A stretch of 64,000 nucleotides of DNA from Bryocella elongata (GTDB taxonomy: Bacteria > Acidobacteriota > Terriglobia > Terriglobales > Acidobacteriaceae), in NCBI RefSeq assembly GCF_900108185.1, contig NZ_FNVA01000001.1:1178001-1242000 (forward strand). Reading direction: 5' to 3'. The notes beneath the pieces are model-generated. The model had not been told where the DNA came from. It saw only the letters and a program-made list of their open reading frames with translations, and searched no databases. Shown piece after piece: positions 1 to 64,000 of this stretch (position 1 is the stretch's first letter; each line of letters opens with the position of its first letter). The translations under genes and the position numbers were made by a program.

Positions 1-234
1 GACATAGCGAAGAAAGACGCTACCCATTCCAATGGAACTGTAGGGCGCAAACAGACTTGTGAAGGCGAAAGCTCCCACGTAAACGCCATATTCACGACTT
101 CCCACTAGTCGAGCGAGTAAGACAAAATTCAGCGCCTGAAAGACAATTCCGATGCCTTGTCCCATCAACAGCCAGCCAGCATTCCTCGCCAGCGTGCTGG
201 CGCGAAGCCTAGCCGTGATCTCGTCTATTTTCAT
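1..234 (-). CDS. Polysaccharide flippase (Wzx/MATE-like), N-terminal fragment
   Basis: Only the first 78 residues lie in the window; the frame stays open to base 1. The protein starts MKIDEITARLRAS and runs at once into a hydrophobic helix (GWLLMGQGIGIVFQALNF), then LLARLVGSREYGVYVGAFAF. This order, with the short LGSREYGVY-type loop between the first two helices, is typical of oligosaccharide flippases that move lipid-linked repeat units across the inner membrane. It lies 22 bp downstream of the O-antigen ligase/polymerase gene on the same strand, so the two probably form an exopolysaccharide operon. The ATG at 234 follows a weak GGG. Identity rests on a short fragment. Confidence 0.7.
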   Translation of the reverse strand, partial: MKIDEITARLRASTLARNAGWLLMGQGIGIVFQALNFVLLARLVGSREYGVYVGAFAFTSLFAPYSSIGMGSVFLRYV

Positions 235-256
235 CCCGTTTCGCTTTCCCTTGGCG

Positions 257-1606
257 TCATGACCGCGTCGAGGGATCGAGCCGCATAAATCCTGTCCGCT
301 CTATCAACTCGAGTTGGGATGTGCAATAGAGCACGAGGATCATACCAATAGCCGGGGTGTACATGATCACTGCGGCAGCAAAGCTCTCCACAAGAACAAC
401 AATCATGCAATAGATAAGCACCTCGAGGTGGGCTAGCGTATAACTAAGCACCGCTCTGCCGATATAAAAAATCGCCGAAATGATAATTGGCAGATACAGT
501 GCAAAGCCGATAAACCCGTAGGTCAGTATGATCTCAAGGAAGTCATTATGCGAGCTCGAGACTTCCCATCCACCTACGCGCACGTCAGCATCGTAGGCCA
601 CGGGTGTGCCCCAGACACCATAAGTTCCGTAGCCGAGCAACGGCCGTCTACCTATAAGAAGCCACACCGCAGCCCATATATCGGTTCGATTCGTCAGATT
701 TCGTGTTCGACCGAAGAGCGCAAGAAACGCGTCCAGATTTGTATATATCAGTGCCGTCGTGATGGTCCCTATCACGCCGACGATGATGATGAGCGGGAGA
801 CGAGACCGCTGGTCGAAACGGCGGATAAATGCCAATATCGGGACCAGCATCAGGATGATCCCAATAGCAATCCACGATTCGCGGCTGCCAGATTTGTAAA
901 CGCAGAACAAAGCCAGCACCATCAGGAGCCAACGCCAAGTACGGTCAGCGTTCGTCTGCGGCTTCAACCCCAGCGCTACTGCAACCCCTACGGCGCAGCC
1001 GATCCCCAAGTTGTTCTTCTGTGAGAAGACTCCCTGCCAGGAGCCAGCGATCTCATGATTTCTTGTTCCCTGATCGACCCCTACCATCGGAAATGCCACA
1101 GCGGCGATTATGCTGAGCACCATCAAGATTGTCAGCGCCCAGACGAGCATCCTAACAAACTGGACCCTCTTGAAGCGGGACATCAGGTAGTTGTAGTACA
1201 AGAAGACGCACACGGAGTCGATGGAAGGCCGGATGAACGCTTTGAGTGTGGCCGTCCCCCAAAATCCGCTCGCCAGTCCAAATAGTAGAAATGCCAGCCC
1301 GAAACGACACGTCCACAAGTCCAAATGAAGCCGAAAATTCGTCCGGTAGAACATCCAGCACGTGATGGTCCAAAAAATGATGTGCCAGCCCTGAAACTCC
1401 ACCGGGGTCGGGTCAGAAATAAATGGAATGGAACCATTGATCGCCAGAAACATAAACGGGACGAGATTGAGAATCTCTTCCAGCCGAACTGACGAGATCA
1501 TCAATTCATCGGCCTGCAAGCTCTGGGCCAATGGCCGATGTGAGGCAACCGGGGTTGTCCACGCTGCCGTCGAAATGTTTGTGGCCGGATTGGAATATTC
1601 GGGCAT
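257..1606 (-). CDS. O-antigen ligase/polymerase family membrane protein (Wzy_C type)
   Basis: A polytopic inner-membrane protein with about ten hydrophobic segments. The large periplasmic loop carries NRTDIWAAVWLLIGRRPLLG and then SSHNDFLEIILTYGFIG, the HN-x2-L...G-x2-G signature of the O-antigen ligase/Wzy_C family. Such proteins polymerise repeat units or ligate them to a lipid acceptor. The frame extends upstream to a TTG at 1717 without a ribosome site; I prefer the ATG at 1606 (MPEYSNPA), and the ATG at 1501 is also possible. It is followed after 22 bp by a flippase, which supports a role in surface polysaccharide assembly. Ligase and polymerase cannot be told apart from sequence. Confidence 0.8.
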   Translation of the reverse strand: MPEYSNPATNISTAAWTTPVASHRPLAQSLQADELMISSVRLEEILNLVPFMFLAINGSIPFISDPTPVEFQGWHIIFWTITCWMFYRTNFRLHLDLWTCRFGLAFLLFGLASGFWGTATLKAFIRPSIDSVCVFLYYNYLMSRFKRVQFVRMLVWALTILMVLSIIAAVAFPMVGVDQGTRNHEIAGSWQGVFSQKNNLGIGCAVGVAVALGLKPQTNADRTWRWLLMVLALFCVYKSGSRESWIAIGIILMLVPILAFIRRFDQRSRLPLIIIVGVIGTITTALIYTNLDAFLALFGRTRNLTNRTDIWAAVWLLIGRRPLLGYGTYGVWGTPVAYDADVRVGGWEVSSSHNDFLEIILTYGFIGFALYLPIIISAIFYIGRAVLSYTLAHLEVLIYCMIVVLVESFAAAVIMYTPAIGMILVLYCTSQLELIERTGFMRLDPSTRS

Positions 1607-1967
1607 CACGTTCTCGAAGCGAGGATTGGCGGGGTACAGTAGGCTGAAATTGTGAGTTGGCGCGACGAACTCAGTATACCCGAAGGATCGGCAATGCTCT
1701 TGACGAAGCGGAGACAAGATGACGTCAGGAGGAGGTCAGGCTCGACTACTGGCAAAGCGCGTCGGCTCCGCACTCGCCCCATTCCCACAGCATTATGGAC
1801 ATTCGTCCAACGCGAACCCCGACTTAAGATCTAGAGGTCGCGCTTTGTCAGGGCCATACAATGCATCAAAGATGTTGTGTAGGGTTGTCCGCGAGCAAGA
1901 ACTGCTGGAGTCCTTGCGCACAATGGGGCTTGAAGGAATGGACGACAACTGATCTCGGGAGTTGAAC
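1607..1967. promoter_or_regulatory. Divergent intergenic region, ligase / alginate lyase
   Basis: About 360 bp between the oppositely transcribed ligase and AlgL-like lyase genes. No convincing gene is present; the short open frames here are not supported by ribosome sites. A GGGAG at 1957-1961 serves the lyase start at 1968. No clear -35/-10 pair was seen. Confidence 0.4.
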
Positions 1968-3089
1968 GTGAAGCCTACAACTAAATTCATCATTCTGTTC
2001 ACGCTGGCCATATTTCACGCCGCCGCTCTCCGAGCGGAGCACGTCGTGAATCCGAAAGCCTCTCTTATCGACGTACGGGCTCGTCAGGCTGAGCTCCGGA
2101 ACAACCAGGACTTTCGTGTCAGCATGGCAGTGAACGCGCAACCCATGTGCTCTGTGAAACGTCTCGTGGCAGCTCCTCCCAGTCCGATGGTGATCAAACC
2201 CTACTATCTGAGCGGCAGCAGCGGACCTACGGATCCGGAGGCCATTGCACAGATGAACGTGTACAACGACTTCGAAAAGCGGATCACTGCTGGAATGAAT
2301 CGTTACGTCGCTCTCGGAGACGAGGGAGAAGCGCAGTGCGCGCAGAGACAGATCGACGAATTTGCGAAGGGTGGCGCCTTATTGAGCTTCAGCTTCAAGG
2401 TCTATCCCCAAACCCTGTATCAGGTGGAATGGACACTCTCGTCGGCGGCCATCACAGAGTCGGTTCTGATGAACGATAGGAACCTAGACCAGGCCATGGT
2501 GAAGCGTGACATTGCGTGGATGAACCAGGTCGCACAGAAGATGATTCAGGGCGATAAGGAATATGGCGTCCTAAACAATCATCACTACTGGACTGGACTC
2601 GCAGCGGTTGCTGTGGGGGTAGTATCCTCCGACGATTCCTTGTTCACGTGGGGCGTCAATGTATTTCGCTCGGCCGTAAACCAGTTGAACAGCGCGGGCG
2701 CGTTTCCCCTCGAGATGTCTCGTTCTGAACTCGCAATTCACTACGATGGTTTCGCGTTGCAAGCGCTCATTCCACTCGCTGAGTTCGCGGAGCGGCAGGG
2801 AGTGAATCTCTACGCTTACCGTTCGCCTACGGGCAAAAGTATCTCGGACGCAATGAACTTCTTCGCGAGTGCTGTAGCCGACCCCTCAGTGGTCAACTCG
2901 TTCCAGAGCGCACCTCAAAAGCTGGACCCCGACAATTCCGACTTTTTCTCGTTCGCTGAGTTCTATGCGAGACGCTTTGGGTCTCAGATGCCCTCATCTA
3001 TGCGGCGAATGCTACGGCGACCAAACTACTCGTCGCGCATTGGCGGAAGCACCACAGTGCTCGCCGCACCGCTCGTAACCCCTCGCTAA
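1968..3089 (+). CDS. Periplasmic alginate lyase-like protein (AlgL / PL5 family)
   Basis: A secreted alpha/alpha-toroid polysaccharide lyase. The first 20 residues form a signal peptide (FIILFTLAIFHAAALRAE). The motif NNHHYWTG near residues 203-210 matches the AlgL NNHSYW motif that carries the catalytic His; a downstream block SRSELAIHYDGFALQALIPL matches the second conserved AlgL stretch. AlgL cleaves beta-linked uronates and, within exopolysaccharide operons, clears mis-exported polymer from the periplasm. GTG at 1968 is chosen because GGGAG sits six bases upstream; the TTG at 1962 is too close to it. The basic C-terminus (SSMRRMLRRPN) is unusual. Substrate may be another uronic-acid polymer rather than alginate. 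Confidence 0.75.
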   Translation: MKPTTKFIILFTLAIFHAAALRAEHVVNPKASLIDVRARQAELRNNQDFRVSMAVNAQPMCSVKRLVAAPPSPMVIKPYYLSGSSGPTDPEAIAQMNVYNDFEKRITAGMNRYVALGDEGEAQCAQRQIDEFAKGGALLSFSFKVYPQTLYQVEWTLSSAAITESVLMNDRNLDQAMVKRDIAWMNQVAQKMIQGDKEYGVLNNHHYWTGLAAVAVGVVSSDDSLFTWGVNVFRSAVNQLNSAGAFPLEMSRSELAIHYDGFALQALIPLAEFAERQGVNLYAYRSPTGKSISDAMNFFASAVADPSVVNSFQSAPQKLDPDNSDFFSFAEFYARRFGSQMPSSMRRMLRRPNYSSRIGGSTTVLAAPLVTPR

Positions 3090-3221
3090 GACCTCGAATG
3101 GAAAGGTCATCCGTCAGGAAAAATCCGTAGTTCAATGGTAATCTCCGATATGCCAAGCGCCTGCAGGGGCTGTTCGTTCCATCCACTGGGCGGACGCCAC
3201 CCCTGATCCACGGAAAGTAGG

Positions 3222-3256
3222 AAATCACTCTTCCGACTCCAGGAAGAGTGATTTTT
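3222..3256 (+). terminator. Intrinsic terminator after the alginate lyase gene
   Basis: A perfect 13-bp stem (AAATCACTCTTCC / GGAAGAGTGATTT) with a 7-base loop, ending in TTTTT on the plus strand. It lies between two converging genes. On the minus strand the 3' flank is TTTCC, so it may also stop the acyltransferase transcript. Confidence 0.85.
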
Positions 3257-3315
3257 GGTCGGGTTGCTATATCAGTTTCCATTCGCTGATCATCGAGCGC
3301 TCGGAAGGGAGTGCT

Positions 3316-5382
3316 TCAATTTTGTATTTCAGACTGCAACAGAGACTGCTGGTGGGCCTGGTCGACGGCCTGAAGGAATGAAGGAAGAAGCAAGTCGTTT
3401 CCGAATGCAGAGAGATGATCCGTGTCGAAAAAGAGGGGCTGCCCATTGATGTAGGCTGGACATTGGGATGCAGGGCAAAGCAATTGCGCCGGCTCCCAAA
3501 TCGACACGCCACGAATTCCCGCCGCCACCTCGGCGAGCCCCCTTCTTGGAAGCAGCGTCCGATCCCATCGCGCTGAAGGACTGATCTCGGACATTGCATT
3601 ACAAACTGGATTGGACCGGTCAAACCAGTCAGCACAACGATCAAGGGGTGATGGCATAACAGGCTTGACGCCCTCCACGATTACCGCTGCTCCGTGCGCG
3701 GAAAGTTCCATGACGCGGCTCCTGCTTGTCGCCATCACGGTGGGATCCAATGGCATAGGCTCGACCATGTCGCCTTCGAAATTCCGATAACGCGTCGTCG
3801 ATAGATTTGCCAATACGATAACGTCTCCCGGTCCCGCGGAAGCTTTCAGTTTCGCCTCTGTCATCTGTAGAAAATCCCTGCAGCCACGCACCTCGGGAAA
3901 ATGCGAAAGCGGAACTGATCGGCAAGCGCCGAGGGTAAATAATTCGACATGGTACTTACCCATTGCTGCGATTCTCCACGCAGTACGCTCATATGCGCCA
4001 GAATGCGAATCGCCGAAGATATAAAGATGGGAAGCGCCAGAATTAACACAGCGCGCGGTGAAGTCAATCATAAGGCCTGAGCCAAACGCGCTCGCATGCT
4101 TGGTAGCGGCGCACCCGACCGGCATGGGTGGCTGTCGATAAGGATCCCAGACCCCTACATTGTCAGGCGCCGCAAGGCCCCACCTCGGCTTAAGAAAACG
4201 CGTACCGATACAAAATAATCCGACGACAACGGCCGCGACTCCGTAGCGAATGAAGAGTCCTGCAGAGGGAACCTTTGCTCGTTCCGTCTGATTGTGAAAC
4301 CGCAACTCCACGAAATAATAGCTGAGACAGCTGCATAGCAACATGATCAGAGCGGCCAAAATCTGCATCCGCAAAGTTTGGGCCCCAAATGTCCACCTAA
4401 AGAAAACAAGAACCAGCCAATGCCAAAGATATAGAGAATAACTTACATTTCCTATCCAAACTGGTAATGGCGATGAGAGAAGCCTGTCAATCCAAACTCC
4501 AGGATGACACCATAATGTACCTATAAGTAACGCAGTTGCGAGGCAAGGCAGAATTGCGCCAGGTACGGGAAACTTGCCAGGCTGCGTAATGATCAGCGCC
4601 AGCGTAAGCGAAGCAACAGCTACCAGACCCAAAACCGCGGCGAAGGATGAGGTCCGCCGTCGCAGCCGTTCCGTCCCTTCAGGACTCAACGCCAAGCGGA
4701 GCAGGAAGCCCAGCCCCAGTTCCCAAAATCGAGTCGGGAGCATGTAGAAAGCAAAACCGGGATTGTGTTTCGACGCCCAGGCAGCCCCCAGCAACGAAAG
4801 CACGCTTGCCGCAATCACGGCCACTACAGTGAGCGTCCGATGCTTTAGGTTGCGTTGCGATTGAACAAAGATTAGGTACGAGAAGATAGGAAACAGGAAG
4901 TAATACTGTTCCTCCACCGCTAACGACCAAGTGTGAGTAAACGGATTCAATTCGCTCGATACCGCGAAGTAATCTGCGGTTTTCGCCCACAGGATGAGAT
5001 TGCTGAGGCCTACAGCCGCGGACGCACCCGTCACTTCAAAGAATTTCGTCTCCTCAACTAACGGCACAAACAGCATCGAAATGAGCGCCGCGACGATTAG
5101 GAAGGCATACAACGCGGGCAGAATACGCACGAAGCGGCGCTTGTAAAACCATCCGACATACTGAATAAAATTCTGGTGCGTGGTATCAGCCACCGAATGT
5201 GCTACCACGAAGCCCGAGATTACAAAAAATACATCGACACCTACGAAACCTCCCGGAACCCAGGCAGCGTTGATATGATAGGCAATAATCGATATAACAG
5301 CGATCGCTCGCAAGCCTGCGATCGATCGGACATAGCCCCGCGAACCGGCCATTCCACGACCTCTCTGGATTCCAGTACCCAT
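3316..5382 (-). CDS. Acyltransferase 3 (OafA/YrhL-like) fused to a SGNH domain
   Basis: An O-acetyltransferase of surface polysaccharides. Residues about 10-370 form the acyltransferase-3 membrane domain with ten or so helices; SIAGLRAIAVISIIAYH and PGGFVGVDVFFVISGF are its signature N-terminal blocks, including the catalytic-type His. The C-terminal third is a periplasmic SGNH domain with GDSHSG near residue 455 and the DTDHLS block near residue 654 supplying the Asp-His pair. This fusion is typical of enzymes that acetylate O-antigen or exopolysaccharide. The ATG at 5382 has AAGGG five bases upstream; the TTG at 5400 is less likely. Codon use is more AT-rich than in genes after 5.8 kb, as is common in polysaccharide loci. 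Confidence 0.9.
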   Translation of the reverse strand: MGTGIQRGRGMAGSRGYVRSIAGLRAIAVISIIAYHINAAWVPGGFVGVDVFFVISGFVVAHSVADTTHQNFIQYVGWFYKRRFVRILPALYAFLIVAALISMLFVPLVEETKFFEVTGASAAVGLSNLILWAKTADYFAVSSELNPFTHTWSLAVEEQYYFLFPIFSYLIFVQSQRNLKHRTLTVVAVIAASVLSLLGAAWASKHNPGFAFYMLPTRFWELGLGFLLRLALSPEGTERLRRRTSSFAAVLGLVAVASLTLALIITQPGKFPVPGAILPCLATALLIGTLWCHPGVWIDRLLSSPLPVWIGNVSYSLYLWHWLVLVFFRWTFGAQTLRMQILAALIMLLCSCLSYYFVELRFHNQTERAKVPSAGLFIRYGVAAVVVGLFCIGTRFLKPRWGLAAPDNVGVWDPYRQPPMPVGCAATKHASAFGSGLMIDFTARCVNSGASHLYIFGDSHSGAYERTAWRIAAMGKYHVELFTLGACRSVPLSHFPEVRGCRDFLQMTEAKLKASAGPGDVIVLANLSTTRYRNFEGDMVEPMPLDPTVMATSRSRVMELSAHGAAVIVEGVKPVMPSPLDRCADWFDRSNPVCNAMSEISPSARWDRTLLPRRGLAEVAAGIRGVSIWEPAQLLCPASQCPAYINGQPLFFDTDHLSAFGNDLLLPSFLQAVDQAHQQSLLQSEIQN

Positions 5383-5772
5383 ATTGACCCTTGAAAACAA
5401 CAGGGGATTGGTGTGTGTGTGTTTCCTGAACCAATTCTACTTTGAAAGCGCGCGGTTCCCTTCCACATTGGACCGAGATGAGCGCCAGCCGAAGTGGCCA
5501 CGTGCTCATATTTTGCTGAACACGAAAATTGAACGTTCGTCGCAAACTCAATTTTGAGCGGTGTGCAGACCATAGCGGTATTGCTAGCCGTCGGGAACAA
5601 AGTTCGCCCACGAGAGGACTCTGCGGTGACATGGGCGCACCCGCTCTATTGCTATAGAGGCCTTGTTCGAGGCTTCTTTTCCTGGAGCCGTGGTGGTCGG
5701 CGTTCCGTATGACCCGTCCACATTGCCTGCCTGGCTGCTTTCAGCGGACAGTCCCTGCCATTCTGCAACGCC
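5383..5772. other. Non-coding spacer between acyltransferase and regulator genes
   Basis: About 390 bp. It must hold the acyltransferase promoter on the minus strand, but no clear hexamers were seen. A (GT)n tract lies at 5411-5424. A small inverted repeat CTCTAT-TGCT-ATAGAG lies at 5644-5659, downstream of the regulator gene and possibly part of its 3' end. No supported gene. Confidence 0.4.
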
Positions 5773-7134
5773 CTACTTATGCACGCGCCAGGCGAGGAGA
5801 TTGCCATGCACAGCGCTGGCGCCCATGTTCTGCGTGCCCAGCAACAGCTCGAAGTGAGGGATTCTGCCGCCGCGGAGTTCGATCTTCCGGAGGAATGGAA
5901 GCAGCTCCGAGTCGTCCGCGAGGAAGTCCCAGGCGGCCTCGGTGCCAGCCATGGAGGTTCCTTCAATGATGAGGGCGTTTCCGTCGCCGGAGAGGTTTGG
6001 AACAAACGCCACAACGCCAAAGACCTGGTGCTGCGGATCGTCGTTTACGGAGTCATAACGAGCGAGTTCTCCGGGAAGCGGCGACCGATTGAAGACCGAG
6101 AAGACCCGGGCCTTGTAGTCGTTCTTGAGCACGAAGTTCATGTTGGGCTCGAAGAGCTCCTCCCAGGGATTGGCCTCAGCCGCCCCAATGAGGATGATGT
6201 TGCCGTCCTTGAGATCGTTGGGTCGGACATCGCGGGCATAGCGCACCTGCAGGCTGCTCTGTGCGGCCTGGGCGGTCTCGGCAAGCTTCACTGCCGCCTC
6301 GAGGTCCACGATCGAGGTGTAGCGTCGGCCATTGAAGTCGGTGCGGAGCGCCCGCATCTGCGCCGGCATGGCGGGATCGGGCGGCGTTCCGTTGGGGCTG
6401 CGATAGTCGCCGACGATGTATTCACTGAGTGGCACGGTGCGCAGGTCGATCGCATGCGAGAGCACCAGGCCGGAGTCGGCGGGGATCACCAGGGTGGGGT
6501 GGCCCGGTTGAAACATCTGGCTCCACAACGGATGCCTGGCCGGAGGGATGCCGGGGCTGCGGTGAAGGTTCAGCGACAACAAGACGATCAGCGCCAACGC
6601 GAGCACACCGCAAAGAGTCCAGGGAAGGCGAGAAGTCATGCGCTGCGCAAGCGATGGAGCCGGCTTTTCAGGTGGCAGCGCAGGTCCGATCAAAGGCCGC
6701 AGCATCTCCGGGGGAGCCGGAGAATGCGGATCTTCCGCCGCGCGGCGCGGAGCGAAGACCGGCACGTAGCCGCCCTTGGGAATCATGAGCCGAATGGACT
6801 CTTCGGCTCCCTCCTGCTCGTAGTAGAGATCAAGCCGCTGCCGAAGGCGGCTGGCCTGGGTGCGAACGATTCCGTCGACGGAGGAGTCGTAGTCCTGGGA
6901 GCGACCGAACACGGCCCGCCCAATGGTCTGTTCGCTCAGTTCGCCATCGCGGCCCTGTAGCGTCATGTCGCAGAGGTGCGTTAGCAGCGAGGACAGTCGA
7001 ACGCTGCGCGCGAAGGTGGGGCTGCTCACGATCCGGCGCACGAGCTCGCGCTGAACGACTTCAGGCCGGTTCGGGGAGGCAGCACGGAAAGACGCTGCCT
7101 CACCCGTAGAGCGTTCTCGCTTGAGTGTTTGCAT
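5773..7134 (-). CDS. Membrane-anchored one-component regulator (acidobacterial/rhizobial-type N-domain, one TM, periplasmic sensor)
   Basis: Three parts. The N-terminal cytoplasmic domain (about residues 20-130) has SPTFARSVRLSSLLTHLC, ELSEQTIGRAVFGRS, YDSSVDGIVRTQASRLRQRL and IPKGGYVPVF. The same block opens rhizobial proteins annotated as adenylate cyclase or TPR proteins and looks like a DNA-binding winged helix. One membrane helix follows (LPWTLCGVLALALIVLLSLN). The rest, about 250 residues, is periplasmic and has no named domain I recognise; it includes GNIILIGAAEANPW. A paralog with the same plan lies at 40511-41761. The gene diverges from a TonB receptor and probably controls it in response to a periplasmic signal. 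ATG 7134 has GAGG nine bases upstream. Function is inferred from architecture and context. Confidence 0.65.
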   Translation of the reverse strand: MQTLKRERSTGEAASFRAASPNRPEVVQRELVRRIVSSPTFARSVRLSSLLTHLCDMTLQGRDGELSEQTIGRAVFGRSQDYDSSVDGIVRTQASRLRQRLDLYYEQEGAEESIRLMIPKGGYVPVFAPRRAAEDPHSPAPPEMLRPLIGPALPPEKPAPSLAQRMTSRLPWTLCGVLALALIVLLSLNLHRSPGIPPARHPLWSQMFQPGHPTLVIPADSGLVLSHAIDLRTVPLSEYIVGDYRSPNGTPPDPAMPAQMRALRTDFNGRRYTSIVDLEAAVKLAETAQAAQSSLQVRYARDVRPNDLKDGNIILIGAAEANPWEELFEPNMNFVLKNDYKARVFSVFNRSPLPGELARYDSVNDDPQHQVFGVVAFVPNLSGDGNALIIEGTSMAGTEAAWDFLADDSELLPFLRKIELRGGRIPHFELLLGTQNMGASAVHGNLLAWRVHK

Positions 7135-7200
7135 GCGAAGCGTCCTCAGTCTACTGCCGTGGACGTAAACAGCCGGTGAACTGTTCACGGGACTGTCACT

Positions 7201-7322
7201 GTATCGGGATACACACAACTTGCACAAGCTATTGACGCGCTGGGACTTAGCGCTGTATCGGAAGCGTCACGGTGAATTCGCTTCGAGGACAGGTCCGCCC
7301 CTGCTACCCCTGTGTCGGACAC
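7201..7322. promoter_or_regulatory. Candidate operators between regulator and TonB receptor
   Basis: Inverted repeat GTATC-GG-GATAC at 7201-7212, a second half copy GTATCGG at 7255-7261, and a perfect palindrome GTGTC-G-GACAC at 7312-7322. A possible plus-strand promoter is TTGACG (7232-7237), 18 bases, TATCGG (7256-7261). These sit in the divergent gap and are the natural target of the neighbouring regulator. Seen directly; function is inference. Confidence 0.35.
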
Positions 7323-7383
7323 CCCGAAGCCTGCATTCTTCCGCTCAAGTGTCCGCTTGAACCGATTTCCAGGAGCCTAAGCA

Positions 7384-10300
7384 ATGTTTTCTGAATCCCC
7401 GAATCCCCGCCGGCGCTTTCGTCGCCCACTGATGGCGGCCCTCTGGCTGTTCCTGTTCACAGTCAGTACGTGGCAGCTTGCCCGCGCGCAGTTCGATTCC
7501 GGCGCGGTGCTCGGAAATATCAAAGACCCTTCCGGCGCATCGATCGGCTCGGCCACCGTGGATCTGACCAGCGTCGCTCGAGGCACCAAGGTGAGCCGCC
7601 AGACCGACGCCGGCGGCAACTATGAGTTCGACAGCCTTCAGCCCGGGGACTATACCGTGTCGGTATCGGCTCCCGGCTTCCAGGGATCGAAGACCGACTC
7701 CTTTCGTGTTGAGGTCGGAGCCCGCCAGCGCGTCGATCTGAAGCTCGCTCTCGGCACGGCCACAGACACCGTCACCGTCTCCGGCGCGGCATCGCAGCTG
7801 GAGACAGAGACCAGCGATCGCGGTCAGACGATCCAGGGCCAGGAGGCTGTAACGCTGCCGCTCAACGGCCGCTCCTATGCCGACCTCGCGCAGCTGGTCC
7901 CGGGCGTGCGCCGCTCGCTCATCGCGACCGTAGCCTCGACGCCGCCACGTGATGCTTCCTATGACGTCAACGGCCTGACCTCGATGGACAACAACTTCAC
8001 TTTGGACGGCATCGATAACAACGCCTACCAGGAGGCGAACCAGGGTTACTCCAACGAGGCCGTGATTCCCTCCCCCGACGCTTTGCAGGAGTTCAAGGTC
8101 CAGACCGACAACTACTCGGCCGAGTATGGCCGTGCCGGCGGCGCCATCGTCAATGCGACGACCCGCAGCGGCACGAATGCCTTCCACGGCGGCGCGTACG
8201 ACTACTTCCGCAACACGGTGCTCAATGCCTTTGGCCCTTTCTACGGTACGGGCATCAAGCCCACGCTGGTGCAGAACCAGTTCGGCGGAACGTTCGGCGG
8301 CCCGATTCGCCGCGATCGCCTGTTCTTCTTCGTGGACTACGAGGGCCTGCGATCTGTCTCGCACGCGCTGACGACGGCTACGCTGCCCACCGCGGCAGAA
8401 CTCACCGGGCTCTTCACGGTTGACGGCACCGCCTCAGGCACGCCCATTCCGATCAAGAACCCCTACACCGGCGTCATCTACAGCAACGGCCAGGTGCCGT
8501 TGACGGATCCCAATATCGATCCGGTCGCACTGGCAGCGTTCAAGCTGCTGCCGACGCCGAATATCGCTGGTGCGAGTCTCACCGCAGCCAACTACCAGTA
8601 CTTGCCAGCTTCCCCCACGGTCGACAATAAGGGCGATGTGCGCGTGGACTACATCCGCAACGATCGCCAGAACGGCTTTGCCCGCTACAGCCAGCGATCG
8701 GTGAGCTACTTCCAGCCGCCACCGTTCCCCGGCGCAGCGGGCGGCAACAGCAACGGCACGCTTTATGCACGCACCTGGCAGGGTGTCGCCGGCTACAACT
8801 GGGCCGTCACCACCAACTCCGTGCTGGAGCTGCGCTACGGCCAGACCTTCACCGAAAGCGGCAAGAGCCCTGTCTTCCTCGGCGCACCGAACTTCCTCGC
8901 CGGTATCCCCAATGTTCCCACAGACCCGGCTTACACCGGCGGCCTCAACGCTCAGGCTGTTTCGGGCTTCACCCAGTTCGGCGAGCAAGGCACCAATCCG
9001 CAGTACAACAATCCCATGCAGATCAACCCCCGCGTGAACTACACGTGGGTGCGTGGGCGTCACTCCCTCAAGGTCGGCTATGAGTTCGGCTGGCTCTCGC
9101 AGATCATCTCCGACTTCCACCCGAAGTTCGGCCAGGATACCTACTCAGGCGCGTTCAGCTCTGCGGGTAGCTCCACCACGGCCCAGGCCGCCAACCTCGC
9201 CGACTTCCTCTTCGGCGCACGCAGCAACTACCAGCTCAACGCCTTCAACGTCGTCGACTACCTCCGCTACTGGCACATGGGCTATCTCCAGGATGACTGG
9301 AAGCCTCTGCCTTCGCTGACGCTGAACCTGGGTCTGCGCTATGAGTTCATGTCGCCGAACTACGAGAAGAACAACAAGTTTTACAACTTCGATCCGACCG
9401 GCGATCGTCTGCTGGCGGCAGGCAGCGGAACCGATGTGAACAGCACCGCGCCGGGCAACGTCTACAACCTGCACTATGTGGGCGGAAGCGGGCTCTACAG
9501 CCGTGGACTGGTCAATCCGGTGCACACCAACGTCGCTCCTCGCGTCGGCTTCGCGTACCAGGCAACGCCGAAGACAGCGCTGCGCGGAGGCTACGGCATC
9601 AGCTATGCCTATCTCTTCCGCTTTGGCGGCGAGGGCCTGCTGGCCTACAACGGACCAAACAACTACGACGCCACGTTGCCCAACAACCAGACACCCAGCC
9701 AGGGCCTCTGCACGTCGCTGACGCAGGACCCGACGACCTGCTTCCGCCGCACGCAGGACGGCTACCAGACGAACTTCGCCGGACCGACGAACTTCTCCAC
9801 CATCAAGGCGCAGACACGCTATACCCCGGCGAACTTCAAGCCTGCCTACGTGCAGGCCTATCACCTCTCGGTGCAGCAGGAACTTCCCTTCCAAAGCACG
9901 CTGGAGGTCGCGTACGTCGGCAACCACACCGTGCACATCCCTGCGCTCGAGGACTTCAACCAGGCACGCACCTGCCTTGCGACCGAGATCCCGACAGCAA
10001 CGCCGGGACAATGCACGACGTCGCTGCTCAATCGCAGGCCCATCGCGAACTTCACCGACATCCTCACCGAGAGCAATGCTGGCTTCCTCGTCTACAACTC
10101 GCTGCAGACCAAGCTGCAGCGTCGCTTCCGCAATGGCCTCTTCCTGATCAACTCCTTCACGTGGTCTCGCGGCATCGACCTGACCTCAGCCGATCTCGAG
10201 ACGCAGAACGGCGACACGGCCGTGACCAACATCCGAAACACCGCTTCCGACCGTGGCCCCTCCGGCTATAACCAGCCGCTGAACAACACAACCTCGGTGA

Positions 10301-10914
10301 TCGCTGATCTTCCCTTCGGCCGCGATCACCGCTTCGGCGCGAGCGCTCCGGGCTGGCAGCAGGAGTTACTTGGAGGATGGCAGCTCACCGCGATCAACGT
10401 GGTCACGAGCGGTGTGCCCATCAACCTGGCCTATACCGCGAGCAGCAACCAGGTGGTGTCCACCACCAGCGCAGCGTATGCCATCCGTCCCAACCTCACG
10501 GGATCGCCGAATGCGGTCTACGGACATACGCTGGTGAAGACCAACAGCGCGCTCAACGGCTACCTCGTCGCGGGCTCAGGAACGACGCCGCCTCCGGGCG
10601 TGTCGATCCCCTCACCGACACAGCTCTTCGGCAGCGCGGGTCGCAACGACCTCCGCGGTCCCTCCTTCGGCCAGTTCGATCTCGCGGCACACAAGCAGTT
10701 CACCCTCCCGGGAGACCGCTTCACAGCCGAGTTCCGTATCGAGGCCTTCAACGTCCTCAACGCCACGAACTACATCAGCCCAACGTCGAACGTTGGCTCG
10801 GTGAACAGCACGACGGGCTCACCGACCTACAGTGCGAGCTTCGGTAGCTTCACCGGCAGCACAAGCGTTTACCCCTCACGCCAGGTGCAGCTCGTGCTGC
10901 GAGTGAGTTTCTAA
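7384..10914 (+). CDS. TonB-dependent receptor, Oar-like with carboxypeptidase-regulatory N-domain
   Basis: Outer-membrane transporter of 1176 residues. Signal peptide about 1-36 (ends LARAQ). A carboxypeptidase-regulatory-like beta domain follows (about 40-120: GNIKDPSGASIGSATVDL ... GGNYEFDSLQPGDYTVSV). The plug covers about 145-260, with LNGRSYADLAQLVPGV, FTLDGIDNN, and SPDALQEFKVQTDNYSAEYG. The remainder is a 22-strand-type barrel ending in the aromatic terminus LVLRVSF. This type is the acidobacterial counterpart of SusC/Oar receptors and usually imports oligosaccharides or peptides. Its ligand is not evident: no glycoside hydrolase lies next to it, only a regulator (divergent) and a DUF1868 protein. 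A strong hairpin follows the stop codon. Confidence 0.9.
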   Translation: MFSESPNPRRRFRRPLMAALWLFLFTVSTWQLARAQFDSGAVLGNIKDPSGASIGSATVDLTSVARGTKVSRQTDAGGNYEFDSLQPGDYTVSVSAPGFQGSKTDSFRVEVGARQRVDLKLALGTATDTVTVSGAASQLETETSDRGQTIQGQEAVTLPLNGRSYADLAQLVPGVRRSLIATVASTPPRDASYDVNGLTSMDNNFTLDGIDNNAYQEANQGYSNEAVIPSPDALQEFKVQTDNYSAEYGRAGGAIVNATTRSGTNAFHGGAYDYFRNTVLNAFGPFYGTGIKPTLVQNQFGGTFGGPIRRDRLFFFVDYEGLRSVSHALTTATLPTAAELTGLFTVDGTASGTPIPIKNPYTGVIYSNGQVPLTDPNIDPVALAAFKLLPTPNIAGASLTAANYQYLPASPTVDNKGDVRVDYIRNDRQNGFARYSQRSVSYFQPPPFPGAAGGNSNGTLYARTWQGVAGYNWAVTTNSVLELRYGQTFTESGKSPVFLGAPNFLAGIPNVPTDPAYTGGLNAQAVSGFTQFGEQGTNPQYNNPMQINPRVNYTWVRGRHSLKVGYEFGWLSQIISDFHPKFGQDTYSGAFSSAGSSTTAQAANLADFLFGARSNYQLNAFNVVDYLRYWHMGYLQDDWKPLPSLTLNLGLRYEFMSPNYEKNNKFYNFDPTGDRLLAAGSGTDVNSTAPGNVYNLHYVGGSGLYSRGLVNPVHTNVAPRVGFAYQATPKTALRGGYGISYAYLFRFGGEGLLAYNGPNNYDATLPNNQTPSQGLCTSLTQDPTTCFRRTQDGYQTNFAGPTNFSTIKAQTRYTPANFKPAYVQAYHLSVQQELPFQSTLEVAYVGNHTVHIPALEDFNQARTCLATEIPTATPGQCTTSLLNRRPIANFTDILTESNAGFLVYNSLQTKLQRRFRNGLFLINSFTWSRGIDLTSADLETQNGDTAVTNIRNTASDRGPSGYNQPLNNTTSVIADLPFGRDHRFGASAPGWQQELLGGWQLTAINVVTSGVPINLAYTASSNQVVSTTSAAYAIRPNLTGSPNAVYGHTLVKTNSALNGYLVAGSGTTPPPGVSIPSPTQLFGSAGRNDLRGPSFGQFDLAAHKQFTLPGDRFTAEFRIEAFNVLNATNYISPTSNVGSVNSTTGSPTYSASFGSFTGSTSVYPSRQVQLVLRVSF

Positions 10915-10929
10915 CACAACCTGCATCGA

Positions 10930-10957
10930 CGAGGCCGGCGTACGTTCGCCGGCCTCG
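10930..10957 (+). terminator. GC-rich hairpin after TonB receptor 1
   Basis: Perfect 11-bp stem CGAGGCCGGCG / CGCCGGCCTCG with loop TACGTT, 15 bases after the receptor stop codon. It is followed by GTCCTTCCTCTC rather than a clean U-tract. Confidence 0.65.
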
Positions 10958-11030
10958 GTCCTTCCTCTCAACAATCTCCTTCTCACCACTGGCACTCTGC
11001 CGGAAAGGCCCCCTCTTGTCTCATTCCAAG

Positions 11031-11825
11031 ATGTCCATGACCCGCCGCAGCTTTCTGCTGCAGGCTTCCGCCGCGTCATCCGCTACCATGCTCTCCGCGA
11101 CGCTGCTCGCCAAGGCTCAGGCCCCTCAAGCTGCGAACATCCCCAACCGCGATACCGTCCTCAAGTTCAATCCCGATGGCACACCGCGCCACTTTGCAGG
11201 CAACACGGTGATCTGCCACCTGCTTTCGCAATGCGTCCTGCGCGACGTCATGGTGGAGCTCCACGAAGCGATGAAGACTTCTTCCTTCAAGAGCAAGCTG
11301 GGCCTCACCTCGACCGACAGCTACCACATGACCGTGTTTCCCGGGGCGAACGATCTTGCCCGCAATGTATATGGCTGGCCCTCGTATGTTCCTGCCGATG
11401 CCACCATCGAACGCTGCAATGAGATGGTAGGAGAACGCATAGCGGCTGCCCGCTTCCACTGCGAGCTTCCATTGCGAATGCGCATCGATGCGAGCGCCAC
11501 CAGCAACTACAGCACCGCTCTGAGTCTTCGGCTGGTGCCCGTCGACGACGCGGAGAATCGCAAGCTGCGTGCCCTGCGCGACGAGCTGGCTGAGGTCTTT
11601 GGCTTCCGCACCAAAGACCACGCCACCTATCAGTTCCACATGACCATGTCCTACCAGATCGGTGCATTCACCGCCCGGGAGCAAAGCGACTACCGGGCGA
11701 TGATTGGCGCCTACGCGCCACGCATGGTGAAAGCCGCGCCTGTGCTGGAGCTTGCGTGCCCGGAATACTGCACCTTCGAGGACATGTTCCGCTTCGAGCC
11801 CAGGAAGCTCCTTGCCTGTAGCTGA
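11031..11825 (+). CDS. Tat-exported DUF1868 protein, 2H phosphoesterase-like
   Basis: The N-terminus MSMTRRSFLLQASAASS followed by Ala-rich sequence to AKAQA is a twin-arginine signal, so the protein is exported folded. The mature part carries two H-x-T-x motifs, YHMTVF and FHMTMSY, about 100 residues apart, the hallmark of the 2H phosphoesterase fold, and matches the DUF1868 family in length and in the start DTVLKFNPDGTPRHFAGNTVI. 2H enzymes open cyclic phosphates or act on RNA ends and related phosphodiesters; the DUF1868 substrate is not known to me. It lies downstream of a TonB receptor but behind a hairpin. ATG 11031 or 11037 are both possible; neither has a strong ribosome site. Confidence 0.75.
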   Translation: MSMTRRSFLLQASAASSATMLSATLLAKAQAPQAANIPNRDTVLKFNPDGTPRHFAGNTVICHLLSQCVLRDVMVELHEAMKTSSFKSKLGLTSTDSYHMTVFPGANDLARNVYGWPSYVPADATIERCNEMVGERIAAARFHCELPLRMRIDASATSNYSTALSLRLVPVDDAENRKLRALRDELAEVFGFRTKDHATYQFHMTMSYQIGAFTAREQSDYRAMIGAYAPRMVKAAPVLELACPEYCTFEDMFRFEPRKLLACS

Positions 11826-12143
11826 GAACCGGGATCCCGTCTGACAAGCCTTGCGAGCCGGTGGCGCATCTTCAGCTCAAGGGGATAACAGGTGATGGTC
11901 CGCGCGGGGGTTGGCGACTTCCCGTGCGGCCTGACTGATTGCAGTCAAGTCGTCCGTGCCCACCCTCCGGGGGCATGGCCCCGCACGCCACACCGCAACC
12001 GAAAGAACGTCGTGGTACACTCCGCAAAACCCACGCAAGTAGAGCAGGCCGCGCCGTGAGTTCGACTCCGCCACGTCTCTGCAAAACCTCCTGGGATCGT
12101 AGAGGCGGCTGCCCAAGGCAGCCGTCCGGGGTCGTGTCCGTCC
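11826..12143 (+). promoter_or_regulatory. Structured leader of the giant sedolisin gene
   Basis: 318 bp without a supported gene. Two imperfect copies of a block GCAAAACC ... TAGAG occur at 12024-12044 and 12081-12104. The second is flanked by CTCT (12077-12080) and AGAG (12101-12104), which can pair. An 8-bp hairpin CGGCTGCC-CAA-GGCAGCCG spans 12106-12124, just before the ATG at 12144, and shares bases 12106-12108 with the alternative CCGC/GCGG pairing (12068-12071 with 12105-12108). That layout could be a cis-regulatory RNA. I could not match it to a known riboswitch. Confidence 0.3.
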
Positions 12144-15100
12144 ATGAACTTGCGCAGCAGAGCACTTCGCGTTGTCTTTTCGTCCGTTCGCTCCATCGCC
12201 GTGTCGCGTGTTGCAGCAATTCCGCTGCTGATTGTTGGCATCGGAGCGTTGCTTGGCCCCGCGGCCCTGGCACAGCAACAACCAATGCGCGTGCCTTCGT
12301 CACACGTGCGCGCGCAAGTGCTCGATCATACTGCGGCCTACGTCGCGCCGATGGCAGATGACGAGCAGCTGCATCTGTCCATCGTGCTCCCATTGCACAA
12401 CCAGGCGGCGCTCAGCTCCCTACTCTCCCGCCTGTACGATCCCACCAGCCCGGATTACCGCCACTTCCTCACGGTCGCGCAGTTCACGCAGCAGTTTGGC
12501 CCTTCGGAGGATGACTACAACGCCGTCGCCGCCTACGCTCAGGCGCAAGGGCTCACTGTGGGTACCGCGCCCGGGAACCGGCTCGTCGTGCCCGTCAGCG
12601 GTCCCGTCGTCGCGATCAACGCGGCCTTCAACGTGCAGATGACGATGTACCAGCACCCGACGGAGAATCGCAGGTTCTTCTCTCCGGATCGCGAGCCGTC
12701 CCTGCGTCTCAGCGTGCCCGTGTCGCACATCTCGGGCATGGATAACTACTCCATACCGAAGCCCTTCTCGCGCCGCGCGATGGCCGTGCAGCAGGCTGCT
12801 GTCGCCGTCAACGGCTCTGGTCCTGGAGGGTCCTACCTCGGCAGCGACATGCGAGCCGCCTACTACGGCGGAACGGTATTGGACGGTACCGGACAGGCCG
12901 TTGGGTTGCTGGAGTTTGGTGGCTACGATCCCGCCGACGTCGCCCTCACATTCACGAATTCCGGGCAGACCAACAACGTTCCGATCAATAACGTTGCCCT
13001 CGACGGCGCCAGCGTGGGAACAAACCAGTACGGAGACGGCGAGCAGGTCCTGGACATCGTTCAGGCCATCGGCATGGCGCCGAACCTCAGCCAGGTGCGC
13101 GTCTACATCGGGAACGCAACCTCCGGGACCGACGACGCGAGCATCCTCAATGCGATGGTCTCCGAGAACCTCGCGAAGCAGTTGAGCTGCTCCTGGGGAT
13201 GGCGGCCGGCGGACCCAACCGCCGCTGATGTCTTCTTCCAGGAGATGGCCGCGCAAGGGCAGAGCTTCTTTGCCGCCTCCGGTGACTCCGGCGCATTCGA
13301 TATCGCCATCAACCCGTTCTTTTTTCCTGCCGAGGACGACTACGTCACGACCGTCGGAGGGACTCACCTCGTGACGGCCGGCCCCGCCAGCACGTGGGTC
13401 TCGGAGACCGTGTGGAACTCCGGGGGAGCAGGAAGCGGGGGTGGCATCAGCCCGGACAGCATTCCACTACCCTCCTGGCAGGCGGGCCTCGCGAACTCCG
13501 CCAACGGCGGCTCGACCACCCTCCGCAACGTTCCTGATGTCGCAATGGAAGGCGACTTCGACAACTACTCCTGCCAGGGTGGTGTATGCGCCGGGGACTG
13601 GGCCGGCACCAGCTTCGCAGCCCCGCGGTGGGCGGCCTTCATGGCGCTGGTCAATCAACAAGCCGTCGAAAATGGCTCCGCGACCACAGGTGGCATCGGC
13701 TTCCTGAACCCTCCGCTGTACCAGATCGCGCAGGGAGCGAACGCTGCGAGCGATCTGCACGACATCACCAGCGGAAACAACCAGACGTCCAATCAACCTA
13801 CCTGGTACAGCGCCGTCGCCGGTTATGACCTCACCACCGGCTGGGGCAGCGCCAACGGACAGAGCCTGATCAACGACCTCGCGGGTCCGCAGGTCCCGGG
13901 TTTCTGGCTCGTGAGCTCCCAATCCACCGCCACCGCCAACCCCGGCGGCACCGGATCCACCACGATCAAGGTCGTGGACGCGGGCGGTTTCAACGAAAGC
14001 GTCAACCTGGCTGTTACCTCCACGCTTCCTACCGGCGTCACTGCGGCCTTCGCCTCCAACTCGGCGACGGGATCGGACGTTCTTACCTTCACGGTCGCTG
14101 GCACCGTCGCATCGCAGACGGTGCCCATCACTGTGACGGGCACCTCCGGAACTCTCACCCAGTCCGTCAACTTCGCGCTTGTCATCCACTCGGCGAGCTT
14201 TGGCCTGGCCGCGTCGCCAGCTTCCGTGTCGGTGCAGCCGGGCAACTCGGGAACGACCACGGTCACCGTGCGACCGCTGTATGGTTTCAACGGGACGGTA
14301 GCTCTCTCCGTCTCAGGTCTGCCGACGGGCGTGACCGCTGCATTCTCTCCAACGTCGACCAGCGGAACCAGCACGCTGACCTTGACGGCAGCCTCGAACG
14401 CCACCGGCGGGAACAGCGTTCTCACTATCACCGGCACCTCGGGATCGCTCACCGCCACCACCACCATGGGAGTGATCGTCCAGGCGCCCAGCTTCAATAT
14501 CGACCCGCTGGAGACCTCGGTCACCGCCGGACAGGGCGGCTTCGGGTCGACGTACATCGAGGTCCTTGCGCAGTACGGTTTCACCGGCAACGTCACATTG
14601 TCAGCCTCGAACCTGCCGGCCGGTGTCACGGCTTCGTTCTCCCCCAATCCTGCTCCCTCTGGAAGCTTTGTCACGGGAACGTTTAACGTCAGCAGCACCG
14701 CTGCGGTCGGCTCCACTCCCGTCACGATCACCGGGGTTTCGGGGAGTCTCACCTCCTCGGCAAACGTCACGCTCAACGTCGTTCAGCCCACCTTCACTCT
14801 CTACACGTATTCCCCCCTCAGCCTGGGGCAAGGTACTTCGGGGACGCTCTCTGTCTCCGTGCAGGGGCAGTACGGCTTCCAGGGCTCGGTTGCGTTCTCC
14901 GTCTCGGGCCTGCCGCGTGGAGTCACCGGCGTCTGGGCTCCCAATCCATCTACCTCCTCCACTTCGCTTTACCTCAACGTCAGTAAGACGACACCTGCGG
15001 GCACGTATCCGCTCACCATCACCGGCACCTCGGGCGGCCAGACCGTCACCACCACGGCGACCCTGAATATCCTGGTGCCGACGTTCTCGCTCGCCAACTA

Positions 15101-18100
15101 CTTCACCCCGGCCATTCCTCCGGGCACCAGCGGCACCGCGTACATCTACGTGAACGACGAGTACGGCTTCAATGGGAATGTGAACTTCTCGGTCTCCGGA
15201 CTTCCCAGTGGTGTCACCGCATCGTTCTCGCCGGCAAGCTCGACCACATCCAGTTCACTCAATCTGACGGTTGGCAGCGCGACTGTGCCTGGACAATACA
15301 ACCTCACCGTCACCGGAACGTCGGGCAGCCAGACGCAGACCGTTACCGTCCCCCTCTCGGTGCCTGCACCAACCTTCGGCATCTCCACGAACAACTACTA
15401 CCTGACCCTGAATCCGGGGACGTCGCAGAGCACTCCGGTCACGATCTATCCGCAGTACGGCTTTGCGGGCAGTGTTGCCTTGTCGGTTTCGGGTCTGCCA
15501 ACGGGCGTTACGGCGTCGTTCTCGCCCAATCCAGCTACCGGCAGCACCACCCTGACACTGACGGCGACAACGGCAGCCGTAAACGGAATCTACCAGCTCA
15601 CGCTCACCGGAACCGGGGGCGGTGTCACGCAGTCGACTACGCTCCAGCTCACGGTCGCTCCGCCATCCTTCACTCTGGGTGCGGGATCTCCCGCCCTCGG
15701 TCCCGGCACTTCCACCTCGGCCTATGTCTACGTCTACGCCCAGAACGGGTTCACGGGGGCCGTCAGTCTTGGGGCCTCAGGACTTCCCTCCGGCCTCACG
15801 GCTTCGTTCGTGCCCAACCCGACAACGTACTCCAGCCAGCTGAACCTCACTGCCAGCAGCTCTCTCGCGCCCGGAGTCTATCCGCTCACCATCACCGGCA
15901 CCTCCGGTTCGCTCACCGCCAGCACTACGATCCAGGTCACCGTCGGCGCCCTGGGCTTCACACTTGCCGGGCCGTATTACGTCACCGTGGGCCAGGGGTC
16001 CACGGTGAATTCCTATGTTTACGTCAACGACCAGTACGGTTTCGCCGGCCCGGTCACCCTCTCCATGGCTGGCCTCCCCGCCGGGATCACGGCGACATTC
16101 GGAACCAATCCCACCACGTACGAAACCCCGGTCGTCTTCACCGTCTCACCCGGCGTTCCTGCAGGGCCGTACTCTCTCACCCTGACCGGAACCTCGGGGG
16201 CCCTGTCCGCGACGGATCCCTTTACGCTCACCGTGGTCGCGCCTACGTTCAGCCTCTACGGGGGCTACAGCGCCTCCGTGAACCAGGGCGGCTCCTCGAC
16301 CACGACAGTCACGGTCTCACCCCAGAACGGCTTCTCCGGTAGCGTGGCGATGAGCGTCTCCGGACTTCCAGCCGGCGTGACCGGAACCTTCTCGCCAACT
16401 TCGACGACCAGCAGCAGCGTGCTCACCTTCGCAGCCACCGCGTCAGCGGCTCCTGGCACCTATCCGCTGACCGTCACGGGTACGTCAGGCAACGTCACTC
16501 AGACCTTGTCCTTCCAGCTCGTCGTCAACGGCGGCAGCTTCACGCTCGCGGCTGCGCCTGGAGAGGTCGAACTGCCCGCGGGCTCGTCCGGCAGAACTGC
16601 GGTCTCCATCGCTCCGGTCAACGGATTCTCCGGCAACGTCAGCCTCGCTGCAACCGGCGTGCCCGCGGGCGTCACCGCGACGTTCTCTCCTGCCACTGCA
16701 ACGACCTCGAGCGTGCTGACCTTCACGGCCAGCAGTGCGGCGGCGCCCGGCACGGCGACGATCACCATCACTGGCACCTCGGGCACTCTCTCGGGCAGCG
16801 CCAACGTGCAGCTGAACGTGCTCTCCGCCCAGAGTGGCAGCGCCACCACACTCTCGCTCTCCTCGGGCGGCAGCCCCGTATCCACTGTCGCCGCGAGCTC
16901 GAAGGTGACCGCGACCATCAACGTCACCTCCGGCTCGAACGCCTTGTCTGCCGGACAGGTCTACCTCTGCGACGCTGCGGCCTCCTCCTGCGGCATCAAT
17001 CAGAATCGCGGCGTGGTGCAGATCGGCAGCAACGGCTCGGGATCTCTCGCATTCGTGCCAGGCATTGGCGTGCACTCCTACGTCGCCATGTTCGCCGGCA
17101 TCTCCGGTGTCGCAGCCAGTACCTCCGCGGCGGCTCCGCTCACCGTCTCGGCAACACTGCCAAGCACCACGACCATCGCCCAGAGTGGTTCCGCCGGCAA
17201 CTATACCCTGACCGCAACCGTCACCGGGCAGGGCGACGTGGCTCCCACGGGCACGCTCTCCTTCGTGGACACGACCAACGCCAACGCCGTCCTCGCGGCG
17301 TCCCCGCTACAGGCCGGAACGCCCACGCTCACCCAGACCGCCGCCCAGACTCCATCCGGCGACAGCTACACCAAGAGTGTTGTTGCGGCTGATGTGAACG
17401 GCGATGGCATCTCCGACCTCGTGGAGCTCGGTTCGCAGACCAATTCGTTGCTCATCGTACTCGCCAAGGGAGATGGCACCTTTGCCGCTCCGCAGGCCAT
17501 CGCTCTTGGGACGAGCCCAGGCAGCATGGCGCTCGGCGACTTCAACCGCGACGGCCACATCGACATCGCCATCTCTGCGCCGAATCTCAATCAGGTGCTG
17601 ATCTACCTCGGCAACGGAGACGGCACCTTCACAGCTTCGACCAGCATCGCTCCCACTGCCGCAGGGCCTGGGGCGCTTGCCGTGGCGGACTTCAATGAAG
17701 ACGGCCTGCTCGATATCGCAGTGCTGAACACGAACAGCGGGGTCCTCAGTCTTCTGCTTGGCAACGGAGACGGCACATTTACGCCGGGCCAATACAGCCC
17801 TGCCGTCCCGAACGTGTCACTCCTGGCGCAGGGCGATTTCAACGGCGACGGCATCCCGGACCTGATTGCAGCCGGCACCAACTATTCCACCTCCCAGCTC
17901 ACGGTGCTGCTGGGCAACGGGGACGGATCCTTCACGGCGGCTCCTTCGCAGGCCTTAGGCACTGCCTATCCGGTCTCCCTCGCGACCGGCGACTTCAATC
18001 TCGACGGGAAGCCTGACGTCGTTCTTCTCTTCTCCTATGGGTCAGAGGTCCTGCTGCTCGGCAACGGAGATGGAACCTTTACTACCGGCACGGCGCCGCC

Positions 18101-20807
18101 TTTCACCGGTACCCCCACGGCAGCGGCCGTGGCCGATATCAACCTCGACGGTAAGCCGGACCTCATCACCAACTCCGGGATCCTGCTGGGGAATGGCGAT
18201 GGCACCTTCACCGCGTCTGGGCCTTCCTCCGTCAACATAGGGGGAAGTTCCATAGCTGTAGGTGACTGGAACGGAGATGGCATTCCTGACGTCGCCACGC
18301 CCGCCAGCTACTACGGTTCCGTGAACCTCGGGCTGTCCCAGTTGTCGCAGACCTCCACTGCAACTGCCACCAACGTGACTCCCGACGGCACAGGCCCGCA
18401 CGCAGTGAAGGCCAGCTATCCGGGCGACACCAGCTTCGTGGCGAGCGCCTCCTCGACCACCAGCATCACGGCCCAGCCCGGACCGCCCGCAGTCACCGTT
18501 ACACCGGCCACCCCGAGCATCAACGTCGCCCAGACCCTCTCGGTGACCATCGCGGTGAGCGCCGGAACTTCCAACCCCACACCTACCGGGACCGTGACCC
18601 TCGCCGGAGGCTCCTTCACGTCGCCCGCAGTCAGTCTTAGCGCCGGAGCCGCCACCATCACCGTCCCCAAGGGAGCGTTCTCCACCGGGTCGGCGACCCT
18701 CACCGCAAGCTATCAGCCCGACGTCGCGAGCTCGCAGTTCTACACGGCGGCCACGGGCATCGCTCCGATCAACGTCACCCTCATCACGCCCATCGTCCAT
18801 GTCGGCATCTCCGGCTCCTCGATCACCACGACAACCTCCACCACCGCGAACATCTCGGTCACGGACCCCACCAGCACGGGCGTACCCACCGGATCCGTCA
18901 CGCTGACTGGAGGAAGCTTCACCTCAGCGTCGGTCGCTCTGAGCAATGGAGCGGCCACGATCACCATCCCTCCCGATTCGCTGGCTTCAGGCTCTGACCC
19001 CGTCTCCGTCACGTACACTCCCGACTCCGCCGCGACGGCCGTATACGCTTCGGCAACGGGAACGGCGCAGTTAGGAGTCACCAAGACGACACCGACGCTG
19101 ACCTGGTCGACACCCGCCTCGATCACCTACGGCACCCCGCTCGGCGCCGCGCAGCTCAACGCGACCTCGCCGGTTCCGGGCACCTTCACCTACACGCCGG
19201 CTGCCGGAACCGTCCCTGGCGCCGGTCCGCAGACACTCTCGGTCCTGTTTACTCCGACGGATGGCGTCAACTATGCGACCGCAACTGCCAGCGTTACGCT
19301 GACGGTAAACCAGGCGACGCCGATCATCACCTGGCCAGCGCCAGCAGCTATGTCCTATGGCACAGCGCTATCTGCGACGCAGCTCGACGCGACCGCTTCG
19401 GTCGCCGGAACGTTCAGCTACAACCCGGCGCTCGGAACAATCCTGAGCGCCGGCCCCGAAACCCTGTCGGTCACCTTTACCCCGACGGACGCGGTGGATT
19501 ACAACTCTGCTTCCGCTACGACCACCGTCTCGGTCACTCAGGGAAATCCCTCGGTGACGTGGCAGACTCCCGCCGCCATCACCTACGGCACGCCTCTGAG
19601 TGCAGCACAGCTCAATGCGACGTCGACCATCGCAGGAACCTTCAGCTACGTTCCCGCAGCGGGTACGGTGCTTGCTGCAGGCTCGCCGGCGCTATCGCTC
19701 ACGTTTACTCCCAGGGACGCTGTGGACTACCAGGCCACAACGAGCACCGTCACGCTGGCGGTCAACCGCGCTCCCTTGAGTCTCTCCGCCGCGAACGTCT
19801 CGCGCGTCTACGGTACGACCAATCCAGCCTTCACGGGCTCTGTGTCGGGAGCGGTCAATGGCGACAGCTTTACCGAGAGCTTCTCGACCGCAGCCAGCAC
19901 AGCCAGTCCTGCGGGAACCTACGCCATCGTGCCCTCTGTGACAGGAGCCAACGCTGCCAACTACACGATCGCCGCAGCGAACGGCACACTGACCATCACG
20001 CAGGCCGCCAGCAGCACGTCGCTGGCGCTCTCGAACCAGAACCTCACCTTCACCGCGACTGTCTCGTCCGCGACCAATGGCACGCCTGGCGGTACGGTCA
20101 GCTTCTACGCTGGCCAGACCCTGCTCGGTACGGGAACCCTCAACAACGGTGTGGCCATCTACACCGCCAGTTCATTCCCGGCCGGCAGCGTCACCCTGAG
20201 CGCGCAATATAGCGGAGACATGAACTTCCTCTCCTCCGCCTCCACCGCAACGCCCGTCCTCGCGATGACGTCCGCAAGCAATGCGCTCAACGTCTCCACC
20301 GCCGGCACCGTCACGGACAACCTCACGCTCGGTGTTCCCACTGGCTATGCGGGGACCGTGCAACTCTCATGCTCAGGACTGCCGCAGCAGGCGACCTGCA
20401 ACTTCCAGCCGGCCACCCTGTCCTTCTCCGGAACGTCCAGCAGCGGCGCCACCACGCTGACCATCGGTACCGGCGGCCTGGCAAGTCTTCGGGCTCCTGG
20501 GCCTCCCGGCTCCGGGCCGAGCACGATGCGATGGGCCGCAGTTCTGGGGCTGCCCGGTTTCCTGCTTCTGGGTGTCCGGGGCCGCCGCCGGCGACTACAC
20601 AGTGCGCTGCGCTCGCTCGCCATGCTCCTGCTGATGTGCGGCGCTGCGAGTCTGGTCACCGGGTGCTCTGGCGCTGGATCCTCAGGATCAGGATCTTCGG
20701 GGTCAGGCTCGACGAAGTCGCCCGCCGGAACTTACACGGTTCAAGTGACAGCGACCACACCGTCTGGCGCGACCCAGTCCGTCAACATCGCACTGACGGT
20801 GCAGTAG
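12144..20807 (+). CDS. Giant surface protein: S53 sedolisin fused to Ig repeats, FG-GAP propeller, MBG domains and membrane hairpin
   Basis: 2887 residues, 313 codons longer in repeats than any neighbour. Signal peptide to about residue 44; pro-kumamolisin activation domain about 45-200; S53 peptidase about 225-580 with triad Glu300, Asp304 (GDGEQVLD) and Ser490 (GTSFAAP), oxyanion Asp381 (SGDSGAF) and calcium ligands Asp540/Ile541 and GYD 560-562. Then ten tandem Ig-like repeats of about 97 residues (586-1563; GFxGxVxLSVSGLPxGVT), another beta domain, a seven-repeat FG-GAP propeller (about 1735-2060; DxxxDGxxD calcium loops) nested in an Ig domain, two more Ig domains, three MBG repeats (about 2314-2540), MBG_2, one Ig_3 and a last Ig split by a hairpin: helix 2793-2811, RGRRRR, helix 2818-2841 ending in LVTGC. 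Likely an acid-active endopeptidase displayed at the cell surface. All key catalytic residues are intact. Confidence 0.92.
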   Translation: MNLRSRALRVVFSSVRSIAVSRVAAIPLLIVGIGALLGPAALAQQQPMRVPSSHVRAQVLDHTAAYVAPMADDEQLHLSIVLPLHNQAALSSLLSRLYDPTSPDYRHFLTVAQFTQQFGPSEDDYNAVAAYAQAQGLTVGTAPGNRLVVPVSGPVVAINAAFNVQMTMYQHPTENRRFFSPDREPSLRLSVPVSHISGMDNYSIPKPFSRRAMAVQQAAVAVNGSGPGGSYLGSDMRAAYYGGTVLDGTGQAVGLLEFGGYDPADVALTFTNSGQTNNVPINNVALDGASVGTNQYGDGEQVLDIVQAIGMAPNLSQVRVYIGNATSGTDDASILNAMVSENLAKQLSCSWGWRPADPTAADVFFQEMAAQGQSFFAASGDSGAFDIAINPFFFPAEDDYVTTVGGTHLVTAGPASTWVSETVWNSGGAGSGGGISPDSIPLPSWQAGLANSANGGSTTLRNVPDVAMEGDFDNYSCQGGVCAGDWAGTSFAAPRWAAFMALVNQQAVENGSATTGGIGFLNPPLYQIAQGANAASDLHDITSGNNQTSNQPTWYSAVAGYDLTTGWGSANGQSLINDLAGPQVPGFWLVSSQSTATANPGGTGSTTIKVVDAGGFNESVNLAVTSTLPTGVTAAFASNSATGSDVLTFTVAGTVASQTVPITVTGTSGTLTQSVNFALVIHSASFGLAASPASVSVQPGNSGTTTVTVRPLYGFNGTVALSVSGLPTGVTAAFSPTSTSGTSTLTLTAASNATGGNSVLTITGTSGSLTATTTMGVIVQAPSFNIDPLETSVTAGQGGFGSTYIEVLAQYGFTGNVTLSASNLPAGVTASFSPNPAPSGSFVTGTFNVSSTAAVGSTPVTITGVSGSLTSSANVTLNVVQPTFTLYTYSPLSLGQGTSGTLSVSVQGQYGFQGSVAFSVSGLPRGVTGVWAPNPSTSSTSLYLNVSKTTPAGTYPLTITGTSGGQTVTTTATLNILVPTFSLANYFTPAIPPGTSGTAYIYVNDEYGFNGNVNFSVSGLPSGVTASFSPASSTTSSSLNLTVGSATVPGQYNLTVTGTSGSQTQTVTVPLSVPAPTFGISTNNYYLTLNPGTSQSTPVTIYPQYGFAGSVALSVSGLPTGVTASFSPNPATGSTTLTLTATTAAVNGIYQLTLTGTGGGVTQSTTLQLTVAPPSFTLGAGSPALGPGTSTSAYVYVYAQNGFTGAVSLGASGLPSGLTASFVPNPTTYSSQLNLTASSSLAPGVYPLTITGTSGSLTASTTIQVTVGALGFTLAGPYYVTVGQGSTVNSYVYVNDQYGFAGPVTLSMAGLPAGITATFGTNPTTYETPVVFTVSPGVPAGPYSLTLTGTSGALSATDPFTLTVVAPTFSLYGGYSASVNQGGSSTTTVTVSPQNGFSGSVAMSVSGLPAGVTGTFSPTSTTSSSVLTFAATASAAPGTYPLTVTGTSGNVTQTLSFQLVVNGGSFTLAAAPGEVELPAGSSGRTAVSIAPVNGFSGNVSLAATGVPAGVTATFSPATATTSSVLTFTASSAAAPGTATITITGTSGTLSGSANVQLNVLSAQSGSATTLSLSSGGSPVSTVAASSKVTATINVTSGSNALSAGQVYLCDAAASSCGINQNRGVVQIGSNGSGSLAFVPGIGVHSYVAMFAGISGVAASTSAAAPLTVSATLPSTTTIAQSGSAGNYTLTATVTGQGDVAPTGTLSFVDTTNANAVLAASPLQAGTPTLTQTAAQTPSGDSYTKSVVAADVNGDGISDLVELGSQTNSLLIVLAKGDGTFAAPQAIALGTSPGSMALGDFNRDGHIDIAISAPNLNQVLIYLGNGDGTFTASTSIAPTAAGPGALAVADFNEDGLLDIAVLNTNSGVLSLLLGNGDGTFTPGQYSPAVPNVSLLAQGDFNGDGIPDLIAAGTNYSTSQLTVLLGNGDGSFTAAPSQALGTAYPVSLATGDFNLDGKPDVVLLFSYGSEVLLLGNGDGTFTTGTAPPFTGTPTAAAVADINLDGKPDLITNSGILLGNGDGTFTASGPSSVNIGGSSIAVGDWNGDGIPDVATPASYYGSVNLGLSQLSQTSTATATNVTPDGTGPHAVKASYPGDTSFVASASSTTSITAQPGPPAVTVTPATPSINVAQTLSVTIAVSAGTSNPTPTGTVTLAGGSFTSPAVSLSAGAATITVPKGAFSTGSATLTASYQPDVASSQFYTAATGIAPINVTLITPIVHVGISGSSITTTTSTTANISVTDPTSTGVPTGSVTLTGGSFTSASVALSNGAATITIPPDSLASGSDPVSVTYTPDSAATAVYASATGTAQLGVTKTTPTLTWSTPASITYGTPLGAAQLNATSPVPGTFTYTPAAGTVPGAGPQTLSVLFTPTDGVNYATATASVTLTVNQATPIITWPAPAAMSYGTALSATQLDATASVAGTFSYNPALGTILSAGPETLSVTFTPTDAVDYNSASATTTVSVTQGNPSVTWQTPAAITYGTPLSAAQLNATSTIAGTFSYVPAAGTVLAAGSPALSLTFTPRDAVDYQATTSTVTLAVNRAPLSLSAANVSRVYGTTNPAFTGSVSGAVNGDSFTESFSTAASTASPAGTYAIVPSVTGANAANYTIAAANGTLTITQAASSTSLALSNQNLTFTATVSSATNGTPGGTVSFYAGQTLLGTGTLNNGVAIYTASSFPAGSVTLSAQYSGDMNFLSSASTATPVLAMTSASNALNVSTAGTVTDNLTLGVPTGYAGTVQLSCSGLPQQATCNFQPATLSFSGTSSSGATTLTIGTGGLASLRAPGPPGSGPSTMRWAAVLGLPGFLLLGVRGRRRRLHSALRSLAMLLLMCGAASLVTGCSGAGSSGSGSSGSGSTKSPAGTYTVQVTATTPSGATQSVNIALTVQ
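13899..16830 (+). repeat. Ten tandem ~290-bp coding repeats (Ig-like domains)
   Basis: Each unit encodes about 97 residues with the frame [ST]F.L ... QYGFxGxVxLSVSGLPxGVTASFSP ... GTYPLTITGTSG. Copies differ throughout, so they are old duplications rather than recent amplification, but short identical patches could still allow slippage or misassembly. Confidence 0.85.
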
Positions 20808-20830
20808 CCGAGGTAGTCACTGCAAGAACT

Positions 20831-20875
20831 TGCTCCGGCAGGCAGACCAATGTTGTTGGTCTGCCTGCCGGAGCA
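20831..20875. terminator. 20-bp perfect hairpin between converging genes
   Basis: Arms 20831-20850 and 20856-20875 are perfect reverse complements (TGCTCCGGCAGGCAGACCAA and its complement) with a 5-base loop TGTTG. It lies between the stops of the sedolisin gene and the GH38 gene and could end both transcripts. There is no T-run on either side. Confidence 0.7.
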
Positions 20876-20913
20876 GAGACGACGGCGTACCGCCTTCGAG
20901 TAAGCGCGAACCT

Positions 20914-23900
20914 CTAGTGGGCGATCGCTGAGTTCGAGGAGCTTCCAAGCGTATCGAAGAGTGGCGCTGCTGGAGTTGACGCAGGATTCTCCTCCACGGC
21001 AGAGATCGCCAGGATGCGAATCTTATCGTTCGTCGGCAACACAACGCTGTGTACGTTCGATGGGAGATCCAAAGAGTATGCGAAGAGGTAGGAATACTGG
21101 TACGGGGCATTCAGGCCTTCCGCCGTGTGATGATGCGAGGCGTACCACGCCAGCCCCGCAGGCTTGATGAACCCCTTTTCGAGGCCCACATAGTCTTCCG
21201 GATAGCTTGGCGATGGACGGCGAAGCTCGCGCTCCTCAAGGTCCTTCGGCGGCCACACCGCATGGTGCGCTGAGATATTCCAGTCGAACGTTGGTTCGTT
21301 CTTCCAAAGGCGCGTGTCCCACTGCCCGATGAAGCCGCTCCAGTCCTGCACAGTGAGCTCTACGGACTTCGAACCGACTCCGAAGCTCGCATGCTGATCA
21401 CCACCTGTGGAAGCCGCAAGGACGTAGACGCGGTTGAAGTGTCCTGCAGGCAACGCCAACGTCTGACCGCTGGGCACGACGGCATTCGCGGAGCCCGTCG
21501 CAGCAGACGCCAGCGTGAAGTGGACCCCGTGATAGTCGACCACCGACGGCAACATCTCCGCAGGCAGAGTATTGCCCTGGCCGTCGAAGCCGCCGCCGGT
21601 AGCCTTCGTGTCATCGTTGCTGGAGACTGCGAGGGTGTAGGGCAGAGTCACCGGTTGCGAGTGCACTGCTGAAGCTTTCACACTTCCCTGCCCCAGCTTC
21701 AATGCGAAGGTGCGCGGCTGATACGCCGTGAACGAGGCAACGAGCTTGCCGTCGTTCACCTGCGCGTCGCCCACTGGCTGCTCCTGCCCGTTCACCTCAC
21801 GAGCGGCAATGACAGGAGAGGCAAAGGTGACGTGCACATCCGATGCGGGTTTGCCATCCAGCTCCGCGACACGCAGTACGACCTCATCACTCTCTTCGGC
21901 CTTCTTCAAGGCAAAGACGCGCACGCGAGGGTTATCGATGGAAAGCAACGAGAAACTCTTGCCCAATGAGCCAGGGTGCGCTTCCGTAGCGAACGGCATC
22001 ATCGGATCGTTGAGTCTATATGCTTGCCAGTCAGTCTGCGCCTGCCGCCAGTCACCCGCGTGACCCACGAGTCCAAAGGTAATCTCGTGATGCCCCCAGT
22101 CCTGGTTTGCCTGATCGCTATAGGCCCCTGGCGCACGATTCGTTGTGGGTTGAATCCCCGGCGACCGTAGCAGCGTAAGACGAATCGTGTTGTCGTTCGG
22201 CTTGTCGGAGGCGTTCTTGTAGTCCGTAAGGATGGTGACGCCGAAGGCACCGCTTTGATCTGTCAGATCGATCCAGCGATGCGACCCCACCTCGAACTGC
22301 CGCATTGTCGCGGTCGGACGCTGGATGGTTCCGAGGTCCTGGTTATAGGTTGCGTTCGTGTTGGCCGCAGTGAGCGGAAAAGCTACCTTGAGGTTAGAGG
22401 TCAGACCACGCCAGTCGATCGCGTTCTTCACTTCGACGCGGTTGCCTTCATCGCCCGCGGAAAGACTGATCGTCTGCACGAAGGTCGAGCCCTCGGTCGT
22501 GCGCGATACCTCGAGCGAGACGCGCACCGGCCCCGTCTCCTTGATGCGGATCTTTGCCGGGCCACTGACATAGGCACGCGGCGCAGCCTCGACCTGCTCG
22601 TAGTCCATGTTCCATGCGGGGTACTGCTTCGGCGTGTCGGTCGTGATCGCAAGCCGCACAGGTGCAGACAACAGCTCCTTGCCGAGCTTCTTGTCGAAGA
22701 CGCTGGAGATATCGCCATCCGCGTTGAGCTGCACGCGGTAGTGCGCGTTTTCAAGCGAGCGTTCCGTTACCTTAAGTGACGAGTTTGCGGACACGGCCTT
22801 CGCAGCCGCCACGTGGTAGACCGCATAGCCGACTGAGGGCGCCTTCGCAAGGAAGAGCACCTTGCCCTCATCCATTTGCGACGGCGTCTCGCGGCCGTCG
22901 GGCCCGATGACGCGGACGGCAGTCGCCCCACCCGGCAGCGCGATAGTGGCTTCGACAACATCTTCGCGCTCCACGTTAAGTGGGTTGTAGATCACCAGCG
23001 GCACCCCGGGGCCCTGCGTATCCAGCACCGAAGAGACAGCCTCCGTGGCGCTCGTGATCACCCCGGCAAACTGGTTGGCCGTAATCACGTCATCGTTCCA
23101 CGCATAGCGATACGTGCGCGGCGTCGCTGTGCCAGCCCCGGTATCGTGAAAGTGCCCACCGAGCTCCAGCGTCCAGGCATCGTTCAACCTCTGTTGTGGA
23201 TACGGACGAGCACCCAGCCACTCTGCGGCGATCGAAGCCTTCTCGGCCGCGTCGGCAAGGGATTCGTTCCGCATGATCCAGCGCTTGTGATAGGCCTCGG
23301 ATGTCAGCGAACCTGCCGAATGATTGATCAGCTCGAGGTCGCCCTTGTAACCCGGCAGGCGGCTCGTATCGAGCTTCGCCATATCGTTGAACATCTGGTC
23401 GGCCGTGGCCTCAACAACATGCACCGGGCCTTCTCCAACGCGCACCGGCTTATCGCTGTAGGATGCCTGCTCCTTGAGGAAGCTGAGCTGCGGAGGTGTC
23501 GGCAACACCGTTTCGCTCTTCGTCACGATGGCCTCAAGCAGCTTGACCGTCGACTCCTGCGTGGCTCCGCCAATGTCGCCGGTTCCCACATAGTGGTAAT
23601 CCGCGAACAGGCCCGTGACCTTGCCGTCGAGGTCGATACGCTGCACCCAGTTTGGCTCGATCTGGCGGCGTTCGTACTGGCGGATCTGCAGCGGCGTCAG
23701 CTTCGCTTTCTCTTCATCGGTAAGCACGTGCTGCGAAACTGGCAGTGGTTCCCGGCTAAGATCTGTATACGCATTCCCGTTATAACTTCCAGGGTTGAGC
23801 GCAGCAATGACGGTCTTGCCGTCCGGACCTGTCCACAAGCCCACATTGAAAGGGATGCCCTCGGGTGTCTTCTCAGGCGAATCCGGCCCTCCCACGAGAG

Positions 23901-24528
23901 GCGCAGGCTGCCACGTAGCATTGAGCTTCTGCGTCGAGAACCCCTTCACCCCGGCATGGGCAAGGATGCTGGGCAGCGACGCGGGAAATCCAAAGCAGTC
24001 CGGCAGCATGTATTCATTGCTCGCTTTGCCAAAATCCTTCCTGAAGTATTCGTTGCCATAAAGCACCTGGCGAAAGATGCCTTCGGCGCTCGGCAGGTTC
24101 ACATCGCCTTCTTCAACCGACGATCCCGCCGGGAACCACCGGCCCGCCGCAACGTACTTCGTCATCCGCGCATAATCGTCTGGAAAATACTCCTTCATCA
24201 GCCGATAGCGATTGGAGCCAGTCCAATTGAAGACGTAATGCGGGTAGCGATCGATATAGTCGAAGTTCACCCGCATCGTCTTCAGCAGATATTCGCTGAT
24301 GGTCTGTGGCATCTCCCAACGCCACTGCGTGTCAAGATGCGCATAGGGCACAACGTACAGTGTGGGGTCCCTGGTGATGTCCGGCGCCTTCATGGTCTGG
24401 CCGGTTGCCGACAACGCAAGACTCAGGGCCGCAGGAACAAGAGGAAGCCAGCGACGCACTGTGCGGCCTGTCAGATCTTCATTGCGGAGAAAGTTTCTGG
24501 CATCGCCTGCCCGGCGGATCTTCGTCAT
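20914..24528 (-). CDS. GH38 family alpha-mannosidase, exported
   Basis: About 1204 residues. A hydrophobic N-terminal stretch (LPLVPAALSLALSATGQ, residues 28-44) is a signal or anchor. The GH38 catalytic domain starts with PYAHLDTQWRWEMPQT, whose His64 and Asp66 are the usual zinc ligands; DCFGFPASLPSILAHAGVKG holds the catalytic Asp nucleophile, and GGHFHDTGAGTATP supplies the further zinc His. A helical linker and the C-terminal beta-sandwich domains follow. GH38 retaining enzymes remove alpha-linked mannose. GGAG six bases before ATG 24528 decides the start; the TTG at 24540 overlaps that site. It follows a TonB receptor on the same strand, separated by a hairpin, and both likely answer to the LacI regulator. 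Confidence 0.9.
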   Translation of the reverse strand: MTKIRRAGDARNFLRNEDLTGRTVRRWLPLVPAALSLALSATGQTMKAPDITRDPTLYVVPYAHLDTQWRWEMPQTISEYLLKTMRVNFDYIDRYPHYVFNWTGSNRYRLMKEYFPDDYARMTKYVAAGRWFPAGSSVEEGDVNLPSAEGIFRQVLYGNEYFRKDFGKASNEYMLPDCFGFPASLPSILAHAGVKGFSTQKLNATWQPAPLVGGPDSPEKTPEGIPFNVGLWTGPDGKTVIAALNPGSYNGNAYTDLSREPLPVSQHVLTDEEKAKLTPLQIRQYERRQIEPNWVQRIDLDGKVTGLFADYHYVGTGDIGGATQESTVKLLEAIVTKSETVLPTPPQLSFLKEQASYSDKPVRVGEGPVHVVEATADQMFNDMAKLDTSRLPGYKGDLELINHSAGSLTSEAYHKRWIMRNESLADAAEKASIAAEWLGARPYPQQRLNDAWTLELGGHFHDTGAGTATPRTYRYAWNDDVITANQFAGVITSATEAVSSVLDTQGPGVPLVIYNPLNVEREDVVEATIALPGGATAVRVIGPDGRETPSQMDEGKVLFLAKAPSVGYAVYHVAAAKAVSANSSLKVTERSLENAHYRVQLNADGDISSVFDKKLGKELLSAPVRLAITTDTPKQYPAWNMDYEQVEAAPRAYVSGPAKIRIKETGPVRVSLEVSRTTEGSTFVQTISLSAGDEGNRVEVKNAIDWRGLTSNLKVAFPLTAANTNATYNQDLGTIQRPTATMRQFEVGSHRWIDLTDQSGAFGVTILTDYKNASDKPNDNTIRLTLLRSPGIQPTTNRAPGAYSDQANQDWGHHEITFGLVGHAGDWRQAQTDWQAYRLNDPMMPFATEAHPGSLGKSFSLLSIDNPRVRVFALKKAEESDEVVLRVAELDGKPASDVHVTFASPVIAAREVNGQEQPVGDAQVNDGKLVASFTAYQPRTFALKLGQGSVKASAVHSQPVTLPYTLAVSSNDDTKATGGGFDGQGNTLPAEMLPSVVDYHGVHFTLASAATGSANAVVPSGQTLALPAGHFNRVYVLAASTGGDQHASFGVGSKSVELTVQDWSGFIGQWDTRLWKNEPTFDWNISAHHAVWPPKDLEERELRRPSPSYPEDYVGLEKGFIKPAGLAWYASHHHTAEGLNAPYQYSYLFAYSLDLPSNVHSVVLPTNDKIRILAISAVEENPASTPAAPLFDTLGSSSNSAIAH

Positions 24529-24608
24529 GCTCGGCTCCAATGTATTCGAGTGATGGGTTCTGAGTTGGGTACGTCAGGTAGGCTGTGCGGGGCATTCGAA
24601 GAAAGCGA

Positions 24609-24640
24609 ACCCCGCATGGAGTGGTCGCTCCATGCGGGGT
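24609..24640 (-). terminator. 13-bp perfect hairpin between receptor 2 and GH38
   Basis: Arms ACCCCGCATGGAG (24609-24621) and CTCCATGCGGGGT (24628-24640) with a 6-base loop, directly after the receptor stop. On the minus strand it is followed by TCGCTTTCTTCG, only weakly T-rich. It may attenuate rather than stop read-through into GH38. Confidence 0.6.
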
Positions 24641-24655
24641 CGTTGCTGGTGGATG

Positions 24656-27600
24656 TTAGTACGTGATGTGAAGACCAACCTGCAGCGTGCGGGGATTGCT
24701 GGTGGACTTGCCAGTAACCTGTCCGAACTGACCGGACGTGGGGTTCAGGTTCGGGCCCGACCAGTTGGGGTGGTTGATGAAGTTGTAGGCATCAGTGGTG
24801 AACTCCATGTTGGCGGTATCCGTGATGGCGAACTTCTTTTTGAGTGACAGGTTCCAGTCCTGGTAGCCGGGCTGGTAGATCGAGTCGCGAACGCCCTTCT
24901 GCAGGTTGAAGGTGCCTGCCGCCGGCTGCGTGAAGATCGCACTACCATCGGGGTTTGTTGTGGAGAAGTACTGCCCCTTGTTGGTGCTGTAGCCGGCGAA
25001 CCCATGGAGGATTCTCGGTTTGCCATTCATCACCCAGAACTCGTTCTCTGAGCCGCAGCCGAAGCTGCCTTCTGCCGTACCAACACCGGCGTAGTCGTTG
25101 CTGGTACCGATGCCGCAGGGCGACCCTGTCTGAAACTGAGCCACGCCCGCGATGCGCCAACCACCAAGAATCTTGGAGGTCAACGTATGCTGCTCTCGCA
25201 GGAACGGCAGAGCCCAGACGTAATTGATCACCACCATGTGCCGGGCGTCATACTCGGAGGGCCCGTACAGATTGCTCGTGTTGTACGTGTCCGGAACGAT
25301 GTCGCGGTAGTTGGAGCTGTCATCCATGCTCTTGGAGAACGTGTAGCTCAGACCAAAGGTAATGTTCTTCGAGTTGGTGCGCTGCAACGACGCCTGAAGC
25401 GAGTGGTAGTTCGAGGAGCCATTGCTCTGCTCCTGCTGGATGGCGGCAAAGCCCTGGTAGGGACGAAGCGCGTTGACGTTCACGCCGGGGTGGGCCTGCT
25501 GCGCCCCTGCTGTCGCCTGGTTGATGTCGAAGACACGCCAGTTGTGGAGGCCACGACCTCCCACATAGGCCAGCGTAAACATCGTGGAAAACGGAAGCTG
25601 CTGCTGGACCGCAAGGTTCCAGTTGTAGCGTACCGGAGCCTTCAGGTTCTGATTGAGGGTCGTGACGGTAAGCGAAGGCGCCACCGTGCTGTTGAGCGCG
25701 TAGCCAGGGTTGTCGACCATCGACGTGAGGTTGCCAGCCACCGCATTGACACCAATGAAGGGCTGGAAGGGTGGATTGCCGCCGGGGAAGATGTTGTCGA
25801 GCAGTCCCATGCGCGTCGCGAAGGTACCGAAGCCGCCGCGAAGCACCGCGGTTTGGTTGAGTTCATAGGCGAAGCCCACGCGCGGCTGTACCACGTAGGA
25901 CGTGTTGACGTAACCATCCTTGAGTTTGGGCGCAAAGAGCAGGCTGCAGGAGCTACCATCGCATGCGGAGTTGATGGTGGAGGGTGTCGCTCCCACGACG
26001 CCGTGAGCAGCAGCGCTTGAAGGAAAGCTGGAACGACCGGGGATGACCATGCCGTCATACGGATTGCCCGTGCCAAGCAAGACATTGCCCGTTGTCTGAT
26101 TCACGGTCGGTGCCGACGACGACTGGTAGGACGCGGGGTCGAAGAATGCAGCATTGCCCCAGGCAGCCTTATAGGGAGTCAGCGCAGTGAAGCGCAGACC
26201 GTAATCCACATGCAGTCGCTGCGTCATCTTCCACGAATCCTGTGCAAAGAAATCGTAGGACTGTCCGCGCCATTCGGTGTACGACTTGGGCCCGATCTCC
26301 GTGTAGCTGTCCGAGATGCCATACGCGAGATTCGCCATGGCTACACCGGTTGTTCCACCGTAGCCCGTGCGCCCATCGGAAAAGGCGAAGTTGCCGTTCT
26401 GGTTATTCGCACCGCCCGGGACCGTCGATACGTTGATCTGGTCGTTGTCATTTTCGCCGGAGTACATCAGCTGAAAGCCGGCCTTGACCGAGTGATTGCC
26501 CCAGACCTTGGTGAGGCTGTCCGAGTAGGTGTAGATCGGGCCGCCCGAGTGAGAAGGATATGGGCCACCGGCCAGACCGTAGAAGTTACCAAGACCACTG
26601 ACCGTTGGAATCTTGTTGGGAGCAGCCTTGGCGCCGGGAATAATGTATGGGAAGTTGATCCCCAGCGTCTGGCGATTGAATCCGGCCAGCGCCGTATTCA
26701 CCGGGATGTACACCTGATCCAGGCTGTACGTGACGCGAGCCTCATTGATCATGCTGGGGCTGATGATCCAGGTCCAGGTGAGGCCGTTGGTCTGGTTCGG
26801 ACGGTTGAAGTAGCGTCCCGTCAGGCCAGAGCCCTGATCGAACGGAAGGTACTCGTTGTAGGTCACGTTCTGGCGGCGGAGCGAGAGCGTGTGATGGTCC
26901 GTAAGATGAACGTCCACGCTGATCTGCTGTTTGCGCTGGTTGATTGGGTGAGCGGCTCCGGCGATCCAGTTCTGCGTGCCGTTCAGGTAACCCGCTGTTG
27001 GACCAGGGTACGCATTGATGATCGCGATACCATTTGCGCTCTGGCGGCCGGTCGGAATTGTATTGTTCGTGAACTGCACGCATCCCGGTGCGCCGCCGGT
27101 GAGGCTGGGGCAGGTCGCAGGGTCGTAGACCTTGGTGCCTGTGGCGTACCAGGGATTTGCGCTCAACAACTCACTGAAGTTTCCTTGTCGCATCAGCGTC
27201 GTGGGAACGGCCTGCGTCTGCGTATCCGTGTAGCGATAACGGATCCAGTCTTCGGCCACGAAGAAGAAAACCTTCTCACGGAACCGATCGGTCCAGTGCA
27301 TGCCCGGAATCCATACTGGCCCGCCAAAGGTGAAGCCGAAGTTGTTGTAACGGAAGGGCGAGGCAAACTGTGTCGTCGGACTTTGGTTGCGCGTCCAGGT
27401 GTTCGCATTCATCGCCGAATTGCGAAGATACTCATAGGCTGACGCGTGGAAGTTGCGGGTTCCGCTCTTGGAGACGATGCGAATCTGGCCACCGGCGGAG
27501 CTTCCATACTCTGCCTGGTAATCCGACGTGAGGATCTGCATCTCTTCAATGGCATCGGGATTCGCCACGCCAACGACCTGTGTGGAGCCGCGGGTGCGGA

Positions 27601-28219
27601 CGCCAGGAGCGCCGTCGAAGGTAACCAGCGTGTCCTGCTGCCGAGCTCCGTTGACGTTGAACGGCACCGAGGTGCCAATGGCGAAGTTGAAGTCGCCCAG
27701 CGTGGTGCCGCTACGCATGCCAGGGATCAGTGACCCCATGAACAGTGGGTTGCGGCCATTGAGCTGCTGATCTGTGACGGTCTGCCCGCTGATTTCGCTC
27801 TGCATTGCGCCGGACTCGGTTTGCAGCACGACCGCACTTGCTTCCACCTCCACGGTCTGCGTCACCTCGCCGGGAGCAAGCGTTCCCTCGATGTCGAGCG
27901 CGGTGCTCGCGGCCAAGGGGTTATGTACGCTGACGAATTTCTGGAAACCGCCGGCCTCAACCGTCATCGAGTATGTCGCCGGCGGCAGGTTCGGGACAGT
28001 GTAATGGCCATCCGAATCAGTCATTACCGTGAATGCCTGGTTGGTTCCCTCGTTGCGGACGGTCACCCGCGCGTTGGGAAGTACGGCACCGGACTTGTCT
28101 CTCACAAATCCGCTGATGCTTCCCACGTCCGATTGTGAATATCCGGTAACGCTAACGAGAATGATCGTGGCGAAAATCAACCACGAGCGCAAGGCTTTCT
28201 TCCACTCGACGTTTTTCAT
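24656..28219 (-). CDS. TonB-dependent receptor, Oar-like (alpha-mannoside locus)
   Basis: 1187 residues. Signal peptide about 1-28; carboxypeptidase-regulatory-like domain (GSISGFVRDKSGAVLPNARV ... GHYTVPNLPPATYSMTV); plug with LNGRNPLFMGSLIPGM, FNVNGARQQDTLVTFDG and PDAIEEMQILTSDYQAEYG; then the barrel, ending RTLQVGLHITY. GGAG lies five bases before ATG 28219. The gene is transcribed from a strong promoter next to a LacI-family regulator and is followed by GH38, so uptake of alpha-mannosyl oligosaccharides is the likely role. It belongs to the same family as the receptors at 7.4, 34.4 and 47.9 kb. Confidence 0.9.
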   Translation of the reverse strand: MKNVEWKKALRSWLIFATIILVSVTGYSQSDVGSISGFVRDKSGAVLPNARVTVRNEGTNQAFTVMTDSDGHYTVPNLPPATYSMTVEAGGFQKFVSVHNPLAASTALDIEGTLAPGEVTQTVEVEASAVVLQTESGAMQSEISGQTVTDQQLNGRNPLFMGSLIPGMRSGTTLGDFNFAIGTSVPFNVNGARQQDTLVTFDGAPGVRTRGSTQVVGVANPDAIEEMQILTSDYQAEYGSSAGGQIRIVSKSGTRNFHASAYEYLRNSAMNANTWTRNQSPTTQFASPFRYNNFGFTFGGPVWIPGMHWTDRFREKVFFFVAEDWIRYRYTDTQTQAVPTTLMRQGNFSELLSANPWYATGTKVYDPATCPSLTGGAPGCVQFTNNTIPTGRQSANGIAIINAYPGPTAGYLNGTQNWIAGAAHPINQRKQQISVDVHLTDHHTLSLRRQNVTYNEYLPFDQGSGLTGRYFNRPNQTNGLTWTWIISPSMINEARVTYSLDQVYIPVNTALAGFNRQTLGINFPYIIPGAKAAPNKIPTVSGLGNFYGLAGGPYPSHSGGPIYTYSDSLTKVWGNHSVKAGFQLMYSGENDNDQINVSTVPGGANNQNGNFAFSDGRTGYGGTTGVAMANLAYGISDSYTEIGPKSYTEWRGQSYDFFAQDSWKMTQRLHVDYGLRFTALTPYKAAWGNAAFFDPASYQSSSAPTVNQTTGNVLLGTGNPYDGMVIPGRSSFPSSAAAHGVVGATPSTINSACDGSSCSLLFAPKLKDGYVNTSYVVQPRVGFAYELNQTAVLRGGFGTFATRMGLLDNIFPGGNPPFQPFIGVNAVAGNLTSMVDNPGYALNSTVAPSLTVTTLNQNLKAPVRYNWNLAVQQQLPFSTMFTLAYVGGRGLHNWRVFDINQATAGAQQAHPGVNVNALRPYQGFAAIQQEQSNGSSNYHSLQASLQRTNSKNITFGLSYTFSKSMDDSSNYRDIVPDTYNTSNLYGPSEYDARHMVVINYVWALPFLREQHTLTSKILGGWRIAGVAQFQTGSPCGIGTSNDYAGVGTAEGSFGCGSENEFWVMNGKPRILHGFAGYSTNKGQYFSTTNPDGSAIFTQPAAGTFNLQKGVRDSIYQPGYQDWNLSLKKKFAITDTANMEFTTDAYNFINHPNWSGPNLNPTSGQFGQVTGKSTSNPRTLQVGLHITY

Positions 28220-28297
28220 AGGCTCTCCGAAGGTTTGACACAGTCAGGCTGCTTTGTTTTGGCGCACGAATATGATTGCGCTATCAGAGCGGGACAG

Positions 28298-28327
28298 CTT
28301 ATACGCTGCGAGAAAATCGATTGTCAA
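28298..28327 (-). promoter_or_regulatory. Sigma70-type promoter of the TonB receptor / GH38 unit
   Basis: Read on the minus strand: TTGACA (28327-28322), 18 bases, TATAAG (28303-28298). The -35 is a perfect consensus and lies in the centre of the palindrome at 28314-28334. Confidence 0.65.
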
Positions 28328-28334
28328 CCGATTT
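28314..28334. promoter_or_regulatory. 21-bp operator overlapping the -35 box
   Basis: The two halves AAATCGATTG and CAACCGATTT around a central T are complementary except at one position pair. The centre contains the minus-strand TTGACA. A repressor bound here would block polymerase. The adjacent LacI-family gene is the obvious candidate. Confidence 0.6.
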
Positions 28335-28381
28335 AAGCGCTAACGTAGGCCGGTAGTTTGAAGAGTCTGTTAGCGTTCTGA
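28332..28381. promoter_or_regulatory. Two LacI-like half-palindromic sites upstream of lacI
   Basis: TTTAAGCGCTAACG (28332-28345) and TGTTAGCGTTCTGA (28368-28381) each resemble the GTTAGCGCTAAC-type operators of LacI regulators of plant-polymer genes. They face each other as an inverted pair 36 bp apart (start to start) just before the regulator gene and may serve autoregulation. Confidence 0.4.
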
Positions 28382-28403
28382 GAGCAGTAGGTGAACACTG
28401 ATC

Positions 28404-29432
28404 ATGTCCAAACCGTCAACAGTCCGGAAAGCAACGCTGGTCGACGTGGCAAAGGCCGCAGGAGTCGGCCCGATGACGGTCTCTCGCACCATCAATGGCC
28501 ACCCCTACGTGTCGGAGTCGACCGCGAAGAAGGTCCGCGCGGCCATCCGGAAACTGGGATATCGCCCCAACCAGGCGGCACGAATATTAACCGGCCAGTC
28601 ATCGAAATCCATCGGTCTGATCGTGCCTGACGTGGCCGATCCATTCTTTTCCGTGGTCAGCCGCGCGGTTCAGCAGGCAGCGCGGAAGGTCGGTTATACC
28701 GTCTGGCTGGCAGTGTCAGATGGCGACATCGCCACCGAAAAGGCCGAGATCGAGCAGATGAAAAATCATCCGGTCGACGGCATCGTCCTCGCCCCGGTTA
28801 GCAGCCGGGCAAGGCACCTCACAGCGACCGCCCTGGGGTCGATTCCGATTGTGACCATCGACCGTCCGCTCGAGGGCCCTTCCACCGACTCAGTCGAGGT
28901 CGAAAACCGCAAGGGCTCGCATATGGCGGTGGAACATCTGCGAAGCCATCGGTATCAAAGAATCGCGTGCATCGCGACGGACTTTCATCTACGGTCGATC
29001 AGACTTCGCGTGTCTGCCTACGAAGAATGCCTGCGCCAGGAGAAGTTGCCAGTCACGAAGGTGATTCTCGAACCCGGTGAAGAAGTCCTGCCTGCGCTGA
29101 AGGCGCTTTTCAAACTGCGCCAGAAACCGGACGCCCTCTTCATCACTAACAATGTCTGCACCACTCGCGTCATTCAAGCGCTGCAGGTGCTTGGGATTCG
29201 CGTTCCCGAGGACGTTGCCCTCGTTGGCTTCGACGACGTTGACTTCTATTCCCTGCTAAGTCCGTCGATCACAGCAGTTCGCCAGCCAGTCGCGGAGATC
29301 GGCGCCGCAGCAGCCGAACTCTTGTTGAACAGGATTCGCAATGAAGGACCATCCGCACCGGTGGCCGTCACGCTTCCGGTGGAACTCGTCGTGCGGGAAT
29401 CCTGCGGATGTCCCCCAAGCAGCCAAGGCTAG
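28404..29432 (+). CDS. LacI-family transcriptional regulator
   Basis: 342 residues, full length for the family. The N-terminal helix-turn-helix is canonical: TLVDVAKAAGVGPMTVSRTI with hinge GYRPNQAARILTGQ. The C-terminal periplasmic-binding-protein-like domain (about 65-335) starts SIGLIVPDVADPFFSVVSRA and includes LVGFDDVDFYSLLSPSITAV. It should bind a sugar effector in the cytoplasm and repress in its absence. It diverges from the TonB receptor/GH38 unit, whose -35 box lies in a 21-bp palindrome, so control of alpha-mannoside uptake is the likely role. It converges with the GH1 gene, 41 bp apart, and could also affect that operon. Confidence 0.92.
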   Translation: MSKPSTVRKATLVDVAKAAGVGPMTVSRTINGHPYVSESTAKKVRAAIRKLGYRPNQAARILTGQSSKSIGLIVPDVADPFFSVVSRAVQQAARKVGYTVWLAVSDGDIATEKAEIEQMKNHPVDGIVLAPVSSRARHLTATALGSIPIVTIDRPLEGPSTDSVEVENRKGSHMAVEHLRSHRYQRIACIATDFHLRSIRLRVSAYEECLRQEKLPVTKVILEPGEEVLPALKALFKLRQKPDALFITNNVCTTRVIQALQVLGIRVPEDVALVGFDDVDFYSLLSPSITAVRQPVAEIGAAAAELLLNRIRNEGPSAPVAVTLPVELVVRESCGCPPSSQG

Positions 29433-29473
29433 GCACAAGTTCCGCCCCATTTTCACCCTGTTCAGGTGCACAT

Positions 29474-30925
29474 CTAGAGGTCTGCTCCGTTGGATGCAAT
29501 CATCGAGCTGTAGAACTGTGCACTCAGCTTTGGTGTGCGTGTCTGATTCCCGTAATCCACGTACACCACGCCAAAGCGCTTGCTGTATCCATCCGCCCAT
29601 TCGAAGTTATCCAGCAGGCTCCATACAAAGTAACCTTTGACCGCTGCACCATTCCTGATCGCCTGCCGCATCTGCCCCAGGCAGTTTCGCAGGTACATCA
29701 CGCGGCCCGTGTCCAGCACTTCACCCCTGGATGTCATCGTGTCCGCGGCCGAACAGCCGTTCTCGGTGATGTAGATCGTCTTCGGTTGCCACAGCTCCTG
29801 CACGAGGCGTGGTCCCCAGTGCATGCACTCCGGGCTTACCGTAAGCCACGTGCTAGCCGTGTGCGGAAAGTCGGAAGGCGTTGGCAGCACTTCGTATCCA
29901 CCTGGAGCGCTGCGGACGTACGTCGATGTATAGAAGTTCAGGCCTACAGCATCCAGCGGCGACGAGATCGTACGCATCTCATCCGCCGTAAATCGTGGGG
30001 CATCGTCCTCCAGGCGGCGTAGGTATTTCTCGGTATAGCGGCCCTCAAGAATTGCCGTGAGGTAGGCTGCGTTCTCCTCGCGCATGGCCAATGCGGCCGC
30101 GCGAACATCCTCGGGCTCCAACGTCGCAGGGACGGGTGCTACCGGATTCTCACAGAGCCCCACCCGCACGCCCGTTGCGCTATGCGCGCGGATCGCCTGT
30201 ACGCTCAGACCGTGCCCCATCAGGATGGTGTGGGTCAGTTGCGCCAGCCGCTTTCGCCCCACCGCGAGTCCCGGCGCATGGGTGCCATTCCCATACCCTA
30301 GCTCTGCAAACGTGCGGATTTCGTTCATCGTGAAGAAATGCCGCACGCCAGCGCGCGAGAGCTCACCGGCAACATAGCCTTCGTAGTCCGCCAGGTGACG
30401 AGCCGTGTCGGGATTCTCCCATCCGCCGTTGTCCTGAAGCGCTTGGGGCAGGTCCCAGTGATACAGCGTGCAGAAGGGCTCGATTCCATTCGCGTGCAAC
30501 TCGTCCACGAGCTTCTTGTAGAAATCGAGGCCTTGCACGAGCGGCGTGCCGGAGCCTGATGGAAACACGCGCGGCCACGCAACCGAGAATCGAAAGGCCT
30601 GCAGTCCCATCCGCTTCATCAGCTGGACGTCGTCACGATAGCGGTGAAAGAAATCGTCCGCGACATCGCCCGTATCGCCGTTCTGCACCTTGCCTGGCGT
30701 ATGCGAGAAGGTATCCCAGATTGAAGCGCCACGTCCCCCTTCATGCACCGCGCCCTCAACCTGATACGAGGCCGTCGCCGCGCCCCACAAGAAACCTGCG
30801 GGAATGCCATCGGGCCCGTGGGGTTCTGACGGCTTCTCTTCGGCCAAAGCCTGCGAGACTGCCGGCACTGCAGCTGCGCTTCCCAACAGGCGCGCAAATT
30901 CGCGGCGCGTCCAAAACCCCTTCAT
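29474..30925 (-). CDS. GH1 family beta-glucosidase with Tat signal
   Basis: 483 residues from ATG 30925, which has AAGGAG just upstream; the longer frame from 30973 lacks a site. N-terminus MKGFWTRREFARLLGSAAA is a twin-arginine signal, so the enzyme works in the periplasm, unusual for GH1. The (beta/alpha)8 domain begins FLWGAATASYQVEGAVHEGG. The acid/base is Glu202 in TMNEIRTF (usually TxNEP) and the nucleophile Glu388 in YITENG. It removes terminal beta-linked glucose. It is the last gene of the GH16 / TonB receptor / NHL-Ig operon, where it would finish breakdown of laminari-oligosaccharides. A hairpin separates it from the NHL-Ig gene. Confidence 0.93.
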   Translation of the reverse strand: MKGFWTRREFARLLGSAAAVPAVSQALAEEKPSEPHGPDGIPAGFLWGAATASYQVEGAVHEGGRGASIWDTFSHTPGKVQNGDTGDVADDFFHRYRDDVQLMKRMGLQAFRFSVAWPRVFPSGSGTPLVQGLDFYKKLVDELHANGIEPFCTLYHWDLPQALQDNGGWENPDTARHLADYEGYVAGELSRAGVRHFFTMNEIRTFAELGYGNGTHAPGLAVGRKRLAQLTHTILMGHGLSVQAIRAHSATGVRVGLCENPVAPVPATLEPEDVRAAALAMREENAAYLTAILEGRYTEKYLRRLEDDAPRFTADEMRTISSPLDAVGLNFYTSTYVRSAPGGYEVLPTPSDFPHTASTWLTVSPECMHWGPRLVQELWQPKTIYITENGCSAADTMTSRGEVLDTGRVMYLRNCLGQMRQAIRNGAAVKGYFVWSLLDNFEWADGYSKRFGVVYVDYGNQTRTPKLSAQFYSSMIASNGADL

Positions 30926-30954
30926 GCCACTCCTTGTATGACTCTTTCCAACCT

Positions 30955-30996
30955 CGGGGACGCGTGCATCCATTGCACGGCAACCGCACGCGCCCC
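30955..30996 (-). terminator. Intercistronic hairpin, NHL-Ig gene / GH1
   Basis: GGGGACGCGTGC (30955-30966) pairs with GCACGCGCCCC (30986-30996) with one bulged A and an 19-base loop. It follows the NHL-Ig stop by 11 bases. No T-run. Confidence 0.45.
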
Positions 30997-31007
30997 TCCG
31001 GGATTCG

Positions 31008-34000
31008 TTACTTCACCGTCAGTGAAAAAGTGAATGTCTTGACGATGTTGCCTGCCCCGCTCGTCGGCACCGTGGTGGTGCCATTCGGCGTTCCGGTCAT
31101 CGTCACCGTCACGGTCGAGGTTCCGCCCGGCGTCTGGTTCGCAACGGAGCTTCCGCAGCCGCTCAATCCAAGCAACGCCGAGCAGGATGCTACAACGACC
31201 AAAGCGGTGAGCATGCTGTTGCGAATCGAGAGCCACTTCCGCCGCCGCTGCGCACCGAGCAGCAACAAGCTTCCAAACGGGAGCACCCAGGCAACGGTCG
31301 AAGGCGCCGGGGTGTCGGTTGTGATCGTCAAGGTGACGGTCTGCGGTGCAAGGTTGGTGCCCGTGAACTGCACGGTTGCTGGGATAAAGGCGCACTGCGT
31401 GTTTGCGGGCAGCCCCGAACATGCGAAGTCCACACCGCCGATATAACCGCTGATGGGTGCAATGGTGAACGTGGTGCTAGCCGAGCCCGGCGCGCTGACG
31501 GTCATCGACGCCGGCGTGCTGGATACAACATATTGCTGCGAGATGAGCGCCACCTGCACGCCGTTCGACGTCGATCCTCCGAAGCCGGAGTCGCCGCTGT
31601 ACACCGCCGTGATGGTGTAGGTGCCCGCCGGCAGAGTGGTTGTCGTGACCGTCGCAATCCCCGAGTTGTTCACGCTGGCCGCCGCAAGAACCGTGCCTCC
31701 GCTCACGAAGTTGACGGTGCCAGTCGGCTGGCTCGACGTGACCGCCGAGGTCACCTTCGCCGTGAGCGTGATGCTCGTTCCCGGTGGAACACTGACAGCG
31801 CTCGTCGCGCTGCTCGTAAGAGTGGTTGTGGTCGGAGCCAACACGACGACGATCGTCGCGGTCTGCCCCGCGCTGGCGGCATAGTTTGCATCGCCACTAT
31901 AGGTTGCGTCGATGGTATCGTTGCCGGCTGGGAGGCCGGTGATCGTAGCCGAAGCCTGACCATTGGTCAGAGCCACAGTCGTGTAGGTGACGCCGTTCAC
32001 AAGGAAGGTCACGGTGCCCGTCGGCGTGGTCGTTGAGCCCTGCGACGTCACCACGACATTCGCCGTCACCGAGGTTCCATACGTGGTCGTTCCGCCAGGC
32101 GTTATCGTCAACGCGGTCGTTGTCTTGGGCAGATTGATGCCTGTGCCCGTGAAGGCGCCAGTTACAGGCGATGCATTCACTGCATTCGAGCTGATGGTCA
32201 GCGTCTCCGTGCGCACGCCCTGGGCCGTCGGATCAAACGATGCCGCGACGGCGCAACTCGTACCGCTGGCGATCGACGCCCCGTTCGCACAGGTGTTTGT
32301 CGCAGTGGTGCTGATGGTGAAGTCGCTCGTGTTCCCTCCAGCCGAGTACAGCGGCGAGCCAAAGGTCAGGGAGGTATCGCCACCGTTGCTGAAGATCAGG
32401 CTCTGCGCCGAGGTCGCTGCACCTACGTTGCTCTTGCCAAGGTTCAGCAGCCCTGCAGTCCGCTCGATCTCTGTGACCGAAGGCCCATTGGCATCCGCCA
32501 CGTAGAGATTGCCCGCGCTATCCAGTGCCGCCGACACCAGTTTGCTGAAGCCGCTGCCCAGGGAGGTTGTCGCGTTGGTGTTGTAAGACCCACCGCTGTA
32601 TGCGATGCGGGTCACCGAGGTCCCGCTGTTCTGCACCACATACAGGCTGCCCGCATCGTCGACTGCAATCGTGCCGGGAGTGCTCAGCCCGCTGACAGCT
32701 GTCGTCGCGACTCCGCCGCTAACGGTGGATATCGTCCCCGCCGCGCTGTCGGAGACATACAGCGTGCCGCTGGCATCGAATGCAAGGCCTGCGGGAGCGG
32801 TAAGCGCCGCCACCGTCATGCGGCTTGTGAAGTTCAACGTACCGCTCTGATTCGGAATGCGCAGCACCGTACCAGCGCCGGTGTTCGCGACGAAAAGGCT
32901 GCCTCCGGCTCCGAACTGCAGTGACGAAGGGCTGTTGAGTCCCGTGACCACGGCGGTCAGCGTGCCGAAGGTTGTCCCGTCAAAGGGGATCTCGAAGATT
33001 GTGTTTGTTCCCAGGCTCGCCACGTAGACACTGCCGTCCGGCCCCACAGCGACAGCACCGGGCAATGACAGCCCTGAAGCGATCACGGTTGCGGTCGTCG
33101 CTCCCGCGGGGAGATAGGACACGGTTCCCTTCGCGCTGTCCGTCGCAAAGACATTCCCGGCCGGATCGACGGCAACACCTGCAGGAGTGGCCCAGCCAGA
33201 GCCCAATGCGATCTGCGTTCCCGGGTCCACCGTCAATGCTGCTCCCGAGCCCTGACCGGTCACGGCGACCTCTCCAGCAAGTCCCGCTGCGGTGAGCAAT
33301 ACCACGGCATCCTTGCGCATACCCGGCGTGGATGGCGTGAACGTAAGGTCGATGGTGCAGGAAGCTCCAGGCGCGTAGGTTCCGGTTGCCGCGCACGAAC
33401 CCGTCCCGGCGTTCGCGACCTCAGTCGAGACCCCCACGCCTGACGCGTACCGGAAACCCGTCAACGTCGTCGCAGCGTTGAAGACTACATTCACCGTCTG
33501 CGTCGCAGAAGTGGAACCGACCGCCACTGCGGCGAACCGCACATTGCCGATCGTGTTCTTGAAGACGTTCGTGCCGTCCGTCGCGTAAAGAGTTCCGTCC
33601 GCACCCACAGCGATGTCATTCACCGAACTCTGATTGAGGACAGTGAACGCATTCGCCCCGGACAGTGCGCCGTTGATGTACGGCACCTCCACGACCGAGC
33701 TTCCAGTGGTCACGAAGACGTCACCCGCAGCGTCAGCGCGCAAGCCCGCGATGGGACTGAACGTGGCACTCACTGCGGTAGCGCTGGTTGCGCCTGCGGG
33801 CAGGCTGTACAGCACACCGCCCGTCGAGTACGCAAGATCACCTGCAGCATCGGCAGCAACATGTGAGTTCGCATCCAGCGTCACGCCCGTCACCGTCGAG
33901 CACACACCGGCCGAGGTGATCTTGAACAACGGTGTCTCATTGTTTCCGGCGACGTACACATTGCCAAGACCGTCGGCGGCAACGTCCTGCGTGCCCAGGT

Positions 34001-34412
34001 AGTACCCATCCAGCGAGTTACACGCCGGAGCCAGATCCGTTGCCGCGCCACCGTTGATCGCGACCTGCCACAGGTGGCCCGCATAGTCGGTCATGTAGGC
34101 ATAGGTGCTGTTCGCCGCTACGCCCTTCGGATAGCCTCCGCCACCTGAGGGAGCGGTATACAGCGTGATCTCCGCGCCTCCGCCTGCCGGCCGTTCAGCA
34201 AGAATGCCGCTCCCCGGCCGCGTGAAGAAGAGGTCTCCCGCCGGGTCCGTGGCCAACGCCTGGGCTCCCGACAGATTCGTGTAAGGCATCGTGCGGTACG
34301 AAGTCACTGCCGCGGGTACCACAAATGTCTGTGCCCTCATGGCGACCGCACCGGCCGCGACTCCCACCGCCAGCAAACAGCTCTTTTTCCATCCGGAAAG
34401 ATTGCGCATCAT
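31008..34412 (-). CDS. NHL-propeller / Ig-domain surface protein with C-terminal membrane hairpin
   Basis: 1134 residues, exported (signal to MRAQ, about 27). Two NHL-type beta-propellers (about 30-280 and 395-640; repeats such as GVAVDPAGNVFATDSAKGTV and GLAFDASGTLYVSDSAAGTI) are each followed by an abnormal-spindle-like Ig domain (GTYAPGASCTIDLTFTP; SGTSCAVAASFDPTAQG). Two Ig_3 domains follow (about 750-940: YSGDANYAAS, YSGDSGFGGS). The last Ig domain is interrupted by helix 1037-1055, RRRK, and helix 1066-1086 ending LSGC. No catalytic motif. It sits 35 bp downstream of the TonB receptor in the beta-glucan operon, so a role in holding glycan at the cell surface is plausible. GAGGAG precedes ATG 34412/34409. 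Confidence 0.8.
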   Translation of the reverse strand: MMRNLSGWKKSCLLAVGVAAGAVAMRAQTFVVPAAVTSYRTMPYTNLSGAQALATDPAGDLFFTRPGSGILAERPAGGGAEITLYTAPSGGGGYPKGVAANSTYAYMTDYAGHLWQVAINGGAATDLAPACNSLDGYYLGTQDVAADGLGNVYVAGNNETPLFKITSAGVCSTVTGVTLDANSHVAADAAGDLAYSTGGVLYSLPAGATSATAVSATFSPIAGLRADAAGDVFVTTGSSVVEVPYINGALSGANAFTVLNQSSVNDIAVGADGTLYATDGTNVFKNTIGNVRFAAVAVGSTSATQTVNVVFNAATTLTGFRYASGVGVSTEVANAGTGSCAATGTYAPGASCTIDLTFTPSTPGMRKDAVVLLTAAGLAGEVAVTGQGSGAALTVDPGTQIALGSGWATPAGVAVDPAGNVFATDSAKGTVSYLPAGATTATVIASGLSLPGAVAVGPDGSVYVASLGTNTIFEIPFDGTTFGTLTAVVTGLNSPSSLQFGAGGSLFVANTGAGTVLRIPNQSGTLNFTSRMTVAALTAPAGLAFDASGTLYVSDSAAGTISTVSGGVATTAVSGLSTPGTIAVDDAGSLYVVQNSGTSVTRIAYSGGSYNTNATTSLGSGFSKLVSAALDSAGNLYVADANGPSVTEIERTAGLLNLGKSNVGAATSAQSLIFSNGGDTSLTFGSPLYSAGGNTSDFTISTTATNTCANGASIASGTSCAVAASFDPTAQGVRTETLTISSNAVNASPVTGAFTGTGINLPKTTTALTITPGGTTTYGTSVTANVVVTSQGSTTTPTGTVTFLVNGVTYTTVALTNGQASATITGLPAGNDTIDATYSGDANYAASAGQTATIVVVLAPTTTTLTSSATSAVSVPPGTSITLTAKVTSAVTSSQPTGTVNFVSGGTVLAAASVNNSGIATVTTTTLPAGTYTITAVYSGDSGFGGSTSNGVQVALISQQYVVSSTPASMTVSAPGSASTTFTIAPISGYIGGVDFACSGLPANTQCAFIPATVQFTGTNLAPQTVTLTITTDTPAPSTVAWVLPFGSLLLLGAQRRRKWLSIRNSMLTALVVVASCSALLGLSGCGSSVANQTPGGTSTVTVTMTGTPNGTTTVPTSGAGNIVKTFTFSLTVK

Positions 34413-34447
34413 CCTGCTCCTCAGAATTCTTCAACTCACATGCCGCT

Positions 34448-37400
34448 TTAGAAGGTGAACTTCGCAGCCATCTCGACGACACGACGGCCTTCCCGCAAGG
34501 GAGCAATGCCAAAGCCGCTCTGCGGCGTCGCCAGGGCCGGATTCGCCGTGTATCCATCCGCCGCAGTGTTACTCAGGTTCAGCTGAATCTGGTTGGGAAA
34601 CGACGTCGAGAACGTCGTCAGCGGATGGTTCAGAAAATTGAACGCCGCGAACCGAAGCTGCAGGTTGCGCGCCCCGCCAAGAGGCACATTGCGCATCACC
34701 GTCAGATCGCTGTTGAAGAATGCGGGACCATGAATGTACGGATAGTTGAACGGCCCGTTTTGCCCGATCTGCGGCAGCTCGAAGCAGCTTCCGTTGACGA
34801 ACTGATGCGCCGCCGTGTGCACGGAGGGATCGCAGGTGAGGAGCGGCTGCAGCTGCACGTCCGGAGTTCCCAGGAAGGTCTTGTTGTCCACGTTCAGCTG
34901 CGTCCCTCCGGTCGGTCCCAGCTTGCCGGTGAGGTTGAAGTTCGCATAGTAGGTGGCCTGCAGGTCCGGTCCGCTCTGCAGCCCGGTAATCCCCGAGATG
35001 GCCCAGTGATTCAGCACGATCTCCAACGGGCGATGCCCCTTGTACGGCGCACCTTCGTCATAGCTATAGGTCGCATTGAAGATATGCGTGTGGTCGAAAG
35101 AGAGTACGCCGTAGTTATTGCGCAGGTTCGTGGCATCCACGGCGTTGCCGTTATAGAAGCCGTCCTTGACGCCCAGCGCCTTGCTCCACGTGTAGTTGAA
35201 GCCGTAATTCAGCTTGCCCGCCTGCTTTGTCCACGCCGTCTGGAGCCCGTTGTAATAGGAGTAGAGGTTATGCCGCGTCTCATAGACGTTGCCGAGATTC
35301 GGATAGGGACGATAGTCGTTCACCTGGCTAGCGGAAAGCGAATCGATCGCACCCAGCGGCGTCACTGCCCCCGTGATCGGATCCGGCTTGAAGAACGCGC
35401 CGTACGGAACCGGGTTGATGTTCTGCAGCGAAAGGGTGAGGTTGTTCACATTCTGCGCTGTCAGGTAACGGCCCTGATTGCCGGAGTACGCGACCTCAAG
35501 CTGCGAGTGACCCGGCATCTGCTGATCCAGCGTGAGGCTGTAGGTGTAGGTCAACGGCTGCTGGCTATCGTTGCGATCCAGCACGTAGCTGTTCGTGGAG
35601 GCCGAACCAGAGGAGTAGTTGCCCGTTCCGACGGACGCTCCCACGTTCGTAGCACCAACCTGGTTCAGGTCAATGCCCGCGCCGCCGGAGATGGTTGTGA
35701 CGATAACTCCCTGCGCCTGAGCCGCGGCCAGTTGCACAACGTTCCAGTTGTCGTGGTTGCGATACATACCCCAGCCGCCGCGGATCATCGTCTGTCCATT
35801 GCCGCGGACATCGAATGCCATGCCCACGCGGGGTTCATAGAACGCGAACCGCGACGCTGCGCCCGACGTGGGCACTGAGGGATTGATCGCGTGATACGTG
35901 TACCCCTGATGCGCGCTTGTGGTGCTGGCGGCCGTCGTCGGATCGAAGACCGAGATGCCAACTCCATGCGCATCGATCCAGGGCCCCAGGTGCTCGAACC
36001 GCATGCCGTAGTCGACCGTGAGACGCGACGTGACCTTCCAGGAGTCCGTCGCGTACCAATCGATGTTCCAGAAGTACAGGTTCTGCTGCGGTTCGCTGCT
36101 CTGCTGGTTGTACTGCTCGATCATGCCCTGCAGGAAGTTAGCGAGATAGTTCCCGCTGGTAAACACCGTGGCGCCGTTAGGGTCAGTAAACGTCGATCCG
36201 TAGTAGTAATCCGCGATGCGTCCGCTGGTGCTTGAAACACTCGAGGACAAGCGTTGATTGTTCACCACCTTCTGCACCATCCCACCTGCCTTGATGGTGT
36301 GCGACTTCACCGCGTACGTCACGTTGTCCGTCACAGAGGGCAGCATCTTGTTGGCATACGGCTGGCCCACGCTGAAGTCAGGAGCGAGCATCAGCGGCAG
36401 GCCATCCAGTCCGTAGTCGCTGAACTGTGGATATTGCGTGCTGTTGCTCAACGGCGCTCCGTTGGCGCCGGTGAGGCCGGCATAGGCCGGGCTTGCTGGA
36501 TATCCGATCGTGGACTTCAGCAGCGCCGCAGGCGTCTTCGGCACAAACGCCTGGTGCAGCCACGTGATGTTCGCCTGCACCTCGTTCGTCAGTTTTGGCG
36601 AAGCGATCACTGTCAGGTTCAGGCTTCCAGTCTGCGAGTCGACTGTGCTCAGCAGGCCGCCTCCCGGCGTATCGATGCCGCCCATCGGAGCTGTCTGCGC
36701 TGGAGAGTAGTACGGAACTTCAGGGACGCCGTCCTTGCCGCGCTCGATGTTGTAAGTTCCAAACAGCTTCACACGATCCGAGAATGAGTAGTCCATCCGC
36801 GTGCGTGCCTGCCAAAGATCGTTGTTCACGAGGTTGGTGTGGTAGTAGTTGAAGCCGTTGAGTGGCGCCGAGTTCGGCAGAGGAATAATGCTCAACAGCG
36901 CCTTGGCGCCCGGATCGATGTAGCTTGTGCCAATCTGGCCATTGCCGATGACGTGACCATCGCGCGTCTGCGTTGGCACCACCGCGATGTTGTTGTAGCT
37001 CGCGTTGGCGACGACGCTGGTCCCATTCGGATTGCACCCGCTGATGATGCTGGTCCCCAGATACGCCTGCAGCTCCGTGCAGCTGAAGTCACCGTTGCGC
37101 ATGTTGGCCGTTGGCACCAGCGCATGCGCAATCGCCTGCGAAGCGCTGCCGTACGCGTAGATGTTGCGCTGTGCGTAGTCCTCGGCGCCGACGAAGAAGG
37201 TCAGCTTCTTCGAGTGATTGAAGCTCGTTCCCGGAATCTTCAGTGGCCCGCTCAGGTTCGCACCCGGATAGACATAGCGGTCCTGCGGTTTGGCCTGGCC
37301 TTCGTACTTCTGCAGCCAGTCCTGTGCATTCAACTGAGACGCGCGGGCGTAGGCGTATAGCGAACCGTGGTAGTCCTGCGTTCCGCTCTTGCCCACCGCA

Positions 37401-38203
37401 TTCACCACGATGGGTCCGTTCGAGGTCTCGGCGGTGAAGTTCGAGGTCTGCACCTTCACCTCCTCGACCATCTCCTGGTTGACGTTTTGCACGGAATCGC
37501 CATAGTTACCCGGGTCGGAGACGTTCGCTCCATCCGAGAGCAACGTCACGCCGTTCGCTGCATTGCCGCTCGCCGCATACGAGCGAAGAGCTCCCGTAAT
37601 GCTGACCTGCGAAGGGTCATACTGCGTGTTGTCGATCGAGTTCGACGTCTGCGCGATCGCAAACCCAGGCAGCGTCTTCACCAGCTCGCCTACATCGCGG
37701 CCTTCCACCGAGAGCTTCGCGATGTCGCTGCTCGTAATCAGCGTGCTCCGCTCGCCGGAATCGATCAGGCCCGCATCATTTGCCGTGACGGTCACCACCT
37801 GCGTCACCTCGCCCACCTTGAGCACGACCTTCGAAAGGTTCTGGCTGTCCTGCGGATTCAGGTGCACCCCCTTGACCACGGCGCTCTCGAAGCCCGTATA
37901 GCTCACGGTCACGGCATAGTCGCCCGTCGGGACCGCGGCAAAGACAAAGCGCCCTTCCGAGTTCGACTTCGTCTTGCGCTCGCTGCCGTTGTTCGTGTTC
38001 CTCAGCGTCACGTCTGCACCGGGAACGATCGCCCCGGTAGTGTCCAGCACATTACCGCTCAGCGTCGCTGTGGTCGTCTGGGCCATAGCAGCTGTTGGCG
38101 CCAGCAGTACTGCGGCCGCTGGAGCCATCCCCGCCCCAAGCAACACGGCACGCACCGCCCGTACCAAGACTGTTCTCCTCTTCGTAACGTTCGTAAAACC
38201 CAT
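34448..38203 (-). CDS. TonB-dependent receptor, Oar-like (beta-glucan locus)
   Basis: 1251 residues from ATG 38203, which has GGAGG seven bases upstream; the open frame runs further up to 38446 but that part is Arg-rich and not real. Signal peptide ends APTAAMAQ (about 42). Carboxypeptidase-regulatory-like domain (LSGNVLDTTGAIVPGADV ... GRFVFAAVPTGDYAVTV), plug (VEGRDVGELVKTLPGF, VTLLSDGANVSDPGNYG, MVEEVKVQTSNFTAE), and barrel ending RRVVEMAAKFTF. It lies between a GH16 endo-glucanase and an NHL-Ig protein, so import of beta-1,3-gluco-oligosaccharides is the likely task. Confidence 0.9.
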   Translation of the reverse strand: MGFTNVTKRRTVLVRAVRAVLLGAGMAPAAAVLLAPTAAMAQTTTATLSGNVLDTTGAIVPGADVTLRNTNNGSERKTKSNSEGRFVFAAVPTGDYAVTVSYTGFESAVVKGVHLNPQDSQNLSKVVLKVGEVTQVVTVTANDAGLIDSGERSTLITSSDIAKLSVEGRDVGELVKTLPGFAIAQTSNSIDNTQYDPSQVSITGALRSYAASGNAANGVTLLSDGANVSDPGNYGDSVQNVNQEMVEEVKVQTSNFTAETSNGPIVVNAVGKSGTQDYHGSLYAYARASQLNAQDWLQKYEGQAKPQDRYVYPGANLSGPLKIPGTSFNHSKKLTFFVGAEDYAQRNIYAYGSASQAIAHALVPTANMRNGDFSCTELQAYLGTSIISGCNPNGTSVVANASYNNIAVVPTQTRDGHVIGNGQIGTSYIDPGAKALLSIIPLPNSAPLNGFNYYHTNLVNNDLWQARTRMDYSFSDRVKLFGTYNIERGKDGVPEVPYYSPAQTAPMGGIDTPGGGLLSTVDSQTGSLNLTVIASPKLTNEVQANITWLHQAFVPKTPAALLKSTIGYPASPAYAGLTGANGAPLSNSTQYPQFSDYGLDGLPLMLAPDFSVGQPYANKMLPSVTDNVTYAVKSHTIKAGGMVQKVVNNQRLSSSVSSTSGRIADYYYGSTFTDPNGATVFTSGNYLANFLQGMIEQYNQQSSEPQQNLYFWNIDWYATDSWKVTSRLTVDYGMRFEHLGPWIDAHGVGISVFDPTTAASTTSAHQGYTYHAINPSVPTSGAASRFAFYEPRVGMAFDVRGNGQTMIRGGWGMYRNHDNWNVVQLAAAQAQGVIVTTISGGAGIDLNQVGATNVGASVGTGNYSSGSASTNSYVLDRNDSQQPLTYTYSLTLDQQMPGHSQLEVAYSGNQGRYLTAQNVNNLTLSLQNINPVPYGAFFKPDPITGAVTPLGAIDSLSASQVNDYRPYPNLGNVYETRHNLYSYYNGLQTAWTKQAGKLNYGFNYTWSKALGVKDGFYNGNAVDATNLRNNYGVLSFDHTHIFNATYSYDEGAPYKGHRPLEIVLNHWAISGITGLQSGPDLQATYYANFNLTGKLGPTGGTQLNVDNKTFLGTPDVQLQPLLTCDPSVHTAAHQFVNGSCFELPQIGQNGPFNYPYIHGPAFFNSDLTVMRNVPLGGARNLQLRFAAFNFLNHPLTTFSTSFPNQIQLNLSNTAADGYTANPALATPQSGFGIAPLREGRRVVEMAAKFTF

Positions 38204-38316
38204 GACATCGCCTCCGCGTACTGATCGATCTCTTGTTGCCGGCGCAATTGCTTCGCCAATGAATACTGTCCCGCTCAAACTCTCGCCACGCTTCGCTTCA
38301 AACCCAAACCGCAATC

Positions 38317-40257
38317 TCATCGCGCCCTCACGGCGAACAGGTCGATGTCCGCGAGGTCGCCGTTGCCTCCGCCGGTGTCGGTCACCAGCGCGATCGTGTG
38401 CTCGCCTGCTGGCAGATGCACGATCGGCCCTTCCGCCATCAGCCATGCGCCATGGGTATCCGGCAGCGCAAACGGCTTCGATGTCGGCTTCTGATCGAGA
38501 TTGAGGTGCAACGATCCGCCTGCGCCCTTCGATCGTTCGCGCACAACAAAGCGATAGTCGCCCTCAGCTGCAACACGAACGGCATAGTTGATGTATCTTC
38601 CAGCCTTGAGCCCGGTCAGGTATTCCCCGCCCGCGCTGGTCTCGGTTCCCGACACATCGGGCATCCGCTCCACGGTGGGGCCGGCCTCGCCAAACTCAGC
38701 GCTGTAGCTGTAACCCATCCCGCCACCATCGAACTCTTCTGCCTGCACCGCTCCCGGCAGCTCTGCCGCCAGCCCGTCATACGCCGCGTCTGACTTGGTC
38801 ACATCCACGTAGTCGAAGCGAGCGATGTTCGGTGCCTTGTTGTCTCGCGCGGTGGCAATCAGCCCTGCGGTCAAGTCACGCGGCATCGCAATCTTCGTAT
38901 TGCCTACTGCCGTCCAGCTCTTGCCGTCGACCGACACGTAGCCGGTAAATACATTGCCCGAGCGTCCTACCTTCATCCAGGTAGCAGCGCCCTTGTAAGG
39001 CACTTCGCTTGGTACATCCCCCTCCGCGTTGCGGAAGCGAAAGTGCACGCTGCCATCGGGCGAGACAAATGCCATCGCGAACTTTGCCGCCGCACCGTGG
39101 CCATCGCGCAGCATGACCCCGGCCTTGGCCTGCGCGACCTTGCTCGTCTGGTCGATCACATGCGCGGTCACCTCACCATCGCCACTCAAGCCCCTGTAGG
39201 CATACTGAAACTGGTCGAAGCGACCAGCGATCCCGAATCCGCTGCCAGCGACGGTCCATACACCTTTGTCGATTCGCGCACTGCCGGCGAGGGCTGGACC
39301 GCCCACGTCATCGCTCCCCCAGGACCTTGGCAGTGCTGCTTCGTCGCGCTGGTAGACGCGGACATAGTCCACCACCATCGTTGGTGTCGGGCTCGTAGAG
39401 GCATCCGGATAGCCAAAGAAGCCGCCGCCCATGGCCAGGTTCAGCAGCAGGTTGAAGGGCTGGCGATCCTGCTCCCAGACCTCTTTGCCGTTCAGGGTTC
39501 CGACGGACTGCGTCGAGCACAGCTTGCCATCGATGTAGAAGCGCACCTGTCCCGGATCCCACTCCGCCGCAAACTGGTGCAGCCCTCCCGATGGCGGTCC
39601 GGGAAATCTAAACTCGCCAACCTGATCCACGTAGCCGACGTTCGACCCCGGCTCCTTCGGCCCATGCGTTGAGGCACGCACCACCAGGGGGTCGATTTTG
39701 TCGGGAGCTCCCGCCACCGGATTCCACTGCTCCATCACATCGATCTCGCCTACCGCCGGCCAATGGACGCCACCTGTCTCCTGCCCCAGCGCCCAGAAAG
39801 CTGGCCACACTCCCTTGCCCGCCTCTGGCAATCGCAGGCTGGCCTCGATCCGTCCATACCGGAACGCAGGAACCGAGATCATGCGAGCCGAGGTGTATAC
39901 CGGTTCATCCTTTCCAGCCAGGGTCACAGTCTGGTCCGAACGGACCGCCACCAGCACCAGATGGCCTTTGCCATCCAGATACGCGTTCGGTTGGCCGGCC
40001 TTGCAGGGTGCAGGACCAGGGTCGTCAGCAGGAGAGCAGTAGGTCTCTGCCTCCTGGTTACCGCCAACTTTCTCTCCTGGACCGACCTCGAACCTCCACT
40101 TTGCCGCATCGGGCACCGCTCCTGTCGGCCCGTCAAACTCGTCGCCCCAGGCGAGCGTCCAGCCGGTCTGAGCCATTCCGAGTCCACCATGCAGCGCGAG
40201 GGTCAGGATGCCGAACACAGCCACCCCCTTCGCCATCCTCCAAACAAGACCTTCCAT
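38317..40257 (-). CDS. GH16 endo-beta-glucanase (laminarinase-type) with accessory domains
   Basis: About 646 residues. Signal peptide to GLGMAQ (about 30). GH16 jelly-roll about 33-285 with catalytic GEIDVMEQ: Glu171 nucleophile, Asp173, Glu176 acid/base; the one-residue insertion in E-x-D-x-x-E marks the laminarinase/beta-agarase side of the family. A concanavalin-like domain follows (about 300-470; RIDKGVWTVAGSGF ... AGVMLRDGHGAAAKFAMAFV, as in DUF1349-type modules), then a CBM6-like domain at the C-terminus (VQAEEFDGGGMGYSY ... LPAGEHTIALVTDTGG). Likely cleaves beta-1,3-glucan outside the cell or in the periplasm. ATG 40257 and 40236 are both close behind purine-rich sequence; choice uncertain. 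First gene of a four-gene operon. Confidence 0.88.
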   Translation of the reverse strand: MEGLVWRMAKGVAVFGILTLALHGGLGMAQTGWTLAWGDEFDGPTGAVPDAAKWRFEVGPGEKVGGNQEAETYCSPADDPGPAPCKAGQPNAYLDGKGHLVLVAVRSDQTVTLAGKDEPVYTSARMISVPAFRYGRIEASLRLPEAGKGVWPAFWALGQETGGVHWPAVGEIDVMEQWNPVAGAPDKIDPLVVRASTHGPKEPGSNVGYVDQVGEFRFPGPPSGGLHQFAAEWDPGQVRFYIDGKLCSTQSVGTLNGKEVWEQDRQPFNLLLNLAMGGGFFGYPDASTSPTPTMVVDYVRVYQRDEAALPRSWGSDDVGGPALAGSARIDKGVWTVAGSGFGIAGRFDQFQYAYRGLSGDGEVTAHVIDQTSKVAQAKAGVMLRDGHGAAAKFAMAFVSPDGSVHFRFRNAEGDVPSEVPYKGAATWMKVGRSGNVFTGYVSVDGKSWTAVGNTKIAMPRDLTAGLIATARDNKAPNIARFDYVDVTKSDAAYDGLAAELPGAVQAEEFDGGGMGYSYSAEFGEAGPTVERMPDVSGTETSAGGEYLTGLKAGRYINYAVRVAAEGDYRFVVRERSKGAGGSLHLNLDQKPTSKPFALPDTHGAWLMAEGPIVHLPAGEHTIALVTDTGGGNGDLADIDLFAVRAR

Positions 40258-40469
40258 ACCTTCAACCCCAACTCCGGAACACGACGATTCGAAAATCCTT
40301 CGAACGCCATCTCCAAACACGTCGCGAACCCTGTTCTGTAAGCGACGCCAACCCTACGCATCGCAATCACTCCCCCGGAAGGTGTCGTACGGCATGACTG
40401 GGGCGGTTTGGGCAGAAAGTCTACTGTTGCCAGAGCTTTACCTGGTTGATTCGAACCTTGATCGGGTCA

Positions 40470-40480
40470 GGTATGATACC
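40470..40480. promoter_or_regulatory. Palindrome before the second membrane regulator
   Basis: GGTAT-G-ATACC is a perfect palindrome in the 250-bp gap between GH16 and the regulator. The arms GTAT/ATAC recall GTATC-GG-GATAC at 7201-7212 in the equivalent gap of the paralogous regulator, although spacing differs. The rest of the gap shows repeated TTCGAA but no firm promoter. Confidence 0.25.
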
Positions 40481-40510
40481 CTTTCGCACGTGTCGGGACG
40501 CGCCAATTCG

Positions 40511-41761
40511 ATGAAGCATGAGGTACAGGGCATCCCTGTTTCGCTCATCGAAGATCAGCTCAAGCGCCTCGAGACCGATCCGCTATTCTCCAACAGCCGC
40601 CGCTACCCGAGCTTCCTCGGATTCGTCGTGCGGAAGACCCTTGAGGGTCATGAGGATGAACTGAAGGAACGGACGATCGGCATCCAGGCCTTTGGCCGGG
40701 TCAACACCTACGACCTCAGCGCGGACCCGGTAGTGCGGGTGACCGCCGGGGAGGTTCGCAAGCGCCTCGCGCAGTACTATTACGACGCGGCGCATCAGTC
40801 CGAGCTCCGCATAGAACTCCGTCCCGGCTCGTACGTCCCGGACTTCCGTCTTCCGGCCGCTCCTCAGGCCGAGCCTTCAGAGGGAGCACAGACCTCTCTC
40901 GTTCACGAGCCTGCTCCGCTGGTCCTTCCCCCCAACTCTCCCACCATCCTGGCCCCGGCAATAGCCACCGCCGCAGTGCCCGCCAACTCCGTCCGATGGA
41001 GGTCCATCGCCATCGGTCTGGCGCTCGCTCTCGTCGTCGCACTCGTGGGGGACGCTCTTCCGCTGCTCCACCGCACCAGCGCCACGGACTCATTCTGGTC
41101 ACCCATCACGGGTGCGGGAGCGCCTGTGCTCATCTCCGTCGGCTCGGTCGTCGCCATGGTGAACAGCAACGCCGTCGCACCACCGCCTGATACCGTCAGC
41201 GGCCATCCCCTCGCTTCAGACCCTATCGCCGTCTCCGATGCGACCGCGCTCTCCAGCATTCAACAGGTGCTCTCCGCCCGGTCTCGGACCAGCACACTGA
41301 AGTCTTCGACCTCGACCACATTCTCCGACCTTCAACAAGGTCCAGTCGTGCTCATCTCCGGCTTCAATAATCTGTGGACCGTGCGTATCACCGAACCGCT
41401 TCGCTTTCGACTGGCACGACTCTCCACCGACGACTACGCCATCCAGGACCAACGGGACCCCACGAACCGCAAGTGGGCCATTAACACCGCGACCCCCTTC
41501 GACAAGATCGGGCACGACTTTGGCCTGGTTGCCCGCTTCCACGACCCCACGACGGAGCAAATCGTCGTGGTGGCCGCCGGCATCGGTGAAAACGGCACCA
41601 TCGCCGCCAGCCGGCTGCTCACCGATGAGCGCTATCTCGCAGAGCTCAAACGCGCCGGAATCTTTCCACGCCCCGACCAGAACTTCGAGTGCATCGTCGA
41701 GACCCAGATGATCGACGGCAAGCCTGGCCCGCCACGGATCGTGGACTCCTACATCTGGTGA
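40511..41761 (+). CDS. Membrane-anchored one-component regulator, paralog of 5773-7134
   Basis: 416 residues from ATG 40511 (MKHEVQGIPV), chosen by alignment to the paralog; an upstream in-frame ATG at 40394 is possible. N-terminal domain: DPLFSNSRRYPSFLGFVV, ELKERTIGIQAFGR, YDLSADPVVRVTAGEVRKRL, RPGSYVPDF. One membrane helix near the middle (SIAIGLALALVVALVGDAL). The C-terminal periplasmic part contains GPVVLISGFNNLW, HDFGLVARFHDP, VVVAAGIGENGTIAASRLL and ends PPRIVDSYIW. The N-domain is shared with rhizobial proteins of the adenylate-cyclase/TPR type; no cyclase domain is present. It diverges from the GH16 / TonB receptor operon, the same arrangement as its paralog. Transcriptional control of that operon is inferred. 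Confidence 0.65.
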   Translation: MKHEVQGIPVSLIEDQLKRLETDPLFSNSRRYPSFLGFVVRKTLEGHEDELKERTIGIQAFGRVNTYDLSADPVVRVTAGEVRKRLAQYYYDAAHQSELRIELRPGSYVPDFRLPAAPQAEPSEGAQTSLVHEPAPLVLPPNSPTILAPAIATAAVPANSVRWRSIAIGLALALVVALVGDALPLLHRTSATDSFWSPITGAGAPVLISVGSVVAMVNSNAVAPPPDTVSGHPLASDPIAVSDATALSSIQQVLSARSRTSTLKSSTSTTFSDLQQGPVVLISGFNNLWTVRITEPLRFRLARLSTDDYAIQDQRDPTNRKWAINTATPFDKIGHDFGLVARFHDPTTEQIVVVAAGIGENGTIAASRLLTDERYLAELKRAGIFPRPDQNFECIVETQMIDGKPGPPRIVDSYIW

Positions 41762-41804
41762 GGTTTCCAGTCTTGACGACTGATCTGCGGATCGCAACCA
41801 GGAT

Positions 41805-43679
41805 CTAGGGTTGCGGCTCGATCTTGATCCTGATCTGACCTCGCCCTGTGATCATCGTCTTTACGCCCACGCGAATGAACGGATTGCCATACTCATTGAT
41901 CCGTTCCTGGTGAACCTGCACAGTCGCCGGCGACGTGATGCTTACCAGCACACGCTCTCCATGCATGGTGAAGAGAAGCGAATGCACATCCAGCACCTTT
42001 ACTTCGCCGTGAGTTGGTATCGCCTCATCGATCTCGGTCGGTGAAGCGACGTCAAAATCGTCAACGATCTCTATTGCACCGCGCCCTGCACGCGTGTGCT
42101 TCCACGTTCGAGTAAAGCTGCGAAGTCCGGGCACGTCATACGCACCCTTCAGGTCCAAAGCCCATACATCTTCCTGCTCGGAAAAATCCGCCTTGAGTAC
42201 CGTGGGCTTCACTGTTGTCGCATCCTTCTCCAGGTGGCCATCGATCATTGGCACGGGATGCCCATAGGAGTTAAGAAGCTTCGAATCAAAGCGCTTCGAA
42301 CTGAAGGTATCTGCGGTGTAGGCCATCGGCCCACCTGGATCGCCAAGCAGCTGCTCCAAGCCCAGGCCAATCGAGAACGAGCCAATATCGTTGTGACTGT
42401 GACCTCCATTACCACCTCCCTTCATCGTGATGGCGATGCCGCTCTCAGTAGCGGGCCGCGAGACGAGTACTCCAGCGACAGGAAAGTATTGGCGCAGAGT
42501 CGTCGAGTCGGCACTCCCATGGCTCGTTCCTTGAAGTATGGGCACGAGATTCCAGGTGTCCACGATCCCGACGAGGGACTCACCGAAGGGGCGTTGTTGC
42601 TGCGTAGGAGCCGTCTCCTGCAGACCATACGCATGGTCAATATATGCGATGAGCCCAGTATTGGGAGAGAGTCCAAAGCGTGCATCGCCAAAGTCAGCCA
42701 TCACCCCAGGCAACATCTGGAAGCGATGACCAAAGAGCGCGCTCGACTCGACGGCTGCATTCCGGAAGAGATCGATCCTCCCCGCAGTCTGATGCCAAAG
42801 CGTCTCACGAAGCAACGAATAGTGAGTGAAACCATAGCTCCAATAACCGATCCCCTCTTCGCTATATCCGTCAGAGGTAAAGCTCTTCAGATAGTTCTGC
42901 GAGTATGCTTCCGCTACCGCTGCGAAGTATGCCCGGTCCTCCCGGGCAGGAAGCAACGCGAGCGCCGCGCCGGTAACACCATCGAGACACACCGCGTTCC
43001 AGTTACTATCTCCTCGCAACCAGAACTCCTTCTGCGTCCCGGCGAAGATCGCCCGCGAAGGGTCCAGCGTGCGTTCCACGATTGCTGCACGCACATCCTC
43101 CTGCGTAGCGAGTGGAATTGCGTTGCCCAGGAGATACAGCGCCTCAGCGAGATCATCTGCCAGCACAGCTGAGTTCAGCTCCACGCGGTATCGCTTGCGA
43201 TGGAAGGAACTCAGATCAACGTCATGTGCAGGAAGCGTCCACGTTGGCTGCTCCGCAAGCCCGTCCAGCGTACCGATAATCGCTGGGACAAAGCGCCCCT
43301 TCCACTCCGAGCACTCTGCCAGCACCAGCGGCACGAGCCTGTCCTGCCGTGCATGCAGCATCGCCTCTCCGCGCGGGCGTTGGCCGGTATGGCTGAAGTC
43401 GAGGTAATCCTCGTCGCTCCAGGCCGGCATCGGCTGCGCCGCGATACCCTCGGCCCGCTTCACCTCGTTCTGCAATTGCGCGTTACGATCAGCCCAGACA
43501 GCACGGTTCGCGCAGGGCACACCGAGGCCATGAGGAGCCGGGGACAACATCGCAACAATCTGTTGCACGCGTCCGGCAGGCAACTCTACCGGCTGCTGGG
43601 CAGTGGAATTCCCAGCACACGACAAAGCCGCCGCGAACGTGCCCAGAACAGCAGCTCCAGTCATCGCTCCGAGCTTCAT
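41805..43679 (-). CDS. Heparinase II/III-like polysaccharide lyase family protein
   Basis: 624 residues from ATG 43679. Signal peptide to STAQQ (about 28), with a Cys inside it (SCAGN) that could make a lipoprotein. An alpha/alpha-toroid domain covers about 60-370 (RGDSNWNAVCLDGVTGAALALL, DGYSEEGIGYWSYGFTHY), followed by the heparinase II/III C-terminal beta-sandwich with GNGGHSHNDIGSFSIGLG, whose His is the conserved metal/active-site residue of this family. Such enzymes depolymerise uronate-containing chains by beta-elimination. The longer frame up to 44012 is antisense-like noise. Its ATG overlaps the GH2 stop as TAATG, so the two are translationally coupled. No sulfatase is nearby, which argues against sulfated glycosaminoglycans. 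Confidence 0.8.
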   Translation of the reverse strand: MKLGAMTGAAVLGTFAAALSCAGNSTAQQPVELPAGRVQQIVAMLSPAPHGLGVPCANRAVWADRNAQLQNEVKRAEGIAAQPMPAWSDEDYLDFSHTGQRPRGEAMLHARQDRLVPLVLAECSEWKGRFVPAIIGTLDGLAEQPTWTLPAHDVDLSSFHRKRYRVELNSAVLADDLAEALYLLGNAIPLATQEDVRAAIVERTLDPSRAIFAGTQKEFWLRGDSNWNAVCLDGVTGAALALLPAREDRAYFAAVAEAYSQNYLKSFTSDGYSEEGIGYWSYGFTHYSLLRETLWHQTAGRIDLFRNAAVESSALFGHRFQMLPGVMADFGDARFGLSPNTGLIAYIDHAYGLQETAPTQQQRPFGESLVGIVDTWNLVPILQGTSHGSADSTTLRQYFPVAGVLVSRPATESGIAITMKGGGNGGHSHNDIGSFSIGLGLEQLLGDPGGPMAYTADTFSSKRFDSKLLNSYGHPVPMIDGHLEKDATTVKPTVLKADFSEQEDVWALDLKGAYDVPGLRSFTRTWKHTRAGRGAIEIVDDFDVASPTEIDEAIPTHGEVKVLDVHSLLFTMHGERVLVSITSPATVQVHQERINEYGNPFIRVGVKTMITGRGQIRIKIEPQP

Positions 43680-46006
43680 TACTTCACCTCGATCTGCAAC
43701 GGTACAGGAAGAGCCTCGGTATCGTCGTCCACCACGGCGCGTACCATGCCGTAATTGCCACTCTTCGCGCTTACCTTGTTGAACGTCAAATCGAACGCCA
43801 GTTCCATCTCTCCCTTTGGTGCCAGAGCGAACGGCATATCCTCCACAGAGGTTGTGGCACCATCGGGCGCTGTAATTAGAAAGCGTCCCTGCACGGCGTG
43901 GTCCTCGCGGTTGCGCAGCACGATGCGGACCTTGTGTTGCTTCGGCAATGCGCCGCTGACGGAGATAGCTCCAATCGCGTCCATCTCGATGGGCGAGAAC
44001 ATCACACGCCATCCCAACTTTGGCTGGCGATAATACGTGAGCAGCCCCTTAGTGTGAAATGGCGGCACCGGGTTTGGATTGCCGCCATCCCACTTGGGCC
44101 CGACCACAAACTCGGTCGAAGTCCAGTACATCTTGCCGATGAAGTGCGCCCGGTTCTTCAGTAACCGGTTATGCTGGTCTACCGTTAGCGCCTGGTAGTA
44201 CTCAGTCCCCTTGCCCAGCCCCATTCGATTCGCTACCGCCTCTGCACCGTATTCCGTGATCACCACCGGCTTATGCGGCGCGTACTTTTCAAGCTCATCG
44301 AGCTCCGTCACGACGTCACTGAACTTCGGCTCGTACCATCCCGCATAGATGTTCACTGCGAGAAAATCCATCCACGCATAGCAGATGTCATGCCGCAGTT
44401 GTGCAGACACCTCGGTGAACGGACGTGTGGCATCGAGCGACTTCCCATAGCCAATCACATCGCGCACATATACGTCTGAGCCCGGCTGGTCCGTCCGATT
44501 CTCATTGCCCACCGACCACGCAAAGATACTCGGATGACTGCGGTCCCGAGCGATGAGCCGCTCCAACTGCCCATGCGCGAAGGCCAGCACTTCGGGACTC
44601 GCAAGCTCTGTACCTGAGAGCCCGGTTACGTTGATCTCCTCCAACACCAGCATGCCGTACTTGTCCGCCGCATCCAACTCGGCCGTGGTGGTCGGATAGT
44701 GCGCAGGCCGGAAGATGCGGTAGCCCTTATCGTGAAGCTGCTTGATTTCACGGTCTGCAAGGCCGTCGGGCTGCGATTTCCCAAGCCCCGGGTAGTCGCC
44801 ATGGCGATCGAAGCCCTGCAGGCCCAGCACAGGCTTGCCATTCAGCATCAGATCGCCATCCTGGATCCTGATGTCTCGGAAACCAGTACGCTCTTCGAGC
44901 GTACGACCATCACTGAAGGTCAGGCGCACGGTATATCGATGCGGTGCCTCGAGATCCCACAACTTCGGAGCATCGAGGTGAAGCTGCAACGGCTCCATCT
45001 CCGACTGCCCTGCAGGGATCGTGAACACATGCGTTGACTTGAGCGCGGTCCCCCCGTGCTCGTCGAGAACTTCAACCTCCGCATGCAACTGCGCACTCAC
45101 TCCGCTGGCATTCGCACCAAACGGATACAGCGTCAGATCGCCGTTCGCAGCACCCTGCGCACGGAACTCCGTCACCGCCGCCTTCGGCATGTGCTCCAGG
45201 GAAATGGACTGCAACAAACCACTGTAGTTCCAGTAGTAGTAACGCAGCCGATTGAAGACACCCATTGTGCTCGCTCGCGAGTCCACGATCACAGCGAGCG
45301 AGTTCACGCCCGGATGCACAGCAGCAGTGATGCGCATCCGCCGTGGGAGGTATCCACCCTGCGCGTTACCTACCTCCTTTCCATTGACGAAGTAACGGCA
45401 GCTCCAGAAGCAGGACTCCGTGTGGAGATAGAGCTCATCTTTCGTCGCCTGCACCACAAACATCCGGCGATACGTCCCCAGCAGTCCTTGATCGCGCATC
45501 CAGCGCGAGTCGACAGCATCGATCGAGTTGGGCACGAGGACCTGCTTCCAGGCTTCATCGCGAAAGGCAGCATCGACGACCGTCGGATGCTCACCCTGCA
45601 TCGCGCCGACCGCAAGATCATCTGCCGAGGCAAACCGCCACGCTCCATTGAGCGAATCGGCCGAGGCACCTTCAGCAAACTGCACGCGGCGACTCAACTC
45701 CATCTGGCCGTGATCGGTCACCGCAACGACCCGCAGTGTGTGCCAGCCCGGATGAAACCAAGTTGTGCTGACGACGGTCTGCCACACCGGTGAGTTCTTC
45801 GTCGCTATGGCATACGCGTTCGTGAGCTCGGACGTTTGAACTCCATCGACATAGATACACATCGACGTGGCATCTGCCGGCGCAGTGACCTTCACATCGA
45901 AGGTGCCCCGCATCTGCGTCGTTGCGGGCTCCGTCATACGAAGATCCTGCGCAGGGAGACCTGCCGCCAGCATCACGACAGCCAATCCCAACAACGGTCC
46001 AGTCAT
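43679..46006 (-). CDS. GH2 family beta-glycosidase (beta-glucuronidase/beta-galactosidase type)
   Basis: 775 residues from ATG 46006 (AGGA just upstream); signal peptide to GLPAQ (20). An extra Ig-like domain (about 25-110) precedes the GH2 sugar-binding jelly roll (SLNGAWRFASADD ... RYYYWNYSGLLQSI), the Ig domain and the TIM barrel (GKPVLGLQGFDRHGDYPG). Acid/base Glu502 in WSVGNEN; nucleophile Glu585 in VITEYGAE. These motifs are GH2-general; the TEYGAE form is common in beta-glucuronidases, but sugar specificity cannot be fixed. It is sandwiched between a beta-helix protein and a heparinase-like lyase in an operon led by a TonB receptor. Confidence 0.9.
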   Translation of the reverse strand: MTGPLLGLAVVMLAAGLPAQDLRMTEPATTQMRGTFDVKVTAPADATSMCIYVDGVQTSELTNAYAIATKNSPVWQTVVSTTWFHPGWHTLRVVAVTDHGQMELSRRVQFAEGASADSLNGAWRFASADDLAVGAMQGEHPTVVDAAFRDEAWKQVLVPNSIDAVDSRWMRDQGLLGTYRRMFVVQATKDELYLHTESCFWSCRYFVNGKEVGNAQGGYLPRRMRITAAVHPGVNSLAVIVDSRASTMGVFNRLRYYYWNYSGLLQSISLEHMPKAAVTEFRAQGAANGDLTLYPFGANASGVSAQLHAEVEVLDEHGGTALKSTHVFTIPAGQSEMEPLQLHLDAPKLWDLEAPHRYTVRLTFSDGRTLEERTGFRDIRIQDGDLMLNGKPVLGLQGFDRHGDYPGLGKSQPDGLADREIKQLHDKGYRIFRPAHYPTTTAELDAADKYGMLVLEEINVTGLSGTELASPEVLAFAHGQLERLIARDRSHPSIFAWSVGNENRTDQPGSDVYVRDVIGYGKSLDATRPFTEVSAQLRHDICYAWMDFLAVNIYAGWYEPKFSDVVTELDELEKYAPHKPVVITEYGAEAVANRMGLGKGTEYYQALTVDQHNRLLKNRAHFIGKMYWTSTEFVVGPKWDGGNPNPVPPFHTKGLLTYYRQPKLGWRVMFSPIEMDAIGAISVSGALPKQHKVRIVLRNREDHAVQGRFLITAPDGATTSVEDMPFALAPKGEMELAFDLTFNKVSAKSGNYGMVRAVVDDDTEALPVPLQIEVK

Positions 46007-46028
46007 TTTCCTAAGCACGCCTTCGGCC

Positions 46029-47885
46029 TCAATTTCTGCTGCACGGCAGCGACGGATTATCATGCCCAGTCGCGCCGGAAGAATCGACCACGGCCTGCGC
46101 CTCCGCGGGCAATGTGGTCAACGCAAGATGGTTGTCATAGAACTTCTTTGTCGGTCCGGGATTATGCAGCGCAGTGTGCGGGTCGTTTGCCCAGTTGCCG
46201 TGAATATCGAGGTCACCGCTCCACGAGGACCACGCCGATATCCATTGCCCTTCCTGCATCTTCTCCGGCCGGTCCCACACGACGTTGCCGCACACCTCGT
46301 ACTTGCGGGTGCGCTCATCAAGGTAAATGCCGTTCCCGTTATCGCCGCCGAGATAGCTGATGTAGTTCGCTGTCACATCCGAGCCCGGCGACTGGGCCTG
46401 CGTGTAGATCGCTCCACCGTCATGTAGCGTCAGCATAAAGCGCGAGATGCGATTGGCGCGGATATGTACATCGCGCTGCACATCATCGGGGCCTTCGTAG
46501 TCCCAGCCCCAGCCGGCCGAGATCCCCGTATAAGGCATCTCCGAAAGTGTGTTGTGGGCGATCGAGAGACCGTCGTTGAAGCCGGCCATGATCCCGACGT
46601 TGTCGCGATACTCCGCAGCGATATGCGTAATCGTATTGCGGCGAATCACATTGTTCGCGCTCCGCTCTTCAGACCTTGTCGGATGCGCATCGGTATCACC
46701 CACAAAGACTGCCCCACCGGAAAGATCTTCGAATCGGCTCAGTTCCACCGAAGAGTTACTCGTGCCGCTGACGAGAGCGATCCCAGCAGCACCCAGCGCG
46801 TGGAAATCGTCACTATTGAAGTGGATTCGATCGCCTCCATAGACTTCAACCGCAGCAGGAATGCGCAACATACCTTCACCGTTGTGCGGCAGGTCTTTGC
46901 GCTGTCCCGTCACAAGGTATCCAGCCTGCAGAGGTACATAGCCATCATCATGGGAGTAGAGCCAGGTGGTATAGCGAAAGCCCATGTTCTCGAAGCTGAG
47001 ATCATGCACTCGATCCGCGGGTGAACCTGCGATGACAATCAGGTGCTCGACAACTGGCAGCTCAACGTCCGCCGTATCCATCCTCTCGTTAGGGCGCGGT
47101 GTATAGAAGATCATTCCCCGATGGCGATCGATATAGAACTGCCCAGGCTCGCCAAGGAACTCGTACGCGTTCTCGAACCAGTCGATGCCTTTGAACGGCT
47201 TTCCCTTTGGACTCGCGTTCGACCAGCCATTCTTTACTGAATCGACGACAGTGTTATGCCAGCATGGCTCGGCCATCACGAGGTCTGCGCCATGCACCGA
47301 CGCGACTCGACAATGAAAATCACGCCAGCGAACTCCCGTGACTGCGACGACCTCTTCAGGATGAGCTACGCCCTTGAGGGCTTCGGCAGCACCGCCGAGT
47401 CCATCGGCCGTATAGTGACATTCTTTAGGAGCCTTGCATCCCGCATGACGTGCCCGCACGGCTCGCACACCATTGACGAAGAGCTGAAGACTCACCGCCC
47501 CCTCCGGCAGCGGCGCCGCCCAGAGGTTGCGCTTCCCAGCAACCCGATGCCAGTGACCGATGCGGATCGACCCTTCAAGGTTCGATCCGGCAGGATCACC
47601 GATCCAGCGGATGCTGTGACCATTCTGGCCTGAGTCTCGTTGCGAAAATAGAAGTGGCTGATGTAACCGGTAGTCGCCTCCCGCAAGCACAACAACAACA
47701 TCTCCACTTGCCGAAAGACTGCTCGCCCTCCGTTGTGCCTCCTGCAGAGAACACGGTTGCCGTTCCGTACATTGAACGCCCGCACCTTGCGGTCCAACAT
47801 AAACCTTCTGCTGTGCCCATAGTTGCGGAGTCGCAAAGATGGCGATACCCGCCAACGGAATCAGAGAACGCTTCATCCCTGGCAT
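46029..47885 (-). CDS. Right-handed parallel beta-helix protein (possible GH141-like or lyase-like)
   Basis: 618 residues. Signal peptide PLAGIAIFATPQLWAQ; the mature part opens VYVGPQGAGVQCTERQPCSLQEAQRRA, the usual start of exported beta-helix carbohydrate enzymes. Later beta-helix rungs are visible (NNVIRRNTITHIAAEYRDN, GLSIAHNTLSEMPYTGISAG, GGAIYTQAQSPGSDVTANYI), and the C-terminus LPAEAQAVVDSSG is typical of large beta-helix proteins found in pectin-type loci, including GH141. The catalytic family cannot be decided by eye. It lies 22 bp upstream of GH2 and downstream of a TonB receptor and a 14-bp hairpin. Start at 47885 (AAGGA upstream) or 47876. Confidence 0.75.
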   Translation of the reverse strand: MPGMKRSLIPLAGIAIFATPQLWAQQKVYVGPQGAGVQCTERQPCSLQEAQRRASSLSASGDVVVVLAGGDYRLHQPLLFSQRDSGQNGHSIRWIGDPAGSNLEGSIRIGHWHRVAGKRNLWAAPLPEGAVSLQLFVNGVRAVRARHAGCKAPKECHYTADGLGGAAEALKGVAHPEEVVAVTGVRWRDFHCRVASVHGADLVMAEPCWHNTVVDSVKNGWSNASPKGKPFKGIDWFENAYEFLGEPGQFYIDRHRGMIFYTPRPNERMDTADVELPVVEHLIVIAGSPADRVHDLSFENMGFRYTTWLYSHDDGYVPLQAGYLVTGQRKDLPHNGEGMLRIPAAVEVYGGDRIHFNSDDFHALGAAGIALVSGTSNSSVELSRFEDLSGGAVFVGDTDAHPTRSEERSANNVIRRNTITHIAAEYRDNVGIMAGFNDGLSIAHNTLSEMPYTGISAGWGWDYEGPDDVQRDVHIRANRISRFMLTLHDGGAIYTQAQSPGSDVTANYISYLGGDNGNGIYLDERTRKYEVCGNVVWDRPEKMQEGQWISAWSSWSGDLDIHGNWANDPHTALHNPGPTKKFYDNHLALTTLPAEAQAVVDSSGATGHDNPSLPCSRN

Positions 47886-47895
47886 CTTCCTTTAC

Positions 47896-47927
47896 GCAAG
47901 GGGATGGGCCATAGCCCATCCCCTTGC
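47896..47927 (-). terminator. 14-bp perfect hairpin between receptor 4 and beta-helix gene
   Basis: GCAAGGGGATGGGC (47896-47909) and GCCCATCCCCTTGC (47914-47927) around loop CATA. Directly after the receptor stop and 10 bases before the next start on the minus strand. No T-run in that direction. Confidence 0.55.
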
Positions 47928-47942
47928 CGTTTCAGACTGCGA

Positions 47943-50900
47943 TTAGAAGTTCAGTCTCGCCGTCAGTTGTAGTTGACGCGCCGTCCAGTAAGAGCTGGTG
48001 AAGGCGATCAGTCCCGTGGTTGTGCTTGGGTTGTTTGTGCCCTGGATGTTCAGCACATTGAAGAAATCCGCGTTGACGCGCAGGGCAATTCGCTCGTGGA
48101 TCGGGAACACCTTGAACAGCGAGGCATCCATGTTCCAGTTGAAGGGCCCCTGCACGCTCATCGCGCGAGTCGGTGCGATGTCTGGATTGTAGGTAACCGG
48201 CGTAGGTGTGGAGCTCCCCGCCAGCGTGAGGAAGACGGTGTTGGTGTCGTAGTAGTTGTAGTTCGGATCGCTCTTCGAACCACCGTCTGCCGGAGTGCGA
48301 ATCAGCGGTCCGTTGAAGGGCGTGTAGCCCGTCGGCACGCCTGTGACGCCCGCAGCTGTATTGATCTTGTTGGCATCGATGTACCCGTTGAACCACAGTC
48401 GATTCGCCTGGCAGACACCCGAGAGACAGTTCGTGACCGTGGTGTTCTTGTACAGCTTCAACGTCGTCGGTTCGTAGTAGCCCGTGCTGGGCGTAAACCG
48501 CTGGCTGAGCATATGACCCGTGCTGGAAACCTGCCAGCCTCCGATGATCTCATCCACAACTCTGTTCGCGCCCGAGAAGAAGTGTTTGTTCCGCCCGACA
48601 GGAAGATCCACGAGCCAGTTCCAGCGAATCTCATGCTGCGGGATGGTGAGATCGCGGACGTAGTTCTGCCAACGGTTCGATGCTGCGCTGTCCGCAGGCG
48701 CTGCTCCATTGAGGAAGTAGCTGGCCGGCTCATAGGCAGAGTCGCGCCATCCATTGCCTCCGTTGCGGAACGCATTCGAGAGAACGTAGAACACCTGGAA
48801 ACCCCAACCGTTCTTGTTCAAACGCTGATATTCGAGCTGCATCTGGTTGTCGTTCGAGTAGCCCGTCTTCCGCTGGGTCTCGATGTAGCCATACGGCAGT
48901 GTCGGGTAAGGCTTCGTTCCGACATTGGCATACGTTCCTGTGGGCAGCGCCTGGCCATTCGTGTTCTCGAACCATACATAGCTGGAAGGCGAATCGTCAT
49001 ACTCCCAGTACTGCTCGAGATTCGAGCCATGGTTGCCGAGATACGTCGCGCGAACCGCAGAGCTGAACGGCATGGAATGCTCAACCGTAACGTTCCACTG
49101 GTTCACGAAGGTCGAAGGATAGTGTGGATCCAGCCCCGAGATGCCGAACGACCCCCGCGTCACCGCCGTAGGCGAATTCAGGCTCACGACGCTCGAGCTG
49201 TTGTAGCCCGCAATCACCGTCTGCGGAGCCCGCAGCATGTAGTTCGGAAGGCCATCGGGCGCCTGGTTGGCGTTCGTGTAGCTCTCCTGGAACGTAGCCT
49301 GATACGGGGGATTCTGCCGGGTCTCGGCGTAGAAGTTGCGCGTTGGCGGCGGATAGATATACGTCCCATACCCTCCGCGAATCACCGTCTGCTGCTTGCC
49401 GCCGAAGAGCTGATACGCAAAGCCCACCCGAGGAGCGAAGTCGTGATAGTTGCCATAGACCAGGCTCATTGGAAGTCCAGCGTCCGCAGCGGATTCGAAG
49501 TTTGCGCCGATGCTGGTAAAGTTCGCAACGACGGGAGCGCTTGTTCTTCCCTCCGCATACAACGTCTGCAGGGAAGGTCCAGTAATCACTGCCTGGTTCT
49601 TGAAGTCATAGCCACCAAAGAGACCTTGTGCCTCATGCAGCGCCGGATGCATCTCCCAGCGCAGGCCGAGGTTCAATGTAAGCTTCGGCGTCACCTTCCA
49701 GTCATCCTGGAAGTAAGTGGCAATCTCCTGGTTGCGGAAGTGGTACCACTGCTGCAGCTGGCTCACCTGGTAGTACTGTGCGTCGCCCAGGAAGAACGAG
49801 GCATTCGTGTTCCCTGTGTATCCCACCGCCGAATAGGCAGCGGAGGCTACCGTCGTCGGATTCAGCAGCCCCGTTCCCAGTGAACTGAAGTTCACCTGCG
49901 ACGGCGTAGGATTCTGATCGACCAGGATCCACGTGCGCTCATGCCGATACCGGCTGCCGAACTGAAGGATGTGCTTGCCCTTCACGTAGCTGAAGTTTTC
50001 GTCCCATACAGCAATGTTCTGGGAGTTCTTGCGCGTGTTGTCATTGCGCCCGAAGCCATACGGCATGAAGCCGATACCGTAGATGTTCGGAAATCCCAGC
50101 GCACCGATGCTCGGCAGGCCGAACTGCGCTGCATAATCCACGTTGGGGTTGGGTCCGGTATAGATCTGGTCGCTCTCGTAAGCATCCGAGAGCAGCGACT
50201 CGACGAAGAAACGCGGCGAAAAGACATGGTTCCACGTCAGCGATCCGCTATCGGCCTTGACGGGATCGAAGGTCACATTGGCCTCGAGGTTCGTGGGCAT
50301 CGGACCATAGTTCGAAGACCCATACGCATACGGCCGGGAGTTGTTATAGGTGTAGCGGAAGAACGCCGAGTCCGCATCGCTGAAGTGATGGTCGACGCGC
50401 GCCGTCAATGTGCGGCCGCTGTCATTCTTCGGCGTAAGCTGATTCAGGTTCGCCTGTACCAGCGGATTGTTCGCATTGCTCGCGTGCGGCATGATGGCAT
50501 AAACAGCCTTGGTCAGCGGAGCTTCACGGCCAACGGGAATCTGGTTGTTGGGAAACGCCGTGCGCGTCCACGCCACGGTGCTGGTGGCAGGATCGTAGAT
50601 CGTGTACGCGTTGCCATTCGCCGCAACCAGCCCGCTGAAATCGCCACCACGCATGGCATCGGTTGGAACATACGTCAGCAGGGTCGATGCCTGGCGCTGT
50701 TCGATCCCCTCAAAGGCCACGAAGAAGAACGTATGATCGTGCCCGTTGTAGAGCTTGGGAATGATGACCGGGCCACCGAGAGAAGCTCCGAACTCGTTGC
50801 GAATGAGCTTGGGCGCAGTGGTAAACGTGTCCTGCCGATTCTTCGCGATGCCGAACGAGTTGTTGCGCATCGTCTCGAACAGCGACCCGCTGAAGCGGTT

Positions 50901-51629
50901 CGTTCCCGCCTTGGTCGAGAGAACGGCGGTTGCGGGGCGGTTGAACTTCGCGGAAGAGTTTGAGGTCTCGACCTTCACCTCGCCAATCGTGTCCGGATCA
51001 GGCAAGCCTTGCGATTGCCCGCCGTAGTCCTGGTTGGCGAGCGACGCTCCATCCTGCACGAACTCAAAGCCGTTCGCATTGATGCCGTTCGCCTTGAACT
51101 GCGAGCTTCCAAACAACGATTCGCTTCCGGTGATGCCCGGCGTCGTCAGCTGGATGAGGTTACCAACCGAACGAAGGTTCTCCGGCAACGACTGGATACG
51201 CTTGTAGTCCAGCGTTGATCCGATGGTCTGGTTCTCATTGTCCACGAGAGGCGAGATGTCGCCTTCCACCGTAATCTGCTGCGTGTCGCTCCCCACGGTG
51301 AGCTTCGGCTCAAGGTCAACCACCTGGTCGACACGCAGCGTCAGATGTCCCTCCCACGTGGCAAAGCCCGGGGACGACACCTTGATGCTGTAGTTCCCGA
51401 TCGGAAGCGGAGGAGCGACAAAGAGGCCCTTTCCGTCGCTCGTTACATCCGTCTCTTCGCCGCGGTCGATGCTGGTGATGGCCACCGCGGCGTGCGGGAC
51501 CGCGTTTCCTGCAGGATCATGTACGGTGCCCTGGACTCGACCGGCTCCCGACTGCGCGTGGGAGGCCGCCGAGGAGAAGAGTGCCGAGGCCAGGAGAATC
51601 AAATGCCGGTGATGGAGTCGCAAGCGCAT
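47943..51629 (-). CDS. TonB-dependent receptor, Oar-like (uronate/GH2 locus)
   Basis: About 1228 residues. Signal peptide LILLASALFSSAASHAQ. Carboxypeptidase-regulatory-like domain (GRVQGTVHDPAGNAVPHAAV ... GNYSIKVSSPGF), plug (LPENLRSVGNLIQLTTPGI, FEFVQDGASLANQDYGG, IGEVKVETSNSSAKFNRP), barrel ending ARQLQLTARLNF. ATG 51629 has a weak GTGGA upstream; ATG 51650 (MKKVDST) is an alternative. First gene of the minus-strand operon with beta-helix protein, GH2 and heparinase-like lyase, and divergent from the GH36-like gene; it probably imports the oligosaccharides these enzymes process. Confidence 0.9.
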   Translation of the reverse strand: MRLRLHHRHLILLASALFSSAASHAQSGAGRVQGTVHDPAGNAVPHAAVAITSIDRGEETDVTSDGKGLFVAPPLPIGNYSIKVSSPGFATWEGHLTLRVDQVVDLEPKLTVGSDTQQITVEGDISPLVDNENQTIGSTLDYKRIQSLPENLRSVGNLIQLTTPGITGSESLFGSSQFKANGINANGFEFVQDGASLANQDYGGQSQGLPDPDTIGEVKVETSNSSAKFNRPATAVLSTKAGTNRFSGSLFETMRNNSFGIAKNRQDTFTTAPKLIRNEFGASLGGPVIIPKLYNGHDHTFFFVAFEGIEQRQASTLLTYVPTDAMRGGDFSGLVAANGNAYTIYDPATSTVAWTRTAFPNNQIPVGREAPLTKAVYAIMPHASNANNPLVQANLNQLTPKNDSGRTLTARVDHHFSDADSAFFRYTYNNSRPYAYGSSNYGPMPTNLEANVTFDPVKADSGSLTWNHVFSPRFFVESLLSDAYESDQIYTGPNPNVDYAAQFGLPSIGALGFPNIYGIGFMPYGFGRNDNTRKNSQNIAVWDENFSYVKGKHILQFGSRYRHERTWILVDQNPTPSQVNFSSLGTGLLNPTTVASAAYSAVGYTGNTNASFFLGDAQYYQVSQLQQWYHFRNQEIATYFQDDWKVTPKLTLNLGLRWEMHPALHEAQGLFGGYDFKNQAVITGPSLQTLYAEGRTSAPVVANFTSIGANFESAADAGLPMSLVYGNYHDFAPRVGFAYQLFGGKQQTVIRGGYGTYIYPPPTRNFYAETRQNPPYQATFQESYTNANQAPDGLPNYMLRAPQTVIAGYNSSSVVSLNSPTAVTRGSFGISGLDPHYPSTFVNQWNVTVEHSMPFSSAVRATYLGNHGSNLEQYWEYDDSPSSYVWFENTNGQALPTGTYANVGTKPYPTLPYGYIETQRKTGYSNDNQMQLEYQRLNKNGWGFQVFYVLSNAFRNGGNGWRDSAYEPASYFLNGAAPADSAASNRWQNYVRDLTIPQHEIRWNWLVDLPVGRNKHFFSGANRVVDEIIGGWQVSSTGHMLSQRFTPSTGYYEPTTLKLYKNTTVTNCLSGVCQANRLWFNGYIDANKINTAAGVTGVPTGYTPFNGPLIRTPADGGSKSDPNYNYYDTNTVFLTLAGSSTPTPVTYNPDIAPTRAMSVQGPFNWNMDASLFKVFPIHERIALRVNADFFNVLNIQGTNNPSTTTGLIAFTSSYWTARQLQLTARLNF

Positions 51630-51963
51630 GGTGCTGTCCACTTTCTTCATCGAAGTTGGGAAAATATCGTCCAGAAACCCTGGAGCTGAGCTGTGATGCG
51701 TGAGCAAAGAAAAGCACAAAGGAATGCATAGAGTCAATAAAAGAAAATAAACGGAAGTTTCGATTGAGCGGAAATCGTACGAAATTCAATGGATTCCCCC
51801 GGGCTCTCGCTCAGCCGATTCCCCACTTCCACCGGAAAATTCGGTACCGGACATTGCCGCCCGCACTCCGTCTCGAGTACATTTCGATTACTGTCTTTAT
51901 CTTTCGCTTTAAGAACTACGCGTCCTCCTCGTGGGTCCGCTGATGATGCAAAGGAGTCAACTC
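51630..51963. promoter_or_regulatory. Divergent region, TonB receptor 4 / GH36-like gene, with TTTCG elements
   Basis: About 334 bp without a gene. AT-rich stretch 51730-51777 contains AGTTTCGATTGAG (51756-51768); a second cluster holds CATTTCGATTACT (starting 51880) and CTTTCGCTTTAAG (51901-51913), whose TTTCG cores are exactly 20 bp apart. The same core recurs before agaS and between gatZ and the amidohydrolase gene, pointing to a shared DeoR-type regulator. AAGGAG at 51951-51956 is the ribosome site of the GH36-like gene. Confidence 0.45.
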
Positions 51964-53988
51964 ATGCGGTACATCCGCCGTCGCGCTTCTGCCCTCACCT
52001 GTTCTGTCATCGCGTTGTTCCTGCCGGCCTTGTCCGCAAAGTCGGCATCCTTGCTGCTGGAGCCAGGTCACCCCGTGGCCTCGGTGTCGGCATCGCGGTT
52101 TGAACTCGGTAACGAAGCCATCGAGGCAACCTGGTCCGCCGCGGTCTCCAGGGTCGGCGCCCTCAACGTGACCGACAAGCTCACGCGTCGCACGATCACG
52201 GAGGCCTCGCCCTTCGCCATCCTGATGAAGGATGGCGCGATCTTCGACGCCTCGGATATCGTCATCACCGGACCGCTGCATCGCGAGGAGTTGCAGGCCG
52301 TGCCCGATGCCTCAGGACTCGCGGAGCGCTCTTCCGGTGTTGCCATCGAGCTGCCCTGGAAGACCGCTGACGGTTCGCTGACGGGCACCTGGCGCGTGGT
52401 CCTGCGCGATGGCTCAAACTACGTCAGGCAGATTCTCACCATCACGGCAGGCGCGCAGGATGCTCCGATCAGCCGCGTCGAGCTCATCGATCTCCCGTTG
52501 AAAGACGCTTCCGTCGTGGGCTCAGTCGAAGGTTCGCCCATCATTGCCGGCGATTTCTTTCTGGGCTTCGAGCACCCGATGTCGAAGAGCAAGGTAACCT
52601 CCGGCAACGCCACTGCGTGGATGGAGCGCGAGCTTCCTCTGCAGGCCAGCCACACAATCACCTATTCCTCCGTGATTGGCGTGGCGCGCAGCGGGCAGAT
52701 GCGGCGCGACTTCCTCGCGTACGTCGAGCGCGAGCGGGCCCATCCCTATCGCACCTTCCTGCACTACAACTCCTGGTACGATCTCGGCTACTTCACCCCC
52801 TACGACGAGAAGGGTGCGCTCGATCGCGTGAACACGTTCGGGCGCGAACTGAGCGAGAAGCGCGGCGTCAAACTCGACAGCTACCTCTTCGACGATGGCT
52901 GGGATGACCATCGTTCGCTGTGGAAGTTCAACACCGGCTTTCCGCAGGGATTCGCCAACGTCCGCAGCGCTGCCGAAAAATACGGCGCCGACCCCGGCGT
53001 CTGGATGTCGCCATGGGGCGGCTATTCGAAGCCCAAGCAGGAGCGCATCGAGTTTGGCAAGGCAGCCGGCTACGAGATCGTAAGCAACGGCTATGCTCTC
53101 TCCGGTCCGAAGTACTATGACGCCTTCCGCGATGTCTGCCTCGAGATGATCTCGAAGTATGGCGTCAACCAGTTCAAATTCGATGGCACCGGCAACGCCG
53201 ACTCGGTCTTCAAGGGCAGCCGCTTCGACAGCGACTTCGACGCTGCGATCCATCTCATCTCTGAGATCCGCGCAGTCAAGCCCGACATCTTCATCAACCT
53301 CACCACCGGCACGTGGCCTTCCCCCTTCTGGCTCATGCGTGCCGACTCGATCTGGCGCGGTGGGTGGGACGATAACTTCGCCGGAGTCGGCACCTGCCGC
53401 GAGCGCTGGATCACCTATCGCGACGCCGACACCTACCAGCGCATCGTGCAGGGTGGCCCGCTCTATCCGCTGAACTCGCTCATGCTGCACGGCATGATCT
53501 ACGCGCAGCATCGCAAGCATCTCGACGACGATCCTGGCGGCGACTTCCGCAACGAGATCCACTCCTACTTCGGCACCGGCACCCAGTTGCAGGAGATGTA
53601 CATCACCCCCTCTTTGCTGACGCAACAGAACTGGGATGATCTCGCCGAAGCCGCGAAGTGGTCGCGCTCCAATGCGGAGACCCTGAAAGACACGCACTGG
53701 GTCGGTGGCGATCCCGCATGGCTGCAGGTCTACGGATGGGCATCGTGGTCACCAAAGAAGGGCATCCTCACCCTGCGCAACCCCAGCGACAAACCGCAGT
53801 CCCTTCAGCTGGTCCTCAGCAGTACCTTCGAACTCCCTTCGGGCGCACCACAGGTCTACCTCCTCAAGAGCCCATGGAAGGCTGATGGCACAACCGCATC
53901 CATCCGCCTCCGCGCTGCAGAGACGCATACCTTCGCACTCCAGCCCTTCGAAGTGCTCAACCTCGAAGCCATACCCGTCGGCAAATGA
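51964..53988 (+). CDS. GH36-like (clan GH-D) alpha-galactosidase / alpha-N-acetylgalactosaminidase
   Basis: 674 residues from ATG 51964, placed by AAGGAG seven bases upstream; the GTG at 51931 is inside the leader. Signal peptide to ALSAKSA (about 29). An N-terminal beta-sandwich (about 35-255) precedes a TIM barrel (NSWYDLGYFTPYDEKGA; YLFDDGWDDH near 308-316). FKFDG gives Asp407 as likely nucleophile and RADSIWRGGWDD gives Asp461 as likely acid/base, as in clan D. Close homologs are often mislabelled as enterotoxin. The enzyme should release alpha-linked Gal or GalNAc; the downstream AgaS-like, kinase and GatZ genes favour GalNAc/galactosamine, by inference. Confidence 0.8.
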   Translation: MRYIRRRASALTCSVIALFLPALSAKSASLLLEPGHPVASVSASRFELGNEAIEATWSAAVSRVGALNVTDKLTRRTITEASPFAILMKDGAIFDASDIVITGPLHREELQAVPDASGLAERSSGVAIELPWKTADGSLTGTWRVVLRDGSNYVRQILTITAGAQDAPISRVELIDLPLKDASVVGSVEGSPIIAGDFFLGFEHPMSKSKVTSGNATAWMERELPLQASHTITYSSVIGVARSGQMRRDFLAYVERERAHPYRTFLHYNSWYDLGYFTPYDEKGALDRVNTFGRELSEKRGVKLDSYLFDDGWDDHRSLWKFNTGFPQGFANVRSAAEKYGADPGVWMSPWGGYSKPKQERIEFGKAAGYEIVSNGYALSGPKYYDAFRDVCLEMISKYGVNQFKFDGTGNADSVFKGSRFDSDFDAAIHLISEIRAVKPDIFINLTTGTWPSPFWLMRADSIWRGGWDDNFAGVGTCRERWITYRDADTYQRIVQGGPLYPLNSLMLHGMIYAQHRKHLDDDPGGDFRNEIHSYFGTGTQLQEMYITPSLLTQQNWDDLAEAAKWSRSNAETLKDTHWVGGDPAWLQVYGWASWSPKKGILTLRNPSDKPQSLQLVLSSTFELPSGAPQVYLLKSPWKADGTTASIRLRAAETHTFALQPFEVLNLEAIPVGK

Positions 53989-53995
53989 AGCAGCC

Positions 53996-54017
53996 GGCGG
54001 CGGCCCAACACGCCGCC
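53996..54017 (+). terminator. Weak GC hairpin after the GH36-like gene
   Basis: GGCGGCG (53996-54002) and CGCCGCC (54011-54017) flank an 8-base loop, a few bases after the stop codon. No T-run follows at once. Confidence 0.35.
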
Positions 54018-54030
54018 CGCGCGGGTCTCT

Positions 54031-54081
54031 CACTTTCGGACTGAGATTTGACTTTTTACTTACGTTTAGTTTCGATATATT
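54031..54081 (+). promoter_or_regulatory. agaS promoter region with DeoR-type TTTCG elements
   Basis: TTTCG cores at 54034-54038 and 54070-54074, with TTTTACTTACG (54054-54064) between. A possible promoter is TTTTAC (54054-54059), 16 bases, TATATT (54076-54081). T-rich direct repeats of this kind resemble the operators of AgaR-type DeoR repressors. Confidence 0.4.
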
Positions 54082-54165
54082 ACGTATAGACGCAAATCGA
54101 CTCCTTCGCAGCGATAGACTGGAAGAGTCCATCCGTCGCTGTCCCTGGAAAGGAACCACGAAATC

Positions 54166-55212
54166 ATGCAGCAGGCCCCGAAGACCCTACGCGAGATCCT
54201 CAACCAACCCGCGGTGTGGGAACGCTCGCTTGCCGAGCTTGAGCAAATGGATCTGTCCGCGCTTACAGCGGGGCACTCCCCGCTGCAGGTCGAATGGGTC
54301 TTCATCGGTTGCGGCACGAGTTATTACCTTGCCCAGGCCGCGGCTGCCAGCTTCACCGTCCTTCTGCAGCAGCCCACAAGGGCCCTTCCGGCATCGGAAA
54401 TCCTCTTGCAGCCGCAACTCAGCTTTCCTCGTGGAGCCCGCCGCTACTTCCCGGTGCTCATCTCGCGCTCGGGACACACCTCGGAAGTGCTGAAGGTCGC
54501 GGAATACCTGAAGCAGGAGGGCGTGGAGTTCCTCGCCGTTACCTGCGATGGCCGAGAGCTGGCGGAGATGACGCCGCGCGTCCTCCGTCTGCCCGTAGAC
54601 GAAAGCAGCACCGTCATGACCTCATCCTTCACCAGCATGCTGTTGGGCCTGCAGTACATGGCGGCATGGTTTGCCAAGGATGGTGCCTTTCTGGCCGCAC
54701 TCAACGCGCTTCCTGAAGCTCTCGAGAAGCTGCTCAAACGCTACGTCCCAGCCGTACAGGCCTTCGCCCAGCGCCGCTTCGACGACTTCGTCTTCCTCGG
54801 CCAGGGCCCGCTGTTCGCCATCGCATGTGAGACGGCACTGAAGGTCATGGAGTCCTCCTCCAGCTATGCCCAGTACTTCCACACCCTCGAGTTCCGGCAT
54901 GGGCCAAAGTCCGTTGCCAGCCCGGCAACGCTCATCGGCGGCCTGCTCTCAGAGTCCGGCTACGCCACCGAGGAGCCCGTCCTGCTGGAGATGAAGAAAC
55001 TCGGCGCCGCCATCTACGCCGTCACCAACTCCGCCTCGCCGCAGCTGCGCGAGACAGCCGATCTGCTCATCGAACTGGATGTACCGGTTCCCGAGCTGGC
55101 CCGCACCGTGCTGTTTGTGGTCTGGGGCCAGCTGCTCGGGAGCTACCACGGGCTCAGCAAGGGCCTCGATCCTGACAATCCGACCAACCTGACCCGCGTG
55201 GTCACGCTCTGA
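54166..55212 (+). CDS. agaS: SIS-domain protein, AgaS-like aldose/ketose isomerase-deaminase
   Basis: 348 residues with two SIS domains (about 40-180 and 200-335). Sugar-phosphate binding motifs are clear: GCGTSYYLAQ, SRSGHTSEVL, DESSTVMTSSFTSM, and LEFRHGPKS, the last typical of GlmS/AgaS-type active sites. There is no glutaminase domain, so it is not GlmS. AgaS converts galactosamine-6-phosphate to tagatose-6-phosphate plus ammonia in the cytoplasm. It is first in an operon with a PfkB kinase (6 bp apart) and a DeoR regulator, and next to GatZ, which is why I prefer AgaS over a glucosamine enzyme. AAGGA lies about 12 bases before ATG 54166. Confidence 0.78.
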   Translation: MQQAPKTLREILNQPAVWERSLAELEQMDLSALTAGHSPLQVEWVFIGCGTSYYLAQAAAASFTVLLQQPTRALPASEILLQPQLSFPRGARRYFPVLISRSGHTSEVLKVAEYLKQEGVEFLAVTCDGRELAEMTPRVLRLPVDESSTVMTSSFTSMLLGLQYMAAWFAKDGAFLAALNALPEALEKLLKRYVPAVQAFAQRRFDDFVFLGQGPLFAIACETALKVMESSSSYAQYFHTLEFRHGPKSVASPATLIGGLLSESGYATEEPVLLEMKKLGAAIYAVTNSASPQLRETADLLIELDVPVPELARTVLFVVWGQLLGSYHGLSKGLDPDNPTNLTRVVTL

Positions 55213-55218
55213 GGGTTC

Positions 55219-56169
55219 ATGGCCGCCTTTGATATCTCGATCGCTGGAGAACTGAATCTCGACCTCGTCCTCTATGGCCTCAACGAGGACCTGGTCACGG
55301 AACGCGAGCTCCTCGCGTCCGACTTTACCTGCACGCTCGGCAGTTCCTCCTCGATCCTCGCCTACAACCTGGCGGTTCTAGGCGCGCGGGTTGCGTTTGT
55401 CACCAAGGTCGGCGAAGACGCCCTTGGCGGTCTTGCACTCGATCGCCTGCGTGAGACCACCATCGATCTCTCCCACGTCGTAAAGGCTCCCGCTGGCGAG
55501 CAGACCGGGGTGACGGTGCTGCTCGCGCATGGAGCGCGCCGCCGCATCCTCACCTATCCCGGCGTGATGGCCACCATGACGACCGACGAGATCGACGTCG
55601 ACTATCTCTCCACCGCACGGCACTTCCATCTCTCTTCCCTGTTCCTGCAGCGCGGGCTATGGCCTGGGATCGCGGACCTCTTTCGCAGCCTCAAGAAGGC
55701 CGGCCTGACGCTCTCCCTCGATACCAACGACGACCCCGAAGATCGCTGGGATGGTCCCCTTCCCGACCTGCTCCCGTTGCTGGACATCCTGCTCCCCAAC
55801 GACTCCGAAGCCTGCCGCATGACCGACTGCGACAACGTAGAGGAGGCGCTCGAGCGCCTCGCCGCGCAGGTGCCGCTGGTCGCGATCAAGTGCGGAAAGC
55901 GAGGTGCGCTCGTGGCTCGTGGTAAGGAGCGCTGGACCGTGCCCGCGCTCAGCGTGACTCCCGTCGACACCATCGGCGCCGGCGATAGCTTCAATGCTGG
56001 CTTCCTCTCCGGCTACCTCCAGGGTCTTCCTCCTGCCGTGTGTGCGGAGATGGGCAACGCCACAGCGGCGCTCTCTACCTTGCGTCCTGGAGGCACAGAA
56101 GCGTTTCGCGACACAGCTTTGCGCGAGGCGTTCCTCAGCGAACATCTTCCGTCTTTGGCCGTCAGGTAG
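55219..56169 (+). CDS. PfkB-family sugar kinase (candidate tagatose-6-phosphate kinase)
   Basis: 316 residues, usual PfkB length. Start ISIAGELNLDLVLYG and the glycine pair region TLGSSSSILAYNLAVLGARV are ribokinase-like; the C-terminal signature DTIGAGDSFNAGF gives Asp256 as catalytic base with the anion hole GAGD. Substrate is not readable from sequence. In an Aga-type cluster the expected reaction is ATP-dependent phosphorylation of tagatose-6-phosphate to the 1,6-bisphosphate; phosphorylation of free GalNAc or galactosamine is the main alternative, since no PTS genes are present. Six bases separate it from the agaS stop, so they are co-transcribed. Confidence 0.85.
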   Translation: MAAFDISIAGELNLDLVLYGLNEDLVTERELLASDFTCTLGSSSSILAYNLAVLGARVAFVTKVGEDALGGLALDRLRETTIDLSHVVKAPAGEQTGVTVLLAHGARRRILTYPGVMATMTTDEIDVDYLSTARHFHLSSLFLQRGLWPGIADLFRSLKKAGLTLSLDTNDDPEDRWDGPLPDLLPLLDILLPNDSEACRMTDCDNVEEALERLAAQVPLVAIKCGKRGALVARGKERWTVPALSVTPVDTIGAGDSFNAGFLSGYLQGLPPAVCAEMGNATAALSTLRPGGTEAFRDTALREAFLSEHLPSLAVR

Positions 56170-56201
56170 AGCGCCGCGCGATTTATGATGCGAACGAGCC
56201 T

Positions 56202-57005
56202 ATGAAGCCTCGCAAGACGAAATCGCAGCCTGGGGCGAATCCCATGCTCATCGAAGAGCGCCGCCAGCACGTACTGGCGCTGATACAGCGTGAGGGCCGC
56301 GTGCTTGTGTCGGAGCTCTCCGACGCGCTCGGCATCTCACGCATCACGATCCGCAAGGATCTGGATCACCTCGAAGCCCGCGGCCTGCTGCAGCGCACCC
56401 ATGGCGGTGCCCTCTCCCCGCAGCCCGGCGCACTGGTGGACCCTTCCCTCAAAGAGAAGGAGAACCAGCGCCTCAAGGAGAAGCAGCGCATCGCTGAAGC
56501 CGCCGCGGCGATGGTGAAGGAGGGCCAGTGTGTGCTGCTGGACTCCGGCACCACCAGTACGGCTGTCGCGCGTGCCCTGCGCCGGTTCTCCTCGCTTACC
56601 GTCGTCACCAATGCGGTCAACATCGCAGGAGAACTCGCTGCGACCAACTTCGATGTCATCCTTACCGGTGGCACGCTGCGAAAGAACTCGTTCTCTCTCG
56701 TAGGACCGCTGGCCGAAGATCTGCTCAAGGAGATTCACGCCGACATCCTCTTCCTCGGGGTCGACGGTTTCGATCCCACCATCGGAGTCACGACACCGAA
56801 CGTCCTCGAGGCCCGCGTGAACCGCGCCATGGTGCAGGCTGCCCGCCGCGTAGTCGCAGTGTGCGACTCAAGCAAGTTCTCTCACCGCAGCCTTGCGCTC
56901 ATCGTCCCGCCCACATCGATCCACGCCGTCATCACCGACACCGAGATATCCCGGGAAGATGCCGAGACGCTGCGTAACTCAGGTGTCGAAGTCATCATGG
57001 TCTAG
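56202..57005 (+). CDS. DeoR-family transcriptional regulator (AgaR-like)
   Basis: 267 residues. Helix-turn-helix VLVSELSDALGISRITIRKD followed by the family mark HGGAL; the effector domain has LDSGTTSTAVARAL, VVTNAVNIAGELA and VILTGGTLRKNSFSLVG, the ISOCOT fold that binds sugar phosphates. Third gene of the agaS operon, 32 bp after the kinase, so it likely represses this cluster until a phosphorylated intermediate builds up. Likely sites are the TTTCG elements at 51.7-51.9, 54.0 and 58.3 kb. ATG 56202 is preferred; ATG 56244 (MLIEERRQ, the usual DeoR start) is equally possible. It converges with gatZ, only 6 bp apart. Confidence 0.88.
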   Translation: MKPRKTKSQPGANPMLIEERRQHVLALIQREGRVLVSELSDALGISRITIRKDLDHLEARGLLQRTHGGALSPQPGALVDPSLKEKENQRLKEKQRIAEAAAAMVKEGQCVLLDSGTTSTAVARALRRFSSLTVVTNAVNIAGELAATNFDVILTGGTLRKNSFSLVGPLAEDLLKEIHADILFLGVDGFDPTIGVTTPNVLEARVNRAMVQAARRVVAVCDSSKFSHRSLALIVPPTSIHAVITDTEISREDAETLRNSGVEVIMV

Positions 57006-57011
57006 GCCGAT

Positions 57012-58325
57012 TCAGGCACAGAGCACACGCTCGCCTTCGCGCACCGCTTGTCTTGCCGGAAAGCAGGCTTCGGCATAGGGCTCCAGCGCGCGCCGAATAT
57101 GACGAAGCACGATCTCCATCGGTTCCGCGCGTAATGCGCCACGCCGCACCTCGTCATAGTCCAGCGGAAGCCATGTGCTGAGCAGCGTCTCAGGCAGCAG
57201 CATCGCAGCAAGGTTCGTCATCAAGCGGCTCACCGCGACCTCTGCCGCGGGTTCGTTCCAGTAGTACCGGATGCGATCGCTGTAGCTGTACCGACGCAGC
57301 AGCCTCTGTCGCAGGAAGTCTCCGGGATAGTGCCCTTGCCAGTTCTTCGGCGAGGCGAGCTCGACCTCCTCCATCACCTCCAGCAACCGCGAACGTTGCC
57401 CCGCTGCCACCAGCTCGTCCTCGATCGCCGCAAGCCCAAAGAGCGCCTCGCGCATCGCGAACGTAAGCGCCGGGCCAACCTTGAGGATCGCAAAGCCGTC
57501 CTGCACCAGCGCTGCATAGGCCGTGGGACGCTGATAGTCCGTCGAATGCGCCTCAAAGACCATGCCGCCGAACTCGGGCAGCAACTGTTTGAGACCCAGC
57601 GCCCGCTCAGGTTCGTAGCCCACCACGCTGTCATGGTTGAACTCCACGCCGGGCTGCACGACAAGCCCCACCACTCGCTCCCATGCTGCGTCCAGACCAT
57701 GGCGATGAAAGACCCGGCGATGCACCTCCACTGTCTCCCGCGCGGCATCAGGATCGGTCACCGCAAGCTCTGCGAGGCTCTCCGTGGCGCCACCAGGCGT
57801 CGGAACCTCCGTCCCGATGATGTACACCGGGCGCTCCCGCAGGCCAGCGGCCTCTGCTGCAAGACACAACTGCGCGGCCCGCTCGGCGACCGTTGCGTTG
57901 CTCAGCGTCATAACGTCATCGGCGCACGCCATGCTCGCATCAAGATGAAGCTTGGTGAAGCCAGCCGCAGCATACTCCCGCACCATCTCTTCGGCGCGGA
58001 TCATCGCCTCGTTGGCGGGGAGGTGACGCCATGGATTGGGTCCGAGGTGGTCGCCGCCAAGAATGATCCGATCAAGACCAAGCCCTTCCTCTTCTGCGAT
58101 CCTGTGCACCAGCTCACGAAAATCGGCCGGGCGCATCCCCGTGTAGCCGCCCTCCTGGTTGACCTGGTTGCAGGTCGCCTCGACCAGCAACGGAGAGCCG
58201 TCCGCGATTGCCCGCTGCATCGACGCGCGCAGTACCATCGGATGGGCCGAACACACGGAATAGATCCCGCGAGAATGACCAGCTTTCTCCCTGTTTGCCA
58301 GAAGCTCCAGCAACTGCGTCGACAT
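57012..58325 (-). CDS. gatZ: GatZ/KbaZ/AgaZ family protein (tagatose-bisphosphate aldolase subunit or tagatose-6-P 4-epimerase)
   Basis: 437 residues, normal for the family. Recognised by GIYSVCSAHPMVLRASMQ, VEATCNQVNQEGGYTGM, ILGGDHLGPNPWRHLPA, KLHLDASM and YIIGTEVPTPGGA. In E. coli GatZ/KbaZ stabilises the class II aldolase GatY/KbaY; in Agrobacterium a GatZ homolog was shown to be a tagatose-6-phosphate 4-epimerase. No GatY/KbaY gene is in this window, so the epimerase role deserves weight. AAGGA lies eight bases before ATG 58325. Transcribed toward the agaS operon and divergent from the amidohydrolase gene, with TTTCG elements between. Confidence 0.85.
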   Translation of the reverse strand: MSTQLLELLANREKAGHSRGIYSVCSAHPMVLRASMQRAIADGSPLLVEATCNQVNQEGGYTGMRPADFRELVHRIAEEEGLGLDRIILGGDHLGPNPWRHLPANEAMIRAEEMVREYAAAGFTKLHLDASMACADDVMTLSNATVAERAAQLCLAAEAAGLRERPVYIIGTEVPTPGGATESLAELAVTDPDAARETVEVHRRVFHRHGLDAAWERVVGLVVQPGVEFNHDSVVGYEPERALGLKQLLPEFGGMVFEAHSTDYQRPTAYAALVQDGFAILKVGPALTFAMREALFGLAAIEDELVAAGQRSRLLEVMEEVELASPKNWQGHYPGDFLRQRLLRRYSYSDRIRYYWNEPAAEVAVSRLMTNLAAMLLPETLLSTWLPLDYDEVRRGALRAEPMEIVLRHIRRALEPYAEACFPARQAVREGERVLCA

Positions 58326-58400
58326 ATTTCGCTTCCTTTCGCATTTATCGCTTTGACGAGACTATCGACACAATATTAGCTTAAGCGAAAGTAAACGAGC
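58325..58400. promoter_or_regulatory. Divergent gatZ / amidohydrolase control region with TTTCG repeats
   Basis: TTTCGC at 58327-58332 and 58337-58342, ten bases apart, then ATCGCTTTGACG (58347-58358); on the opposite strand CTTTCGCTT is read across 58382-58391. The one-turn spacing and T-rich direct repeats are the pattern expected for a DeoR-family operator. TTGACG (58353-58358) could be a plus-strand -35. Confidence 0.45.
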
Positions 58401-58436
58401 ACCAGAATTGCCCTGCGACCCCAAGGAGGCCCAGCC

Positions 58437-59510
58437 ATGTCCGAATCCCACCCCACCACCCCGCAAAAGGACATGTTCGTCGACCTGGTGAACGCTACGG
58501 CGCAGGTCGACCTTCCCATCAGCGACTTCCATCCCCGCTCCCAGCTGAAGGTGGTCGAGACTCAGATCGCGAAGCCGATCGTCCCTGCGATCGACTATCA
58601 CAACCATCTCGATTCGACCGATCCCGAAGAGGTGCTCCGCATCATGGATGAGGTCGGCGTGGAGCACATCGTCAACATCACGATGCAGGTCGGCGAGCAG
58701 GCGCATGCGCAGATGAAGCGCTTCCGCGAGGCCTCCGCAAAGCGCTTCTCCACGATCGGTTGGATGGACTGGAACGGCCATGAGCGCGCCGACTTTGTCG
58801 CCGTCACGCGCGACCGGTTGCGAGCGCTGGTCGATCATGGCGCGGTGGGCATCAAATTCTGGAAGGACTTCGGGCTCGTGCTGCGCGACGCAAATGGCGC
58901 ACTGCTTCGCATCGATGACGAGCGCTTCGCTCCGATCTTCGAGGAGTGCGGCAGCCTTGGCCTGCCGGTGATGTTTCACACCGCCGACCCCAGCGCATTC
59001 TTCGAACCGATCGATGCGCACAACGAGCGCTACGAGGAGCTCGCAGCCCATCCGGACTGGGGCTTCAGCAGCTCACCCATCGGCAAGCGCGACCTTCTTG
59101 AAGCCCGAAATCGCGTCATCGCCCGGCACCCTGAGATCACCTTCGTAGGGGCGCACTGCGCTGAGAGCGGCGAGGACCTTGCATACCTCGCGCAACAGAT
59201 GGACGCGCTACCCAACCTGATGCTCGACATCAGCGCGCGCACGCCGGAGCTTGGCCGGCAGCCCTATTCGGCGCGCGCTTTTCTGATCAAGTATGCAGAC
59301 CGAATCCTCTTCGGCACCGACCTTCTGCCCGAAGTGGAGATGTACCGTCTGTACTATCGCTTCCTCGAGACTGCGGACGAGTACTTCGATTATCCGTCGC
59401 ATGCCTCGCGACAGGGACGCTGGAATATCTACGGTGTCCACCTGCCCGAGGACGTGCTGCGGAAGATCTATCGCGACAATGCATTGAAGCTGCTGCCCAA
59501 CCTGCGATAG
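58437..59510 (+). CDS. Amidohydrolase-2 family metal-dependent hydrolase
   Basis: 357 residues with a perfect AAGGAGG seven bases before ATG 58437. TIM-barrel hydrolase: DYHNHLD provides the H-x-H metal pair, FHTADPSAFF and GAHCAE further ligands, and FGTDLLPE the conserved late Asp. The family includes decarboxylases, lactonases and hydrolases of ring compounds. It is not the NagA/AgaA deacetylase family. Its place opposite gatZ, sharing TTTCG elements, suggests a step in the same pathway, possibly hydrolysis of a sugar amide or lactone; this is inference only. Confidence 0.75.
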   Translation: MSESHPTTPQKDMFVDLVNATAQVDLPISDFHPRSQLKVVETQIAKPIVPAIDYHNHLDSTDPEEVLRIMDEVGVEHIVNITMQVGEQAHAQMKRFREASAKRFSTIGWMDWNGHERADFVAVTRDRLRALVDHGAVGIKFWKDFGLVLRDANGALLRIDDERFAPIFEECGSLGLPVMFHTADPSAFFEPIDAHNERYEELAAHPDWGFSSSPIGKRDLLEARNRVIARHPEITFVGAHCAESGEDLAYLAQQMDALPNLMLDISARTPELGRQPYSARAFLIKYADRILFGTDLLPEVEMYRLYYRFLETADEYFDYPSHASRQGRWNIYGVHLPEDVLRKIYRDNALKLLPNLR

Positions 59511-59647
59511 AGGCTGATCAGCGCAGCGCGCGCGGAATCTGGCAGCCTGCGACCCTGCATCGACGCGCCTCCGCCTCGATTACGAACCGACGTGACCCCG
59601 GGCAGGTTCTTCTCGGAAGTCGCGTTCTGAGTCCGAAACCGGCGCAG

Positions 59648-60040
59648 ATGCGTCATACTGTAATCGTCGTGACCCGCAAACGTTCCAATCCGAATACCAC
59701 GCCACGCGTGTCTCAGCCTCTTGGCCTGAGGAAGTGGCTTGGCGTTCTTGCGGTGTTCCTGGGCCTCATGGTCCAGACGGCCCATACGCACAGTCACCGC
59801 GGTGATCTCGGCGGCCTGACGCATGGCAAGGGGCACGCGGTTGCTGCGGCGTCCCAGTCCAACTCTGATCTTTGCCCGCTCTGCGTGGCAATGCACTCGG
59901 CCACACCTGCGATCACCGCAGGCATGCCGGAACCACAGGAAACGACCTCTGCTCTCATCCCCGCAGAGTACGGGCGTTTCGTCAGCAGGCCCCCGGCCTA
60001 CTGGCACTTCAGCAGACCCCCGCCTACCTTCACCCGATAG
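59648..60040 (+). CDS. Exported His-rich CPLC mini-protein (DUF2946-like)
   Basis: 130 residues at most. An N-terminal helix LGVLAVFLGLMVQTA is followed by HTHSHRGDLGG, HGKGH and SDLCPLCVAMHSA. The mix of His clusters and a C-P-x-C pair after a signal sequence is seen in DUF2946-type proteins, often found beside outer-membrane receptors, and suggests periplasmic metal binding (copper is the common guess). It ends 102 bp before a TonB receptor start on the same strand. Start is uncertain: ATG 59648 lacks a ribosome site, and GTG 59669 is possible. Confidence 0.65.
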   Translation: MRHTVIVVTRKRSNPNTTPRVSQPLGLRKWLGVLAVFLGLMVQTAHTHSHRGDLGGLTHGKGHAVAAASQSNSDLCPLCVAMHSATPAITAGMPEPQETTSALIPAEYGRFVSRPPAYWHFSRPPPTFTR

Positions 60041-60142
60041 CGACAGTCAGCCGTTCAGCCGCGTTCGCGGTTGCACGCTTTGCGACTCCCTGCACTCCGT
60101 GCAGGCGAGCGTCTTTGTCTCTTCGTCTTACAGGGGGTCTCT

Positions 60143-62848
60143 GTGCACTCTACGCCTTCAGTGCGTTCTCTTTTCCATATCCTGGTGGCGGTCGCAATCG
60201 CGGTCTTCGCCGCAGGATTCGCGTTCGGCCAAACCAATTCCAGCGTTGTCAAAGGCAACGTCGTAGATCCCACCGGAGCCCGGCTTCCCGACGCTACCGT
60301 ACAGCTGGTGAATCCCTCCAGCGGTTTCACGCGGCTCACAACGACCAACGCAAACGGCGACTTCGCCTTCTACAACATCCCCTTCGACTCCTACACGCTG
60401 ACCGCCACGGCGCATGGATTCGGACGCAACCGCACCCTGGTCGATGTCGTCTCCAGCGTGCCGGTGAGCACGATCCTGCGCCTCCAGGCAGCGACAGAGC
60501 AGAGCGTGGATGTCGAGACGAGCGCAGGACCGCTCTCCGAATCTTCGCCGACGTACCACACGGACGTCGACCGCTCCCTGATCGATCGCCTCCCCATTGA
60601 AAGCCCCTCAAGCGCGTTGAGTTCCATCGTCACCCTGGCATCGCCGGGAGTCGCCGCAGACTCCAACGGCCTCATGCATGGGCTTGGCGATCACAACGAA
60701 GACTCCTTCAGCGTTGACGGAGAGCCCATCTCCGATCAGCAGAGCAAGGTGTTCTCCAACCAGCTGCCTGCCGCCGCAGTGCAGTCCCTCCAGGTGATCG
60801 ACGGTGCGCCTCCGGTCGAGTACGGTGACAAGACTTCGCTCGTCATCGCGGTGACCACACGCTCCGGGCAGGGCGTTGTGAAGCCGACGGGCAGTATCCG
60901 CTTCGGCTACGGCACCTTCGGCTCAAGCGACCTCGGCTTTGACTATGCCCAGGGCGGAGCCAACTGGGGCAACTTCATCGCTGCCGACGGACTGCAGACA
61001 GGCCGTTTCCTCGATGCTCCCGAGTTCGTCGTCTTCCACGACAAGGGCAACGAAGAGAACATCTTCGACCGTGTCGATTTCAACCTGAATCAGCATGACA
61101 CCCTCCACGCCAACTTCCAGTACACGCACTCATGGTTCCAGACCCCCAACGACTACGAAAACATCGGTGTCGTCGATCAGTACGGCAACGCTCTGGGGAA
61201 CACAGATCAACGCTCCAAGATCCAGACCGTCAACTTCTCGCCGACCTACACGCATGTAATCAGTCCGGATTCTGTGGTGAACTTCGGAGTCTACGTTCGG
61301 CACGATCTCTATAACTACTACCCCAGCAATAACCCGCTGGCCGACTACGCGCTGGACCAGCAGCAGGAGAGCGTCAGTCAGGCACGCTCCCTCACCAACG
61401 TCGGCGTGCGCACCGATTACTCCTATGTTCACGGCATTCACAACGTCAAGTTCGGTGGGAACTACCAGCAGACCTTCCTGCGCGAAAGCGACAACCTCGG
61501 CATCGTCGACGCAACATTGCTTGCAGGTCTTGGATGCCCTGACCCCACCAATTCGGCGTGCGGCATTCTCGCTCCGTATGACCTGACGGCGGGCGGCAGC
61601 TTCTATCACTGGAACGGACGGGCGGACGTCAAGCAGCTCGCACTCTACGGCGAGGACGCGATCACAGCAGGAAACTTCCAGGCCACCTTCGGCGTACGTG
61701 GCGACTTCTACAACGGCCTCACGATTCAGCGCCAGGCCGAGCCCCGCGCCGGTGTCTCCTACAACATCAGGAAGACCGGAACGGTTCTCCGCATCTCGTA
61801 CGCCCGCACCCAGGAGACGCCGTTCAACGAAAACCTCGTTCTCTCCTCAACAGGTTGCGCAGACCCCGTGCTCTACAACATCTTCGCGACCCTTTCGGCG
61901 GGAAGCTGCGCTGCACAGGCTGTCACACCCTTCAACCCTGGCTTCCGTAACGAGTTCCATGCGGGCTTCACGCAGTCCGTCGGCAGACACTTCGTCGCAA
62001 CGCTCGAATACATCACGAAGTACACCCACAACGCCTACGACTTCAGCGTCCTCGGCACCACACCGATCACCTTCCCCATCGAATGGCACAGCTCAAAGAT
62101 CCCCGGCTACGCGATGAGCGCGGCACTCACTGACGTCAAGGGACTATCGGTGCGATTCAACGGTTCCTCCGTCTCGGCCCGATTCTTCAACCCACAGCTC
62201 GGAGGCGTTGGCGCAACTCCTAACATACCCGGCACCTACTACCCCTTCCGCATCGATCACGATGAGCACTTCAACGAGACGACGCACGTCGAGTACGCGA
62301 TGCCCTTCCGCAAGAGCCTCTTCACCTCGTTCAACTGGCGCTACGACACGGGACTCGTTGCCGGTGCAGCGCCCTGCTACAACGTCACGGATCCGAACAG
62401 CGCCTGCGCCGGTACGTCCATCACGATCAACAATCAGCCATACGTTGACCTCAGCGGCCTCAGCCCCGACCAGCAGTTCCAGGCCGGCCTGGTGTGCAAC
62501 GGAGTGAAAGCTACACCCACCTCAGGAACCGGCGGTCCTCTTGCCGGCAATCCCGAGGTCTGCCTCGCAACCCAGCTGACCTCGAAGCTGATTGTTATCC
62601 CCGCTCCCGGCACGGAAGACGACGACAAGAGCCCACAGCGCATCCAGCCGCGAACCGTCTTCGACCTGGCATTGGGTGACAGCAACATCGTTCATTTTGG
62701 CGAAAACGAACGCTACAGGTTCAGCGCCAGCATGACCGCAATCAACCTCGCCAACAAGTACGCGCTGTACAACTTCCTCTCCACCTTCTCTGGCACACAC
62801 TACCTCACACCGCGAACCATCACGGCAGAAGTGGCCTTCCACTTCTGA
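60143..62848 (+). CDS. TonB-dependent receptor, short subfamily, linked to CPLC mini-protein
   Basis: 901 residues from GTG 60143, chosen because GGGGG sits five bases upstream. Signal peptide HILVAVAIAVFAAGFAFGQ, carboxypeptidase-regulatory-like domain (VKGNVVDPTGARLPDATV ... GDFAFYNIPFDSYTLTA), plug (SVDGEPISDQQSKVFSNQLP, VIDGAPPVEYGDKTSLVI), and a barrel ending PRTITAEVAFHF. It lacks the PDA-x-QEF-x-V-x-T motif of the other four receptors and is 250-350 residues shorter, so it belongs to another subfamily. No glycoside hydrolase is near; the His/Cys-rich neighbour points to a metal or metal-chelate ligand. Confidence 0.85.
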   Translation: MHSTPSVRSLFHILVAVAIAVFAAGFAFGQTNSSVVKGNVVDPTGARLPDATVQLVNPSSGFTRLTTTNANGDFAFYNIPFDSYTLTATAHGFGRNRTLVDVVSSVPVSTILRLQAATEQSVDVETSAGPLSESSPTYHTDVDRSLIDRLPIESPSSALSSIVTLASPGVAADSNGLMHGLGDHNEDSFSVDGEPISDQQSKVFSNQLPAAAVQSLQVIDGAPPVEYGDKTSLVIAVTTRSGQGVVKPTGSIRFGYGTFGSSDLGFDYAQGGANWGNFIAADGLQTGRFLDAPEFVVFHDKGNEENIFDRVDFNLNQHDTLHANFQYTHSWFQTPNDYENIGVVDQYGNALGNTDQRSKIQTVNFSPTYTHVISPDSVVNFGVYVRHDLYNYYPSNNPLADYALDQQQESVSQARSLTNVGVRTDYSYVHGIHNVKFGGNYQQTFLRESDNLGIVDATLLAGLGCPDPTNSACGILAPYDLTAGGSFYHWNGRADVKQLALYGEDAITAGNFQATFGVRGDFYNGLTIQRQAEPRAGVSYNIRKTGTVLRISYARTQETPFNENLVLSSTGCADPVLYNIFATLSAGSCAAQAVTPFNPGFRNEFHAGFTQSVGRHFVATLEYITKYTHNAYDFSVLGTTPITFPIEWHSSKIPGYAMSAALTDVKGLSVRFNGSSVSARFFNPQLGGVGATPNIPGTYYPFRIDHDEHFNETTHVEYAMPFRKSLFTSFNWRYDTGLVAGAAPCYNVTDPNSACAGTSITINNQPYVDLSGLSPDQQFQAGLVCNGVKATPTSGTGGPLAGNPEVCLATQLTSKLIVIPAPGTEDDDKSPQRIQPRTVFDLALGDSNIVHFGENERYRFSASMTAINLANKYALYNFLSTFSGTHYLTPRTITAEVAFHF

Positions 62849-62868
62849 TCTGTCGGGATTGGCCTCTG

Positions 62869-62897
62869 CCCAGCGCTCGAAGCCCTCGAGCGCTGGG
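62869..62897 (+). terminator. 12-bp perfect hairpin after TonB receptor 5
   Basis: CCCAGCGCTCGA (62869-62880) and TCGAGCGCTGGG (62886-62897) around AGCCC, 20 bases after the stop. No T-run. Confidence 0.6.
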
Positions 62898-62922
62898 TAC
62901 ACCAGTTACAGAAGTTCCAGGC

Positions 62923-63228
62923 ATGATCACGGAGTCGAACATGGGACTGCGAACAGTACGTTCCGCCGCGCGTATGCCTGCGTCGGGACCGCGGATGTGG
63001 AAGGCATTCCTGAGAACCCGCACCGGGCGAGAGTTGCTCCGCGCCGGAGCGATCCCGCGCCCGCACAACAACGCAGGACTGAGACTTCTCGCGTCTCCGG
63101 ATCTGCGTCTGAGGCTATTGGCTCTTGTCTTGCTGGCTGTGCTGGCAATGGCTCTCGGAGCCTGGCTGGGAGAAGCAAGCAGCCATGATCGCTGGCTCGA
63201 CGATGAGCCCACGCGTTCTGCCATGTAA
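62923..63228 (+). CDS. Small hypothetical single-pass membrane protein
   Basis: 101 residues: a basic N-terminal half (RMWKAFLRTRTGRELLRA) then one hydrophobic helix (LRLLALVLLAVLAMALGAWL) and an acidic end (SHDRWLDDEP), giving an N-in orientation. I do not recognise a family. No good ribosome site precedes ATG 62923 or 62941, and a hairpin separates it from the receptor gene, so it may be a chance frame. It ends 5 bp from the converging glycosyltransferase gene. Confidence 0.4.
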   Translation: MITESNMGLRTVRSAARMPASGPRMWKAFLRTRTGRELLRAGAIPRPHNNAGLRLLASPDLRLRLLALVLLAVLAMALGAWLGEASSHDRWLDDEPTRSAM

Positions 63229-63233
63229 GCTCG

Positions 63234-64000
63234 TCACTTGGCGCGAGTCTTCCATAGCCAGGTCAGCAGTTTGATCGGCTCGAGGAGATACCGCCGCCAA
63301 AGCCGGCGCGGCTCGGTGACCAGCCGGAACGCCCACTCCAGCCCGATCGGCCCCAGCCACCTCGGTGGCGTCGGGATTGCCCCTGCAATGTAATCCATCA
63401 AAGCCCCGCAATGAAGGATGACATCTGCATCCAAAGCGTCCTGATTATCGAAGATCCAGAGCTCCTGCGTCGGCATACCCATGCCCACAAAGATCAGGTT
63501 CGGCCTGAAATCATTGATCTTGCGAATGACTTCGAGGTTTTCGCTGCTTCCCTGCTGTCTATCGAAATAGCCATGGTGGCCTGCGATTTTCAGATCAGGA
63601 TGTTGCTCTTTTAGCAGCGAGATACCGCGTTGCAATACCTCATCCCTGGCGCCGAGATAGAACACGCGCCAATCATGCTCAAGGATGTGAGGAATGAGGG
63701 CCGGAAACAAATCCATGTAGCCAATGCGGTGCTCTGTGCGAAAGGGAAGGCCAAGAAGGCGTCCTACCGCAATGAGAGACGTACCGTCAGCATGCGTATA
63801 TGCCGCCTGGTCAAAGAACTGTCGAACGCGCGGATCCTCGCTGCAGATATACACGCTGTGCAGGTTTTGATTCGCGAGGACGATCTTCCTCTTTGCGCCA
63901 ATGGCGCTCTTCAGAACACACAAGATATCAGTGAAAGCGAGCGCGTTCAGCCAGATCCCCAGCAATCGGTATTTGGGAAAGACTGGAAGTGGGCTTTCGC
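63234..64000 (-). CDS. WecG/TagA/CpsF family glycosyltransferase (GT26), 5' end outside window
   Basis: At least 254 residues; the frame is open through base 64000, and the in-frame TTG at 63965 has no ribosome site, so the true start probably lies beyond the edge. GT26 marks: HADGTSLIAVGRLLG, RVFYLGARDEVLQRG, LKIAGHHGYF, LIFVGMGMPTQELW and the C-terminal CGALMDYIAG ... PRWLGPIGLEWAFRLVTEPRRLWRRYL. These enzymes transfer ManNAcA, ManNAc or a related sugar to a lipid-linked acceptor at the inner face of the membrane, an early step in exopolysaccharide repeat-unit assembly. Points to another polysaccharide locus to the right of the window. Confidence 0.9.
   Translation of the reverse strand, partial: ESPLPVFPKYRLLGIWLNALAFTDILCVLKSAIGAKRKIVLANQNLHSVYICSEDPRVRQFFDQAAYTHADGTSLIAVGRLLGLPFRTEHRIGYMDLFPALIPHILEHDWRVFYLGARDEVLQRGISLLKEQHPDLKIAGHHGYFDRQQGSSENLEVIRKINDFRPNLIFVGMGMPTQELWIFDNQDALDADVILHCGALMDYIAGAIPTPPRWLGPIGLEWAFRLVTEPRRLWRRYLLEPIKLLTWLWKTRAK

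Follow-up and report, generated by a model that had tools for sequence, protein, structure and literature searches.

The closest described counterpart of the tail studied here is NCBIfam family NF058595 (invert_tail), known to us by its name and its description line, 'lipo-invert putative C-terminal anchoring domain', in which the anchoring is itself labelled "putative"; no paper naming NF058595 or the lipo-invert tail was found in our literature search. Ordinary lipoprotein signals are N-terminal and combine a positive region, a hydrophobic stretch, a small residue before the Cys and a flexible linker after it, in an N-in/C-out orientation. In SEA and GAIN domains, and in chaperone-usher donor-strand complementation, one fold is made of two chains that are held together non-covalently. 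In the PEP-CTERM/exosortase and GlyGly-CTERM/rhombosortase systems, exported proteins carry a helix and an Arg cluster close to their C-terminus. According to PMC11980579, MYXO-CTERM has the order Cys, helix, Arg, termed an inverted topology relative to lipoproteins, and lipidation of its Cys is proposed, with Lgt as a candidate.

The tail belongs to a giant sedolisin-type protein of Bryocella elongata encoded in the window, the whole stretch of 64,000 nucleotides that was analysed. No tested feature sets it apart from NF058595. It shares with ordinary lipoprotein signals the elements listed above, the orientation as we infer it, but its Cys is residue 2841 of 2887, about 2800 residues into the exported chain and after another helix, and 51 of 98 distinct tails miss the strict lipobox. 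Like MYXO-CTERM as presented in PMC11980579, it is a C-terminal module with an invariant Cys, a helix and an Arg cluster; unlike it, the tail has the order helix, Arg, helix, Cys, Ig strands, and MrtX was not found in the host genome. Its first helix and Arg cluster recall PEP-CTERM and GlyGly-CTERM, whereas 97/98 tails have no PEP motif, exosortase is not required, and rhombosortase appears in the host genome only below cut-off. SEA, GAIN and donor-strand complementation resemble the tail only if a cut in it is real; the folds and cutting routes differ, and the two-chain state of the tail is hypothetical. PMC11833123 was discarded as a precedent for an internal lipobox, as it describes an N-terminal lipoprotein signal.

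Layout of the tail and its family

The features of the host protein and its tail are as follows.

12144..20807, + strand: host open reading frame, 2887 residues, in the order signal peptide, pro-kumamolisin activation domain with sedolisin-like region, ten Ig-like units, FG-GAP repeats, Big_3_5/MBG domains, split-Ig tail
20241..20465, + strand: residues 2700-2774, the N-terminal portion of the final Ig domain (AlphaFold2 block with pLDDT 82-96; its strands run to model residue 77)
20466..20708, + strand: insertion, residues 2775-2855, 81 residues with approximate ends (best-scoring deletion, weak by itself, and a low-confidence AlphaFold2 stretch)
20520..20576, + strand: hydrophobic helix 1, residues 2793-2811, STMRWAAVLGLPGFLLLGV, predicted to run from outside to inside (Kyte-Doolittle 1.37, weak, and family hydropathy)
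20577..20615, + strand: residues 2812-2824, Arg-rich loop with 6 Arg, predicted to lie in the cytoplasm
20616..20663, + strand: hydrophobic helix 2, residues 2825-2840, predicted to run from inside to outside (Kyte-Doolittle 1.78; AlphaFold2 helix at model residues 120-138)
20655..20666, + strand: lipobox-like V-T-G-C2841 (Cys after G/A/S conserved in the tail family)
20667..20708, + strand: Gly/Ser linker after Cys2841 (sequence and family linker composition)
20709..20804, + strand: C-terminal part of the last Ig domain, residues 2856-2887, final two strands (AlphaFold2 block with pLDDT 94-96, model strands 163-172 and 178-187)
31011..31340, - strand: second tail of the same kind within the window; it closes ORF 31008-34412 (-), which encodes an NHL/Big_3_5 protein

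The sequence-only reading had described, inside the last Ig domain, a helix at 2793-2811, RGRRRR (residues 2812-2817) and a helix at 2818-2841 (LHSALRSLAMLLLMCGAASLVTGC, which includes helix 2) ending in LVTGC, and its residue numbers are correct. It had begun the domain further downstream than our start at about 20262 (the first AlphaFold2 model strand lies at residue 2707), and its LVTGC begins one codon before the coordinates of V-T-G-C2841. The N-terminal part of the domain contains the Cys pair C2743/C2752.

When the whole host protein is scanned for Kyte-Doolittle hydropathy with a 19-residue window, its two highest peaks fall on the N-terminal signal peptide (2.19) and on helix 2 (1.78 at residues 2825-2843). 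Helix 1, at 1.37, is weak, and since several non-membrane stretches of the protein are equally high, its assignment leans mainly on the family, where its best 15-residue window exceeds 1.0 in 96/98 tails. Residues 2812-2824 hold 6 of the 50 Arg/Lys of the host protein; across the 98 tails the loops total 419 R+K vs 14 D+E, although the rule that delimits the loop broke down in one tail or more (minimum R+K of 0; one helix-2 span of 2).

NF058595 matches residues 2769-2887 at 65.7 bits when the whole protein is searched (profile positions 2-113 of 113) and at 58.4 bits with residues 2699-2887 alone, the curated cut-off being 37 bits. By this profile match the host tail is not a new kind but falls within a catalogued family, and the novelty implied by the sequence-only reading was overstated. 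Nor is the tail unique to this protein, a point on which that reading had staked its claim: the host genome encodes it in 21 proteins, and matches above cut-off occur in 52/61 genomes, the host genome counted. Isolates with such tails include Silvibacterium bohemicum S15 and Acidobacteriaceae bacterium KBS 83. The second tail of the window scores 22.2 bits, below cut-off. The profile search of the host genome gave 28 matches, not all of them counted as tails: four were upstream Ig units of the host ORF, two lay, above cut-off, in one ORF that ends without a tail, and one fell within an ORF that was not followed to its end. All 21 tail proteins have a signal-peptide-like start by a loose hydropathy rule applied without a control. 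The bearers of the tail in this bacterial group include NHL propellers, sedolisin-type proteases and Ig-repeat giants.

The sets of 98 and 93 tails discussed below include only matches covering nearly the whole profile, and the tails are related, so that counts over them are not independent. One alignment (A1) comprises the host tail and 23 tails chosen from 53 rows, another (A3) leaves out one of 32 rows, and the Pfam annotation of tail proteins leaves out one protein of 3795 aa. In 97/98 tails the profile stops no more than 7 residues short of where the open frame does, and the layout is constant across the family while the sequence varies. A chance or mobile insertion without function would explain why a domain is interrupted in frame, but it is hardly credible in view of the curated family match, the number of proteins and genomes involved, the C-terminal position and the layout that is kept in spite of sequence variation. 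An intein-like or mobile insertion was set aside on layout and variability.

Register and predicted fold of the two Ig halves

Ten Ig units lie upstream in the host protein, as found by motif search. A profile of the C-terminal half, built from the 30 C-terminal residues of each of 80 tails, all from other genomes, matched the second half of all ten at the same position with 25.5-42.5 bits and gave no more than 9.8 bits elsewhere in residues 561-1560. Against 300 shuffled second halves its maximum was 16.9 bits, and the ten unshuffled ones taken alone gave 31.9-49.3. The claim that the segment after the hairpin is "exactly the second half" of the upstream unit is therefore sound for register and too strong for sequence identity. 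With the host protein's own Ig-unit profile, the N half of the tail scored 12.4 bits and the C half -5.0.

Removal of residues 2775-2855 gave the best Ig-unit score in a deletion scan (43.9 vs 25.5), which was reached by 0/200 shuffles and 0/200 fragments with the junctions fixed. When the scan was re-optimised on shuffled C-terminal stretches, 3/40 reached 43.9, which is not significant; for this reason, the scan on the host protein alone was dropped as proof, and the case for the register of the C half rests on the profile from other genomes.

AlphaFold2 places both Ig halves confidently within one predicted sandwich, the hairpin being modelled without confidence. In the model of an intact Ig unit the strands follow one another as in the tail, and where the tail has the hairpin a short loop joins strand 60-67 to strand 74-84. 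In a Foldseek search the tail model matched Ig/Fn3-like domains over lengths sufficient to bridge the insertion; the scores are modest among the 50 matches listed (best E 6.6e-4, TM by query 0.20-0.44). As predicted structures, then, the two halves form one Ig-like sandwich, in line with the sequence-only reading, and do not fall apart into unpaired pieces.

The conserved cysteine and the processing enzymes

Helix 2 ends in a Cys preceded by G, A or S in 98/98 distinct tails (G 65, A 27, S 6). G/A/S is found at -2 in 49/98 and at -3 in 20/98, and Asp directly after the Cys in 0/98. With the neighbourhood of the Cys masked in the profile, helix 2 still ends in Cys in 93/93 tails, after G 59, A 27 or S 7; the first count had also allowed a Cys inside the helix, and a repetition under a stricter rule had the same outcome. 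The strict lipobox, [LVI][ASTVI][GAS]C, is found in 47/98 tails, including the host tail with VTGC, and its relaxed form in 79/98. The linkers that follow are composed mainly of G (0.32), S (0.16), T (0.15) and P (0.12). A comparison with ordinary lipoproteins was left unused, its 16 candidates being visibly mixed with false ones and too noisy.

These data bear on a plain two-helix inner-membrane anchor, in which the hairpin is uncut and unlipidated, the covalently continuous Ig domain sits next to the inner membrane on its outer side, with the Cys serving helix packing or a disulphide. The hairpin by itself accounts for anchoring, the Ig fold is predicted to be joined, the distribution of the tail is not followed by any dedicated processing enzyme, and the strict lipobox is missing in half of the tails. 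Such an anchor, however, has no need of a Cys after G/A/S at the outer end of helix 2, and we consider it unlikely, if still deserving of attention. Because of this invariant [G/A/S]-C end, the tail resembles an internal lipoprotein signal and not a plain hairpin. On this last point the sequence-only reading is overstated, while the dedicated C-terminal module, the hairpin layout and the return of the chain to the outside to complete the Ig fold are retained.

Three Lgt homologues and a single LspA occur in the host genome, and both enzymes are present in 42/42 genomes at least 90% complete; being near-universal, their presence proves nothing. A dedicated Lgt or LspA paralogue tracking the tail was rejected, as among 14 genomes of order f2, all with tail matches, 10 list one Lgt and 12 one LspA.

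The tail could alternatively be a CTERM-type sorting signal, with helix 1 and the Arg cluster recognised and cut by exosortase, rhombosortase or myxosortase and the remainder discarded. Its linker, helix and Arg cluster resemble the MYXO-CTERM tripartite layout described in PMC11980579, and the host genome has two exosortases. Strong tails are nevertheless carried by 7/14 genomes without an exosortase match, including G035 (100% complete), G007 (99%) and G053 (98%), and a PEP motif upstream of the helix and Arg cluster is found in 1/98 tails only and is missing from the host tail. The best rhombosortase match in the host genome has 43.1 bits vs a cut-off of 84 (the model also matches below cut-off in 14/14 control genomes), and MrtX gave no match there at E 0.001. 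Exosortase, rhombosortase and myxosortase were thus rejected as tail-processing enzymes, being either not required or not found above cut-off, and the searches for rhombosortase, MrtX and exosortase in the genomes found no enzyme cutting helix 1. A sorting signal of this type would also make the conserved second helix, the Cys and the Ig half pointless, and we judge it very improbable.

A proposed internal lipoprotein signal

Taken together, the tail is read as a membrane-anchoring tail of the NF058595 type, in which helix 2 would be an internal lipoprotein signal and the last Ig strands would be clasped to a lipid anchor, a reading that we hold to be moderately probable. It builds on the sequence anatomy, the family-wide conservation, the way the C half lines up with intact Ig units and the predicted joined fold. 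The tail probably ties the giant protease to a membrane, a final location that, like anchoring and sorting, we infer.

In this mechanism the host protein would be exported via its N-terminal signal peptide until, near the C-terminus, helix 1 enters the inner membrane, leaving the Arg-rich loop in the cytoplasm according to the topology proposed here. Helix 2 would bring the chain back out, with the orientation and the end of a lipoprotein signal peptide, and Lgt would lipidate Cys2841, a step that appears likely. LspA may then cut before Cys2841, which is conceivable and slightly on the doubtful side, to give a lipidated piece of 47 residues with only the last two Ig strands; these strands would fill in the Ig domain left incomplete in the main chain, forming a two-chain clasp with no peptide bond to the lipid anchor. 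An LspA cut without a cut at helix 1 would leave the main chain in the inner membrane and make the lipid redundant. A bolder version, which we find rather doubtful, is that the hairpin, after presenting Cys2841 to Lgt, is removed by LspA together with another protease acting at helix 1, and that the lipidated last two strands stay as donor strands in the Ig domain, tying about 20 exported proteins of this cell to a membrane by fold complementation and not by a peptide bond.

The family itself is already catalogued in NCBIfam. If the reading is true, membrane attachment would here take an unusual form, with a lipoprotein signal inside the chain dividing a folding unit. As numerous large exported proteins in this bacterial group share the tail, its mechanism would show where a good part of the group's exported proteins sit.

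Tail-bearing proteins of Bryocella elongata

Two tails were found in the window:

12144-20807, plus strand: ORF of 2887 aa, with the tail at its end
31011-31340, minus strand: second tail, on the ORF 31008-34412 (NHL repeats, Big_3_5), scoring 22.2 bits

Reading the first ORF confirmed the tail anatomy proposed by the sequence-only reading, together with its residue numbers: helix 1, an Arg-rich loop, helix 2 ending at Cys2841, and the second half of the Ig unit. Helix 1 is weakly hydrophobic and helix 2 clearly so (Kyte-Doolittle 1.37 and 1.78, respectively, over 19 residues each). Ten Ig-like units were located upstream of the tail by motif search, and Pfam assigned a pro-kumamolisin activation domain (66-187), FG-GAP repeats, Big_3_5, and MBG domains. 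The catalytic part matched no Pfam model; we call it sedolisin-like from the activation domain and a GTSFAAP stretch present in the sequence, a motif which we take as a sign of such a catalytic part.

The tail itself matched no Pfam model. The NCBIfam model NF058595, described as “lipo-invert putative C-terminal anchoring domain”, matched residues 2769-2887 (E 4.3e-18, 65.7 bits, cut-off 37), and the novelty earlier claimed for the tail was thus not borne out. This model gave 28 matches in the window’s genome at E <= 0.001, of which seven rows were set aside from the tail count: four are upstream Ig units of the window ORF (L020, L023, L025, and L028), two (L018 and L022) fall on a single ORF, fetched as L105, which is above the cut-off and has no tail, and one (L027) belongs to an ORF whose end was unread. 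Each of the 21 remaining proteins was read, and all have the helix, basic loop, helix, Cys, and last stretch, with 16 above the cut-off and five below. One of these five is the second tail in the window, so the curated model misses some tails. The ORF of L105 (G000:C9:300800-304900) clears the cut-off through repeated Ig-like halves and is likely a false positive.

A start and a signal-peptide-like stretch were found in 21/21 tail proteins, according to a loose hydropathy rule applied without a control. Pfam was run on 20 of them (the window ORF and 19 others, leaving out L106), which carry NHL propellers, Big_3_5, MBG, and ASH-type Ig domains. Individual proteins have a right-handed beta helix (L094), an endonuclease/exonuclease/phosphatase domain (L096, and L098 below the cut-off), or pro-kumamolisin domains (L107 and L108), while L090 had no Pfam match.

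Phylogenetic distribution

NF058595 is above its cut-off in 52 of 61 genomes, comprising the window’s and 60 relatives. In a phylum sample of 297 genomes, with up to 14 candidates scored per genome, 146 match at E 0.001, and 36 are above the cut-off; many of the weak matches may be Ig repeats. Of these 36 genomes, 33 were placed: 31 are listed from the window’s own family and two from another class. The strong tails of these two (L071 in G272 and L074 in G328) lie outside the group where strong tails otherwise concentrate, possibly as a result of gene transfer. None of 14 control genomes was above the cut-off, and five matched below it. The titles of all 39 loci from the named collection, which were found by one peptide pattern, name Acidobacteria or groups within.

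An Ig domain split by a hairpin

A profile was built from the C-terminal 30 residues of 80 tails, all of them from genomes other than the window’s. In each of the ten intact units upstream, it matches at a constant position (25.5-42.5 bits, beginning 25-32 residues past the unit anchor), with at most 9.8 bits elsewhere in the region. Scored alone, the second halves of the units gave 31.9-49.3 bits, against a maximum of 8.0 for their first halves and of 16.9 for 300 shuffles of the second halves. Positions 82-113 of NF058595, its C-terminal part, also pick out four of these units in the search of the window’s genome. In a deletion scan of the window ORF only, the best removal was 2775-2855 (43.9 vs 25.5), which is not significant, as 3 of 40 shuffles reach 43.9 when re-optimised.

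The AlphaFold2 model of the tail domain (32 aligned sequences; mean pLDDT 77.5, pTM 0.59) has ten-residue blocks of 82-96 in the N part, 94-96 in the C part, and 45-73 in the hairpin, with strands at model residues 68-77 before the hairpin and 163-172 and 178-187 after it. An intact unit (mean pLDDT 96.9) was modelled with the same strand order, its strands 60-67 and 74-84 being joined by a short loop at the hairpin’s place. Foldseek retrieved Ig/Fn3-like domains, two of them at E <= 0.001 (best 6.6e-4); TM-scores by query were 0.20-0.44 among the 50 matches listed, some with large rmsd. Aligned ranges are not given, and alignments such as that to 2r39 (190 columns on a 109-residue target) must span the insertion. 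Taken from profile and model, the last Ig domain of the window ORF is predicted to be split by the hairpin.

Two Cys 4-20 residues apart precede helix 1 in 82/98 tails by a loose rule and 57/98 by a narrower one. In the window tail, this pair is C2743 and C2752 (20370-20399), which perhaps form a disulphide; the ten upstream units have no such pair.

The Cys of helix 2 and a proposed mechanism

We compared 98 different tails of nearly full length (loci of the window’s genome supplied 17, relatives 56, and the named collection 25), picking the helix-2 Cys by its preceding hydrophobic stretch, independently of its neighbours. A Cys ends helix 2 in 98/98, preceded by G (65), A (27), or S (6) and followed by G (73), S (15), N (7), A (2), or T (1), never Asp. 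Position -1 is special, because G/A/S is rarer at -2 (49/98) and -3 (20/98). The lipobox fits in 47 tails by a strict rule and 79 by a relaxed one. As the profile could have selected for Cys, the seed was masked around it: in 93/93 near-full-length tails, the hydrophobic stretch still ends in a Cys, which follows G (59), A (27), or S (7). These are not independent counts, owing to the relatedness of the tails and to a seed drawn from NF058595 matches. Summed loops between the helices contain 419 R+K and 14 D+E, and G, S, T, and P are abundant in the linker past the Cys (82/98 tails with a recognised C-half start).

In the most likely topology, the N-terminus would be outside, helix 1 would run inward, the Arg loop would lie inside, and helix 2 would run outward, so that helix 2 would be arranged like a lipoprotein signal peptide. 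Lipidation of Cys2841 by Lgt is the economical reading, and the small residue that invariably stands at -1 points to a cut by LspA as well. Such a cut would leave a lipidated 47-residue piece, too small to fold alone, that would complete the main chain’s Ig domain. The lipid could be the sole anchor only if helix 1 were cut as well, and no enzyme for this was found. The window’s genome encodes one LspA, one LolA, and three Lgt homologues:

G000:C4:866352-867182: Lgt homologue
G000:C16:20129-20764: Lgt homologue
G000:C15:40030-40728: Lgt homologue

Within the window’s genus, 22 of 27 genomes have two or three Lgt matches. Exosortase is not required for the tail, because strong tails (best E <= 3.2e-15) occur in 7 of the 14 genomes that lack an exosortase match: G007, G020, G027, G029, G030, G035, and G053.

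Our literature search, which left most subscription journals outside, found no publication on “lipo-invert” or “NF058595”, nor, with two combinations, any joining Acidobacteria with C-terminal sorting terms; among the matches listed for “C-terminal lipobox” and similar terms, none was about such a tail, judged by title. The tail, already catalogued by NCBIfam, is a real, conserved, putative anchoring module. This analysis adds the split-Ig register, a model of the structure, and the finding that helix 2 has a lipobox-type end without exception.
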